DNA of 64,000 nucleotides from Meghimatium bilineatum (Eukaryota; Mollusca; Gastropoda; Stylommatophora; Philomycidae): positions 23,006,173 to 23,070,172 of the forward strand of contig CM067311.1 in NCBI GenBank assembly GCA_034231615.1, written 5' to 3'. Shown here in pieces: positions 1-64,000 of the stretch (position 1 is its first letter; each line of letters starts with the position of its first letter). The notes beneath the pieces were generated by a model. The model made no database searches. It saw only the letters and a list, made by a program, of their open reading frames with translations, and had not been told where the DNA came from. Made by a program: the position numbers and the translations under genes.

Positions 1-630
1 TGTAAACAGTGTTGCACATTTTATGTGTGGTGGTTCTGGTCTTATTGCATGCTTTAGGTACTGTCAGTGCAACCAGTGCTAAAATATGGCAGGGACAGCT
101 GCCCAGGTCATAAGTGTCAAAAGCAATACTCAGGGGCACCATAACGAAATGAAGTTAGTTTACATAAAAGGTGGGATGGAGCTTGCTGTAGGCACTATAA
201 TTCCTAGTACCAGTACTGAGTGAAAAGTAGTATTATGCTTGCATTCAGTCACCAACATAGAAGGATTGAAACCAGAAGGTTGCACATGAGGGCTGTAGAT
301 ACATTTTCAGTACAGAGGGGGTTTTGCTTTGTAATGAAAAAGAAGAAATTTGTTCATTTTAGTATGTAATTCCCTCTTTTTCTCTTTTTGCTTAAAAATT
401 TGATGACCTTTTTTGTGAAAAATCATTGAGGGAGAGGTTTTACCTACCTTTATCTGGATTCCTAGTACTGAAAGTCATGTTTTTATTTTCTTATCTATTG
501 GCTTGGTTGTACACAAGATAAAATCACTATCTGAAAATCAAATTTTTCCATGAATTGCCTGCATCTTGTTTTAATTATATTATTTATATTCTTAACGTTG
601 CTTTTTATTGGCATTTTACCTTGTGTTTTC
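1..630. other. AT-rich sequence, no gene recognised
   Basis: No long open frame, domain motif, tRNA-like fold or tandem array is visible on either strand. It ends at the left target-site duplication of the LINE that starts at 643. Confidence 0.5.
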
Positions 631-810
631 ATATGTGATGTCCCCATCGAGATCAGCACCATGCAGAGGTGATGGGGCTTAGTTCAGCCATCAGGGGCTG
701 GAAACTAAGACTGGTCGGGCAGTCCCACTCGAGCAGGACCATAGTCCTGCCCAAGTAAGCAGAGTGCTGAAGACGGAAGCATCCAGCCAAAAGGCGCACA
801 GATAATCAGG

Positions 811-1035
811 ATGCCATGCACAAAACACAATGGAAACATGTCTGTATTTATAAATAGTTATGGTGCCTGCCCTGTGGCGGATGTTCAGGCAGGGACGTGC
901 AGGGCCCTATACCTCGAAAGGGCCCAATCTCAGTTACTGGAAGTCCTTCTCAATTGCCCCGAGGAGCCAGGAGGCAAGGGAATAGAGCTACTGGCCAAAC
1001 AAACGACCAATAAAAATAATGCACTGGAATGCTGA
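811..1035 (+). other. Short leader ORF of the LINE
   Basis: This 74-codon frame starts at an ATG and overlaps the endonuclease frame by 17 bases. It has no zinc knuckle, coiled coil or esterase signature that would mark a LINE ORF1 protein. It could be a degenerate ORF1 or untranslated leader. I would not treat it as a real protein. Confidence 0.2.
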
Positions 1036-2149
1036 GGGTGTCAACAATAAAAGAGATGATACAGCAAAAAATTGGAACTTGAAAATGTCCTCAGTGAAGA
1101 ACAAGTTAATATATGCTGTATCCAAGAAACACCTCAGCAGTGACATAGCCTTCAAAATCAGAGGCTACCAGTGCTACTGGTCTGACAGAAAGGACAGGCG
1201 AAAGAGTGGAATTCTGAAACTTGTTAAAAACAATATCAGCGCATGTCAGCTGGAAGTATATATGGAAGGGGCAGAATACCAGATGATCCACCTAAAAACA
1301 GACAGTGCAGAATTCCATCTCCTGAACTACTACTGCCCAAATGATAAACCATTGGCACTAGACACAATTCCAGACAAAGAGAGACTTATGGTGTGTGGTG
1401 ACTTCAACAGCCACTCTCAGAGCTTGGGCTATGATCATATCGACAAGAGAGGTGAGGAACTTGAGAGCTGGCAGGATGAAAATAATCTCATCCTTATTAA
1501 CCAGCCAGCAGACTCACCAACCTTCTACTCGAGAGCATGGCACACTACCTCTACACCAGACCTGGCATTCCACTCACCAGGCTTGGAATGGAACATCACA
1601 CATGTCGTTGGAAAGCAGCTTGGAGGTAGTGACCACAGACCAGTATTTCTGGAAATCCACAATGAATTTACCAAGGACAGCAGCACGCTCACTAGGTGGA
1701 ACTATAAAAGGGCAGACTGGAAAATGTACCAGCATTTAACCAGTGTTCTAACTAAGGACATGAACTTGGACAAAGACATCAATAGAGCAGTGAGTGAATT
1801 TAATAGATGTATACTACATGCTGCTAGTAAAACCATACCCAGGGGGGCACGCAAAAACTACAAACCCTACTGGAATGATGAACTGGAAAAGCTGCAAAAT
1901 GAGATGGAAACATCTACACAGCTGGCTGAGAACAGACCCAGCCAAGAACATCACAACAAATATCAGCAAACAAAGGCTAAATTTCAAAGAGCCAAGTTAC
2001 AAGCCAGATGGAGTAGCTGGAAAGGTAAAACAGAGTTGCTGAACCTAGAAAGAGATACTAGGAAATTATGGAAACTTGTAAAACAACTAAATGATGAAGG
2101 TACAGGGAGAAAACCAGGATCACACTTTATAAAGATAGAAACATTTTAA
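1019..2149 (+). pseudogene. LINE APE-type endonuclease domain (broken)
   Basis: In an intact element this domain nicks target DNA to prime reverse transcription. The 376-residue frame shows WNAEGV near the start, GDFN at residues 127-130, DLAF at about 181-184 and SDH at about 204-206, in the order expected of the exonuclease/endonuclease/phosphatase fold. The catalytic Glu motif (QET) is absent from this frame. It is encoded at 1123-1131 one frame over, inside a block (about 1070-1130) that lies between two compensating indels. After the domain come about 150 residues of basic linker. The frame then ends at 2149 and the RT continues in another frame from about 2110, so at least one more frameshift separates them. 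Confidence 0.8.
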
Positions 2150-2152
2150 CAG

Positions 2153-3771
2153 GTAAACATGCAGCTGATTACTTTGCAGATTCCTTTGCAGAAGACAATA
2201 ATGTCAAAGTCAGCCCAGACAAACAACAGGAGGTTCGAGAGAACCAGCAAAACATTGGACAAGGTGAACTTATACCTGAAGTCATGGAGGCACCAATCAC
2301 AATGAGAGAACTGGAGCATGCAATATCCAAATTGAAAATGAAAAAGTCCCCTGGAGCTGATGGAGTGTCCAATGAAATGATTAGAAACCTGGGAATTGCA
2401 GCAAGAGCAAAGCTACTGCAGATCTTTAACACAAGCTGGTCCACAGGTAATGTACCACAGGCGTGGAGAGAAGCAATAATGATACCACTCCTCAAATCAG
2501 GAAAAGATGGCAACACAGTCTCCAACTACAGACCCATCAGCCTCACAAGCTGTCTATGCAAAACAATGGAACGCATTATCAATCTTAGGATGCAGTGGTA
2601 CCTTGAAAGTGAAAACCTTCTGGTATCACAGCAAGCAGGTTTCAGACAGTGCTACTCTACTGAAGATCAGACAACCTACCTCTCCAAAGAGATTGAGGAT
2701 GCCTTCCAAGATAAGAAACTGGTACTAGCAGCATGGATAGACCTCAGGAAAGCATTTGATAAGGTCTGGAAAGAAGGGCTCCTAAAGAAATTGCGAAATT
2801 GCAGGGTTAGCTCAAGAATGTACAAATGGGTAAAAGCATACCTGCATAATAGAAGAGCCAGGGTACTATTAGATGGTCGCAAGAGCAAGAAAGTTCTACT
2901 GCATCATGGAGTCCCCCAGGGAGGAGTCCTGTCACCCACACTTTTCTTGGTTTACATCAATGACCTAGTTGCTGAACTACCACACGGGATCAAAGTGGCA
3001 ATGTATGCTGACGACCTGGTAATCTGATGCACGGAAGAACATGCAACAGTGGCCACTAAGCAAATACAAAGAGCTATCGATGCCCTAACCTTATGGGCAA
3101 ATAGATGGTGCGTCAGCATTAACACAGATAAGTGCAGCACTACACTCTTTACCCTCTCACCAAAATAAAAAGCTGGTCATATCAAGATAGATGGATAGCT
3201 CTTGAAAGAAGACAAACAACCCACATACCTCGGAGTTACTTTTGATGATAAGCTGACATGGAAGCAGCACATAAACAAAGCAACAACAAAAGCCAGGAGG
3301 AAGTTAGCTATCCTGAGAAAACTAAGTGGAACCACATGGGGAGCCAGTGGAAATATACTCAGTAAAGTTTACCAGCAAGGCATAAGACCACACCTGGAAT
3401 ATGGTTCAGCTGCGTGGTGTCCTGCATCAAACACCACATTACAAGATCTAGATAAAGTGCAAAACCAGGCACTTAGAATAATGTTGGGAGCAATGAAATC
3501 AACACCCATAGCAGAGATGCAGAAAATGGGAAGAATGCAAACACTTGGCGAACGCAGAGACACAAAAGTACTAATTCAAGCAGAAATGTTTCAGTGTATG
3601 CCAAGTCATCCAATGAAGGAAAGATTCCAAAATCTAGCAATGGGGCGACTGAAAAGGAGCAGCTTTATCCATCAAGCTAAATGACTCTGTAGACAACTTA
3701 CAGACCTACCTGAAGTTGACAGCTCCTTAAGGTCTGTACCAGAACAAACCCCGTGGAGTGAAAGCCATGGA
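2153..3771 (+). pseudogene. LINE reverse transcriptase domain (stops inside)
   Basis: RT motifs appear in order in one frame: SPGADGVSNEM, YRPISL, QAGFR, the D-containing block AWIDLRKAFD, GVPQGGVLSP and the catalytic YADD at 3004-3015, which is intact. A TGA follows three codons after YADD (3025-3027). TAA at 3166, TAG at 3196 and TGA at 3682 follow in the same frame, while the coding similarity continues (thumb region WANRWCVSIN, then YLGVTFDDKLTW and the helical segment ending before RNase H). The frame runs open upstream to about 2110, beyond the first ATG at 2284, as expected if RT is part of one polyprotein with the endonuclease. All three catalytic aspartates are present, so the loss of function comes from stops rather than active-site change. 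Confidence 0.85.
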
Positions 3772-4646
3772 ATGCCTATATACATTCAGACCCATGTGAA
3801 AGGAATACTAAGCAAGGACGAACAGAACAGTGTGCAGCAAATGACAGTCACCCTCAGTTTCCTGGATGAGGAATATCCACAAGATATATGGTTCAGAGTA
3901 TACCCAGATGGGTCAGCACAGAATGCTGTGAGGAATGGAGGTGCAGGTGTATATATAGAATATCCACACAAGCCTAGAGATACAATCAGAACACCGACAG
4001 GAAAATTCTGCAATAATTATGATGCAGAAATCCAGGCAATTAGTGTGGCAGCTAAAAAAATGCTGAACTCCAACTCTGGCCTACAGCCTGTGGTATTCCT
4101 GACAGATGCAAGGTCAGTGCTTCAAGCTCTCCAGTCTGGAAAACTAGCAGACTTGAAAAAACTCCTTAGCGAATTGTATTACCAGTATAGGGTAACCATG
4201 CAGTGGATACCCTCTCACTGTGAAGTACCAGGAAATGAAAAAGCAGACCAACTGGCTAAGGAAGGTGCTGCCGAAGACCAACCAGATATATCAATCACCT
4301 ACCATCAGAAAAAAACAGATAATCAAGTCAATAAGAAAGCCACAAACACCAACACAAGATTACTATCACATTATGAACAGATCAGAACAAGTTATAATTC
4401 TACGTCTCAGAACAGGACACAACCGACTCCGCAGTCACATGTATACAAAGTTCAAGATTGGCAACACGGCCATGTGGACAGGCAGCACAGAGTGCCAAAC
4501 ATATACTTCAAGAGTGTTCTGAACATGAAACGCTGAGGCAGAAATATTGGCCAGAGGAAACAACACTGGAATCAAAGCTCTATGGGACACTGTATGAACT
4601 ACAAAAGACATTGAGTTTTATTAAGGAGACAGAATTACAGATATAG
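3772..4646 (+). pseudogene. LINE RNase H domain and C-terminal Cys/His segment
   Basis: The domain would degrade the RNA strand of the RNA/DNA hybrid. The 254-residue frame carries the four RNase H carboxylates: D46 (PDGSA; the usual T is P here), E86 (DAEIQA), D112 (LTDARS) and D159 (NEKADQ), with H149 in WIPSHC. Beyond about 4330 the homology jumps frame twice. Frame 4369-4522 gives LRLRTGHNRLRSHMY, and frame 4458-4646 gives CGQ..QSAKHILQEC followed by the tail KLYGTLYELQKTLSF. These are the conserved C-terminal blocks of this LINE type, split by two single-base-scale frameshifts. Confidence 0.8.
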
Positions 4647-4693
4647 ACATGTTTCAAGTGAACGAAAGAAGAAGAATATGTGATGTCGGCACA

Positions 4694-5370
4694 TTAACAT
4701 GTGGCATGATAGTGTGACCAATACAGAAGCTCTATACAATAGCAGGATAAGGTGACCAATACAGAATAAGATCTCATATTCAGTATGTCCTTCAGCATGT
4801 GGTAACTAAGTGCTCTGGTTCCTTGTTGGTTGATAACTCTTCTCTTGATCCGTATATGCTGCTCGTTTCTTGCATCCACCACACTTCACTCCCAGTTCCT
4901 GCATTCTAGCCATAGATACGGAAGAAGAATACACTCCATATCATCCAAGTGGCCTAACTTCATGATTGCATTCAAAATACCAGCTCTTCCCACTGGACTA
5001 CTACCAGTAACTATAAACATGCTGGCAAGTCTGGCTGCTCTTTCGTTTCCCCTAACACCTATGTGACTAGGTGCAAAAATGAAGGTAACTCTTCAACACA
5101 TACTTCATATTTGACTCCAACTACTGATGGGATAGATTGCTGAATCTTTTGAAGCATATTCATTGAATTAGTAAGAAAACAGACACCTGTAGCACTTTGA
5201 GACTATAATAGTGTCATTGCCCTGGTCATCGCCATCACCTCAATCGTCACATTAGTTGTATAGAAAACATAACTTTCTTCCCTAATAGAGTATAATGTAG
5301 ATGTATCAAAGTGACGAAGAAACTCTGGGAGCAAAAGTGGAGGACAAACGTCTGGTTATGACTCAAACGT
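4694..5370 (-). mobile_element. LINE RNase H fragment, minus strand, truncated
   Basis: On the minus strand the decayed frames read TEVMAMTRAM, then LTNSMNMLQKIQ (the catalytic D of TDS is N here), then PSHIGVRGNER.AARLAS, the H..N box of an RNase H domain. The strand then runs through a tail whose plus-strand form (GATAACTCTT near 4832) recurs near 7485. The same tail is recognisable in three places (here, 7395-7730, 31480-31640), so it marks one LINE family distinct from the element at 643-4675. Edges are approximate. Confidence 0.6.
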
Positions 5371-5890
5371 AAGAATTCTTCTGTTGAATCTGGCCATAAT
5401 ATGCAAAATTAGTCATGAGAGAATCTTTCAATTGCATCAGCAACTATTAATAACTTTTCAATTTCATTGACCTTCACCATAACCACATTTCAAGACGTCA
5501 AAGACAACATATACATCAGTTTTAAAAATGGGATCTCCAGAGATTATCTACATCATGAACCATTCATCTGAGCTGACCCAGCTATTCATTGGTCACTTTA
5601 TGTATACTTTGTGTCAGCAGCCAATGAAAGGCATTGGAAAAATCAAATATATCACTACTCTGAGCTGATCAGAGATCAGCACATAGGGCCTATATCTTAA
5701 ATGTGTCAATTCATGCTTACAACAGACCTCGATTTGACAGAATTGCTTCTATTGTCTTGGAACCATCTCATGCAGAATTGATACAGAGAACACACATTGC
5801 TTCAAGTTATGGATATTAATAATTGTCAGTTCCAGTCAGTCGCATGACATTTGTACAATAGACAATTGCTGCATTGTATCTTATTTAGTT
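5370..5890. other. No gene seen; short dispersed motif
   Basis: No coding signal. The stretch GTCACTTTATGTATACTTTG near 5592 recurs in nearly the same form near 61158 inside a hairpin element, so a remnant of that small DNA transposon may lie here. Confidence 0.4.
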
Positions 5891-6460
5891 TCACAATCCT
5901 ATTTAAGAACCCATACTTGAACCACAATTCCAAATTCTAATCAAAGGATCCACCATTGAACCACGATTCAAAAATCTCATCTAAGAATCTACAATTGAAC
6001 CATGATTTCACAATGTCATATCTACAATTGAACCACTGTTCTACAATCTCATCTAAGAATCTACAATTGAACCATGATTTCACAATGTCATATAAGAATC
6101 TACAATTGAACCATGATTTCAAAATCACATCTACGAATCTACCCTTGAACCACTGTTACACAGCCTCATCTAAGAGCTTACCCTTGAACCACCCACTGTT
6201 TCACAATCTCATCTAAAAACCTACCCTTGAACCAACCACTCCGCCGAAGACGGATGTTTCGGGCCATTGTCGCAAATTAAACATCCTTCTGAAACGTCGC
6301 AAGGACTACATCCTTCTGGAAATCTAATAGGACGATAGTCATGCTACAAGAGATATCCAGTGGGAGTTTGAGAATGAACGCTGAAGAAGAAGAACCAACC
6401 ACTGTTTTCACAATCTCATCTAATAACCTACCATACAATCACAATATTCTACATAAGCTG
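5890..6460. repeat. Minisatellite, about 39-41 bp unit, interrupted by a retroposon
   Basis: Roughly ten degenerate units contain TCTACAATTGAACCA and TTTCACAATCTCATCTAAG. The array is split at 6241-6391 by a FAM-A insertion and resumes at 6404. Short ORFs on both strands here are products of the periodicity. Confidence 0.85.
6241..6391 (+). mobile_element. FAM-A short retroposon (151 bp) with 12-bp target-site duplication
   Basis: The insert is flanked by perfect copies of GAACCAACCACT (6229-6240 and 6392-6403). It starts CCGCCGAAGA and ends GAATGAACGCTGAAGAAGAA. A second copy (12568-12724) starts and ends at the same places, so this looks like a full-length short element rather than a random LINE truncation. 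No tRNA-type A and B boxes are evident. Confidence 0.85.
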
Positions 6461-7394
6461 ATAAAGCCGTGTTTGAAAAGTGTTATCCCTTAAGCTCAGT
6501 TATTCACAACCATTTCCTCCAAGTTTTCTTCCGCTGCCCTCTCCCATCCCCCCCCCCACCCTACCCTAGGTAGCATAATTACAAAATGCCTTGTCTTCCT
6601 TTACAAGTCATCAAGGCTAGTAGTATGCTAGTCTTAATGTTTATGAGTTTCTTGCTGTTTATTGATCTAGTAGTTATGGTCAGACTATCTCTGTGCTCTC
6701 CCCCCGTAATTGAGAACAATTGCAGTAGCTTATCAGAAACTAAACCACCAATAAGAAACGGATCAATATACTGAAATCTCTTCTTCCCCTCCCATGTCCC
6801 CGTCCCCACCCTATCCGCAGACGTAACGCGTGAAAGACTTGTGAAATAATTAAGAAGACAGTTCTCAAAAGATCTAGCGGTGCGAGATTAACAAGTTACA
6901 CACGTTGTCACAGAAGTTCGATTTATCCAATGAAATCAGCTTATATTTGTACAATAGTTTTTGTTCAGGACGACTGCAATCATTCATATCAATCGATCTG
7001 TCTCCTGTGATTTTATCAATATGTGCAGTCGATCATTCTTGCAATATTTCGGAAACCAATAAGTATGGCGCACATGGATTTTGAGCAGTGGAAGAATAAC
7101 TTTAAAAAGTCGTATGAATTGGTAAGATATTTTGGTGGTCGTGTATAATGTACTTGCCGTTATTGTTTCAAAGAGCAGAAGGTCACGATCTCTAACGATA
7201 ACTAACCAACAAATGATTGTGTATTGATTGAGTTTAGGAATAAGATAGTGTGTTGCCGATGTTGCAAAATCCCGAATGAGTAATAGCTTCTCTATCGGGT
7301 TCCATGTGCAAAGCAATGGAATAGGCCTATTCGATTGCTTCCGAACCACGTTGCTTTTTGTAAGCCTACTATCCTACAGTCTACAGTATTTAGT
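6460..7394. other. No gene recognised
   Basis: C-rich stretches near 6550 and 6785 sit in otherwise ordinary sequence. ORFs of 60-120 codons occur on both strands but show no domain and no splice-site support. Confidence 0.45.
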
Positions 7395-7730
7395 AACCAC
7401 AATAGCATGTGATGAAGAAAATTCAACAAGACATTCCGTTCACTGCCCATTATGTTGTCTCTCAACTGTTCCGGTTCTGTGTTTGTTGATAACTCTTTTT
7501 TTTTTATCCATATATGCTGCACGTTTCTTGCAACATCACTCCAAGATCCCACATTCTAACCATAGACACGAAAGATGAAATACAACCCACTTCTTCACCG
7601 TGATCACGGTGGCAAATCTGTTATTTCTTGTACACTAACACACACGTGTACAATTACAAAAATGAAGGTAAATATTTTCAGTACAGACGTGATCGTCGAC
7701 TTCAGCTACTGACGGCGTATTTAATACCAA
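7395..7730 (-). mobile_element. LINE fragment, same family as 4694-5370
   Basis: The minus strand matches the tail of the 4694-5370 fragment: the GATAACTCTT...ATATGCTGC...CATTCTA order on the plus strand is shared, and so is AAAAATGAAGGTAA near 7660. No intact frame remains. Confidence 0.5.
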
Positions 7731-7739
7731 TAGAGGCGA

Positions 7740-8215
7740 AGCAGAAACAGTTCTACAACACAATGGTTCTAACATATGTATGCGCCCGTGTGGTAACTGG
7801 GGGACTGGACTTCTTGTTCAGAGTGTATAAAATAGGGCCATTATCTTCTTTCAAGAAATGTCGCAGGGGGTGACTTAGAGAAAGTTGGGGAATAGGTTGA
7901 AAACTGCCCTGTCCAGTTTTATCTGGGTCTAAATGTCCTGGTTCTCGATAGCAACCTTCAATATTACATCAACCAGTAACCGAAGCTTTGAAATGGGTGT
8001 GCTCACCGACTGTCTGCGAGCATACCTGTATACTCAGTGACTCGATTAGCATGATTGTGAAAGTTCAGGCGGAGTACATTCAGGAACAGTTGGCCGATGT
8101 CGTGAAGAATTCATGTGTGCGTAAAGTGACTTATTTTTGTGCCAGGACATGCGAGAGTCCGGGGTAATCAGATAGGTCGGCCACAGACTCTACTACTACG
8201 GCTGTTGGTGGAGCG
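7740..8215. other. No gene recognised
   Basis: Nothing supportable on either strand. This lies immediately upstream of the orphan ORF at 8216. Confidence 0.4.
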
Positions 8216-8494
8216 ATGGATCTGGCAGAAATTTTGAACGCCCTACGGGAAAACGCACGAACAAATGACTGTATAAGTGACGATGACTCTTGTTCCATGA
8301 CTGGAATAATGGAGCTTGGTTTGAAATGTGGTGTCGCTAGAAAGGAGCGGTTTCGTGAGCAAGAAAGGATGATGGCCAATCAACGGCGTACTGGGACCGT
8401 CAGTCAACGTTTAATGGAGGATACACTCAAGGAGAGATCTAAGCACCTATTGACGTGTCCGAAGTGCATTGGCGATGATCCAACGACTAACTAA
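8216..8494 (+). CDS. Orphan ORF, 92 residues, function unknown
   Basis: I do not recognise this protein. It runs from ATG to TAA, is hydrophilic and highly charged, and has a central basic stretch (ARKERFREQERMMANQRR) likely to be helical. It ends with a single CxxC pair (LTCPKC) a few residues before the stop. Unlike most frames here it has no internal periodicity and no match to the LINE motifs. The last residues could be half of a zinc site, or the 3' end of a multi-exon gene or of a transposon. No splice acceptor was established upstream. It could equally be chance. Confidence 0.25.
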   Translation: MDLAEILNALRENARTNDCISDDDSCSMTGIMELGLKCGVARKERFREQERMMANQRRTGTVSQRLMEDTLKERSKHLLTCPKCIGDDPTTN

Positions 8495-8499
8495 TATGA

Positions 8500-9330
8500 C
8501 ATCAAAGAGAGAATGGATACGAATTTTTTTTTAAAATTCTACCATCATACTAAAATAAGCAAATCAGAGTTGAAATAATGCAAAAGTTCAAAAAGACTAC
8601 TAAAGCTTTAAAGGATGCAAAATGGGGGGGGGGGGGGGATTTTGTCAAAAGATTGGAAATTGAGAGGTCACTAAAGCTGCTCTAATACTTGCATAAATCG
8701 ATAAATGGTCATGCAAATCACCATAGCATCCCAAACTTTCAGAGCACAGACATCACGCGACAGAAAATATACGAAATTCAGGGTTCAGCCCTGCTGGATA
8801 TTATATCTCACAAATTGGTAAGAGGAACATAGGAAACTATTATGAAATTAAGAAAATGGTTACAGAAAGATTGGGGTAATTCCTATGGATAAAGCAACAA
8901 CAATTACTGTTGAAGAGATCACAGCTGCGCTTAAAGATTTTTTTTACAAAAAAATAGTGCCACGTGGCATACTAAATACGAAGAACGATGACATTAAGCA
9001 GAAGAACTAATGGGGAATTGAGGAGCTAGAAAACATGTTTAAACAATAATTTGACCAAAAGGCGAGAGCCAACACCCCCTCCCTCCCATAGCGATTATTC
9101 ACAAATAAGGTAATTAAATGGATTTTTCCAAGAGGTAGATCCGACGCACGAAAACGTACGAGTGTTTTTATTTAAAGGTAAAACACATCCCCACATAAGG
9201 AGAACTATCTACGTTCCTGGTTCTAATTATGCTTTGGTACTATTTGTATTGTGCTCCTATGATGTCGAGTAATTCATCATGAATTTCACAAGAGACCGAG
9301 GGCATGCATTTTGGAAATCAACAATAGAAC
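8500..9330. other. No gene recognised; poly(G) tract
   Basis: A run of about 13 G lies near 8627-8639. Elsewhere the sequence is AT-rich with no usable frame. Confidence 0.45.
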
Positions 9331-9332
9331 AC

Positions 9333-9612
9333 ACATAGGTCTACACATTATTGTTCGTGCACTGTTTATAACTGCTCTTGGTACAGTGTAGGCCTACACA
9401 TTATTGTTCGTGCCCTGTGGTACAGTGTAGGTCTACACATTATTGTTCGTGCACTGTTTATAACTGCTCTTGGTACAGTGTAGGCCTACACATTATTGTG
9501 CCCTGTGGTACAGTGTAGGTCTACACATTATTGTTCGTGCCCTATGGTACAGTGTAGGCCTGCACATTATTGTCCGTGCCCTGTTTATAACTGCTCTTGG
9601 TACAGTGTACTT
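9333..9612. repeat. Minisatellite with palindromic core
   Basis: Six or more units of two interleaved lengths contain CACATTATTGTTCGTGC and TGGTACAGTGTAGG. Several carry the perfect 14-bp palindrome GTGTAGGCCTACAC; others have T for C, which breaks it. Confidence 0.85.
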
Positions 9613-9635
9613 TCTATATAGCATATGTTTATAAC

Positions 9636-9705
9636 ATAATTCCATATTTAACAACACTTTACGTAATCGCCAATTACTATTGGTTATTACATACATATTT
9701 CGACT
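9636..9705. mobile_element. Fragment of a mariner-type small inverted-repeat element
   Basis: The order TTTAACAACACTTT...CCAATTA...TTATTACATA matches the interior of the element at 20115-20263. Termini are missing. Confidence 0.4.
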
Positions 9706-9789
9706 GCCCGGTCCAATCTGTTATAGGGGCCTATAGGGAATCCAATGTATTCATGTTTGGGTGCTGTTCATGCGCAGGATGCTGTCAAG

Positions 9790-9906
9790 ATGAGTCAGCT
9801 GTCAAGTCTCCTGCAAGATGCTCTAATTTCCACAGATCACGTTCAGCAGTGTGCCATTATTAGGAGACAAGATGGTGATATCAGAGCTAGTTCTGTCGGA
9901 TTTAAT
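9790..9906 (+). CDS. PFN4: PFN4 exon 1 (start codon)
   Basis: 39 codons, MSQLSSLL to SSVGFN. The ATG has A at -3, and the protein begins exactly where vertebrate profilin-4 begins, so I prefer it over the in-frame upstream ATG at 9745. The donor is GTGAGT directly after the GFN codons, leaving phase 0. Confidence 0.9.
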
Positions 9907-12900
9907 GTGAGTACAATGAATGTCACTTTTAAGAAAAAATATGTTTTTCGATATATTCCACACACAAAAAAAGCAGTGGCTCGTTTAGTGTCAGCGTGGC
10001 AATCTGTTAGATTGTAGCTCCAATGATTATAATAGCGCTCACCTTAAAACTTCTTGCACAAATCTTCAATAAATGTCTTTTATCTGTACCATCTTTAGCT
10101 AGCCTTTTTAGTTCTTCCAAGCCATATCTACAAGACTCTCTCTATCAAAGAATATTTCCCGCAGGCAGAACCCGAATAACTTCACGTATCTTGGCTGATG
10201 CAACTGATCGAGTGTCGCAAACTAATGAAAAACACGGGAAAAAGTCAGATCACCCAAGGTCAATGATGATATTTGAGATCTGCTCGTATGACTATGCAGG
10301 AGAGTGACTTGGCTACAGGGTATTTGAGGGATTCAAACAGGTAACCTCTCTTCCACTCCTCTCGTAATTATGCAGGACCGTGAGGTAGATTTTCTCAATG
10401 TGATGCATGTCTTCGAAATGCCGCACTCCCTTCAAAGGTTTTTCTTCGAAATGCCGCCCCTTAAATGTATTTTAATTGGTGCCGCCTGATGCGGTCGTCT
10501 CTCTGCATCATTGCACGGCCCCATAATTATATCAAAATACCCTCCTCCACCCCCCCCCTCCTCAATTTTTTAAAATTATGCGCAAAAACGTGGTGCGACA
10601 AACACCACATAATTTTATCAGATGTTTAGAAGTTTTTTTTTAAAAAATCACACATTTGTTGGAGTAAAAAAAAAACCCGTTTTGTTGACGTCGACTTTTG
10701 TCAATCCCATCCTCCCCCTTGTCAACAACTGTCTAACTTGTTCAAGCTCCCCTTCCGCCGATTGTTGATGTAATTATTCAACACACACTAATCATACTTT
10801 TTCCGTTTATATTTTATTGGTTGGGGGGGGGGGGAATAAATTTTATTGTCTTTATTTGATAAAATTAAACAAGGGATCCTGGATTCTTCACAATCGGGAG
10901 AGGGGGGAGGAGGACAAATTTACAACAAATTGTTGATTGCAATTTATGGAAAGGAAAGGCTCTCCCCCCCCCCAGTCCGGGGTGGAACCCCGTCCCACTA
11001 CCACATCTCTTATGGCATGCATTAGGGAGCCGCGTTAGCTCAGTGGTTAGTGCACTGGCTTCGCATATGAGTGGTCCTGGGTTCATTCCCCAGTAGAGGC
11101 GGAAATGTTTTCAGATCGCAACGGCTCCCAGGTCGACCCAGCCTTAAATGGGTACCGGATTAATCCGGGAAGTAAAGACTGCGAGGGAGAGGAGATGGCT
11201 ACCGCCCTCATTTGCAGAGCCTGTGAAATGTGAGATCGCTAACATCTCACACCCCTACGGCATTAATAAATGCTATGGGTTACTTTACTATGGCATGCAT
11301 AACATCTCTCCTTGTGGACTCTGTTAAATCACAGGAGAAGCTCCAGTATATATCAAGGCCGTAGATGTGTCTTTAGTACTTTCAACAAAAAAAAAGTCAT
11401 TTGACGATTTTCATGATTAATTCTGAAGAAGATTAATTATTTGTGCAATGTTTAGTGGACTTGTAATTCCGAAAAAATAATCATGTTTCTAATTGTCATT
11501 TGTAATTCCCTCTTTTGTATGAGAAAGGTGGTTACCCATTTGCAGAAAATAATTTAGAAAGGGGGAGCGGGGTCACAAAAAGAGGGATGGTGTCATCAAG
11601 GTTATGGCGGACTTAGACACGCGGCAACGGGCACTCTTCATGCTTCTACAAATGGTGGTGCTATCTGTTATAAATTATGTCGTCGGCCTACTGACACTGT
11701 CACAGACACAAGTAGATAGGTTGGAAAAAATACAAAATGAGGCAACGAGATCGATGCTGGGTGTACTAGGGATATACCCATCACTACAGCGATTTTTTTG
11801 CTTGATCTCCCCAGTATTAGATCGCGACATCAAGTTAGCGCAAGTGAAGTCATATCTAAAAGGAACAAGAATATACTCATCACCCATTACACCAACGTCT
11901 GGATGCGACAAAGAGAAAACGAAACAAGCGGGATAGATTATGGATGTCAGAAGCTGCAGACACACTGTGAAAAGTAGGCTTATGTGAAATAGAAGTAGGA
12001 AAGTGCAGTGAATGGGAGGAGGTAGACATTGAGAAAAAAAAATCACTGACTAACGTAATAATTCAACTACATAACGCGTGTTGGAGATGGACTGAGGTTA
12101 CAGTACAAGAGCTCGCGCAGCTACACTCGAAGCCAGAAGACGTAATTTATATACATAGATGGCTGTCAACAGAAATACAAATAAATGCGGCTGGGGTTTT
12201 GTTGCCTACAGAAACAGCTTGAAGTTGGTTGATAGACCATCTGCATACTCCACTATGACATCGTGCGTGAGGATGGAGGTAAAGGGTATGAAGTAGCACT
12301 AAGCTGGTTGATAACTGTCATCAACCCACCAGGTAATACTCACAGACTCTCAAAGCATGCTGCGCAAGATAGAAAATAACATGATGAGAAAGGAATGGGT
12401 TGCGTTATTGAATAACTCAATTGTACAAGGCATTACGTGGATATACTGCCCGGATCACGCGGAAACGAAAGAGCATTCATTGACTCATTGGCAGACAGCG
12501 CTGTGAGCGACGGCACAGTACTGAGAAGAGGTAAAGCTTACGTAATTAAAGCAGTAATAAATTCATTTCTCCGCCGAAGAAGGGTGTGTGGGGCCATTGG
12601 CGCAAATAAATCGGTGACATAACGCATTTCCATTCTCTGGACTACAGCAGGCTGGAAATCTAGTAGGACAATTGCTAAAAGAAAGATCGATCGGGAGTTT
12701 GAGAATGAACGATGAAGAAGAAGGAATTCATTGCAAAATGAAAACATTGACAATGAGACTGAAAACGTACACATACAAGGAATGACAGAATTGGAAGTGT
12801 TTAGAGGTGAGGGAAGAAAATATACTCTTTTTGGAAAGAACCGAAGATCACGTAGTCTACACCTGACTGGGACTTTATATGCACTCGAATGGCTGCTGGA

Positions 12901-15900
12901 ACGGAGAGCGGAACACTTATGGGAATGTCGTGTATGCTATGATGCTAGTTTCTAATCGAGAACGGGGGGGGGGGGGGAATTTCACATCTTTTGGCTAAGA
13001 AACATAGTACTAAAAGTCATGTTCTGATCTCCTGTGGGAGGAGGTGTTGGTTTAAATCCTCTCCACTCTCCCTTAGATACGGGTTTTTTAACATATACTG
13101 TACAGAGCTACTGTAGCACAACTGACAACTTTATTTCTATTTCAGCTGTATCCTGATCAGGTAGCTCTACTTTTGGATGCCTTCAAGAATCCACCCCAGA
13201 CAAGAGAAGAAGGACTTTACTATGATGACAAACAGTACACGTGTATCAGGGCAGACTCCTACTCAATCTATGCCAAATGTGTAAGTCCTATAGCTATTCT
13301 TGCCCAATTAGATTTATCAACATCAGGTTTTGTGTTGAATGATTTGATAACCACAGGAATTACCAGCGATTAGCTAGCTCTTACTTCATATGTGCAATGG
13401 AGAGGTTTCTCAGCTTTCTTTCATACCCAGGAGACTTCACCTATCCGCTTTGCGCAATGTCTATATGGCTATATATGGGGGGGGGGGGTGTTCTACTAAA
13501 AAGGGGGGGGGGGTAAATGTGTTGGATGAAGGAAACCATCAAATTTTCTCAGAACGTTTTGTTTATGCATGTGGCTTTTACTGTTATCGAGTCCCATGCT
13601 ATTTGTCTTATTATCTAGTATCTTCTCTCTCAAGTGTAGAGATTGTGTTCAAGTGTGGAGATCTTGGAATGTAGAGTTTATATTTATCTTGAAATGTAGA
13701 GATTGTGTTTACCTTGGAATGTGTGCCATATGATTTATTCTTTCCAGAACGTTGTCTTCCTAATGAACTCCCAGAACCCTTCTCTGTCTTAGGCAGTGCG
13801 GCTTGAAATTTCCAACTACGGATTCATGTTATCTTTAATGTCGTCAGTCCAACATCTTCTTGGTCTGTCCTTTCTCGTCCTCCCAGGTGCTATGCCCTAA
13901 TTGGAATGTAGATGTTGCTTATGTCCAGGAAAGTAGAGAATAGTTTTACCCTGAAGTTTAGAGATTATTTGTAAGCTGGAATGTAGGGAATGCTTCTTTC
14001 ATGGAGTTTAGAAATCAAGTTTATCTTGAAATGTAGAAATTGCACCATCCATTAAGTGTAGAGATTAGGTTTACCTTGGAATGCAGGGTGTGCTGCTACC
14101 CTGGAGTTTAGTGATTATAGGGAAGAAACATCACCTGTTTGCAAACATCTGCAAGGTCATCTGATCATTACCTGATTCAGCATGTAATTATCTTAGAGTC
14201 TGGGTGGAATGAATTCATTTAGCTCCAAGAATATTACTCACATAGAGACCTACAATCGTTATACTTCATTTCTGTGTCTAAATTTTGTTTAAATATTTAT
14301 TATATGTTTAATTCATCATCCTCATTAAGTGACGTCTCCTCAACGAGGGTTGGCTGCAACGTATCTCCAACATCTCCTGTCTCTTGTCTTGGTGGTGCAC
14401 TCTGCTAGACTGTAACCTGTCCATCGTGTGATGTTACTCTCCCACTTGTATCTCTGCCTACCTCTTGCTCGCTTCCCTTTGACTTTACCCTCAAGTAAGG
14501 TCTTCAGTAAGGTGTCATGTCTTTTAATGTGTCCAAAGTATTTTATTTGCCTGATCTTTATTTCTCTTAGTAGTTCTTTCTTCATATTAAGTGTCTTTAG
14601 CACCTCTTTATTTGTTTTCTTCTCGTTCCATGATGTTCTCCCTATTCCCACATACCCACAAAGGCATCAATTTTGTCTTCTAATTGTTTATTTAGTGTCC
14701 ATGTTTCTGAGCTATATATTAATATGGAATAGATGTAGCATTTTATAATTCTCATTTTTAACTTGTTTGTAATTTGTTTAGATATTAATTTTTTCCTCAT
14801 GTCATTGAAGGTACTTTTAGCCATTCCTATTCTCCTTTTAACTTCTGTTTCACATCTGCCATCATTTGTGACTATGTGTCCAAGATATTGATACTGTTTT
14901 ACTTGTTGAAGTTTCTCTCCCTGTATGTTTATGTTTACCTCTTGTTCTTCTGTGTCTTTGCTGATTATCATGGTTTTTGTTTTTTGGATATTTATATCCA
15001 GTCCATATTCATTACTTGATTTATTGACTTGATCTATTAGTCTTTGTAGTTCATGTTCACTTTCTGCTAAAAGAACAGTGTCATCTGCATATCTAAGGTT
15101 GTTTATTATTTTCCCATTGATCTTGAGTCCTGGTATTTCTTCTATATTTTTAAAGATATTCTCTGTGTAGATATTAAATAGGCTTGGTGATAAAATGCAT
15201 CCTTGTTTTACCCCTCTTCTTATTTCTTATTGAGGCAGTTTGTTCCCAATATATATTTCTAATCAATCTGATGTCTTTTCCATCTATGCCTATTTTTTGA
15301 AGACATTTGATTAATTTTTCATGTTGGACTCCGTCAAAGGCCTTGCTGTAGTTTATGAAGCAAATATAGATAATTTTTTGGACTTCTATATATTTATCTA
15401 TCACTAGCCAGATACTCAGTATAGCTTCTCTGGTTCCTTTGTTTTTCCTAAAACCGAATTGTTCTTCACCGGCCTCCATGTCTATCTTGTTCTTAATTTT
15501 TTCATGTATTATCTTGAGGAAGTATTTTAGTTAGATGGCTCATTAGACTTATTGTTCTATATTCTGTACAGTCCACAGTCCTGGGCTTCTTAGGTAGTGG
15601 TATGAATATTGATGATGTTAGGTCTTTAGGTATATGGCCTATTTCGTATATGTCATTGCAAATTTCTGTGATAGTATCTACACCAAAGACTGTAGATTAG
15701 AGTTTTTATTATGTCTGCTATTATGTTGTCCAAGCCAGCTGCCTTTCCACATTTTATTAAATTTATTGCATGTTCTACTTCTGATTTCAGTATTGCTGGT
15801 CCATCATTGTTGTGTATTGTTGGTTTTTTATTCCGTCAAACAGTTCTGTCACATAATCTGCCCATCTTGTAAGTGCTTCTGTTTTATTGAATATTATTTT

Positions 15901-18900
15901 ACCATTTTTATCTTTAATGCAGCCACCCCCATTTATAGGATTTTTCTTATTTGTGATCAGCCTTATCTCCTTATGCATTAATTTTGTCTTCTGTTGTATG
16001 GACATCTCCTCTATTTCACTGCATTTTGTTTCTAGTCATTGTTTTTTCGCTGTTCTGCACATATTATGTATCTCCTTGTCTATAATTGAGTATTTTGGTG
16101 TATTTTTAGCCTTCTTTCTTTCTGTCATTTTCTCTAATATTTCATCTGTCATCCATGTTTGTTTGTTCTTGGTATTTCTTATTGGTAAATTTTCATTTGA
16201 TGTTTGAATACTTTTCCTTAGGCTGTCCCATTTATTGTCTATTTTCCCTTCTGTATTGTTCCATGCACTCTATCATTAGATGTTCATATCTATTCCTTTA
16301 CATCTACAAGGCATTTTTGTTGTATGTCTGGTTGTTTTAGTGCTGATGCGTCTATCTGTGGTTCTTGGACTCCTCTATTTACTATCTTTTTAAGTTTGAC
16401 ATTTATTTTGCACAGCACTGGATTATGGTCAGAGTTGATATCTGCACCTGGGTATGTTTTGATGTTTTTGACACTATTTCTAAATCTATTGTTGATCATA
16501 ATGTAATCTATTTGGTTCCTCTTTCTGTCTCCAGGGCTTTTCCATGTATATAATCTTCTATTTTCATGTTCAAAGAATGTATTACATATGATTATATTGT
16601 TCTCCTCACAGAACTGTATAAGTCTTTCTCCTCTGTCATTTCTTGTTCCTAGTCCGAATTGCCCTACAATGTTCTTATGTCTTCCTTTCCCTATTTTTGC
16701 ATTCATGTCTCCCATGACTATTAAAATGTCTGTTGATTTTAATGGTTTGAGTAGTTGTTGTAGATCTTCGTAGTACTGTTCTATTTCTTCTTCAGTGTAA
16801 TCTGTTGTTGGTGCATATGTTTGTATAATGGCTAGATCAAACGGTTTTGCTTTGATCTATAGCATCATCATTCTATCATTATATGTCCAGTACCCACTGA
16901 TATATTTTTCTATTTATTTCCTGATGAGTATTCCTACCCCTCATTCATGGTAATCTCCTCCTGAATGTATAAAACTAAAATTTTCTTTTCTTGTGTACCC
17001 AGCATCTTTCCATCTTGTCTCTGCTATTCCTAGAATATCTACATCTAATGTTTCTGCCTATATTAGATATTAATATTAATATTAAATTTTCTAGCTTCCC
17101 TGATTGGTGTAGTGTTCTAACATTCCATGTTCCTATTTTAATATGTTGTTACTAAAGTTTAGATGTTGTTGATACATTGCTTGGCTTTGGGGTGTACGTG
17201 GTAAGGTCCCAGTCTTTCCACGGTTACAGGGAATTAAATAAATGTGATGATTCTGATGAGAGTTGTTTGAATCGTCATGTAGTTTTACATTTGTAGAAAA
17301 TAATAAAATATGCATATAATTAAAATGTAAAATTGGATGACACAAAATCTTACCCGTGGAGAACCACAGACAACAATAATTGTGACAGAACATTATAAAT
17401 GATATTATTTTGTTAGTAATCCACTTCTGAATGCACAATATTTTAGAAAATTGAGATTTGTATAACATTTTGTGAACTGTTCTCAAACTCGTATCATATC
17501 AAAACTGAAATTGTTAACTTAAATATGATTAAAGTATCATCTGTTATATGTCCATTTAAAGAAAATGAAATAGCTTTATAGATTTGTAGACTGTTGTATC
17601 AAGTGATTGTTATTGTTAAATCTATTTAAACAATATAATTGCATGCAAAAAATATAAATATAAAAAAGGAGAGAAAATAAATTTCCCTTACCAAGTATCT
17701 GACGCAATGATAACTGTTCTAGAACCTTTCCTTTCATCGTATATTTCAATTTTGAAAACACAATAGGCCGAACTAATAAATGTTAACTGGATTTATAAAT
17801 TCTTAATTATTCACAAATTAAAAGGGATTGAAAAGCAATTGAATAGCCAAGGGTAGACCTAGAGTACGCTGGATCGACAACATCAAAGAGACATTACACG
17901 AACACCAAATAACATTATCTGTAGCTGCCAGAAAAGCGAGAACAAGAACATTGTATCTCCCTCGACACCCGAAAAGAGTAAAATAGGAAGGGAAGAAGAA
18001 GAAGAAAAGTAATTATATGCACAGGAAAAGTTAACAAAACTCAATTTTCCAAATTGCTTGCCATTATAAAAATTGTAAACATGATGAAAAACCTATATAA
18101 AACACACAAATTTTATGTAATATTCAGATATGTGCCTCAAATTTCACAAAGATGTATTTACTTGCTGTCGGAAGTACTTCTGGTTAGTCAAGATTTCTAA
18201 AAATGACAAAACAAATGTTTTTCAGTTAGTATATAACAGATTCAAATGTACTGAGTGTTCGCCAAATAATGGTAAGTGAATATAAAAATATATATATAAA
18301 AATGGATAAAGATCAGTTTTATGTTTAACAATATACAGAATGAACATTTCAATCAAAAGGTCTTTATCAATATAGGGACAAACAAGCGCAGATTGGAAAA
18401 TATCAGATTTGAACAATGCATAGGATTGACATTTCGACTAAAAGTTCTTTATCAAGATAAGAACATACAAACACATATTGGAAGTTTTCTCCAAATGACT
18501 CAATTTTTCACCAAATAATGAGAGCTGTACTTTCTAAATATTTTAGAAGATGATCTGAATATAAAAGACCATTAGCAACAGATAAAGAATATGTGGAAAG
18601 AAATAAGCATTTAACTTTTGGGGATAAAGTATTTAAGAATAATTGGAATGATAATAGTTACCTTTAAAGCTAGGTAAAAAAATGAAAATAAGAAAACATA
18701 CCTGCACAGATGCAAAACCACAGGTTCCAATGGTTCTGTAATTCCTTCTTTATAGACATTGTTTGTCTCTATGTGACATGTCCTATACACATCGTTGCCC
18801 TCACTGCCTAAGTATCTAGCTCTATGAAAGCTATGCATGGCCTCTTCCAGTGCCATGTTCAGAAGGTCTTTGATGTCATGTGTCCATCATAGTCTTGGTC

Positions 18901-21900
18901 TGGCTCTTGTTCTCTTTCCTGGAACTTTTCTCTTCATGATTAATTTTTCTAAACTATTGTGTCTTTATATGTGTCCAAAATATGGGCTGTTGCCGATAAC
19001 ATTTCCAGTTTAACTGGGAATTGAACCTTGGATCACCCATGTGTTGGACAACATTGTAGCCTGTGATCCATCTCATAAAAAATCGCTAGGTTTGAACATT
19101 TCTTCTGTGGATGTTCAGAGATTATCACCAACCCTAGTAGTGTTACTGGTATGAACTATAGTAACAAACTGGGTGATGAAGTTTTGCTAATCACTGGATA
19201 TAGATGATAGTAACAAACTGGGTGATGAAGTTTTGCTAATCACTGGATATAGATGATATCACAAGAAAATCATCCTATTTTTCTCTTAGTTTATATTTAA
19301 TGATCCATTTTAAAGTATAAATATTTCAAGTCCAATGTATTTTCAATACTGGTAGTCATAATACATGTTTAGCGATTTTTAATATTTTCTATCATAAATT
19401 TAATCTTCATACCAATTTTGTGTTATTGCTGTCAGACATGTACACTTGCAAAAGAACAAGAGAGAAAGCTTACTACCTGTGAAATGAGATTTCTAAGAAA
19501 AGCAGTAAGCAAAACAAGAAGAGATCATGTGTGGAATGCAGAGATTACAAGAACAGTTGGAGCAACATATGTGGTCAAATATATTGAAAAACAGAGACTG
19601 AAATGGTTCAGCCACTTAATGAGAATGAATTCTTATTGGCCAGCAGCAAGAGCATACGTGAAAATATAAACAGCAAGATACAGAGGAAGACCAAGAAGAA
19701 GGTGGATTGAAGGAACAGACATGGTCCGAAAACTGGTTGTCATTCAATCTTTCAACACCTTACAGCAAAAGCAAATAAAAGACAATAGAAAGAATGTTTT
19801 CATTATATTAAAATAATACAGCGGATTACCTTTGTAGCACAGACCATTACGACAAGTTCCCTATTTAACAACACATTTCCCAATTAATGTTATTGTTTAT
19901 ACTGTATATATCATATTCCTGTTATTACATAAATATTTCATTGGTTTGAACCACGTTGTTATCATGAAATTTGACTTTATTATTTCAGGGCAGCAGTGGT
20001 CTCGTATTGGCCAAGACTGGGTCAATGCTCATTATGGCGACATACACAGAAAACATGTACCCAAGTGTGTGTGTGGAGGCTGTAGAAAAACTTGGTAAGT
20101 TAGACTTCACAATACAGCAGAATTCCTCTATAGTGTATTCTTTTATAACAATTTCCTTATATAACAACACTTTTCAAAATCCTCAATTATATTTATTCTA
20201 TATTATTTGTACTGTATATAGTGCATTTCTGTTATTACATGTTGCTATAACAGAATTCCACTGTAACAGCTTTGATGAATTCTGAAATTATTACACCATG
20301 CTCATCTGTGTGTTGCCAGGGTCCAAAAGTTGAGCAAAAAATAGCAATAAAAGGGTTTAAAAGCAGTAGAAGATTGACTTCACTGTACTCGGTTTCCCAT
20401 ATGTACTCCGTGACTCTCAATGAAGCGGCACACCGCCTGCCGAGAGTACCACTCATAGCACATAACTGTAGCTTCAAGTGATAATCCACAGGGATCTCCG
20501 AAAAAAATCCACCTTAAAAACAAGACGACATGAGCCTGTGACCTCTTGAACACAAGGCGAACAGCTTAACCACTACGCCAGGGAGATCCCCACGTAGCAT
20601 TACTGTTACCTAAAAAATAGCAATACTGTTACCTAACATTCATGTCATAGGAGTTGACTATGTAATCCCATAAAGGGTCAAAATTACCCAGGGACCATGC
20701 TGAAATTGGATGTATCAGGCCAAAAAGTGAAGAAATCAAGTAGTTGGAACAATAGTGGAGTTATGTGTTGTTAGAATATTAGAGAATCCTGTAGTTGGAA
20801 CACTGGTGGAGTTATGTGTTGTTAGAATATTAGAGAATCCTGTAGTTGGAACATTGGTGGAGTTATGTGTTGTTAGAATATTAGAGAATCCTGTAGTTGG
20901 AACATTGGTGGAGTTATGTGTTGTTAGAATATTAGAGAATCCTGTAGTTGGAACATTGGTGGAGTTATGTGTTGTTAGAATATTAGACGAATCCTGTAGT
21001 TGGAACACTGGTGGAGTTATGTGTTGTTAGAATATTAGAGAATCCTGTAGTTGGAACATTGGTGGAGTTATGTGATCTTAGAATATTAGGAGAATCAAAT
21101 GTTTTGATTAGAGTAATGGTGAAGTCTTGTATTGTCAAAGTTAACTAGCATAGATTAGTAATTCCATTCTTTTTTCAAGCTGCTACACCTTTCTATAAAA
21201 GCCAATGTGATCCTTGACTCCCATTTTATAGAATCAAATTATTTGTAACCTTGATAAATTTAAAGAGGTTGTTTATTAATGTAAAAAATAGATTGTTCTG
21301 TATAATTGCAACTATATGCTTATTTAATGCAATTATTGAAATTATAACTCGTTAACAAGCTTCAAAATTTGGGATTGAGTTTTTGTTAATACCAATCTTA
21401 TGTCATTCTCAATATTCAATCTGTTTCTTGTTTTAGATTCAAATGTGTGTGTCATGTGACATATTCTCTCAAGAACATTGTCCTCCTAATGAACTCCGTG
21501 AACCCCTCTCTGTCTTGGGTGATGCGATTGCATTTTCCGACAACGTATTCATGCTATCTTTAATGTTGTCAGTCCATCGTCTTCTTGATCTGCCTTTCCT
21601 CCTCCTCCCAGGTGCCCTACCCTCCATTATTTATCTTTCTTAACAGTTGTCTCTTTATATGACCAAACAGGTGTAGTTTTCTTTTTGCTATTCTTCTTCT
21701 TCTGCATTCAGCATCTGTGGTCATGCTATATTGTCAGGCCTGTCATCAAGACGAAGTCCACTGTCTTCTCCAGGTCAGAGCGGCTGCCCCATAGCTTTTG
21801 CCTCAAGTCTGTATCTTCTGGCCAGGTCTGCTGTCTCTGCTATTTGTATGTTGGGCAGTCCTGAAGTATGTTTTTTGCTATTGTGTTTAGTAACCAACAC

Positions 21901-24900
21901 TGGAATGTGTTTATAATAGATTCAAATGTAGAAGCATTGAAATCTGCTCTCACAGAAAAGTGTAGAAGTACAAGGGGTAAACATAATGAAATTGTATTAA
22001 AAATAAATATTTGTTTATTTTACTGTTTTGGCCAGCAACTGCAAAGAAAACCTTTCACAGCTGCATTTGGGGTCACAAATCATGGGTTGGAAACCTGTAG
22101 CTTAGATAATTGGTGTTTTGAACATTAAAGATAGAGTTAGGAGACATTATGATGTGCTCAGTTTTCCAGTTCATCAGTCAAGTATATCAAATTAAGATCA
22201 GTGTTTCAGAAAGTTGTTGATTCTTGAGATCTTCTGCTTCTGTCACATCTCTAAAGATATCCATGAACAACATAAAGAAATCCTCACAAACCTCCCAAAT
22301 GAAATTGAAACACTAATGGACTTTGAAGAGCCAGGCAATAGTCTCCAGAATGTCTCCATAATAACACAGGTTCCTGGAATAATTAATAAGGAATACCAAA
22401 CTCCACCTCAACTAAAAGCATTGACACTGGAGATGATAGAAATAAAATACAATCCCAAGGATTGGACACATGTCTACACAGATGGATCGGCAGAAGGAGC
22501 AGTAAGGAATAGAGGAGGTGGAATTTTTATAAGACTCAAAGATGGAAAGACAATATCAAAAGCTTTTCCAACTGGGAAATGCTCCTCTAATTTTAGAGCA
22601 GAAGCAGTTGCACTCCATCAAGCACTGAAAGCCTTCACTGAACCAGGACTGCCAAGACCAAAGAAGATAGCCATATTCACAGATTGCAGATCCCTACTGG
22701 AATCAATCCAGAGCAACAGAAACGAAAGCCTTCTGTACAACATCAGACATGAGCTAAGACAGTTCCAAAAATCAAAAGCTATTGCCCTTCAGTGGATACC
22801 ATCACACTGTGGAATCATGGGAAATGAGAAAGCGGATGCTCTGTCAAAGGCAGGAAGTGAAATGGAGCAACACAGACACCCACTGTCTTACGGAGAAGTA
22901 AAAACAATAATCCGCAACACATACTCAGCAAAGTGGAAGAAAGAAACGGAAGGGGAATACGAACATGTTGCAATACATCTCCTCCAAAGATATCAACAGA
23001 CCACAATATTTTGCCTTAGAACAGGCCACTGCAGACTGTTGGGTCACCTTTATCGATTAAGGATCTCATACACAGATGAATGTCCATGTGAATTCGGAAC
23101 CCAGACTCCAGAACACATACTTCAGGACTGCCCAACATGCAAAGACAACAGACCTGGCCAGAGGATACAGACTTGAGGCAAAAGCTATGGGGCAGCCACT
23201 CTGACCTGGAGAAGACAGCGGACTTCGTCTTGATGACAGGTCTGACGGTATAGCATGACCACATGCTGAACGCAGAAGAAGATGGGTTGGAAACCTGTAG
23301 CTTAGATAATTGGTGTTTTGAACATTAAAGATAGAGTTAGGAGACATTATGATGTGCTCAGTTTTCCAGTTCATCAGTCAAGTATATCAGATTAAGATCA
23401 GTGTTTCAGAAAGTTGTTGATTCTTGAGATCTTTCTGGAACATGCACTTTGTTCTCTCATCTATGTATATCTTTCTCTGAACAATTTACATTGTCCATCT
23501 CAGCCTCTTCTTCATCATTTCATAGTGTACCATATCTTTGACTAAACCTATGGAATTTGTAAATAAATACCAGAAGATTCAATCAGGTTTTTTTAGTGTC
23601 ACTTTCTAGAATGTGTTTTTAGATGTTCTTGTCTTCGTTCATGCATAGGCCTATTCACATGCATGTGTTACAGGCACACTTTACATATTTCCTATAAGAG
23701 AGCATAAGACAAATGTGTATGGTATGTAAGAAATAATGAATCTCGCAAGCATACAAGAATCATTACTTTCAATGGTAAAAGGACAAAAACTTGCATAGTT
23801 TGGACATATACGCTGAAGTGATTCTGTCAAAAATGATTTTCAATGGTACATCTTTCCTGTACCATTTTCTGTACATCTTTCCTGTAACATCTTTCCTGTA
23901 CCATGATTTTCAATGGTACATCTTTCCTGTACCATCTGTCCTAGGACAGATGACACGCATTTTCAAGAACAAAAATGTAAACATAGACACTAAAGTTGCA
24001 TTATACAAGACTATTATTATTCCATCACTATGCTACCAGAGCCAAACCTGGACAATGACAGCACAAGACAAAAGAAAAATAGTGACAACAGAAATGACAT
24101 GTCTACGAAGAATACTCGGAGTGTCATTAAGAGATAGAATTAGAAACAATAACATCAGACAGATAACCAAAACAATACCAGTATTGGAACACATCAAAAG
24201 ACAACAGATCAAGTGGTTTTCACACGCTTCCAGACTACCGACATATAGCATGCCACAAATAGCCATGACACATAGACATAACGGTTATAAAGCCAGAGGC
24301 ACACCATGTAAAAGATGGATCACAGAAATCAAAGAAGCCACAGGAACAAGCTTACAAACAGCGCACAAGAAGGCCATCTCCAGAGAACTCTTCCACCCCT
24401 GACGCTGCAAGGCAAAAAGGGACACAGCGTATAGATAGATCTTTCCTGTGGTAGAGGGTGAGGGGCAAAAAGTCAAATAAAATCATGGGCAGACAATATC
24501 AAAGACTGAACAGGTCAAGATTTCCACACTCATCCGCATTGCTGGAGGACTATGTCTGTTGACACATCCTATGATCCTGATCGGTTATGGGTGGATTTAC
24601 ACTTCTCTTTCAGTTGATTATTTTGAAGAAAATTTAAACAAGCATGGACCATTAGGCCTTCATGAAATTTGTGACTAGAGAATATATGTGTGGAGTGTTT
24701 TGACTAAAATCGCACCGTTATATATTACATATCATAGGAAATGATTAGGGAGGTATTAGATTAGGGAGGTATTAGATTAGGGAGGTATTAGATTAGGGAG
24801 GTATTAGATTAGGGAGGTATTAGATTAGGGAGGTATTAGATTAGGGAGGTATTAGATTAGGGAGGTATTAGATTAGGGAGGTATTAGATTAGAGTTGGCT

Positions 24901-25136
24901 GTCTTTTCTACCACAGGATCAAAATAACCCAGAAGCCATGCTGAAGTCAGATGTGTCAATTTGAAGGTCACAGATATCACAGCTAAGCTGTAAACCAGGA
25001 CACAAAACATTCCGTCCTCTATGCTATTTCCAGCTAGAGTTTTAGAATGAAAACAGAAGTTGTTATTTACATATGTTTATTCATGCATATTCACAATTCT
25101 ATTTCAGCTGATTACTTCAAAGAAAAGGGGATATGA
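9790..25136 (+). CDS. PFN4: Profilin-4 (four exons, 128 residues)
   Basis: The coding exons are 9790-9906, 13146-13280, 19989-20094 and 25108-25136. The joins are phase 0, phase 0 and phase 1, and together they give 387 bases ending in TGA. The conceptual protein begins [19 protein letters not shown], contains [21 protein letters not shown] and [18 protein letters not shown], and ends ADYFKEKGI. This follows vertebrate profilin-4 along its whole length (about 129 residues). Profilin-4 is the divergent profilin: in mammals it is testis-enriched, linked to acrosome and manchette formation, and reported to bind phospholipids rather than actin or poly-proline. The same role here is inference. All introns have GT-AG borders with good pyrimidine tracts (3.2, 6.7 and 5.0 kb) and are full of transposon debris. 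No frameshift or stop is seen in the exons, so the gene looks intact. An alternative last exon lies at 24614-24678. Confidence 0.92.
10018..11010. other. PFN4 intron 1, 5' part: no gene; homopolymer-rich transposon-like stretch
   Basis: From about 10540 to 10990 the sequence has long runs of C, T, A and G. A TTGTTGACGTC motif near 10682 resembles the ends of the elements at 54460-54765 and 61960-62197. Low-confidence remnant of a small DNA transposon. Confidence 0.35.
11023..11288 (+). mobile_element. tSINE-1, tRNA-derived SINE, complete copy with 12-bp target-site duplication
   Basis: Flanks are perfect TATGGCATGCAT repeats (11011-11022 and 11289-11300). The 5' part resembles a tRNA: box A TAGCTCAGTGG, box B GGTTCATTCCC. 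The body contains GGTACCGGATTAATCCGG, AGACTGCGAGGGAGAGGAG and GATCGCTAACATCTCACA, and ends CTATGGGTTACTTTAC. Other copies are at 48636-48904 and 60650-60870 (minus). Confidence 0.92.
11590..12955 (+). mobile_element. Decayed LINE: RT thumb, RNase H and C-terminal region
   Basis: In PFN4 intron 1. The first frame (11604-11936) reads [22 protein letters not shown], a conserved block after the RT palm. Around 12440 the frames give [11 protein letters not shown] and SLADSAV, the RNase H C-terminal box, and after the nested insertion the frame ends [19 protein letters not shown], a C-terminal Cys block. The upstream RT and endonuclease are missing. A FAM-A element splits it at 12568-12724. Confidence 0.75.
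12568..12724 (+). mobile_element. FAM-A short retroposon (157 bp) nested in a LINE, 8-bp target-site duplication
   Basis: Flanked by AATTCATT at 12560-12567 and 12725-12732. It begins TCTCCGCCGAAGA and ends GAATGAACGATGAAGAAGAAGG. Removing it mentally puts the LINE frames on either side (..VINS and [10 protein letters not shown]..) back in register. Confidence 0.85.
12964..12979. repeat. Poly(G) tract
   Basis: About 14 consecutive G at the end of the LINE. Confidence 0.9.
13146..13280 (+). CDS. PFN4: PFN4 exon 2
   Basis: 45 codons between the acceptor TTTATTTCTATTTCAG and donor GTAAGT. It encodes [18 protein letters not shown] and [20 protein letters not shown], the profilin-4 central sheet. 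Phase 0 at both ends. Confidence 0.92.
13400..13465 (+). repeat. Dispersed repeat fragment
   Basis: A short stretch (GAGGTTTCTCAGCTTTCTTT, ATACCCAGGAGACTTCA) recurs near 38395-38475 and, reversed, near 39580-39685. Class unknown. Confidence 0.45.
13470..13516. repeat. Two poly(G) tracts
   Basis: Two runs of ten or more G about 20 bases apart in intron 2. Confidence 0.85.
13625..14120. repeat. Degenerate minisatellite, split by a LINE fragment
   Basis: Units of about 36 bp around TTGAAATGTAGAGATTGTG and TTTACCTTGGAATG. A LINE 3' fragment at about 13730-13905 interrupts it. Confidence 0.6.
13730..13905 (-). mobile_element. LINE (RTE/CFDP2-like) 3' fragment, minus strand
   Basis: It shares TTCTTTCCAGAACGT and CTTCCTAATGAACTCC with the 3' ends at 21447 and 57950. 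The minus strand encodes remnants of the C-terminal FRKTTFWKE tail of that family. Confidence 0.65.
14311..17147 (-). mobile_element. Near-full-length LINE with APE endonuclease and RT, decayed, minus strand
   Basis: Inside PFN4 intron 2. Reading the minus strand from 17147: [10 protein letters not shown] (endonuclease start), [13 protein letters not shown] and SDHNPV (16715-16290), then a linker. RT blocks follow: FGFRKNKGT and INYSKAFD near 15479-15340, [11 protein letters not shown] near 15095, YLGHIVTND, and a C-terminal region with [13 protein letters not shown]. It ends with the [15 protein letters not shown] tail and an ATC-rich 3' end. This is the type often annotated as craniofacial development protein 2-like (RTE-related). 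YADD is intact but the frames are broken in many places. No RNase H. Confidence 0.85.
17148..17844. other. PFN4 intron 2: AT-rich, no feature
   Basis: No repeat unit, LINE motif or coding frame seen. Confidence 0.5.
17845..18000 (+). mobile_element. LINE 3' fragment
   Basis: The frame reads [14 protein letters not shown], then [18 protein letters not shown] and a GAAGAAGAAG tail. A minus-strand copy of the same end is at 39685-39850. Confidence 0.7.
18342..18455 (-). ncRNA. Two decayed hammerhead-ribozyme-like motifs, as in Penelope-like elements
   Basis: On the minus strand two motifs 85 bases apart read TTGATAAAG, a short stem-loop, then (G/A)(T/A)(C/T)GAAATGT. This is the arrangement of hammerhead cores (CUGAUGA, stem II, GAAA) in the terminal repeats of Penelope-like elements and retrozymes. 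The core carries substitutions (T for C, A for G), so it should not be active. The match is by eye. Confidence 0.4.
18740..18990 (-). mobile_element. LINE C-terminal fragment, minus strand
   Basis: Minus-strand frames give [16 protein letters not shown] and [17 protein letters not shown], the region after RT in the RTE-type LINEs here. Confidence 0.6.
19155..19258. repeat. Tandem duplication, two 52-bp units
   Basis: Two nearly identical units around AGTAACAAACTGGGTGATGA. Confidence 0.9.
19400..19800 (+). mobile_element. LINE C-terminal fragment
   Basis: The frame from 19418 gives [31 protein letters not shown] and WFSHLMRMN, then a basic KPRRRWIE-like stretch in another frame. Ends approximate. 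Confidence 0.65.
19848..19950. mobile_element. Fragment of the mariner-type small element
   Basis: The order TATTTAACAACACATTT, CCAATTAATGTTATTG, ACTGTATAT and GTTATTACATAA is shared with the fuller copy at 20115-20263. Confidence 0.5.
19989..20094 (+). CDS. PFN4: PFN4 exon 3
   Basis: 35 codons plus one base, between acceptor TTTATTATTTCAG and donor GTAAGT. It encodes [11 protein letters not shown] and [19 protein letters not shown], the most conserved part of profilin-4. It ends in phase 1, so the next exon must supply two bases. Reading through the donor gives an unrelated extension into a mariner-type element. Confidence 0.92.
20115..20263. mobile_element. Mariner-type small inverted-repeat element (MITE), 149 bp
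   Basis: Flanked by TA on both sides. The terminal inverted repeats are CAGCAGAATTCCTCTATA and, from the right, CAGTGGAATTCTGTTATA (imperfect). TA duplication and CAGTG termini are typical of Tc1/mariner-derived MITEs. It sits 20 bases after the PFN4 exon 3 donor. Confidence 0.7.
20315..20742 (+). mobile_element. FAM-B SINE-like copy, split by a tRNA-derived SINE
   Basis: The left part (GTTGCCAGGGTCCAAAAGTT, GAGCAAAAAATAGCAATA) and the right part (from about 20612, with GGAGTTGACTATG and CATGCTGAAATTGGATGT) align to one FAM-B unit once 20350-20611 is removed. Its 3' end is lost in the minisatellite at 20742. Confidence 0.7.
20350..20611 (-). mobile_element. tRNA-derived SINE, minus strand, 14-bp target-site duplication
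   Basis: Flanked by AAAAAATAGCAATA at 20336-20349 and 20612-20625. On the minus strand it has a tRNA-like head: GGGATCTCCC, box A TGGCGTAGTGG, and a weak box B AGGTCACAGGCTC. The body differs from tSINE-1, so this is a separate SINE family. Confidence 0.75.
20742..21090. repeat. Minisatellite, 51-bp unit, about seven copies
   Basis: Unit contains CCTGTAGTTGGAACATTGG and GGAGTTATGTGTTGTTAG. Because 51 is a multiple of three, open frames exist on both strands (17-residue period); these are not proteins. Confidence 0.92.
21100..21430. other. PFN4 intron 3: no feature
   Basis: AT-rich intron sequence. Nothing recognised. Confidence 0.5.
21447..21916 (-). mobile_element. LINE (RTE/CFDP2-like) 3' fragment with 13-bp target-site duplication
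   Basis: Flanked by perfect TAGATTCAAATGT at 21434-21446 and 21917-21929. The plus strand begins with the shared 3' end CATGTGACATATTCT..CAAGAACAT, also at 57945. A second LINE fragment is nested at 21693-21870. Confidence 0.8.
21693..21870 (-). mobile_element. I-type LINE 3' fragment nested in another LINE fragment, 11-bp target-site duplication
   Basis: Flanked by TTTTTGCTATT at 21682-21692 and 21871-21881. It is the reverse complement of the last ~180 bases of the LINE at 22234-23281 (shared CTTCAGGACTGCCCAACAT and GCAGAAGAAG end). Confidence 0.85.
22082..22233. repeat. 152-bp direct repeat, left copy
   Basis: Matches 23282-23433 at an offset of exactly 1200 with one difference seen (A/G at 22190 against 23390). 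The two copies flank a 1048-bp LINE fragment. Confidence 0.92.
22234..23281 (+). mobile_element. 5'-truncated I-type LINE (RNase H and C-terminus) between long direct repeats
   Basis: A 320-codon frame (22214-23176) covers a well-kept RNase H domain: [25 protein letters not shown] and [18 protein letters not shown] supply the catalytic D, E, D, H and [14 protein letters not shown] and [17 protein letters not shown] form the C-terminal Cys/His block. A frameshift near 23145 moves the tail ([20 protein letters not shown]) to another frame. The element ends TGAACGCAGAAGAAG, the terminus shared by FAM-A and FAM-B, so its family is a candidate mobiliser of those SINEs. Confidence 0.88.
23282..23433. 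repeat. 152-bp direct repeat, right copy
   Basis: See 22082-22233. Starts at the base after the LINE 3' terminus, as a target-site duplication would. Confidence 0.92.
23820..23945. repeat. Short local repeats
   Basis: Repeated CATCTTTCCTGTACCAT and CATCTTTCCTGTAACAT with a TTTTCAATGGTA spacer, directly upstream of a LINE fragment. Confidence 0.75.
23930..24445 (+). mobile_element. LINE (RTE-like) C-terminal fragment
   Basis: The frame reads [49 protein letters not shown] and [16 protein letters not shown], ending at 24402. Fragments of the same family lie at 26690-27035 and 63440-63775. The end has a GATAGATAGATC tail. Confidence 0.8.
24614..24678 (+). CDS. PFN4: Alternative (duplicated) last exon of PFN4
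   Basis: Follows the acceptor ACTTCTCTTTCAG. In the phase required by exon 3 it reads (V)DYFEEN, then [14 protein letters not shown] and TAG. The first residues parallel the canonical end ADYFKEKGI at 25108. The acceptor regions also resemble each other (TTACACTTCTCTTTCAG against TTCACAATTCTATTTCAG), which suggests an old exon duplication. The extra 14 residues lie in sequence that recurs, reversed, near 27060-27165. Use would give a 140-residue protein. Whether it is spliced in is unknown. Confidence 0.5.
24722..25045 (+). mobile_element. FAM-B SINE-like copy with an internal 16-bp minisatellite
   Basis: Left edge CATATCATAGGAAATGATTAGG and right part AGAGTTGGCTGTC, AGCCATGCTGAAGTCAGATG follow the FAM-B order. 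Between them the AGGGAGGTATTAGATT segment is expanded about nine times. The copy lies between the two candidate PFN4 last exons. Confidence 0.7.
24742..24892. repeat. Minisatellite, 16-bp unit, nine copies
   Basis: Perfect units of AGGGAGGTATTAGATT. The unit corresponds to a FAM-B internal segment (AGGGAGGTTATGGGAT in the copy at 39078-39365). Confidence 0.95.
25108..25136 (+). CDS. PFN4: PFN4 exon 4 (canonical last exon, stop codon)
   Basis: Acceptor CAATTCTATTTCAG, then two bases completing the split codon (G|CT, Ala), then DYFKEKGI and TGA. The length and Tyr/Lys/Gly pattern match the profilin-4 C-terminus, making a 128-residue protein. Confidence 0.85.
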
Positions 25137-25235
25137 TAAAGTTTCAAGGGATATTCCTACATCGTATGAGTCATCCTAGTCTGTGATCCTTGACCTTTTC
25201 AAGCAAGGCAGCATTTGTTTATCATTATGAGAAAT

Positions 25236-25247
25236 AATAAAAATAAA
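25236..25247 (+). promoter_or_regulatory. Candidate polyadenylation signals for PFN4
   Basis: Two adjacent AATAAA hexamers about 100 bases after the stop codon. In AT-rich DNA such hexamers also occur by chance. Confidence 0.45.
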
Positions 25248-25429
25248 AACATACATAACATTAAGGCTTCACGAAAATACACAGAAAACTTTCAAATGAG
25301 ATTGTGAGATCTGATGACAATGCTATATCTTAGTAAATGAGTATTGTGAAGTTGTGAGGAATTACTGAAAGAAATCAGAAGGTAACAAGCAAGATAGAAC
25401 CTGGTCCTTTCAGTTAGTTGACACCAAAT

Positions 25430-26600
25430 TTTGATTTCAGGAAAGGTATGGGATGCTATTTTTGTGCTACGATATCTAAGTGAAAAGACACTTGAATACG
25501 ACCTACAATTAAACATCGCCTTCATCGACCAAGAAAAGGCATTTGACAGAGAAAAACTGTGGCTAATTTTGGAGTGCTATGGAGTACATAAACAATTACT
25601 AAACAACATAAGAGCTTTATACAAAAACTGCCAGAGTGTAATTATACCTACTGAGTACACAACAGACCCATTTGAAATAAAAACAGGTGTTAGACAAGGC
25701 TGCGGACTATCACCACTTCTGTTCATAACATACGTGGACTAAAGAAGCAGACACAAGAAAAAAATTCACCCCTGCAGAAGCATCAAATGAAGCTCACTCA
25801 ATGAACTGCTATTTGCAGATAATCAATGTTTAATATACAAATCTGAAAACAAATTACAGCGGCACACACACACACTTGCTCCATTCAACCTGCAAACAAC
25901 ACAACATGAAACTAAACACATCTAAAACAGAGACTAGGAAAATAAGCAGAGCACCAGGCCAGTTAAATGTATCTGTCAATGGTAAAAAACTAAAGCAAGT
26001 CCCAGAGTTTAAATACCTAGGAAGCATATTTACGGAGGATCGTAAACTCAACAGAGAGATTGAAACAAGGGTGCCAAAAAGCCAATGCTGTAACACCCAT
26101 CAATCTTCATGGCTACAAAAAGACAATTGATAAACAGTATTTTTATACAAACTCTGTTTTACCAATATAAAACATGACCCTTGACAAAGACGCTAGCGAA
26201 AAAGATCACAGTTTGAGAAATGAGATGTTTGAGGAAAGCTATAAATGTCACGAGAAGAGACCACTGAAGAAATAAAGATATTGGGAAAGAAGTAGACTAT
26301 CTCAAGTCAAGACTACATTGAGAGGCAGCAAACTAGATGGTTTGGTCACGTCGTGAGAAGGAACCTGGGCAACCAGCCCTTCGTGCATACATCAGCAGAA
26401 GACAATGCTACAAGACACGAAGAATACCAAGAACTAGATGGGCAGAGACAATCAAAGAAACATTAGACCTGGGTTCATCACAGCCAATGCAACTCAAATG
26501 GCCAAAGACAAGAAACTCAGAATCCCTTATTTCCCCCCCCCCCCCCCCCCCAATGATGCATTACGGCACAAGTGGAAATGACAAAAGATAGATAGACACC
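25430..26600 (+). mobile_element. Decayed LINE (RTE-like): RT palm to C-terminus
   Basis: RT blocks IAFIDQEKAFD (25431-25742), GVRQGCGLSPLLF, then LLFADNQCLIY near 25807 where the second catalytic Asp of the YADD-type motif is Asn. QVPEFKYLGSIFTEDRKL follows in a third frame, then RWFGHVVRR and a C-terminal tail. A run of about 20 C at 26531-26550 interrupts the end. The 3' end is GATAGATAGA. Confidence 0.82.
26531..26550. repeat. Poly(C) tract
   Basis: About 20 consecutive C inside the LINE C-terminal region. Confidence 0.9.
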
Positions 26601-26689
26601 AAAATACCTTGCTGCCTGAATTGCAACATTTAACTAATTTGAATATCTGCATCCCTTAATGCACAAGACAAATGTAAACACTTGTGACA

Positions 26690-27035
26690 GCTAAAATGGC
26701 AGGCTTATGCAGAATCCTAGGAATATTGCTAAGAGAGAGTGAGGAATGAGACAAATTAGACAAAGAACCAACATCACTCCAATCTTGGAATATATTAAGA
26801 GACAACAGATCAAATGGTTTGCACACATCAGCAGACTAGCATCAGACAGTATACCACAGCCAGCTATGCTACACAGATACAGTGAAAGCAGACCTAGAGA
26901 CCAACCATGAAAATGATGGAGCACTGAAATAAAAGAGGCGACAAATTCCACAATATACTCAGCACACACGAGGGCCATCTCCAGAAAACTTTTCTACCCC
27001 TGAAGCTGACGGGCAAAAAAGGGTTTAGCGAAAAG
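26690..27035 (+). mobile_element. LINE (RTE-like) C-terminal fragment
   Basis: Same family as 23930-24445: CGGAATCC-like RRILGI.LRE block, ATTAAGAGACAACAGATCAA, and the GATAGATA end. No intact frame. Confidence 0.7.
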
Positions 27036-27059
27036 ATAGATACCGTAGATCCTACTAGA

Positions 27060-27165
27060 GATGTAATATTAGTTAAAGACATTATATTCTCTAGCCACTA
27101 ATGCCACAAAGACCTAATGGTCAGCACAGCATGAAGGCCTGATGGTCCATGCATATTTAAATGTG
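27060..27165 (-). repeat. Dispersed repeat copy (unknown class)
   Basis: On the minus strand ATGGACCATCAGGCCTTCAT and CTAGAGAATATA match the sequence at 24628-24695, which includes the tail of the alternative PFN4 exon. Confidence 0.55.
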
Positions 27166-27544
27166 ATCCTTGAGGAATTTCCAAACCTGTGCAATTTCTG
27201 TATTGTTGTCTCTATCTCAACCTACAGTCCATATTCATAGTAACTATAGAATGCACACATTGGATGTTTTTGCGTGCGTGCGTGTGTATTTTTTTTCTTC
27301 AAAAAAGTACCTTTGAAGTGAGGTATGCTGCTTTTAACAATTTTGTTAGTGGCAGTCTCTGTTCTGATAATCCAGTCACCACGACCTCTGGAGAAGCAAT
27401 AACTAGGACTACATACTATTGCTACTGATTAAACTAATAAAAATTGGTAGTGTATTCTATTCAGGACATTTTTGCTCTAGTGACGTGACGTTCTAGACAA
27501 TATAAATATGTTCAGTAGTTTGCCATTGTTTTCTGAATGGTCCA

Positions 27545-27620
27545 GATGCACAATTTCCTGTGGTGGGATTCGAACCTGATGCCTTGGGAATCACAGTATG
27601 ATGCTCCCACAGAGCATATA
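27545..27620 (-). repeat. tRNA-like sequence (SINE head or tRNA pseudogene)
   Basis: The minus strand has a D-arm-like GCTCTGTGGGAGC and a perfect box B GGTTCGAATCC. The acceptor stem does not pair convincingly, so a working tRNA gene is unlikely. Confidence 0.45.
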
Positions 27621-27976
27621 AACTAATAGCTAACAAATAATAAAACTTTATGTCAAAAAACAAGACTTTTTACTAATGTCATCATCATCACCAGGTGCCA
27701 TGCCGGGTGGCGTATGCGGTCATGGCTCTCTACAGCTCTCTGTCCACAGTATTATGTATCAAAGTCGTTGTTGTTTCCTTGCTGTGCCAGGTTGTCAAAC
27801 TGTCTAATATTTTCTCACGTTGTCGCCCTCTGTCTCTGGTGCCTTCAATCTTGCCTGTTGTGATTATGTTCTCTAAACCTGCCTGTCTCATGAAGTGGCC
27901 AAAAAAAGAAGATTGCCTTTTTCTTATATTGTTGATTAAGGTCCGTTTCGCATTTAACTCTTTTAACACCTCTACA

Positions 27977-28909
27977 TTAGTTTTTCTGGCAGTCCATGGT
28001 ATTCTCAGCATTCTTCTGTAGAACCACATCTCTGTTGCCTCCAATCTCCCACTTTCCAGTTTGTTTATTGTCCAAGACTCGCACCCATATGTTAGTATAG
28101 GGGTTATATAGCACTGCATAACTCTTTCTCACCTCTAATGACAAGGTCATATTACACAGTATATTTTTCATTTTTCTGAATGTTGTTTTTGCCTGTCCTA
28201 TTCTGCATCTTATTTCTGTTGAACTTCTTCCATCTGCTGTAATAATTGAACCTAGATATTTGAATTGGTGGACCTGTTTTAATACTATATCATTCACTAT
28301 GATCTTGCAAGGTGTGTTATTTTCTTTCTTTGAAATAACCATTTCTTCTGTTTTCTTGATATTTAGGAAGAGGCCTTTCTCTTTGCTTTCTGTGACTACT
28401 ACTTTAATTAAGTTTTGAAGGTCTTCCTCACTTTTTGCAATCAGAACAGTGTCATCCGTATATCTCAAATTATTTATGTTATGTCCTCCCACTGATATTC
28501 CTGGGATATCTACTATTGCACGCAATATGTTTTCACTGTATAGAGAGAACAGGTCTGGTGAAAGCACGCATCCCTGTCTGACTCCTTGTTTTATTTGTTG
28601 AAAAGGGCCAAATTGATTTCCTACTCTTATTCCTGTTATCATCTCATTTTTCTTATATAATAATGTTGTATCTTGGTTGTAATGCAATTCTATTTCTGTG
28701 CATTTCTTGTTCAGCCAGCTTTCTTTTGCTATTTTGCATTTCTCTCGTATCTCCTTATGTATTTTCTGATATTCCACTATCTTGTGTTTATTTTTCCTTC
28801 TGGTGCTCATCAATTCTAATATTTCTTCTGTCATCCATTTTTGTTTTGATGTATGTTTTACTTTTGGTATTATCTCTTTAGATGTTTGGTTTATCGACTG
28901 TTTTAGCAT
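27977..28909 (-). pseudogene. LINE RT frame with internal deletion, 310 residues
   Basis: The frame goes from a pre-RT linker (KWMTEEILELM, RRKNKHKIVEYQ) straight into the middle of the RT palm (ITGIRVGNQFGPF, IKQGVRQGCVLSP), so the fingers and the first catalytic Asp block are missing while the frame stays open. The YADD box reads YTDD. YLGSIITADGRSSTEI follows. The C-terminus continues in another frame (28119-27730) with CESWTINKLESGRLEATEM-like residues and FFGHFMRQAG. A non-autonomous deletion derivative. Confidence 0.82.
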
Positions 28910-28968
28910 GTTCCATTGATCTTTAATACTCTGAATCTTTGCAATGGCATTGTATCTATTTTGTACAA

Positions 28969-29883
28969 TTATGTTGTATCTTTCTTTAATATCAGCATCT
29001 GATTTAATTTAATATTCCTTGGTGCTCTCTTGATCTTCTTTAATCTTATACACAATATCGCTACCAGTAGTATATGATCACTGTTGCAGTCAGCACCTGG
29101 CCTTGTTTTCATAGATCTAATGCTGTTTCTATGTCTTTTAGAGACTAAAATGTAATCAATTTGGTTCTGAGTATTATCACCTGGGCTAATCCATGTACAC
29201 AGCCTTCTTGGATGTTGCTTGAACCATGTATTCCCTATTATTAAATTATGTGCCTGTGCCCACTCTATCAATAAATCACCTCTTTCATTCTTAGTTCCTA
29301 AACCAAATCTTCCTGTCACATCTTTTATTTCTGTTTCACCTACTTTTGCGTTAAAGTCCCCCATTACTATAGTTACCGGTACTTCCTGATTTTTACACTG
29401 TTTCATTGCGATTTCTAAATCTTCATAGAAAATTTCGATGTCCTCCTCTGAACTGCTTGATGTAGGTGCATATACCTGCACAATGTTGATATCCAACGGT
29501 TTTCCTGTTAGTTTAACTAATATTACCTGATCTGATATTGCCATAAAACCCTTCACCGTTTTTCCTGTTTCTGTGTCTAATAATACTCCTACCCCCCTCT
29601 CGTGTTTTTGTCCTCCTGAGTATATGACTTTAAATTTATCTGACTGTATCTCTCCTGCCCCAGTCCACCTCATTTCGCTCATTCCTAGGATATTTATGTT
29701 CATTCTTTCCATTTCTTGCTTGATGTTGTCTAATTTACCACACTGCGCTAACGATGTGACGTTCCATGTTGCTATATTAACACTAACTGTAAGCCTACTT
29801 CTGTGTGTCGCCATGACTTTCATCTTGGGAGAATAATGTGGTAGTTTCCCATTGCTTTCCACATCCATATGGGGGATATCCAT
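28969..29883 (-). pseudogene. LINE APE-type endonuclease, 304-residue frame
   Basis: Motifs in order: IATWNVTSL, SEMRWTG (the catalytic Glu), VQVYAPT, MGDFNAKVG, TWISPGD, QIDYILV and NSDH. This is the protein often labelled craniofacial development protein 2-like in animal genomes; it is transposon-derived, not a developmental gene. All catalytic residues I know to look for are present. It ends before the RT, with a frame change near 28960. Confidence 0.85.
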
Positions 29884-29939
29884 TTGTATCCGCTCCCTTT
29901 GACAATATTTTATGTCGGGACAAATGGGTGCCCCGCATT

Positions 29940-30290
29940 ACTAATGTAAAAAAGAAATAACAAAAGACAAAGGACTTTTTCCTAACGTAAAAAAGAAATA
30001 ACAAAAGAGAAAGGACTTTTTCCATGTTAAGTTTAACAGGTACCTTTATCAAGAAACAAACACCTAATAAACACAAAATTAAATTTAAATACAGAAAGAT
30101 AGTTTTTACTCAATGTATTCAATACAGAGTATTTTAATTTGATTTTGTTTGTTTTTGATAAAGGTCCCTTGATGGACAGTAATGTGGAAAAAGTTCCTTT
30201 TCCTTTGTTTTTATTTATTCTTTTATATTAGTTTAACTAGTAACAATAGTACGTTATCCTAGTTATTGCTTCTTGGTTGTTTTGTTAACG
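29940..30290. repeat. Inverted pair of Penelope-like terminal-repeat fragments with a 41-bp duplication
   Basis: The segments 30001-30062 and 30147-30211 are imperfect reverse complements (CTTTTTCC...CCTTTATCAAGAAAC against GTTTTTGATAAAGG...GGAAAAAG). Both carry the TTGATAAAGG core seen at 18342-18455 and 37730. The left arm includes two 41-bp units with AAAAGAAATAACAAAAGA. Class assignment is tentative. Confidence 0.45.
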
Positions 30291-30400
30291 CAGCACTCTC
30301 CATCTTGTCGTATCTTCTCTGACTGGTTATTTAGATATGAATTACTGATATGAAAAAAATGTGACTTCTACTTTTAATATTTATTTAATCATCTAATGAT

Positions 30401-30526
30401 GGTTGCTGATCCAGCGGCCCATCAGCTCATGCCCTTTGACCCAATGACATTGTGTGATATATTCATGTGTTTGTGAGCTGTTGTTTTGTTCCATATAATG
30501 TGTTCCATTTATCTGGCACTGGAGGG
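30401..30526. mobile_element. 126-bp insertion with 14-bp target-site duplication
   Basis: Flanked by perfect AATCATCTAATGAT at 30387-30400 and 30527-30540. The insert begins GGTTGCTGATCCAGCGGCCC and ends ATCTGGCACTGGAGGG. No tRNA boxes or poly(A); family unknown. Confidence 0.7.
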
Positions 30527-30551
30527 AATCATCTAATGATAAATAACACTA

Positions 30552-30680
30552 ACTTTGGATGTGAATTGGCACAAAGAAAATGGCAACAACACATTTCCAT
30601 TCTCTAGACTAGATCCTGCTGGAAATAGAGTAGGACTATTGTCCTACTATAAAAGAGATCTGGGAGTTTCAGAATAAAAT
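30552..30680 (+). mobile_element. FAM-A copy, diverged
   Basis: Shares CATTTCCATTCTCTAGACTA, CCTGCTGGAAAT, GGACTATTGTCCTACTA and GGGAGTTTCAGAAT with the copies at 6241 and 12568. The 5' end is diverged. Confidence 0.65.
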
Positions 30681-31065
30681 TAAAAAAAAAATTTAAATCT
30701 TGAATTCTATTGTTACTAAATAAATATAATACTGGCTATTAACCTCTCACAAACAAATCAAACAGAACAAAACAGTTTGTTTAGATTTTAATTTGGCGTG
30801 GTTATACAAGGTAGATAATCAATGATGTAGTAATGGCATAGTTGATACGTATAATTATCTTCCTTTTACCAATGAAAGTACACATGCCAATTAAATGTAA
30901 CAAGTGCATAAGGGGGGTAATCTACTTCACTGTGTCTACATTTGGAAGAAATATGTAATAGAGAAACCTCATGAGATGTTACCTTTATGTCAAGTTTTGT
31001 TTGCTTTTACATAGCCCTGGTATGCCTTCAGTGGAAATTGACAACTTTAGAACAGGTCCTTTGTA

Positions 31066-31445
31066 TGATGATGATGATGATGTTCGTCCGTCGTGATCGA
31101 CGATGACCAAAAACTCAACCATAATAATAATAACAATAAATAATAGAAATAATAACGTTAATAGTGCGTTTTTAAATGACTAGCAAGTCCAATGCGCGCA
31201 CAAAATGTTCTTTTACAGAATTGACAACAATAGAAGGTATCTGTGTGAGGTTGAGATGTTTTTTCTTTTCTACGTGTCCGCTTCTGTCTTGCAGTTTCTT
31301 GTCTGAATTCTTCTGCCGCTAGTGCTCCCGTTCTAATGCTGTAACGCCAAGCCGTTCTATCCTGAGCGAGGCTCTCCCAAGCGCCTACGTCAATGTTAAG
31401 ATGTTTCAAGGATGACTTGAGCGTGTCTTTGAAACGCTTTTTCTA
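31066..31445 (-). mobile_element. LINE 3' end encoding a C-terminal C2H2 zinc finger, minus strand
   Basis: The 83-residue frame (31409-31158) reads WESLAQDRTAWRYSIRTGA, a basic helix, then FYCCQFCKRTFCARIGLASH..TH, a C2H2 finger typical of the end of one LINE class. The 3' tail has TCGTCGATCACGACGGACGAAC and a (CAT)n microsatellite. A plus-strand copy is at 53560-53890. Confidence 0.75.
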
Positions 31446-31479
31446 TAGTTAGCACATCATATCATCATGGCACTCCAGA

Positions 31480-31640
31480 CAAGTCCATATCATCATGGCA
31501 AGTTCATTAGGTGCTCTGGTTTGATATTCAGTATGCCCTTCATCATAACTGTTCTGTTCTGTGCTGGTTAAATAACTTTTTTTTAAATTCCTAAATGTTG
31601 CTCATCTCTGCAACACCACGCTTCACTCCCGGTTCCTGTA
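31480..31640 (-). mobile_element. LINE tail fragment, same family as 4694-5370
   Basis: Plus-strand landmarks AGGTGCTCTGGTT, TTCAGTATGCCCTTCA and CTTCACTCCCGGTTCCTG match those near 4780-4895. Confidence 0.5.
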
Positions 31641-31831
31641 TTCTTTGTATGAGCTGTTCTTATATTATTGAAAGTGTTGAACAAATAACTCTCATGTATA
31701 ACATGAGAGTATGTACAAGCTGAATGCAAATCAAGACTATCAATTGGTTATATCCAGCATCAATTACAGGGGATGTATAAATAATGCATAGTTTTTATCT
31801 TAGAAGAAATAACATGTACTATTGAACATAG

Positions 31832-32060
31832 GTAGGGAGCAATGATAGTTTGATGGTTAGTACCTCAGCTTCATAGTTGGGTGGTCCAGGTTTTATTTCT
31901 TGTTCAACTGGAAAAATATACAGGCCTAACATTGCATTCCTCATACACCACAATGGTATGAAAACTGACTTTACTATTATTGAAAATGTTTGCCCATTGT
32001 AGTCGACAATGACATTTCTGATCAACTGGAATGATGATGATGATGATGAAGACTGCAATG
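31832..32060 (+). mobile_element. tRNA-derived SINE, diverged
   Basis: Head GATAGTTTGATGGTTAGTAC (box A-like) and GGTCCAGGTTTTATTTC (box B-like) resemble tSINE-1. The tail is a (GAT)n microsatellite. Confidence 0.5.
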
Positions 32061-32612
32061 TATCCAACTGTGGCTAATGAAATTTCCTTCCACACTGAAC
32101 ATGTGTGGGGAAGAGTTTGTGGGACATTGAGCCTCTCTACTTGAGCCATTCTTCTAGCATATTTTTGTGCAGTTGTAGCTTGTCTGAGGCTCTCTGCAGC
32201 AGTTGCATCAATCCTGAGTGCTACTCCAGTCAGATCTGTCTTGTGCCAACCTCTCTCATTAATGATATCTTACGAGTTAAAATGCTTCTTCTATCCTTCA
32301 GCCTTGTGGAACCTAGAAGAAACTGCACATTATTTGTCTTCAGGTTCCTGAAAATAATACTGGATGCAAACACATCATCATTGACAACTTGTTCCCTGAA
32401 GACCATAAATGTAACATCCTTGAAGTTTTGGTCTTGTGTGGTATAAAGAATGATTCATGAGTGACGATCTATATAACATTTTGTGCATTTGAATTTCTAA
32501 AGGTTTCCACTGCACACTTCCTTCGGTTTCATTTTTTCAGCAACCAGCTGACCTTGTATCTCATTTGTGACTGTGATACACTTGAATACTAGATGTCTTC
32601 AAAAGTACCTGT

Positions 32613-32700
32613 GTCCCGTTGTGGCTCAATGGTAGAGTGGATAGTGGGCCAACGTCACAAACCCACTGTATTCGAATTAGCATTTGGTTCAAAAACTGAT
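32613..32700 (+). repeat. tRNA-like sequence
   Basis: TGGCTCAATGGTAGAG (box A and D arm) and ATTCGAATTAGC (box B-like). No clean cloverleaf; probably a SINE head. Confidence 0.4.
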
Positions 32701-32851
32701 TATCTACATTGTACTGGCAGTATAATTGAATGCATGAAAGTGCATAAAAACATTCAACAATAGTTGAATAGCAATGTCCTATAGAGTATATGTTTCAATT
32801 ATAAGTTCTCTGCTAATAATGTCCTTTTCAATACAATGTTACTCCTTGAGG

Positions 32852-33118
32852 TGAAGGGACCTGAAAGGGGAGAAAAGATAGTAGCAGTTTACCTTCCTTT
32901 CATGTTGTTGGGGGCAACTAAGAAAGTTATGGGATGAAGAGAACTGTCCCAACCTATATATGGTCACAGTTACCCAGAAACTATGCTGCAGTTGGATGTG
33001 TCATGCTGAAAGGCACAGATATCTCAGCAAAGCTGTCAACCATGACACAATGCATTAGTTCTCTGGACTACATCCTGCTAATCTGCAGAAGTTTGAGAAT
33101 GAATGCAGTAGAAGAATA
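32852..33118 (+). mobile_element. FAM-B SINE-like copy
   Basis: FAM-B order: GGACCTGAAAGGGGAG, GGGGGCAACTAAG, TATGCTGCAGTTGGATGT, TCTCTGGACTACATCCTGC and AGTTTGAGAATGAATGCAG. Confidence 0.75.
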
Positions 33119-33479
33119 CAATGTAATTTACTTTTATGTGTCTTTTACAAATAATCTTTGAAGAAGAACGAAGGATAATCAAGCTTTCTGGTGCCAGATT
33201 CTAGCTGTTCATTCATATAGAATAATATCAGAGAATAATTTACAAGTCTTCAATTATCAATCTCTTAGGTCTAATGCTATGAAGAGGATTTGCTATGTAG
33301 TATTACCAAATTAATTGAACTGCTAATAATCATCAGCATTTGTATTTAATTCTTGCCAAGCTATCAAAGAAGTTTTTTGCTGACTACTGCATGTTGCTAC
33401 TATGACAATTTAAGTAGTGACATGTACCAGGTGGGCAACCTTTTCTTTTTAGGTTGGCAGACCAAATTCAAGTTAAGTC

Positions 33480-36270
33480 AAGCCAGGTGAAACACATGGT
33501 GAATACATGCTGGAATATCCAATGTTTGGTTGGTTGTTTTTTTTTAAAAAAAAGTCCCAAGATAAAGAGTATTATCTCCATATCAAAGTAAATGCTTTAG
33601 TCATTTTTCATGCCAATCATTTAAGGGTACAGAAAGGCACCACACCCCCCCCCCCCAGTCTCTTTATCATTAAGTCTGAGCATGTGATGCACTCAAACCA
33701 TCAGATTTTACATAATCATTTCCTCTTTTATCACTGTTTAGTGTCGTGGTTTACTTCTTGCATGTGATAAGATAATGTATTAGTTCCAATTCAAATGCAT
33801 ATACAGTAGTAATTTTAAAACCAACCATGTGGGACTAGTAAAAATAGCTTGACTGGTTAGATTTAACTCACCTCTGGTATGTACTCACTTTGTGAAGGGT
33901 GTAATTTTTGTTTGACAATAACTAGCAACAAGATCAATACAGACCAAATGTGTGCATATAAAATTTCACAATATAAATCATTGAACAGTGAATGTTTTGC
34001 AACAAGACAAGATTAAGTAGGCACCCTAATATAAAGCACAGAAGTACATGAGTCAAACAACTAGAATGTCATTAAAAAATATGATAAATAGATATGGGCT
34101 TTGTTAACAGATAAATAGGCAACATGAACAATGATAGGTAAAAGTACATGAGTAAAGAATTTGTGCCAGGAGTGTTGTGTAGATTTTAAAAAATTTCTAT
34201 TGGAGTAAAAATTTCATGATTACTTGAAAGACTGCAGCTATTGCTCAAACTACAGAACAATGAATCAAAAAATATATCTTGAAATGGATTCCTACAGTGA
34301 AAAAATTTTTTTATATAACAAAAGAATGCATATTTTATGGGAGGGGGTGTGTACTAACGGTGTAAATTAGAAATAAGAGTTAAAGGTTCCTGACAAACCT
34401 ATTAAATCTTTCATTTGACATTGTTTGAAAACATTTTGGTTTCTTTACTAAACCTTTAAATAATTTCAACAAAAAGTGAACAAGCAACTCCCAAACTATC
34501 AACGCTCTTCTGAAAGATCAACAGAAACTGAAACCTACACAATCTGAACAACAAACCAAATATTAAAGAAGTAATTACAGTTTAATATGACTAGTGGTAG
34601 AAGTTTAATTGAGATACTTTCAATTCATCAAAAATATTTTCAATTCATCAAAAAATGGATAGTCAAAGGTGCATCAAAGTTAACAGAACATTGGCAAGCA
34701 AGCTATGCTAATAGAAAATAACAAAAACATATTGTTTCAAATCAGCAGAACAAGAAGCTGATTTCCAGTACTGTTTTACAGATCTGAAATAAAAGCTGAC
34801 AATATTCAAACTTACATTTTAAATATTGAGGACAAAATATCAGTTGTAAAAATTCTGTGAAAAATAGTTAACATCAAATAAGGATAATCTCGAGCGTAAA
34901 AATAAATGCTAATGTACATAAAGTTGTAAATAGTTGAGATGAGTTATTTTTACTACAATATAGATTATTGTACAAATCATGTTTACATTTGAGAGTAGGT
35001 AAAGGGGTGTAGCAAAGGCACAGTGTATCAGATGTGTATGTGTACTGAATTAATACCTACAGGTGAAGATAAAGAGTGTAGATGGTTAGGAAAGGTAGAA
35101 AATCAGGACAGCAACCTGGGCAGCGCTAAAGAAATTGCAAACAGGTAATAGTGGAAAAAATAGTACTTTCCGTGTTAACACTCCTACTACTTGGAAGTGA
35201 CCCTTTAGAGGGGTGTTAAGTACTTCATATGAAACACTTCAAATATTTTTAATGGTCACTGATCTGACAGAAAGACACTCATCGACACATGCATAGCCAA
35301 AAATGTAATGATTTACATGGCAATAATCTGTGGCAGTTTATCTAATAGTGTGCTAAATATAAAACCTGTATTTCGCTTTACTTAACAAAAACACCCATCT
35401 AAAAGGACATATCCATGTAGTTTGGTATTAATGTGGAAAGAAAAGTGGAGAATTGTAGCCCAAAATTTAACATGAACAAGGATAAAGTATAAATAAATTA
35501 TGAAACATACAGAAATAACTATGCGAGTCCTTATACTGACAACCACAAGACAATAACTAAGGTCAAATGATGTGTAAAAATGAGATTTAGGGTGCTATAA
35601 ATATGCCAAGAATCTTGGTAGGACATGGTCTTTGCAGATGCGTCCTAAAACATTAAAAAAAGCTCCTGTAAAAAGCAAGAGTAATATTACATCAAGCGCC
35701 TTGACAGACATGGCTGAGGGTTGCACATCATTAACTCCTTCAAGCTGCATTATCTTATAGTCAATCATGACTGATGAAGGTTAGTAAATAACTAGCCAAA
35801 GTAGAGATTCTCTTGATACAGAGTATTCCAGATCTCCCATGCAGAGTGAATTTTTATTTTATACTTCATCACAGGCACCTTTCTTTTTTTCCCAGACGAT
35901 AGTATTACTGTTGCTATAAGGAATATAATCTACAATACATGGCGACGATAATGTGACTCACAAGACCAGTGAGCCACAATGAGTCATAGTATGTACAAGG
36001 AATCACTTGTGCTGTATAAAGGAGAAAGAAGTGTTATTTTACAAAACCACTGGAGCTTGAGAGACCTAACTTCTCACTAAAAAATATATATATTATTGCT
36101 CAATAGATAATTTGCAGAACACAAGTAGTCAAAAGTGTTATATGTCACAAAAGTGCTCATTTACATATAGCGGTAGATAAAAGTGCCCACTAAGGTTTAA
36201 CACGACGAGGAAAAACATTGAGTAATTATAATGTAAACACACATCCTTATTTAATTGATTTTTCCCCTTC
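33480..36270. other. AT-rich region, no gene recognised
   Basis: Stops are dense in all frames. A C-run (about 12) lies near 33645. No LINE motif or tandem array. It probably separates PFN4 from the 3' end of the CLIC gene. Confidence 0.55.
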
Positions 36271-36279
36271 TACCGTAAG

Positions 36280-36520
36280 GCTTGATGATTTGGAAGAGAT
36301 ACTGTTAAATGATCCTATCTGCCCTTTTACATCCTGTGTTTTACATCCAAAATACATCCTGTGGCTGATAATAGCATGGGGATTTGGAAGAGATCGTCAA
36401 ACGATCCTATCGGCCATTATACTTATTCATCCTGTCTGATAATGGCATCTGGATTTGGAAGAGCGGCCTTCAAGCGATCCTATCAGCCATTTTACTTACG
36501 CATCCTATGTCTGATAATAT
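36280..36520. repeat. Tandem repeat, about 75-90 bp unit, three copies
   Basis: Each unit has GGATTTGGAAGAG, ACGATCCTATC.GCC and CATCCTGTCTGATAA, with a CAAACGATCC/CAAGCGATCC variant. Confidence 0.8.
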
Positions 36521-36771
36521 GAATGAACTATAGATACAAATGCAGTTATAGCATAATTAGTATACTCATACAAAACAAACTTGGCATATACATGTGAGTG
36601 GAGTAATATAATTATGTTAAAAATATGAAATGTAAAACTCAAAGGCAGATTAACACAATTTATAACAGATTCACAGACATGGCTATAATTATTACAAAAT
36701 AAGACTAACAAAAACATCATTTTAATTATTTCAAATTATCAATGAATTCTACCATATTTTGTTACAACTGC

Positions 36772-36777
36772 TTTATT
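36772..36777 (-). promoter_or_regulatory. Candidate polyadenylation signal of the CLIC gene
   Basis: AATAAA on the minus strand about 260 bases after the stop codon at 37037. Chance occurrence is possible in AT-rich DNA. Confidence 0.35.
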
Positions 36778-36827
36778 TTAAAGAAATATTTTTTAAATGG
36801 TTTAAACTTTCATTAATAGAAAGAATG

Positions 36828-37005
36828 CTTCAGTTCATATCATTTTGTTGTTTTAGCATGCTGAAGTTAATTTAATCTACTAGATACAAAATTATCTCCC
36901 AAATATATTGTTCAAAATCAAACTGTCACAGTTCATATTATGTTGCTGTTTTAGTACTGTGAATTTAGTTTAACCTACTACATACAAATTTATCACCAAA
37001 ATATT
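36828..37005. repeat. Diverged tandem duplication of about 98 bp
   Basis: CAGTTCATAT.AT.TTGTTG.TGTTTTAG and CTACTAGATACAAA occur twice; it lies in the presumed 3' UTR of the CLIC gene. Confidence 0.7.
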
Positions 37006-37036
37006 TTATCCAGGGGTTGAACTTTAACAAATAATT

Positions 37037-37198
37037 CTAATTTTCTCCATGATCATCTACGCTTTCACTGGAGACGGAAGCTGCATCGTTTGACTCTTCC
37101 TCATGATGTAGCCTAGATGCTGACTCTTCCTCATGATGTAGCCTAGATGCTGACTCTTCCTCATGATGTAGCCTAGATGCTGACTCTTCCTCATGTAA
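37037..37198 (-). CDS. CLIC: CLIC last exon: acidic decapeptide repeats and stop
   Basis: Follows acceptor TGTAATACATTCCAG (TACTAAAC upstream resembles a branch point). It encodes three and a half copies of LHHEEESASR from a 30-bp DNA repeat, then NDAASVSSESVDDHGEN and TAG. The frame is phase 0 and stays open only in this frame. Joining to the 49143 exon is inferred from phase and strand; no alternative 3' exon was seen. Confidence 0.6.
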   Translation of the reverse strand, partial: LHEEESASRLHHEEESASRLHHEEESASRLHHEEESNDAASVSSESVDDHGEN

Positions 37199-40100
37199 CT
37201 GGAATGTATTACATTTGAAAGTTTAGTACAAAGAAATTACAAAAAGTCTTTTTATGACAACTAGAATAACAATCAGAAACAAGAACGAACTAAATGATAT
37301 TCAAGAGATGTGTCTCTAGAGTGTATCTATCTCTATTGTCTTTTCTCCATATGCTGTAAGGTTTCGCAGAATTGAATCACAATCAGATTTTGGGCTATGG
37401 TCGCTTGATATGCAGTAATGTTGTGACATCTCAGAACATTGGTACCTTCAATTCCCCTTCCTCTTGGTCTTCCTGTACCTCTTGTTGTTTTCATTCTCAT
37501 GTTGTATACCTCTAAGTACAGTATTAAAATACTTTAATAATAACTAAAGACTATTACAACTATAAGCTTTACATATAAGACTATTACACCTTAGAAGACT
37601 ATAAGCTTTACAACTATTGGCACATTTGTAGGCACCACTAATACATCCATGTAGTATGATGTGTTACTGATAAAGTAAATTCACTCATCTATTTTGTGTA
37701 GTATTGTTTAGTTTTTAAGTTATTAGTCTCTTGAAAAAGGTCCCATTTGGACAGACATGTTGAGAATTGTCCTGTTTAGTTTTATTGTATGTTTTTTATT
37801 TACTTTTGTATATATTTTTATTCATAGGCACAGTAAGTTTTTCTAGTAACCAGTTTATTTTTTTTGCTTTAACATTTGTTCGTTCGGTTACTGCGGCACC
37901 CTCCACTTTGTCGGACACCCTCCAATAATTTTGTTATTTATAATACATCCAACAGTATCACTAGTACAAAGTGGAAAGGCATCTTTCAAACCATGAGCAA
38001 ATTCAATCAAGTTGTGTTTGTGAGTCAGGCCCAGTAACTGCTCTACCACAGAGCTAATAGATATATTTAAATCAGGACAGACAAGTAACATAGCAGCATG
38101 TATGATAAGTATATTACAGACAAATTTTAAGGCATGTTATCTATGCTTATGCAAGAACTTATCAAAGAGCTATCCTTTACAAAACATCACACTTATCAGA
38201 ACTTATCAATTATCCTTTACAGAACATCACAGTATCACATCATGCCTGAAAGACTCATCTACAGACTGTTAAATTATCATGCTGATGGTTTCTTCAATAT
38301 CTTGTGTCTACTACCATCTGAGTCTGTACTTGTCAATCTCTCAACTTAATTGCTTCGATTCTCAGAAATTACAAATTATTTATTTCCTATGTGCCATGGA
38401 GGTTTTCTACAGTGCTTTCTTTGATACCCAGAAGACTTCAACTGTTAAAGGTGTGCAAAGCTTCTCAATGTGGGTCTATTTGTGTTTGTAAATGACATGT
38501 TCCACAATTTTAAATGTAGACGAGCAGTCTACAAGGTGAAATCCTTTTGTTCCATCTTAGAGGATATCACTGTGTTGTTTGCATACCTTAGTTTTATAGA
38601 ATCTCATTTATCAGTAGATAAATTCCACAGCAGCATACACTTTTGGGTAACTCAAATGTTAGATCTGTTTCTAGGTTATTTGATAAGCTGATTCCAAAAA
38701 AGGCACCAGTTTTTCCCCTGAAGTCTAGTTTTTTAGATACACACATTTATGTATATCTAGTGGTATATGTGTGGCTATTGATCCATCTCACAAACACAAT
38801 AAGCTCAAATTTGTTCATGGTCCAAAAGCCAGCCATAACATTGTATTTGCGATGCGATTGGTTGTATAAATGGAGCCTAGAGATGCAACAATAGTTGAAA
38901 AGCAATGACCTATACAGGTTATATTTAAATTATAACTAAAAATAATATTACAAGGAGCCTCACAGATGCTGCAGAGATTCTCTTGTGTAAGAAAGACATA
39001 GTATAAATGGCTATTGAATGAAATTCACTGGTCCTACAATGTTTGATTTCACTCACCAAATACCGGTACACATAATTCTTCTTCTTCTGCGTTCGTTCTC
39101 AAACTCCTGCAGATTAGCAGGATGTAGTCCAGAGAACGGAATGCATTGTGCCATGGTTTACATCATTGCTGCAATATCTACGCCCTTCAGCCTGACACAT
39201 TCGACTTCAGCATGATTTTGGGTCACTGACCCTATATGGGATGGGACAGCCAACTCCATCCCATAACCTCCCTAGTCGCCTCCTACGACATGCGTGGAAG
39301 GTAAAGAGTGTTGCCATTCTTTGCTCCCCTTTCGGGCCCCGACAACACTTGGGCGCACATAATTCAATATTTACTACCTCATCCTGCACAGACCAGCATT
39401 ATTACATAACCCCCTTGTATGGTGGGGGAATACATAGCTGGCTGCTCCACCCAAATCAGTGACCATTGTTCAGAGCTAGGTAGGATGTCATGGATATCTC
39501 TGACAGGAAAGTATGCTTGACAGGAGAGCTGAAACTCAGAATTCCAACTCTGCATGTTGCAGAAAGGTAGGAAAGGTACAAAGGCGATAGAAAATCCCTC
39601 TGAGTAGGAGGCTTCTCAAAGCATTGCACACCGCTGAGAGTTGGAGTATTCTGGGTATGAAATAAAGCTCTGGAGAAACCATACTATCTATCTTTCCTTC
39701 CTCTTTTACCCTTTATGGGTGTTGAGGGAGATACAATGTTCTTGCTTTTCTGGCAGCTTCAGATGTCATTTGGTGTTCGCATAATGTGCTTTTTATGTTG
39801 TCGATCCAGCGTACTCTAGGTCTACCCTTGGCTCTTCTTTCTGCTTCTCATCTCTTCATATATTATTTATAAACTAATGAATCACACAGAATTCTTTTCA
39901 GATTATAGGAAGTAAAAGTTAGTTAATCACTGACAATTCCCTGGGGATTGAAACAACTACATTTATTCTACCTGTATTCTGTTGAAAGTTACCTGTAATA
40001 TAGAAATTGGACTGAATGCTGAACCATCAAGTCCATCAAGAAATTTGTAACATATTTTTGTCATATGCAGTGTTTTAACTCCAAGAATGACTCTTTGCTA

Positions 40101-43100
40101 CATTTATAAATGATCTTTTTTGTAAATTATAATAATTTTACACCACAGATTTATAATGCATCACATTTACTACATCAACAAATGGAAACTTAGAAGTTAG
40201 TGAAATGCCTTCATAGAATATATGATTGTTAGTGAAATGTATCAGTAGGTTATTAATGCCCTGTTACATTTACATAGCACGGGTCAGTACATATAGTTTA
40301 TATTCAACATAGCACGGGTCAGTACATATAGTTTATATTCAACATAGCACGGTCAGTAAATAGCTATTTAAAACTATAGTTTATAAATACCAATGAGCAC
40401 ACATAAATTATAGTACACCGACCTATAGGCCTGCTAGATGAGGATTTGAGATATACCTAAAGATATCAGATTAAGTGTCAGGGATAACCCAGCAGACCGA
40501 AAAAAATAGGGGCTTAGGGTAAATGCTCATGTGAATGGAAATAGGTAAATTACAGTGTTACGGATTGTGAAAACTGCATACAAAGAATGTAACACAGGGA
40601 CAGATGGTGTTCTCACTAAAAAGCCTTCATCAAAACATAAAACAACGAACCTACATATACACATATGGTACCATGAATAATAGATGAAATACGCTTATGA
40701 GGTTGACTGCACTGTCTTATGGCATATGTTTTTGGGGATTAACTGTACAGAAGCAAACATGCACCAGTTAAATCTGTTTCATATATATAAAGACAAAATT
40801 GTGCAATCATTTTAATAAATTAAGCTATTGTCTCAGTTTGAGAATGTGTTGAAACTAATGGTACAGATAAAGTCACATGCACTAAGCATCCATGTTTGAC
40901 TTCATGTCACATCTAATGACTTGTGGCTAACATTTATAGAGATGTATTGGCTATTTTGCTGCTTGGTTAATAAAATCAATATTATAGAACTTCAGGCAGA
41001 CTGATAGCTGCTCAGTCTTCCAATAATAACTGGAGCATATCCTGCATAGGACACTGCTATTTAACTAATGTTGAATTCTTAGATGCCATGAATACGTTCC
41101 AATTGTATTACCAGTACAATGTGGGCAGAGTTGGTGCAAGTTGGACAGAGTTCTGTCCAGAGACACACTAAGCACTCTACTACCAAGCCAATGATGGTAG
41201 GATACATAAAGCTAGGATACACACAAAAAATAGGATACAAAAAGTTTATTCTTAGTAAAAATAAAGCACATGAATATTGTTAAATACTTTTATGACATAT
41301 GTAGATGTTAGTTGGGAATTCAATATTTGTGGTCACTTAGTGTTATTTGTATTGCAGTTGAGTAAATTCACAAATATTATTCCAAATCTCAAATCAACAT
41401 GTGTATATTTAGAAAGCAATACGGTCAAACAAGAATATGTAACAGACATGCAAGGAACAACGCATATTATGGATGCTGTCATTTGTGTGAACAAATAATG
41501 TACACGTTAGAAATCTGACATTTTGATTTGATGAGACAATATTCCTGCTTATGGTAATGGTTTGCACACAACATAGTTAACAAAAGTAATATGTCTCAAG
41601 AAAATGAGCTCAATCTAATTTAGAGAAATGTGTATATTTAGTGCTTACTTGAAGATGAGGGGAGATGAGCAAAAGATAGGCAGACATACTAGTGTGAGAG
41701 TATGTGAGAGACATGACAAGAGGGACAGGTTACAGTCTAGTAGAGTGCACCATCAAGACAAGAGACAGGGGATGTTTCAGACCCGTTGCAGTACTTTATA
41801 CCATATGTACAGAGCATATCTTAAAGTCATGGTTCAGTGACTAAATATCCTCCATTATATAGACTTATGGTATATGTGATCTAAGTATTGCTACAGTATC
41901 ACAATGTCTAGTTTCAGTGTTAAAAACCCATGTATGCAGTAATGACAGATAATTGATATGGCACAAACAGCAGCTCCATTACCATAAACTCAACACTTAG
42001 GTAGAGCATTGAAAAAAAATGGAAATCTCAGAAAAATAAACAAATGAGGGACACAACACAGCATCAAATTAAACAACTACAAAAAAATAGAGCATTGAAA
42101 AAAAATGGAAATCTCAGAAAAATAAACAAATGGGGGACACAACACAGCATCAAATTAAACAACTACAAAAAAAGAAGCATAACTTCTTCATTGGTTATAA
42201 AATGGCAACATAATACTTGGGTGGACCCACAGGTTTCAGTCTCCCCCGTAGATGACAAAGAGTATTCATGCTGCTGGTTCCTGTGGCTCACTAGTTAAAA
42301 TAACTTCACCCTGGAGGTGCATAGTCTGACTTGTGCTACATTTTATACAGTCAAATCTTATTATAACAACATGGCCCAGACTGACAAAATATGTATGCAA
42401 TAACACAAATTTGCTATATACAGTACAAACAAGGGGATAACTATATGGTAATTAGGGATTTAAAAGTGTTATTAAATAAGGAAATTTGTTATAAAAGGAT
42501 GTGCCAGAGGTATTCCACTATACTAAGTTCTGTTAATTATAGAACATGATTATCATTGAATGCAACATCTTCATGCAACAGACATTCATAGTGCAATTGT
42601 ACTATGTCTTCCCATATACATTTCCAATTTTCATACTATAAATGTACTCAATGTAAGCCTGTCTGCTATCTCATTACTACAAACACCTGCATGACAGAGC
42701 AGTAAGTCATGAATTATAGATGGATCATACCAAACTCTGATATAATCAGATGATACAATGGGGTGCAAAGGGAACGCATTGCTCTAGGCGGACCCAGGGT
42801 TAGCAGATAACCAAGATCCCAAATGTACCTCCACGCGGTGCACCCTGGAAACAGAAATACAGCAGCTCGTGCTGATTCTGGCCAAATCATTTGGGGATCG
42901 TGTCCGAGAATGTGGAGGTAGCAGATGGAAAGAGATTTGACTGCACAAGAGACAGACAATATCTCCGACACCAACAGCATCACCACATATAGCGACACTG
43001 TCGACATACAGTGAAGCTAGTCAGTCCAGTCCGAACATTGGAGGGGCGGCCAATGTAAAATGCACGTAAAGGTAGATGAATGGCGAGAGACAAATATATT

Positions 43101-46100
43101 TCATACAGAGTACAATGAAACAATGAAAGGGCAGAACAGCGCTAGAGGGCAGCGCGAACTGCAAATAGAAAGTGAAAAGGCTCTAGGAAAGGGGAACTAC
43201 AAGCTCCGTCAGCGCTCGAGGCGAGCTTCTAGTTACTTGTGTTCCTTACAGGCAGAGACCCAGACCCATTCATTGGCGTATGGTAAAGCAAGAAGACCTA
43301 ACTCAACTCTTATGTCGAGCCTTCCTAAACCGGAAATATGCTCGCGAAGAGAAAGAGTTCTGTACCCGATGGGATTAGGCAAGAAAGGGACAACGATGGT
43401 AGTCCTGGTCCAACTCTACTGTCAAGGTTTCCTATAACGGAAGTACACTTGCAGAGAGAAAGGGTTCCGTACCCGATGGGCTCAGGCACAAAAGGGACAA
43501 CGATTTAGCCCTGGCCCAACTCTACTGTCAGGTTTTCCTACACCGGAAATACACTTGAAGAGAGAAAGGGTTCAGTACCTGATGGGCTCAGGCGCTATTG
43601 GGACAAGGACGCTCAGCTCGAGAACGCCTTGCTCTCAAACGCGTGGTGTGAGACTCAAACTTGGACAAGGGGTACACAATGTCGGTGAACGACACCTCGG
43701 CTAAGAGGGCAAAAGAGCCAGGGTACAACTCCTCTGTTGAGTTCTTCCCCTTAAGGAACCAGGCTCACGGATGAGAAACGGGTTCAGTACCCAATGGGCA
43801 CAGGCACAGCCCGTCCAATTACACGAGACAAGTTCATAGAATGTGGAACACCTCGTGCGAGTCAGACGAGAAAAAAATCGTTTGGGCGAAGAGTCGCCAC
43901 TACGCGTGCCTGGAGACAGATATAGAGGCTGTCACAGGCTAAGGGTAGCCAACCCGAATTGTCAAGGCATGCCGAAATCGGATGTGCTAGGCCTACAAGG
44001 CGCATAACGGTGGCACAACGTAATCACGCTCCCGGCGGAAATCGCACGGATATCCGTGATGGTTACAATGGAGCGAACACAAAACAAACAAACAAACAGA
44101 TGATACAATACTGGGAGGTAAGAGTTTGTCACTCGTTTCCTTTTTTTTCCCTCTGTTCACTACTTGATCTCGACACTGTCAGACAAGTCTTATGAATAAA
44201 CTGTAAGGTTGTCTTGAGTTCTTCGTTTTCATATACTTCAGATATAAGCACATTCCAAGTGAATGGGAAAAAAAGAAGGTTCCATATATCTTTGTTTGCA
44301 GGGTTGGGATCAGTATGTCTCTCTCAGCTGTTCATTGCAGGACAGTTCTGCAGGTTATTTTTAGAGGTATGTTCATCTGCTCCAGAAGTGCACAGTGGTG
44401 TTTGCAGGCAGTCACATCCTGTGCATGTGTTTATTCAGTCTGTTCTTAGATTAAGTATGATGACAGGTCCTTGCTGATTTAGGTAGTGGTAGGCATATTT
44501 TGTCATGTTATTTTTCACTTCTGATGTTTTGTATAGCTCTCTGCTTTTCTTCCCTATTTGGCTAGCTCATAAGTTTGTTAATTTCCCAGGACAGCATAGT
44601 GTGATGGTACCCATTCAAGTACAGTTCTAGTCTTTTTTGCTTGCTGTCATTTTTAGTTTGTCTCTCAGGTGAGTAATTTACCACCCTTGAGAGCCCGCAA
44701 ACAGATAGTGCAACTGTGAAGATGATCACATGCCGACAGTCAGAGACAGTGTCAAGTATCCGGAGAACGAAAACAGCTTAATTTATTGCTTGAATCTCAG
44801 CATTGTAATTGGAGCTGAACTTCCATGTTGGAAAAGAGATCAAGATATGTTATAAAGATGTCAGAACCTCCATTTCTGAATGCATTTGTAGCAAATCCAT
44901 CTGTTAATGCATGTATCCATGATTGTTCAGGAAATTCTTCATGGTTCATATTCATTGTGGCAGTTTGCTTTTTCAGAGCATTTGTTTCTTTGTATGTGAG
45001 ACTACTGATTGATGTTTTTATTATTTTTGTTTCCAAATCAGTTTTCCAGAGTTTTTTCAAGTGTGAGATGACTGACTCAATGTGACAATAGAGGGTACAA
45101 TGTGACAATATAGAGTACAATTGACAATACAGGATAAAATGTGACAATACAGGATAAAATGTGACAACAGAGGGTCAATATGACAATAGAGGGTACAATG
45201 TGACAATAGAGGGTACAACAAACCTCTTTCTTTTAAATTAGTAAGCCAATTCATTAACTGTAGCGGAAGTGTGTTATCACGAACAAATTTATCAACAAAT
45301 ACAATGAGCAATATGCAACAAAAAATTTTTAAAAACACAGAATAACTTTCTTCTAACTACATAAGAATTTAGTGAGGGGAATATTTAGGTATATTTTACA
45401 TCAATGTGGAAGATTTATACAATTAGAACAGTTACCTGTTATGGAATTAACTCTGAAAAACAAGACAAAATATCCAAATAACACTACTGTAAACAAAACT
45501 AATAATTAATGATAATACTGTGAAGGTAATTAGCTGAAGACTTGTTTCCTTGAGTACATCTAAATAAAAATGACCACATGCCCAACACTCACTGTCTACA
45601 GCAGCAACGTAGGTACATCCATTTTTTTCACATGAGAAAGTAATCAGCCTAGTCAATATTTGCAGCCCATGATGCTAAGCTTTCTCATGTGACATAAATC
45701 GATGTATGTTACTTACTATACACAGGACAAAATCACACAGAAACTAACATTCCTTCCAGTGGTGTCACAATAGACAGAAAATACAGATACTGTGCACTGA
45801 GTTTGAAATGAAATATATGTGCTCAATATGATGTTATTCAAAGTTGTGTATTTCCATTGTCCACTGTACTGCTGGCCTCAGCAGATTGATGTTAGCTGCA
45901 GGGTTAACTTTTACTCGCTGACCATGACTGAACAAAAAGTAACAGTGTGGTTTTTTTTCCCCTTCGTTCTCAAACTCCCACTGGATCTATCCTGTAGCAA
46001 GACAATCGTCCTATGTTTTAGCAGGATGTAGTCCAGGGAATGGAAATGTGCTGTGTTGTCATTTTATTTGCACCAATGGCTAAAATATTCGAATTCGGTG

Positions 46101-49100
46101 TGGCAACTAATATGGTCAGTGTTTTAACACTTCCAATGAAAGGTGAAAGTTTGTAGCCATGTCACAAGTAGGCTAGCTGTATGAGAGAACTGGCTCCTGT
46201 ACTGTACACTGGTCACCAACCTAAAAGTTAACCCGCAGTCAGGCATGCTTGACCTTTCGACACTGTAGGTATCACTAACAACATATCGACTTAGCCACAG
46301 ATGCCCACAAACCAATGTTTAATAATGGAAGTCAATATACAGAAGACAATGTTAGAAAACATGTACATTAGTTTCCTGATGCACAAATGTAATGTGCATT
46401 AGTTTCCTGATGCACAACTGTAATGTGCATTAGTTTCCTGATGCACAACTGTAATGTGCATTAGTTTCCTGATGCACAACTGTAATGTGCATTAGTTTCC
46501 TGATGCACAACAGTAATGTGCATTAGTTTCCTGATGCACAACAGTAATGTGCATTAGTTTCCTGATGCACAACTGTAATGTGCATTAGTTTCTTGATGCA
46601 CAACATTAATGTGCATTAGTTTCCTGATGCACAAATTCCTCACTGTAATTGGGATAGTTTCCGGATGCTCAAATGTAATGTACATTAGTTTCTTGATGCA
46701 CAAATTTCTCACTGTAATTGGCTGTTTCCTGATGTGCATTAGTTTACTGATGTGCATTAGTTTCCTGATGCACAAATTCCTCACTGTAATTGGGTTAGTT
46801 TCCGGATGCTCAAATGTAATGTACATTAGTTTCTTGATGCACAAATTTCTCACTGTAATTGGCTGTTTCCTGATGTGCATTAGTTTACTGATGTGTATTA
46901 GTTTCCTGATGCACAAATTCCTCACTGTAATTGGGTTAGCATCAAGAAACTAATGCACATTACAGTTGTGCATTAGTTTCCTGAGGAACATGTTTCTCAC
47001 TGTAATGGTGTTAGAAATTCCATAAACAAATTTCGTGATATGGGTAGTTTGCAAGATGCACATCGATCAGGGTGTCCTACGATTTTAGAAGAAATGTATA
47101 TCGACATTCAAAACAAAATTACCCAAAGTTCATGTAATTCTTTATGACATGTCTTGAGACAATGGTAAACACTTCCAGCATCTGCTAAAGAAATAACTTC
47201 ATTGTGCTATAAGTCACTTTCAAGTTCAGTCAATGTCTTTATAAGTCACTTTCAAGTTCAGTCAATGTCTTTCTCCTGTGTCATGATGACAACCTATTCG
47301 TCTGCTCCTCTCTTTATCTTCTTTTTTTCTCTTCTATCCCTGATCTTTCCAGTGGTCACTCCCTATATGTTCAATATGCTAATTTTTGCACGCAGAAATC
47401 TTAGAGATCCATTTGAAGCTTACTCGGTTTGGACATATGAGATACTATTCACATTCGAACACTATTTTCCAAGGAAAAGTTAAGAGGGTTGGAGAATAGG
47501 TGACAAAAGAAAATCTTGTTCTGAAAACAGCAAGGAATGGTTCATGTTATTTTCTATACCTATCTAACTGGTCGAAGGCAGTCGTTTAGAGGATTTTTTT
47601 AACAATGTGGCCTCCCTAAAATCCTGACTAATTATGTGCATCACAATTATTATTATCACATGTTCAAGCTTTACCTTTCTCATCACGTCCTATGAATCTT
47701 GACTGTTGGTCATACATTTTTGCTATAATTTCTTTCTTTATTTCAGCATCTATGAGGACCTCTACTTAGTTTCCTCATTTACCAGATTTTTCTATTATTG
47801 CAGGTATACATCTGCCATTTTATACACTTCATTCTCGTGAATAGTCAATTTGTATATAATTTTTGGGTCTTTATACATATGCAATACAAAGTGTAGTTTT
47901 CATAAATGTTCTATTATCATATCTCATAATTTCTCTCTGGTAGCAGTTGGATCTTTCTATCAAGCATCTCAGCACACATGCTCTATTTTTCGTCTCCTGT
48001 GCCTTGAACAGGAATCTATCTTTATGTTCCTTCAGTGCTGAATATGGTGCATAGTGCATAAATCAGTGCTCTCCAGTTTGAGTGATGTGATACTGCTGAG
48101 CGTAGTTCTTGCATGTTGTGATCCATAGTCATATCCTATGATGGTATTTTTTCTGCAAAAAGTTTATCTTAATCTTCCTCTCTTTCTTTTGCTATCTGGT
48201 ACCCATTTTCATTCATTCTAAGTACATGCCTGATATGTCCACTGTATCCTTGTTATTGTTGTAGAAACATTGCTATTTGGCATCTTCTTTTATTTGAACA
48301 GTAATAGGGAGAAAATATTCCATTTGTTTTGTTAAGCAGGGCTAAGACCAGAAATATAATTTATTAATACACATTCTATACTTATTTCATTGCTGTCTGT
48401 CCACTTTTACCTGAACCAAAGCATTATTTATGCCTCACTATTAAACCAATTTCTACCTTTTCAATTAGACTTTTATATGGAAAATGGCCCAATTTTAAAA
48501 TGTAAGATAATAATTATTGATTTAGTTAGAATGTGTTCTAATGAAAAATGGTGCCCAAGTTGATGGTTGTTATTATTCTCATCAAATACATCGCCCGCGA
48601 TGGACCTCTATTATTATTATTACTCTCTTAAAATAGGGGCAAGTGCAGTCAGTGGTTAGTACACTGACTTTGCATATGAGTGTTCCTGGGTTCATTCCAC
48701 AGCTAAGGTGGAAATGCTTTTCAGATTGCAAAGGCTCCCAGGTTTGACTCAGCCTTAATTGGGTACCGGATTAATCCAAGAACTAAAGACTGCGAGGGAG
48801 AGGAGATGGCTACTGTTCTCATATAGCACAATCACTCAAATGTGAGATCGCTAACATCTCACACCCCCTATGGCATTAAAAATACTATGGGTTAACTTTA
48901 CCATACTTCAAAAACATCGTCTGCGATGGACCTCTATTGTTATTGTTACTCTAATAAAATACATCACCTGTAATCGATGGGTTATTATTATTCTCATGAA
49001 ATACATTGCCTGCAGTAGACAGCTGTAATTATTATTATTATGAAATATACAGACTCGACCAATGGCTATTACTCTCATAAAATACATCACATGCAATAGA

Positions 49101-51421
49101 TAGCTATTACTATTACTATTGTTACGAAAGACATCCAGTTACCTCTTGGGCAGGTGGAATGCTCCCATTGTCAAGACAATGTAAAATATCATCAGGTACA
49201 GTCATAGTGTATGTGAACCTCTCTAATGTTGGCTTTTGGGTCAGCTTTCCCTTATGTGGTGGACAACTTGCTTTCTTCTCATAGTGGAAGACTATGTCTT
49301 GGTCAGATGACGTGGTAGATTTAACAGATTCTTGATCATATGCATTTTTCAGGTATCTCCATACATAAATGTACTCTTTTGGAATCTCAAAGCCACGGAA
49401 TGCCTGATGAATAAAGACTTAGTAATTAGCATTTTTTTTCTCTAGGGAGAATATTACAGTAATGTTGTCCCTTACAGTTGACTTCAATATTCACCTAATG
49501 AACATTTAGTGTTTATTCATTTTCTTTCTAAGCTTGACATTTCAAGTGTTCAGATTTGTATCTCTTCTTCTTCTGCATTTGTATTCAATCTCCTGTAGAT
49601 TAGCAAGATGTAGCTTGGATAACAGAATGCATTGTGTCATGGTTTACAGCTTAGCTGTGATATCTGTGCCTCACGGCCTGACACATCCGACTTAAGCATG
49701 GCTTCTGGATCACTTTGACTCTATGGTATCGCCTACTACACCCCAAACCCTCCATAGTCATCTTGTACGACATGCACAGAAGATAAACAGTTGTTGCTAT
49801 TCTTTACTCTCCTTTTGGACCTAGAAACACACAAGTATTGCTTTATCAGTTAGTCAACCAGAAGACTATGGAGGTCATTTTATCACATCACTCCACAATG
49901 TTCTGTGTTTACAACAACTCTCTTCAGCTATAAATAATAACCAAAGTGTCAGAGGATATCCAAAAAAAAGTGGAGAGTGCTGCAACAACAAAATTTTTTA
50001 TTAATGTATTATCGTTACTGTTACTAATAAAACTACAGGTAATAGTTAAAATTCCAAATTCAAAATATTACAAATGAAAAATAAACAAAGGAACACAGTC
50101 TTTTTCCCATGTTGTGGCCCAACAGGATCCTTTATCAAGAAATACACATGTGAACAAGAATTGAACTCAAACTATACAATATAGATATATATATCATCAT
50201 CATTGAGTTCCAACATATTTCAAGAAATAGCATGAAAAAAAGTTTTAGATAAGAACAACAGCCTCTTTCTGTAGAACAGCAATGTAGAAAAAATCTTTAC
50301 TTACTATTTTTCCTATGCAGTATTTTACTTTGGAATATTTACTGTTTATTAGTTTTATTAGCAACGGTGACAATGCTACATTATCCTTAGTGTCCAACTC
50401 TCTTAAGCTCACCTATCCCTGGGCCCCAATGTTCATGTACATCAGAGTGTTGTAAAGTAAAAAAAGTAAATCAGAGTATTGTACTTGTTTCTTATACATT
50501 CTCTTCTTACTCTCATTCTTCAAATTTGTTGCCCACTATTTCTGAATATTAGATTTTCATGAATCCATTACAACCAAGTTTAGTTATATAAAAAATTAAC
50601 GGTAAGCTGAGCTAGGAACCAGAGTCATAGTATCCAACTTTTCTAATAATTGCTCAACTACCTAGTTAGTGGTTGACCAGAATCAACCTGAATAGCGTCG
50701 CTTTCTGCACTTGCTCAGAAGCAATGGCATGATTCCTCGATATTCCCAGAGCATAAGCCCTGGTACTCTTCTTACTTGTGGCTGGATGAACCTAAGAGTC
50801 ATTTTTATTTGCAAATAAAGAATTTTTATTGCCAACAACACCAATAAATAGTGAACTCTGAACCAGAATCTGTTATTTGTGTATGTTGACAAACTTGAAA
50901 AAACATTGACTATACAAACAAGATCTTGTATATTTTAGATGTGTTACATTGTCCTTGTCAGTGTGAAAAAAGCAGTTCAAACAGCTAAAAATATATTACA
51001 GAAATTCATATCCTTGATTGAAGGTTGAATATTGGCACACAACCACTAAATTCACTGAGAAGTTGTATATAAATATTTAAAAATAGAATATTTTGTGTTG
51101 ATAACTATAAAATATAACTTACAAAAGCCAGATACATACCACTTACTTCACCAGATAACTATAAAAAATAGCTAACGAAAGACAGATACATACTACTTAC
51201 TTCACCAGCAACTCAATATAGCTAACGAAAGACAGATATATACTACTTACTTCACCAGCAACTCGAATATGTTGTAACCGTGGGATGAGATGGCAATCAG
51301 AAAATGAAAGGACATTATCTACCAGAAATTTGGTGCCTTGACTTTCCAGATATTCATTCAATTTCTTGAGTTCTCCGAGCAAGCCCTTCTCTGACTGACC
51401 AGAGATGTAGTGATTAAAATG
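37037..51421 (-). CDS. CLIC: Chloride intracellular channel (CLIC/EXC-4) family protein, N-terminal exons not found
   Basis: Three minus-strand exons (51421-51251, 49403-49143, 37198-37037) join in phase 0 to give 197 residues ending in TAG. The first two cover the all-helical GST-like C-terminal domain: KKLNEYLES, VLSFSDCHLIPRLQHIRVAG, FRGFEIPKEYIYVWRYLKNA and SSDQDIVFHYEK. These align without gaps to the invertebrate CLIC/EXC-4 pattern (DC.L.PRL.HIR, ..FEIP, W.Y...Y, ..DQDI..HY). CLICs move between soluble and membrane-bound forms; in nematodes EXC-4 is needed for excretory-canal tube formation. The tail (about 40 residues, then an acidic repeat) extends beyond vertebrate CLICs. The thioredoxin-like N-terminal half, with its redox Cys, was not seen. 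It may lie upstream, possibly starting near 56171 or beyond the window. Confidence 0.82.
37085..37198. repeat. 30-bp minisatellite inside the CLIC coding exon
   Basis: Almost identical units of TGACTCTTCCTCATGATG + TAGCCTAGATGC. Unit length is a multiple of three, so copy number can change without shifting frame. Confidence 0.92.
37330..37510 (-). mobile_element. LINE C-terminal scrap
   Basis: The minus strand reads RYRKTKRKG and a linker similar to post-RT regions elsewhere. Weak. Confidence 0.3.
37725..37915 (+). repeat. Penelope-like terminal-repeat fragment with hammerhead-like core
   Basis: CTTGAAAAAGGTCCCATTTG then GGACAGACATGTTGAG keeps the stem (GGTCC/GGAC) of the motif at 18342-18455. 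The downstream TTCTAGTAACCAG and GCGGCACCCTCCACTTTGTC match 30238-30315. Confidence 0.45.
38100..39070. other. CLIC last intron: no gene recognised
   Basis: ORFs up to about 80 codons overlap one another in several frames with no domain. A dispersed repeat (GAAGACTTCAACTG near 38430) is shared with 13400-13465. Confidence 0.4.
39078..39365 (-). mobile_element. FAM-B SINE-like copy, most complete
   Basis: On the minus strand it begins TGTTGTCGGGGCCCGAAAGG, passes GGAGCAAAGAATGGCAAC, GGAGGCGACTAGGGAGG, CATGCTGAAGTCGAATG and GGACTACATCCTGC, and ends GAACGCAGAAGAAGAAG. I used it as the reference for the other copies. Confidence 0.85.
39580..39850 (-). mobile_element. Dispersed repeat plus LINE 3' fragment
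   Basis: 39685-39850 is the reverse complement of the LINE end at 17845-18000 ([14 protein letters not shown]...AARKART). 39580-39685 matches the repeat at 13400-13465 in reverse. Confidence 0.65.
39850..42000. other. CLIC last intron: mostly featureless
   Basis: Only a short tandem duplication (40263-40350, about 37 bp) and a hammerhead-like remnant on the minus strand (40606-40636: TTTTGATGAAGG, AGTGAGAACACC) were seen. Confidence 0.5.
40263..40350. repeat. Tandem repeat, about 37 bp unit, 2.4 copies
   Basis: Units of CATAGCACGGGTCAGTACAT with ATAGTTTATATTCAA. Confidence 0.88.
42004..42175. repeat. Tandem duplication, two 86-bp units
   Basis: Both begin AGAGCATTGAAAAAAAATGG and end CAACTACAAAAAAA. 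Confidence 0.9.
42349..42521. mobile_element. Mariner-type small inverted-repeat element
   Basis: Left end TACAGTCAAATCTTATTATA and right end AGAGGTATTCCACTATA form weak inverted termini next to TA. The interior GTTATTAAATAAGG resembles the copy at 20115. Confidence 0.5.
42760..44096 (+). mobile_element. GC-rich 1.34-kb retroposon of unknown class, 13-bp target-site duplication
   Basis: Flanked by perfect CAGATGATACAAT at 42747-42759 and 44097-44109, with an (AAAC)n tail (ACACAAAACAAACAAACAAA). It is clearly richer in G and C than its surroundings. No RT, endonuclease or transposase motif is visible; the longest frame (43060-43437) is featureless. It contains three units of about 107 bp (43304-43610), and near 43975 a stretch like FAM-B (GAAATCGGATGTG). 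A non-coding retroposed RNA or the remnant of an unrecognised element. Confidence 0.75.
43304..43620. repeat. Internal tandem repeat of the GC-rich retroposon, about 107 bp, three units
   Basis: Units share CAACTCTACTGTCA, TTCCTA.A.CGGAA, AGAGAAAGGGTTC.GTACC and GATGGGCTCAGGC. A looser fourth copy ends near 43805. Confidence 0.85.
44480..45080 (-). mobile_element. LINE RNase H fragment, minus strand
   Basis: Minus-strand frames give WIHALTDGFATNAFRNGGSD (first catalytic Asp), further frames with LEWVPSHYAVLGN (His box) and LAKQGRKAE. Broken by stops. Confidence 0.7.
45070..45222. repeat. Minisatellite, 18-20 bp unit
   Basis: About eight copies of GTGACAATAGAGGGTACAAT with small variants. 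Confidence 0.88.
45240..45955. other. CLIC last intron: no feature
   Basis: No coding or repeat signal recognised. Confidence 0.45.
45963..46090 (-). mobile_element. FAM-A copy, minus strand, diverged
   Basis: The minus strand reads CCATTGGTGCAAATAA, CATTTCCATTCCCTGGACTA, AGGACGATTGTCTTGCTA and GGGAGTTTGAGAACGAA. Confidence 0.68.
46360..46960. repeat. Compound minisatellite around a GCATTAGTTTCCTGATGC core
   Basis: Eight units of about 31 bp (46370-46615), then larger units of about 130 bp that combine the core with AAATTCCTCACTGTAATTGG. An inverted stretch (46940-46975) adds GCATCAAGAAACTAATGCAC. Confidence 0.9.
47208..47270. repeat. Tandem duplication, two ~31-bp units
   Basis: TATAAGTCACTTTCAAGTTC followed by AGTCAATGTCTT, twice. 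Confidence 0.88.
47390..47640 (+). mobile_element. LINE C-terminal scrap
   Basis: Frames give RNLRDPFEAYSVWTYEILF and a downstream basic stretch, reminiscent of the FGH region after RT. Weak. Confidence 0.3.
47980..48320 (-). mobile_element. LINE C-terminal fragment, minus strand
   Basis: Near-parallel to 52080-52420: AATATGGTGCATA, GCCAGTGCTCTCCAGTTT-like, CATTTTCATTCA.TCT.AGT and TTGTTGTAGAAACAT in the same order. Confidence 0.65.
48560..49135. repeat. Minisatellite with TATTATTATT cores, interrupted by a SINE
   Basis: Diverged units of about 55-60 bp: AAATACATCGCC.GCGATGG, ACCTCTATTATTATTATTAC, CTCATAAAATACATC. tSINE-1 sits inside at 48636-48904. Confidence 0.8.
48636..48904 (+). mobile_element. 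tSINE-1 copy inside a minisatellite
   Basis: Box A-like TGCAGTCAGTGGTTAG, box B GGTTCATTCC, then GGTACCGGATTAATCC, GCGAGGGAGAGGAGATGG and ATCGCTAACATCTCACA. Confidence 0.88.
49143..49403 (-). CDS. CLIC: CLIC exon: C-terminal helical domain
   Basis: 87 codons on the minus strand, from acceptor TTTATTCATCAG to donor GTAACT, phase 0 at both ends. Encodes AFRGFEIPKEYIYVWRYLK, SSDQDIVFHYEKKA and the tail LERFTYTMTVPDDILHC. There is no start codon, so it is easily missed by ORF searches. Confidence 0.88.
49563..49833 (-). mobile_element. FAM-B SINE-like copy, minus strand
   Basis: Same order as 39078-39365; ends (plus-strand left) TTCTTCTTCTGCATTTG and includes GCATTGTGTCATGGTTTACA and TGACACATCCGACTTAAGCA. 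Confidence 0.8.
50085..50150 (-). repeat. Penelope-like terminal-repeat fragment
   Basis: Minus-strand TTTCTTGATAAAGGATCCTG then GGGCCACAACATGGG, the hammerhead-like layout of 18342-18455, decayed. Confidence 0.35.
51127..51256. repeat. Tandem duplication carrying the CLIC exon end and its splice donor
   Basis: Three units of about 50-54 bp. Each holds ACTTACTTCACCAG on the plus strand, i.e. CTGGTGAA|GTAAGT on the minus strand. Two units also keep CAACTC beyond it. Confidence 0.88.
51251..51421 (-). CDS. CLIC: CLIC exon: start of helical domain
   Basis: 57 codons on the minus strand from acceptor AATTTCTTTCCGCAG to donor GTAAGT, phase 0. Encodes HFNHYISGQSEKGLLGELKK, LNEYLESQGTKFLVDNVLSF and SDCHLIPRLQHIRVAGE. 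Reading past the donor gives VSSIYLSF and a stop exactly at the second, duplicated donor. Confidence 0.88.
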
Positions 51422-52079
51422 CTGCGGAAAGAAATTGTGGCAATTAAGTAAAAGTTTAGAGTAGATGTTATATGATCTTGCCTAAAGATATAAAATAACA
51501 AATACAATGTAATAGGAATCAAATTTATGCAAATTAAATCTGCAAAGTATTCAATTAATTTAACTGACTTCATATAATACTAGGCGCATTTACAAGGACT
51601 CAGACTGTTTAACCAGATGTTAAAGTGTGTGTGCGGGCTGATGGTTCCTGTAGATTGGTGGTTAAACAAACAACTCATTCTTCTTCGCAGGTACCCAATC
51701 TTACTTACAAAATGTTTTATTCTTGTGCATTTCAAGACTGCTTACATTCCCTACAATAAAGAATAGACCGCAAAATGTTAACTCAATCTGCCAGATATCA
51801 GTCTCTGAAAAACCACACTCTAAGCTACAGGGTAAACAATCTCTGCTAAAAATTGACTAAAAAGTACCAGCTTTGTGAACAAGTTTACATACTTAGAGGG
51901 AAACTACAGATAAAAGACCCCTACCACTACCTAATTCGAAAGGAACAGGTCACCATACTTCGCCTGAGGACATGACACAACAGACTGAATAAACACATGC
52001 TCATGATATCAATATATATGTAAATATATGCACGCTCGCGTGCCTACATCCACACAGATATATATATATACATATATGT

Positions 52080-52420
52080 ATGTTTCTTCAGAGCAGAATA
52101 TGGTGCATATGGAAAAAGCCAGTGCTCTCCAGTTTTGAGCCACCTGATTCCGTTATGTGTTCTTGTATATTGTTGAGACTCCTAGTCTAATCCTCTTTCA
52201 TGGTTGTTCTGCGATGATTTTCTCTTGGTCTTGTCCTAGCAGTCTATTTTCATTCAATCTGAGTGCATGTCTAACATAAGTCCATTTTCTTTTTATTGTT
52301 TTAGAAACATATTGTTGTTTGGTGTATTCTTTTATTTGCTTGTTTGACTTGAAATTTTCCAAGTTAATATTTAAAATATATCTAAGATATTTATTTTCAA
52401 ACTTCATAAAATACACTTTA
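52080..52420 (-). mobile_element. LINE C-terminal fragment, minus strand
   Basis: A 78-residue frame with SKTIKRKWTYVRHALRLNEN resembles the FGHxxR region after RT. Same family as 47980-48320. Confidence 0.65.
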
Positions 52421-52464
52421 TGACCATAAAGCACACAAAAACCTAAAGCCTAGATGTAAGTCTA

Positions 52465-52605
52465 ATGCAATAACTTCAAATGTGCCTGATGCATATCCAG
52501 AAAACATGCAGTGCAATAACTTCAATTGTGACTGGTGTATATCCAGAAAACATATACTGCAATAACTTCAAATGTGCCTGACGCATATCCAGAAAAAATC
52601 TTGGG
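52465..52605. repeat. Tandem repeat, about 46 bp, three units
   Basis: Units of GCAATAACTTCAAATGTG, CTGATGCATATCCAGAAAA. Confidence 0.9.
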
Positions 52606-53234
52606 ATCGGATATTGTAAACAACAAATTCATCATAGGCCTATTACAGGTAATTGATGAGAACAATGACATTTCTGCAATGAATCTACTTGGTATGGAGG
52701 TATCTGGTATGGTTATAAGATATTTTGAGAAAACGTTGGTGTTACTCTTTTAGAATTAGTGAACTGTGCAACTGCAACACTGAAGGGCTGAAGTACATTA
52801 TAGTTCTCCGCTGTGACCTTTGCTCTAGTGTCGAGGTGTTACCTGACCTTTGTTGTGTGATGTGGCAAACTTAGGGTAAGTACTTAGAGTAATGTTATGA
52901 TTAGAAATAATATTTCTAATGTGTGCACGCACATCGCTCCGTGTATAGCGAGCAGAAATTCTGATCGCTCACCACAAATAATAGAAAATTGTAAAAAATG
53001 CGTAAATTGGAAAACAAACAGATTATGCATAAGTTCGTCTGTGTCTAGATTTGAACTCAAGTGATTGTCAGGATGTGACGTCACGGCAGCCATTATTTTG
53101 ATTGGTGTTACACGGGAATCCATGTCGTTGGATCGTTAAAATTGTCAACAGTGTGCTATTTATAGCACAGCAGAGAACTATTCTGTACTTTCACCCACTG
53201 AAGCAATATGCAATTATGTGAAAGAATGTTTGAA

Positions 53235-53465
53235 AAAGAATGGACGGATTGCAAAGATTAGTTGCACTAGGCAGTGACAATGCATCTGTCATGGCAGGTG
53301 TCAACAATGGAGAATAGGCCCTATACAAAATTAAAGTATGAAGTTCCACATCTGAAGAATCTAATTAGACGGGTGTGCCATCACCTTCAGCTAGCTGTAT
53401 CACATGCTGCAGCTGAGTGTCTTCTGAGGAACCCGAGAGTTGTTCTATTTAATTATATACAATGA
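53235..53465 (+). pseudogene. hAT-type transposase-like fragment
   Basis: Frames give LVALGSDNASVMAGVNNG (then a stop and frame change), KLKYEVPHLKNLIRRVCHH and LQLAVSHAAAECLLRN. The GSDNASVM..G and CH.LQLA blocks are those of the hAT transposase core found in KIAA1586-like and ZNF862-like proteins. The rest of the domain is missing. Confidence 0.6.
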
Positions 53466-53559
53466 ATAGGTATGGTGAATGCTGTTGTGATAATAAACTA
53501 CCTAATGATGGTCTTCTAGTTGCAATGGATGGACTATTGCATAATCTCTGGTGAATTTT

Positions 53560-53890
53560 CTAGTAAATATTGGGAGAGCCTCCCTCAGGATAGAACAGCA
53601 TGGCGCTACAGCATTAGAACGGGAACACTAGCGGCGGAAGAGTCCAGATAAGATACTGCAAAACAGAAGCGGGAACGTAGAAAAGAAAAAAACATCTCAA
53701 CCTCACACAGATACCTTCTATTGTTGTCAATTCTGTAAAAGAACATTTTGTGCGCCATTGGATTTGTTAGTCATTTAAAAACGAACTATTAACTTCATTA
53801 TTGTTATTACTTATTGTTATTATATTTATGGTTGTGTTTTTTGGTCATCGTCGATTACGATGGACGAACATCTTTGCACAACTGTCCTGA
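53560..53890 (+). mobile_element. LINE 3' end with zinc-finger C-terminus
   Basis: Plus-strand relative of 31066-31445: QDRTAWRYSIRTGT, FYCCQFCKRTFCA and the TCATCGTCGATTACGATGG tail. Frameshifted. Confidence 0.7.
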
Positions 53891-53899
53891 TTCTGATAT

Positions 53900-54455
53900 A
53901 AGCATCTACTGCTTCCCACTTAGGCCCTATGTTGCATTTTCAGCTGTTGTGGTTGATTCATCAATAAATTGTCTTTTGTCTCTAAGAGCGCTTGATTTCA
54001 CTTCTTGATTTCATGTGTTATCTTCTTGCTAGATTTATAAAGACACGTAGCAGGTGTTCGTGTTGCAAGTAGATGTAACTTTGCCGGTTCTTGAATTACA
54101 CTACCTGTAGCCTACATCTACTTATACAAAAAGAGCAAATATTAATATATAACACGTGTACACACCGTGCTAGATTATAGGCCTACTGCCCCTGCAGAAC
54201 CAGCCATCTCTAATGCCTCCAATCACAATTTTGCAAAGATACTACTGAATCCATCAAAACACCATTTCCTGAATTTCTACATTCCGAATAACTAACTCGT
54301 CATGCCTCATTAAAAAAGCAACCGTCCGTAAATCTCGGTTTATAATCCACACATTTTTGAATATTCACATCATAAATAAGACTTTCAACACTGAAATTTT
54401 CCATTTCTATCCAAGTTATTTATATAAATCACAATCATTTCAATAACATCAGCTT
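53900..54455. other. No gene recognised
   Basis: No motif or array seen on either strand. Confidence 0.4.
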
Positions 54456-54459
54456 TCAA

Positions 54460-54765
54460 TACATGGACTGCTCATAAATTACGTCAACAATGCGGAGAGG
54501 AAAGGTTCAAAGACTGAATACTGTTTTTATACACCAATTAAATTATTTCAATTTGAAATATTTTTCAAAAAAACACTAGAGGGAAATCATGTTTTTTTTT
54601 TTATTTTATTTTTTTGGTGGTACTTTTATACTTAAAAAATAATTTTAGTGTTGGGAGAAGGGAGGGGAGACAATTTACTATGATATAATTGAGGGGGGGG
54701 GGGAGAGAAGGATCCTGAATTCTGTCTAGACGGTTTTTGACAAGCGGAGTGAGGGGAGTAAACAC
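54460..54765. mobile_element. Probable small DNA transposon
   Basis: Left end GGACTGCTCATAAATTACGT resembles the reverse complement of the right end of 61960-62197 (GGACTGTCC.GAAATTAC). The inside has T and G runs and GACAATTT...ATAATTGAGG, shared with that element. Confidence 0.45.
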
Positions 54766-54969
54766 TGTTCACGTAGTGTGTGCACTTTTATTTCAGAATG
54801 AAATATTTTCCGCTGCTGCAATCAATCTGTGGATAAGAGTATCATCAGCTATTGACGTCTATTTCATCGTGAGGTCACTGGCGCAGGCGATCATGAATCT
54901 CTATAACTCTATTAGTTCAGTATGTGTTGTCAAGATCGTTGTTGACATTATGCAATGCCACAATGTCAG

Positions 54970-55150
54970 GCTAATATTTTAACACGCTTTCGTCTCGATC
55001 TCTCTTCATCTTCCCGTTGTAACCGTGTTATCTGGACCGCCCTAACTTATAATACGTCCAAAATAAATTGTCTTTTTCTGATATGAAGTAATCCTCGTCT
55101 TGTATTGGACACTTTCAGCATCTCCTTGATTTACAGGAAGAACATTTCTT
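54970..55150 (-). mobile_element. LINE C-terminal fragment, minus strand
   Basis: Minus-strand frame EMLKVSNTRRGLLHIRKRQF matches the conserved EVL..N..R.LL..I..RQ block before FGH in RTE-type LINEs. Confidence 0.6.
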
Positions 55151-55159
55151 TATATTTTT

Positions 55160-56130
55160 CTTGAAGATTTTTACATATACGAAATAAATATTTTCCACTC
55201 TTGCAACCAATCTAGTTACAGGGGGAGAAAAAAAAATCACAAAATGTGGCGAAGTACATTAACAGTGTTGACATTGTCACACTTCCGTTTAGACGTGGTA
55301 TTCGGTTTTACTACACGTTCAGTTAGCAGTTTTGCTACACCTGCTGTGTTTCTGTAGTTAGCTAAGTGCATTTGAGATCATTCTATCTACACTGACTGAA
55401 TATAGGAACATTAACTCTATCTAGACTGACTGACTGAATGTAGAGGCATGACCGGGCTCCAGTAAAGACCAGTGTACAGATGACCTGAAAAGCCGATTTA
55501 TTATTTCCGTCATTTCATTGCTCGGCGGAGGCTATTTTTGGCAGGCGACTCCAAGTATATCAAGCGACCAACGAAAAACACGACAATAATCAAAAATGTA
55601 ACGAATGAAGTCCTGTTTATTTTCTGCACAGGGGTATTCTACAGTCGATGGTCTCGATATAGGGCTAATTGCAATCAATCTCCATATATTCCCCGACCTA
55701 CTGACTTTAAAACAAAAAAGCTTTCCCTCCCATTTGTAAAGAAACAACTCTTGTCATTCTATGGTGTGTTTTAAACCGGATGATGTAATATTTCACCAAC
55801 TATATCAAACCATTTAAATTATCATAATGAACGTTTGCATGTGGTCGTACATTTTACTGGCGATATATATTTTTTTTTAAAATTTATACTACACATTTAT
55901 AAGAGATGTTCAAGACTACATGCACATGTTGCTAGAGAAAGCTGAACAATAGTGACCGAGACCAGAGACCGTGGGGATTTCACGAGATTCACGAGGAAGA
56001 CTGCGTTCTGGGAAAAAATTCGTCACATGACAACAATTTATACTGCTAATTTCCTAAACACACAAGATCCTGTGATCTTTGTCGGAGAAATAAATATTGT
56101 GTCCCTAAAATGTATAATATAATTTCGTAA
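55160..56130. other. No gene recognised
   Basis: ORFs on both strands at about 55540-55770 overlap each other and show no domain. This could be the 5' region of the CLIC gene. Confidence 0.35.
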
Positions 56131-56136
56131 ACTTAC

Positions 56137-56171
56137 GTTTTATGAGTCATTGGCTTATCATCAATAGTCAT
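56137..56171 (-). CDS. Possible first coding exon (gene uncertain)
   Basis: On the minus strand a good ATG context (G at -3, A at +4) opens MTIDDKPMTHK and two more bases before a consensus donor GTAAGT. It lies upstream of the CLIC exons on the same strand, but no intermediate exon was found, and its phase (2) is not shown to match. Confidence 0.15.
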
Positions 56172-56582
56172 TTCTGAAGTTATAAATAAGGTCTAATACT
56201 GTCTAAAATGTGCTTTTTTCTAGTGAATCTGACTTTAAGACTCATTATAACACTAACATACGGTGTATAAAGTCCAGGTGACACGCATATGAACTAAAGG
56301 AACTTTTCACCTGCAAACAGAACATCGGAAGTTACATTTTGTGCTATTTTCTGTCACTGAAAAGCCCACAAAAGACGTTATAATTTATGTTTCATTATTT
56401 CACACACAATGAGCGCCCCTAAGATACTGCTGCTGATACCTTTCCAAACGAATAGTACATGGGGTACATACAAACATGTATTATTATTGTTGTGCTATAA
56501 GGAATATAATCCACAATCTATTGCGATGATAGATGTGACTCGTAAGGCCAATCTGAGCCAAGAAGTCTTTCACAATATACAC

Positions 56583-57518
56583 AGGTACATGGAATCACAT
56601 ACACGGGTGCATGGAATCATATACACAGGTGCATGGAATCATATACACAGGTGCATGGAATCATATACACAGGTGCATGGAATCATATACACAGGTGCAT
56701 GGAATCATATACACAGGTGCATGGAATCATATACACAGGTGCATGGAATCATATACACAGGTGCATGGAATCATATACACAGGTGCATGGAATCATATAC
56801 ACAGGTGCATGGAATCAATCATATACACAGGTGCATGGAATCAATCATATACACAGGTGCATGGAATCATATACACAGGTGCATGGAATCATATACACAG
56901 GTGCATGGAATCATATACACAGGTGCATGGAATCATATACACAGGTGCATGGAATCATATACACAGGTGCATGGAATCATATACACAGGTGCATGGAATC
57001 ATATACACAGGTGCATGGAATCATATACACAGGTGCATGGAATCATATACACAGGTGCATGGAATCATATACACAGGTGCATGGAATCATATACACAGGT
57101 GCATGGAATCATATACACAGGTGCATGGAATCATATACACAGGTGCATGGAATCATATACACAGGTGCATGGAATCATATACACAGGTGCATGGAATCAT
57201 ATACACAGGTGCATGGAATCATATACACAGGTGCATGGAATCATATACACAGGTGCATGGAATCAATCATATACACAGGTGCATGGAATCATATACACAG
57301 GTGCATGGAATCATATACACAGGTGCATGGAATCATATACACAGGTGCATGGAATCATATACACAGGTGCATGGAATCATATACACAGGTGCATGGAATC
57401 ATATACACAGGTGCATGGAATCATATACACAGGTGCATGGAATCATATACACAGGTGCATGGAATCATATACACAGGTGCATGGAATCATATACACAGGT
57501 ACATGGAATCATATACCC
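56583..57518. repeat. Minisatellite, 22-bp unit, about 42 copies
   Basis: Nearly perfect ATACACAGGTGCATGGAATC units. Three are lengthened by a 4-base insertion (AATC repeated) at about 56814, 56840 and 57262. All three forward frames are open through the array because the unit has no stop in any frame and 22 steps through all frames. Confidence 0.97.
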
Positions 57519-57559
57519 TCTTATTAGTGCAGGATTTACCTATAAGCTAAACAAGCTAT

Positions 57560-57900
57560 AGCTTAGCCGCCCCCTTTCCTTGGGGCCCCAAACATTTTTT
57601 ATTTCACTATCTATATACTTCTTAATTGTTAAAGGGTCCCCCATATCACAAATAGCTTAGGGCGCTATCACAAATAGCTTAGGGCGCTATCAAGCCTAAA
57701 TCCGGCAATGCCTCTTGTACTATCGTTGCTGTTATGTGTGTGCCATCTAAGATGTGCAGTTCTTAAGCCAACTGATATCACTTTCTTCTTCTGTCTTTAT
57801 ACCATTCCTGATCCTTTCTCTCCATGGCATACCGTTTGATGTAATTGAACTATTAGATTTGTTCTCTCTGTATTTTTTCCCGTTCTTTTGAACTATTCCT
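57560..57900. other. No gene; short duplication
   Basis: TATCACAAATAGCTTAGGGCGC occurs twice in tandem near 57645-57692, in a G/C-block context (CCCCCTTTCCTTGGGGCCCC) of the kind seen at hAT-like element ends. Unproven. Confidence 0.35.
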
Positions 57901-57944
57901 TTCAGTAATATTGTTTGATTTCATTCGATCATCATCATCATGTG

Positions 57945-58860
57945 ACATATTCTTTCCAGAACGTAGTCTTTCCTATGGATCTCTTGAATTCTCCGCGGTC
58001 TTGAGCAAGTTGTCCTGCATCTTCAAGTGACATGCGCAGGCATTCTTGAATGTCTTTTGTCCAACGGCGTCTTGATCGGCCTTTGCCACGGTTGCCTTCT
58101 ATCATCCCCTTCAGTAACACGTTCTCCATGCCGTTGTGTCTCTTAATATGACCGAAAAAAACTAGCCTTTTCTTTAATATGGTGTTCAGAAGCCAGCCTT
58201 CCTGGACGTTAATTGTTTGTAACACCTCCTGATTTGTTTTCTTCGATGATATTCTTAGAACTCTTCTATAACACTTTAATTCAAATGATGTTATTCTCTT
58301 GACCACTGTTTTATTTAGTGTCCATGCTTCGCATTCATATGTCGCCACAGGAAATACACATGTTCGTAGTAAACACAATTTGGTTCTTATGTTAGTACCT
58401 TGCCATAGTTTCTTTATCTGTTTTAATTTTGCCAGCGCCATTGCCGTTCTTCTCTTAATCTCAACTGCGCAGTCCCCCGCATTGTTTATATTAGTTCCTA
58501 AATAATCAAACTGTGTCACTTCTTCCAAATTGCAGTTCTCAATATTAATTTTGGGTCTTGATCTAGTTTTGTCAGTTGCCATTATTTTTGCCTTTTTCAT
58601 ATTTAAGAACAAATTTTGCTGTTCGCTGAACTTTTTGACTTAATTATGTTCAGTAGGTCGTGTTCGTTTGTTGTTAATAGCACTGTGTCGTTTGCATGTC
58701 TAATTTCTGGTATCTGCGGCCCTCCTATATTAATGGGTCTGAAATCAGGCTTCATTGTTTCTTGTCTCACGTTTCTCATTATATTTTCCTCATAGATGTT
58801 GAACAAGTATGGAGACAAGGTACAACAGCCTTGTCTTACTCCTTTCATTCGATACGTGTG
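57945..58860 (-). mobile_element. LINE (RTE/CFDP2-like) RT and C-terminus, minus strand
   Basis: Frame 58848-58603 reads GVRQGCCTLSPYLF and RHANDTVLL, where the catalytic YADD is HAND. Frame 58612-57938 (224 residues) continues with FDYLGTNINNAGD, ECEAWTLNKTVVKR, FFGHIKRHNGMENVLLKG and the terminal GKTTFWKE. The 5' end is cut by the array at 58860. Best copy of the family whose 3' ends also lie at 13730 and 21447. Confidence 0.85.
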
Positions 58861-59110
58861 CTATATTTCATTCAATAATTTTGTTATATTTCATTTAGTA
58901 AATTTGCTATATTTCATTCAGTAAATTTGCTATATTTCATTCAGTAAATTTGCTATATTTCGTGAAGTAAATTTGCTATATTTCATTCAGTAAATTTGCT
59001 ATATTTCGTGAAGTATATTTGCTATATTTCATGAAGTAAATTTGCTATATTTCATTCAGTAAATTTGCTATATTTCATTCAGTAAATTTGCTATATTTCA
59101 TGAAGTAAAA
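58860..59110. repeat. Minisatellite, 23-bp unit, about 11 copies
   Basis: CTATATTTCATTCAGTAAAT units with ATTCAG/GTGAAG/ATGAAG variants. Confidence 0.95.
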
Positions 59111-59166
59111 TCTTTTTTTCGAAATTTGTTTCGGTGTCTTTTATTTACCTTCTTTGTACTATTATT

Positions 59167-59412
59167 TTACATTCGTTCTCAAATTTCTGCAGATTATCAG
59201 AACTTGTTTACAGCTTTGTCGCGATATCTGTGTCTTCCAGTCTGACACATCCGACTTCAGCATGGCTTATGGATCATTTATTTTGATCTTATATCGGATG
59301 GGACAGTCAATTGCACATTAAGCTCCTTATTAGCCTCGTACAAAATGTATGGAAATTAAACACTGTTGCTATTCTTTGCTCCCCTTTCGGGACCCGCAAC
59401 ACACGGGCATTA
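59167..59412 (-). mobile_element. FAM-B SINE-like copy, minus strand
   Basis: Plus strand shows ATTCGTTCTCAAATTTCTGC, TGACACATCCGACTTCAGCA and CTTTGCTCCCCTTTCGGG. Confidence 0.82.
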
Positions 59413-59609
59413 TGTGCTAATGAAACCAAGGGATAAACCCAAAGGAAAAAGTGGTGGATATTTGCCCACAACTGGATTGTGCTCATCAACATCAGGTGTG
59501 CCAGTCTTGAGTCTAGGTTGAAGTTGTCTGACATGTATCACTCCACTGAACCCCCTTCTTAGCATTTATTTTCAGTTGTGTGAGAAGTTATTGCCCCCTG
59601 TATATGTTC

Positions 59610-59752
59610 CTGAATGTCTGTTTTATGTAGTTGTTACTGAATGTCATGTCTTTATATTTTCTGTTTATGTAGTTGTTACTGAATGTCATGTCTTTATATT
59701 TTCTGTTTATGTAGTTGTTACTGAATGTCATGTCTTTATATTTTCTTATTCG
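59610..59752. repeat. Minisatellite, 42-bp unit, three copies
   Basis: TGTAGTTGTTACTGAATGTC then ATGTCTTTATATTTTCTG. The 14-residue periodic ORF here is incidental. Confidence 0.92.
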
Positions 59753-59755
59753 TCT

Positions 59756-60364
59756 TACTGCCCAGTATATGTTATAGTCGATAACTAATTGTGTGGTCTT
59801 ACTGCCCAGTATATGTTATAGTCGATAACTAATTGTGTGGTCTTACTGCCCAGTATATGTTATAGTCGATCACTAATTGTGTGGTCTTACTGCCCAGTAT
59901 ATGTTATAGTCGATAACCAATCGTGTGGTCTTACTGCCCAGTATATGTTATAGTCGATAACCAATCGTGTGGTCTTACTGCCCAGTATATGTTATAGTCG
60001 ATAACCAATCGTGTGGTCTTACTGCCCAGTATATGTTATAGTCGATAACCAATCGTGTGGTCTTACTGCCCAGTATATGTTATAGTCGATAACCAATCGT
60101 GTGGTCTTACTGCCCAGTATATGTTATAGTCGATAACCAATCGTGTGGTCTTACTGCCCAGTATATGTTATAGTCGATAACCAATCGTGTGGTCTTACTG
60201 CCCAGTATATGTTATAGTCGATAACCAATCGTGTGGTCTTACTGCCCAGTATATGTTATAGTCGATAACCAATCGTGTGGTCTTACTGCCCAGTATATGT
60301 TATAGTCGATAACCAATCGTGTGGTCTTACTGCCCAGTATATGTTATAGTCGATAACCAATCGT
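59756..60364. repeat. Minisatellite, 44-bp unit, about 14 copies
   Basis: CTTACTGCCCAGTATATG, TTATAGTCGATAACCAATCG. The first copies have AACTAATTG in place of AACCAATCG, so the array shows an older edge and a homogenised core. Confidence 0.96.
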
Positions 60365-60499
60365 GGCAAAGCAAGTTTACTTTTTTGTGTATTTTTAAAG
60401 TAGTTGCTTGTTTACCCTTAAACATCTTGCTCATTTTGCATTTTGTTTGGTTAATTTAGCTCACTTTTTTCATCATGCGATAGAGAAATATTTATGTGT

Positions 60500-60645
60500 A
60501 TTGAAGAGAGAGACAGAGAAAGAGTAATGTTAAACGTTTATCTCCTGTGTAATGAATAATGAGAGAGAAATATTAAGTTTCTCTCCCGTGTATTGAAGAG
60601 AAAGAGAGAGTATTAAAACTTTCACTCCCGTGTATTGAAGAGTGG
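60500..60645. repeat. Purine-rich imperfect repeats
   Basis: CCCGTGTATTGAAGAG recurs with GAGAGAGA blocks. Confidence 0.6.
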
Positions 60646-60649
60646 CCTG

Positions 60650-60870
60650 AGGGGTGTGAGATGTTAGCGATCTCAGATTTCAGTGGCTCTGCTATATGAG
60701 CACGGTAGCCATCTCCTCTCACTCTTCAGTCTTTACTTTCCGGATTAATCCGGTACCTATTTAAGGATGAGTCAACCAGGAAGCCGTTGTGATCTGAAAA
60801 ACATTTCTGCTTCAACTGGGGAATGAACTTAGGACCACTCATATGCGAAGCCACTGCGCTACGCGGTCCC
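60650..60870 (-). mobile_element. tSINE-1 copy, minus strand
   Basis: Minus-strand head GGGGACCGCGTAGCGCAGTGG, then CATATGAGTGGTCCTAAG, TTCATTCCCC and the GGATTAATCCGG / GCTAACATCTCACA body. Confidence 0.88.
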
Positions 60871-61108
60871 CATGAACGACAGAAAGCGTAACCATTAGAA
60901 CACATGGGAGAGTACAAAATACGAAAGACACAGGAACGAGAATTTTAAAAAGAAAAAGCTACATTACAGAGAGGGAATGTAGTCATGCGTTACAATACGG
61001 GTGGATTAGATAATTGGAGCACGCGAATACTGAAAGAAAATCTTCATTTTTGTGTCAGATTCGTACGGTAAAACGGTGACCATTGTCAAATATGCTGGCT
61101 CATTAGGA

Positions 61109-61235
61109 ATCATCCTTCTAAAGTGACGCATTAGACTTTTCTCGGGATTTTAATTGATCACTTTATGTATACTTTGTGACAATCTGAAATGAAAATCACG
61201 GGGAAAGTCATACAGCGTCACTTTTAAAGGATGAT
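61109..61235. mobile_element. Hairpin-forming MITE, 127 bp
   Basis: Ends are 21-bp inverted repeats with one mismatch (ATCATCCTTCTAAAGTGACG / right arm ATCATCCTTTAAAAGTGACG). The arms continue inward less perfectly (ACTTTTCTCGGGATTTT against ACTTTCCCCGTGATTTT). A half copy lies at about 61360-61430. Confidence 0.75.
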
Positions 61236-61359
61236 TTCACATTAGCCCTAGGACTGTAATGCTGAGGAACTCTGTTAACATGTGACAAAAAGGAATACAG
61301 TACTTTAAAGTAGTCCCTCTACATGATAATCCTGCGCGCAAATAATCTATAATCCTAGA

Positions 61360-61430
61360 TCAGTGACGCTGTTAAACGTTTCTCGTGATTTACATTGGCG
61401 ACACCGAAGTATACACAGTGACCAATGAAA
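61360..61430. mobile_element. Partial copy of the hairpin MITE
   Basis: AGTGACGCTGTTAAACG, TTCTCGTGATTTACATTGG and GTATACACAGTGACCAATG resemble the interior of 61109-61235 and of 5576-5650. Confidence 0.45.
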
Positions 61431-61449
61431 AATCAGGGCAGCCCAGATG

Positions 61450-61955
61450 AATGACTCAGCCAGTAGGGCTATATGCCCACCGGAGAAGGACTGGATTTAA
61501 ATGTGTAATAACAATGAGTGCTGGTTACAAACGCCATGTAATACATTATTCTAACACGCAACATATTACCGCCCCCGCCACCGTGTTGACAAATAAATCT
61601 TGTATTGATTGACATAATTTACCTGTGAGCTCAGACAAGGGCAGTAAAACTGAAATACTTTCGGATGCGATGTGGTCAAAAACGAAAAACGTGTTGATTG
61701 ATGTTGCGAGGCAAGTGGGTGACTAAAGGACCTGGTTCAAATTCAGTTTGATGCGTGATTTTTGTTTCTTTATTAATAAATCTAGGATGATTCTATATTA
61801 TATTACTCCAAGTATACCATTATACTTCTATACGTTCTATTCCAACATACGTTGACTTAATGTAACTTAGAGGTTGTCTATACAATACCTCAACAAACAG
61901 AAGAGACAAAAAGGGTTGTGGGGACTTGAGGTTTTTTTAGTTGTTTACTACTAGG
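61450..61955. other. No gene recognised
   Basis: Nothing supportable. Confidence 0.4.
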
Positions 61956-61959
61956 AGAC

Positions 61960-62197
61960 AGGTTTGACAAAATTTTACGTCAACAATACTTTTTTTTTTA
62001 ATGTGCCAATACCAATTACATTGAATATGAAACATGTTTCGGGAATTTTGTATTTTTTTTTACTTTTTTGTATTAAAATTGAGGGGGGAAAAGGGTGGGA
62101 GGTCATTTTGACATAATTGAGCGTGGGAGGTTGCCTTAGATTTTTGGCAAATGGGGAGGGGGTCAAAAACTTATGAAGTAATTTCTGGACAGTCCAT
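61960..62197. mobile_element. Probable small DNA transposon, same family as 54460-54765
   Basis: AATTTTACGTCAACAA at the left and GAAGTAATTTCTGGACAGTCC-type right end; internal AATTGAGGGGGG. Confidence 0.45.
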
Positions 62198-62254
62198 TAG
62201 ATGTGGGTGGCGATAGTCTTAACTGAGAAGTAGCACAACAGTTCGAGTTCAGCG

Positions 62255-62580
62255 GCAGCCAATTTGTGGAGCAGGTAGCCTAGTTGATAGTGAGCTTGCT
62301 TGATATCCAGGTTCGAAAAATGTTCGGATAAATATACACAAAATCCGGGTTGTGATTTCTCGCTTGACACGACCACTCCTCCAGTCAATTCATCTGTACC
62401 TGACGCTTGAGTTAGGGGAGGTAAAGACAGCAAGGAAAGGAACTGGCCTGGCCACCCTGCCTAATATTTTGCTGCGGCTTAGTAAATGAAGAGTTATCTT
62501 CATCCCCGACGGCAAGCTGCTGCTATAGGACATATCTTTACCTTAATTTGATATAAACAGTATTAAAAATAAAACTTAGT
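62255..62580 (+). mobile_element. tRNA-derived SINE, distinct family
   Basis: Head GTAGCCTAGTTGATAGTGAG (box A-like) and CCAGGTTCGAAAA (box B-like). The body has AAGGAACTGGCCTGGCCACC, GCTGCGGCTTAGTAAATGA and CGACGGCAAGCTGCTGCTAT, ending ATCTTTACCTT. The body is a conserved-looking domain of a kind seen in invertebrate SINEs; the exact family is not assigned. Confidence 0.55.
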
Positions 62581-62589
62581 TTACGCCCG

Positions 62590-63025
62590 TGTGTTGCCGA
62601 GATCCGAAAGGGGAACAGAGGGGCGACTAATGAAGTTTTTTTGGGATGGGGTTAGCCGTCCTATCCGATACATAAATTGTTATTAACGTGGACCATATGG
62701 TTCCTCTAGGGATTATAGAGACTTGAAGGGGGTCAGGGAGAAAGATTTTGCATTTGGTGGTTGTGGGGACATTGATAGGAGAATTTGAACGATAAACAAC
62801 AAGAACCGGCGATAAAGGTTAAAAAACCGTGATAACTTGTAACGAAAGTCAATTATCTATGTTTAGGTACCAGGGGCCACACAATGTTGAAAACAACTGC
62901 CATAGAGGGTAAAGTGATTCGAAGTCATGCTGAAGTAGGATGTGCCAGGCCAAAAAGTGCAGATACCACAGACGAGCAGTTAACCATGAAAAAGCTCATT
63001 CTTTTTCGACTTCAAAGAAGACATT
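62590..63025 (+). mobile_element. FAM-B SINE-like copy, split or rearranged
   Basis: 5' part at 62598-62672 (GTTGCCGAGATCCGAAAGG, GGGATGGGGTTAGCCGTCC) and 3' part from about 62900 (AGTCATGCTGAAGTAGGATG, GCCAGGCCAAAAAGTGCAG). About 200 unrelated bases lie between. Confidence 0.6.
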
Positions 63026-63174
63026 GAAAGCAATTTTTATTTAAAGAAGACTTAAAGTGTTACAACTTCAGCTATTGGTTACGAACCGACGAACTTGTGT
63101 TCGGGTTAAAACTATACGTGCTCAGTCTCCTGGTGCATCGTTGGTTAAACATAATCCTCATTCTGCCCTGTATG

Positions 63175-63330
63175 TTCAGTCTTGATCATGTCCAGCTGAA
63201 GTTGGATGTGACAAGCCGAAAGGTGAAAATATCGCAGGCAAGTTGTAAACGAGAATATAATATATTCCGTTCTCTGAACTTCATCCCGCTAATTTTCATG
63301 TGTTTGAGAACTAACGTTGAAGAAGACATT
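63175..63330 (+). mobile_element. FAM-B SINE-like copy, 3' part
   Basis: AGCTGAAGTTGGATGTGACA, CCGTTCTCTGAACTTCATCC and TTTGAGAACTAACGTTGAAG. Confidence 0.65.
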
Positions 63331-63439
63331 GGTTGCACTGCACAGAGGGACGAATTTGTGTGGAAAACTGGACAAAATAATACAATGAAGCTAATCCAAT
63401 ACGCCTTTTGGGTCCTTTTACTCGATATATGAACTCTAC

Positions 63440-63775
63440 CACGTAAAGTCCTCGGATAACAATAAGAGATAGAATCAGAAACGAAAACATCAGAAGACTA
63501 ACAAATACAATGTCAATTCTGGATTATATTGGAAAACAGATTAAGTGGTTTTTCACATGCTTCCAGACTACCAACAGACAGAGCCCCTCAAAAAGCATTA
63601 CTATAGAGACACGATGGATACAAAGCCAAGGACAACCATGCAAACGATGGATTACATAAATAAGAGTGAACGAAAACATACATATATGAAGCAGATTTTA
63701 AAAAATCCACCACCAGAGAATTCTACCCTTCACGCTGCATGGCACGAAGGGCTATAAAGTGGAAATTTAAAAGAA
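63440..63775 (+). mobile_element. LINE (RTE-like) C-terminal fragment
   Basis: Frames give IRDRIRNENIRRLTNTM, ILDYIGKQIKWF and GQPCKRWIT, the family of 23930-24445. Confidence 0.7.
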
Positions 63776-63869
63776 ATTTTGGTGGGTTTAGCGCAACATC
63801 GTGAACAGGATAGGATGCCAACTAAGCATAAAAGTGGTAAATAAAATTGTAAATGATTCACGACGCTTC

Positions 63870-64000
63870 TTTAGAACTAACACACATCATTGAACTTGAG
63901 GAAACTTTAGAACTAACACACATCATTAAACTTGAGGAAACTTTAGAACTAACACACATCATTAAACTTGAGGAAACTTTAGAACTAACACACATCATTG
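63870..64000. repeat. Minisatellite, 36-bp unit, runs off the window
   Basis: TTTAGAACTAACACACATCA, TTAAACTTGAGGAAAC repeated from 63870, 63906, 63942 and 63978. Confidence 0.95.

Follow-up and report, generated by a model that had tools for sequence, protein, structure and literature searches.

A 38-bp block of a profilin-4-like gene (PFN4-like gene), comprising the splice acceptor and the opening six codons of its last exon, was present twice in the window, the whole 64,000-bp stretch analyzed here (C14:23006173-23070172, in a 1.61-Gb genome with 32 contigs). The block is a true but partial duplication of an acceptor and an exon start. The upstream copy is probably a non-selected by-product of a short local duplication, with a cryptic acceptor that would be unused or used at a low level. 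A functional second C-terminus for the PFN4-like gene is possible but is not supported by the sequence.

The gene lies on the plus strand and has four coding exons, with GT at all three donors of the gene model. Coding exon 1 (9790..9906) starts from the ATG and ends in phase 0, exon 2 lies at 13146..13280, and exon 3 lies at 19989..20094, the last base of which opens a split codon. All three were placed by tblastn and the gene model, and exons 2 and 3 were also matched by Pfam Profilin in a search of the same genome. The canonical last coding exon (25108..25136) encodes ADYFKEKGI and ends with the stop TGA. It was aligned to human PFN4, to amoeba profilins and to Pfam Profilin, in which it reached position 126 of 127. 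Tandem poly(A) signals, AATAAA AATAAA (25236..25247, starting at 25236 and 25242), lie 3' of the canonical stop on the plus strand. With a human PFN4 query, exons 1, 2 and 3 showed 44, 53 and 60% identity by tblastn, and the canonical tail aligned with GDYLRKKG of the same sequence. The name PFN4 was given from that human sequence and is putative. The canonical 128-residue form matched Profilin (PF00235) with 128.5 bits over residues 5-127, above the cut-off of 25. The 128-residue protein also matched 27 distinct sequences of solved structures, and the C-terminal VEKLADY was common to it and the best three of these matches.

Eight Profilin places were listed in the genome, two of which were exons of the PFN4-like gene. 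The other six loci were distant from it (best E 0.11), and a link of the PFN4-like gene to other profilin genes was rejected. Other profilin genes of the same genome, on C17 and C25, were single open frames that cover the full domain, and for each of them the contig carried another, partial match 12-16 kb further on.

The upstream copy of the block (24595..24632) and the downstream, canonical copy (25089..25126), both on the plus strand, consist of 19 intron and 19 exon bases. The match was gapless, and 31 of 38 positions were identical (16 of 19 on the intron side and 15 of 19 on the exon side). A distance of 494 bp separates the acceptors at 24614 and 25108, which share one phase and each lie behind a pyrimidine-rich TTTCAG, and the split codon is completed as G+TT (V) at the former and as G+CT (A) at the latter. 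The joined products in the gene model are 140 residues long via 24614 and 128 residues long via 25108. These data agree with an earlier note on this DNA, which had described two in-phase pyrimidine-rich AG acceptors at this distance, each followed by a hydrophobic residue and DYF, with similar upstream intron ends and with products of these two lengths.

We compared this match with what two AT-rich acceptors might share by chance. The acceptors of the PFN4-like gene are indeed alike, and the exon 2 acceptor agreed with the query block at 22 of 38 positions. However, when 20095-25088 was shuffled 1000 times with its dinucleotides preserved, no shuffle attained 30/38 (the maximum was 27), and the best other site in the window, on either strand, gave 23/38. 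Chance likeness is thus strongly disfavoured and extremely improbable, and we conclude that the two copies share descent. A pyrimidine-rich YAG followed by an in-phase DYF arose in 1 of 1000 shuffles, and a looser version of the motif in 14 of 1000.

The extent of the duplication was determined along the 494-bp diagonal. Outside the block there were 2-8 matches per 20 positions, while inside it there were 16 and 15. The homology ends at 24632, within the asparagine codon of DYFEEN, and by diagonal and local alignment the original stop and 3' UTR were absent from the duplicated block. A longer duplicated segment was also considered and rejected; local alignment of 24450-24745 against 24960-25330 gave only the 38 bp as the best match. 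A search of the window and 26 loci (284 kb together) at E 0.05 found no match to the region 25127-25440 apart from itself. Hence the duplicated terminal exon proposed in the earlier note is partly right: the duplication is real, but it comprises only the acceptor and six codons and not the whole exon.

Next to the upstream acceptor, the gene model gives a possible alternative coding end with the stop TAG (24614..24679, plus strand), which after 24632 has no homology to the canonical exon. Neither AATAAA nor ATTAAA was found in 24614-25107, nor from there to 25236; rarer hexamers in 24614-25107 were TTTAAA (24633), AATATA (24681), ACTAAA (24703), AAGAAA (24626) and AATGAA (25046). There was no convincing donor in 24600-25108, where the best donor-like site, at 24967 and past the upstream stop, scored 4 on a 7-point scale on which the three real donors of the gene score 6, 4 and 5. 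A cassette exon spliced onward to 25108 was rejected for lack of a good donor between the acceptors. Since 24614-25107 holds neither of the two poly(A) signals and no convincing donor, 24614, if used, would be an alternative acceptor of one long last exon, of about 650 bases if begun there, and not the start of a second last exon. The two competing last exons of the earlier note would therefore be two acceptors of one last exon. Homologous alternative last exons would show homology across the exons and a 3' end of their own for each; here the homology covered only 19 exon bases, and the upstream exon start had no AATAAA or ATTAAA before 25108. The pyrimidine tract of the upstream acceptor (13/17) was not weaker than that of the canonical one (12/17), and other sites in the same intron had tracts that were equal or better, up to 16/17. 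A branch-site-like sequence, CTGAT, was seen by eye near -34 of the upstream acceptor.

The proteins predicted from the two acceptors were also compared. The upstream 140-residue form matched Profilin (PF00235) with 123.4 bits over residues 5-126, which is above the cut-off of 25, and reached profile position 125 in comparison with 126 for the canonical form. One paper describes Arg135 as a conserved residue of the known human profilins, among them PFN4, and PFN4 as keeping one tyrosine of the poly-proline site and binding neither poly-proline nor actin (PMC2694148). By position in our own alignment, the Arg135 site would be K in the canonical copy and E in the upstream copy, with the tyrosine in both.

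These features bear on whether 24614 is a working alternative acceptor that rivals 25108, with one poly(A) site serving both; its product would be an isoform of 140 residues in which the helix end is reversed in charge and the tail is repeat-derived. The acceptor, the phase and the frame are intact, the upstream tract is no weaker, and the profilin domain is aligned almost to the same profile position. PFN2, also a profilin, sets a precedent in having homologous alternative exons (PMC4465641). However, the shortness of the homology, the missing poly(A) signal, a tail that is mostly dispersed repeat and the presence of comparable duplications elsewhere in the sampled DNA all stand against it, and we consider both this reading and its product unlikely. 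That the profilin-4 gene acquired a further working acceptor through the duplication, with exonisation of the adjoining repeat DNA, so that a germ-line isoform would carry E for K at a conserved basic position and a new 14-residue tail, is quite improbable.

The upstream copy is flanked by repeats on both sides. On its left, the 3' end (24449..24597, plus strand, right edge placed by eye) of repeat A, a dispersed LINE-like repeat, stops right before the copy. The genome search for repeat A listed at least 41 matches, self included, which is a lower bound, as 40 of 1754 candidates were scored. Among seven copies compared, five stop at 24573-24596 and one at 24539, while the seventh aligns to 24624 with several gaps beyond 24597. 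The upstream block as part of the LINE-like repeat was therefore rejected, since six of the seven copies stop earlier, and the gapped extension of the seventh was taken as chance. Another LINE end lies upstream of repeat A, at 24440, where several copies stop.

On the right of the upstream copy, a piece of a dispersed repeat (24632..24686, plus strand) has matches on contig 2 and, in reverse, at 27162-27130 and 27122-27083. The segment 24632-24664 was 97% identical to the contig 2 copy over 33 bp and 91% identical to 27162-27130, and 24647-24686 was 82.5% identical to 27122-27083. A genome-wide search with 24595-24742 listed, beside self, one place, that on contig 2 (24632-24664); this count is a lower bound, as the search missed the 27162 copy. 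The contig 2 and 27162 copies are 82% alike over 62 bp, longer than the stretch they have in common with 24632, and their gapped alignment continues to the left, so that the 24632/24633 junction joins PFN4 sequence to the inside or the edge of a dispersed repeat. Most of the predicted extra 14-residue tail is encoded by this repeat piece. Further to the right lies an abundant dispersed repeat (repeat F, 24726..25062, plus strand, edges from nhmmer coverage), with 29 non-self matches in the window and the sampled loci. It holds a tandem array at 24743-24892, in which a 16-bp unit, GATTAGGGAGGTATTA, is present in 9.4 copies with 100% match, an expansion inside repeat F.

As to origin, one exon may have been split by an insertion, the 38-bp copies being a target-site or staggered-break duplication around an insert at 24633-25088. 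The upstream copy would then keep the original intron side, and the downstream copy the original stop and poly(A) signals. This model concerns origin and is compatible with a functional or a non-functional reading of the upstream copy. The copies abut the interval 24633-25088 exactly, and repeat F lies inside it. In addition, the right-hand repeat piece begins at the block end, whereas its two other copies align with each other further left, with gaps, so that the 24632/24633 junction looks like a breakpoint. However, repeat F ends at about 25062 and not at 25088, which leaves about 26 bp before 25089. Two parts of the interval, of about 93 bp (24633-24725) and 26 bp (25063-25088), are not repeat F, so no single element was shown to fill the interval. 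The repeat piece is 97% like its contig 2 copy over 33 bp, but the block copies are only 82% alike, and one event is not evident from these values. A length of 38 bp is also long for a target-site duplication. We therefore regard the insertion as a tentative and somewhat unlikely origin. A target-site duplication for repeat F, suggested by an 8-base string, was dropped, because the string overlaps the repeat's own start.

Other elements were recorded in the window. A LINE truncated at its 5' end occupies 23941-24440; its copies have a common 3' end near 24440, and one of them is 98% identical over 178 bp. TCTTTCCTGT follows this LINE and, by eye, units like it stand before the LINE, in the manner of a target-site duplication. 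LINE remains were found at 1019-3027, 22214-23176, 25431-25742 and 27977-28909. Of eight open reading frames scanned, five had matches to families of endonuclease, reverse transcriptase or RNase H, the match at 25431-25742 being below the curated cut-off. Three plus-strand frames are open for 305-372 aa owing to 42 copies of a 22-bp unit at 56575-57516, and these frames look like by-products of the array. Long arrays were also present at 59752-60365 (a 44-bp unit, 14 copies) and at 20740-21096 (a 51-bp unit, 7 copies).

We also determined how often such duplications occur. In the window and 20 loci (264 kb), isolated short direct-repeat pairs were collected whose arms did not exceed 100 bp, with a gap of 60-1000 bp and a score at least as high as that of the PFN4 pair. 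There were 22 such pairs, the PFN4 pair included. Thirteen of these lay inside tandem arrays and three more had arms matching elsewhere in the sampled sequence, which left six, namely the PFN4 pair and five others, or one further pair in about 50 kb. Taking the arms as 80 bp, we estimated that a given acceptor would be struck in roughly 0.15% of cases; at this rate, such duplications should be fairly numerous in a genome where acceptors are very many. The filtered rate (five others in 264 kb) is below the raw count of 22, and this counts a little against the ordinary, non-functional reading. The repeat origin of the tail speaks for that reading, and the odds were kept unchanged.

The seven differences between the two copies were examined for signs of decay. 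None is disabling, and the AG, the frame and DYF are intact in the upstream copy; two of the four exon differences are synonymous. Seven random substitutions left these three features intact in 8.5% of 20000 trials, a figure that is biased because the copy was picked for having DYF, and such survival does not show selection.

A non-selected local duplication thus remains our preferred explanation. A duplication of about 38 bp would have copied the acceptor and the first six codons of the PFN4-like last exon, and the copy, 494 bp upstream, now has the end of a LINE-like repeat on one side and a piece of a different dispersed repeat on the other. If the spliceosome picked 24614, the transcript would extend as far as the poly(A) signals common to both acceptors (25236/25242), and the protein would keep DYF of the C-terminal helix, carry E in place of the canonical K, and gain 14 residues mostly from repeat DNA. 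This reading is supported by the restriction of the homology to 24595-24632, the repeats on both sides, the lack of an own poly(A) signal or a convincing donor, and comparable duplications elsewhere. It is also favoured by Pfam, which prefers the canonical end (128.5 vs 123.4 bits). We counted against it the absence of a disabling difference, a tract that is not weaker, the branch-site-like CTGAT, and the lower frequency of such duplications after filtering. On balance, we infer that the upstream copy has no selected function.

The case shows how a short local duplication plants an in-phase second acceptor before a last exon and so supplies raw material for alternative C-termini. Use of the upstream acceptor would make this a small, datable example of repeat DNA turned into a C-terminus; if the acceptor is unused, the case would be an ordinary trap for gene prediction. 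Loss of PFN4 in the mouse is reported to impair manchette formation and acrosome biogenesis (PMC9481974). A duplicated PFN4 acceptor was not found in full-text literature searches or in passages from PMC2694148 and PMC9481974, and a literature search found no paper on tandem exon duplication joined with an alternative last exon.

The locus can be compared with three known systems. With animal PFN4 genes it shares the exon matches and the likeness of the tail to human PFN4. With tandem exon duplication and mutually exclusive homologous exons it has in common two similar in-phase units of acceptor and exon start in tandem, but the duplicate here falls short of a whole exon and may be inert scrap. 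In vertebrate profilin 2, the alternative exons are the C-terminal ones. PFN2 is listed as a homologous substitution for which two structures have been solved, and the substitution may affect binding of proline-rich peptides (PMC4465641). As with PFN2a/PFN2b, one region of a profilin gene here has two alternatives that are homologous. However, both PFN2 forms have structures, whereas here six codons are duplicated, and the upstream copy lacks a 3' end of its own and is a putative acceptor; by analogy, PFN2 may serve as a precedent, and not as evidence, for the PFN4-like gene.
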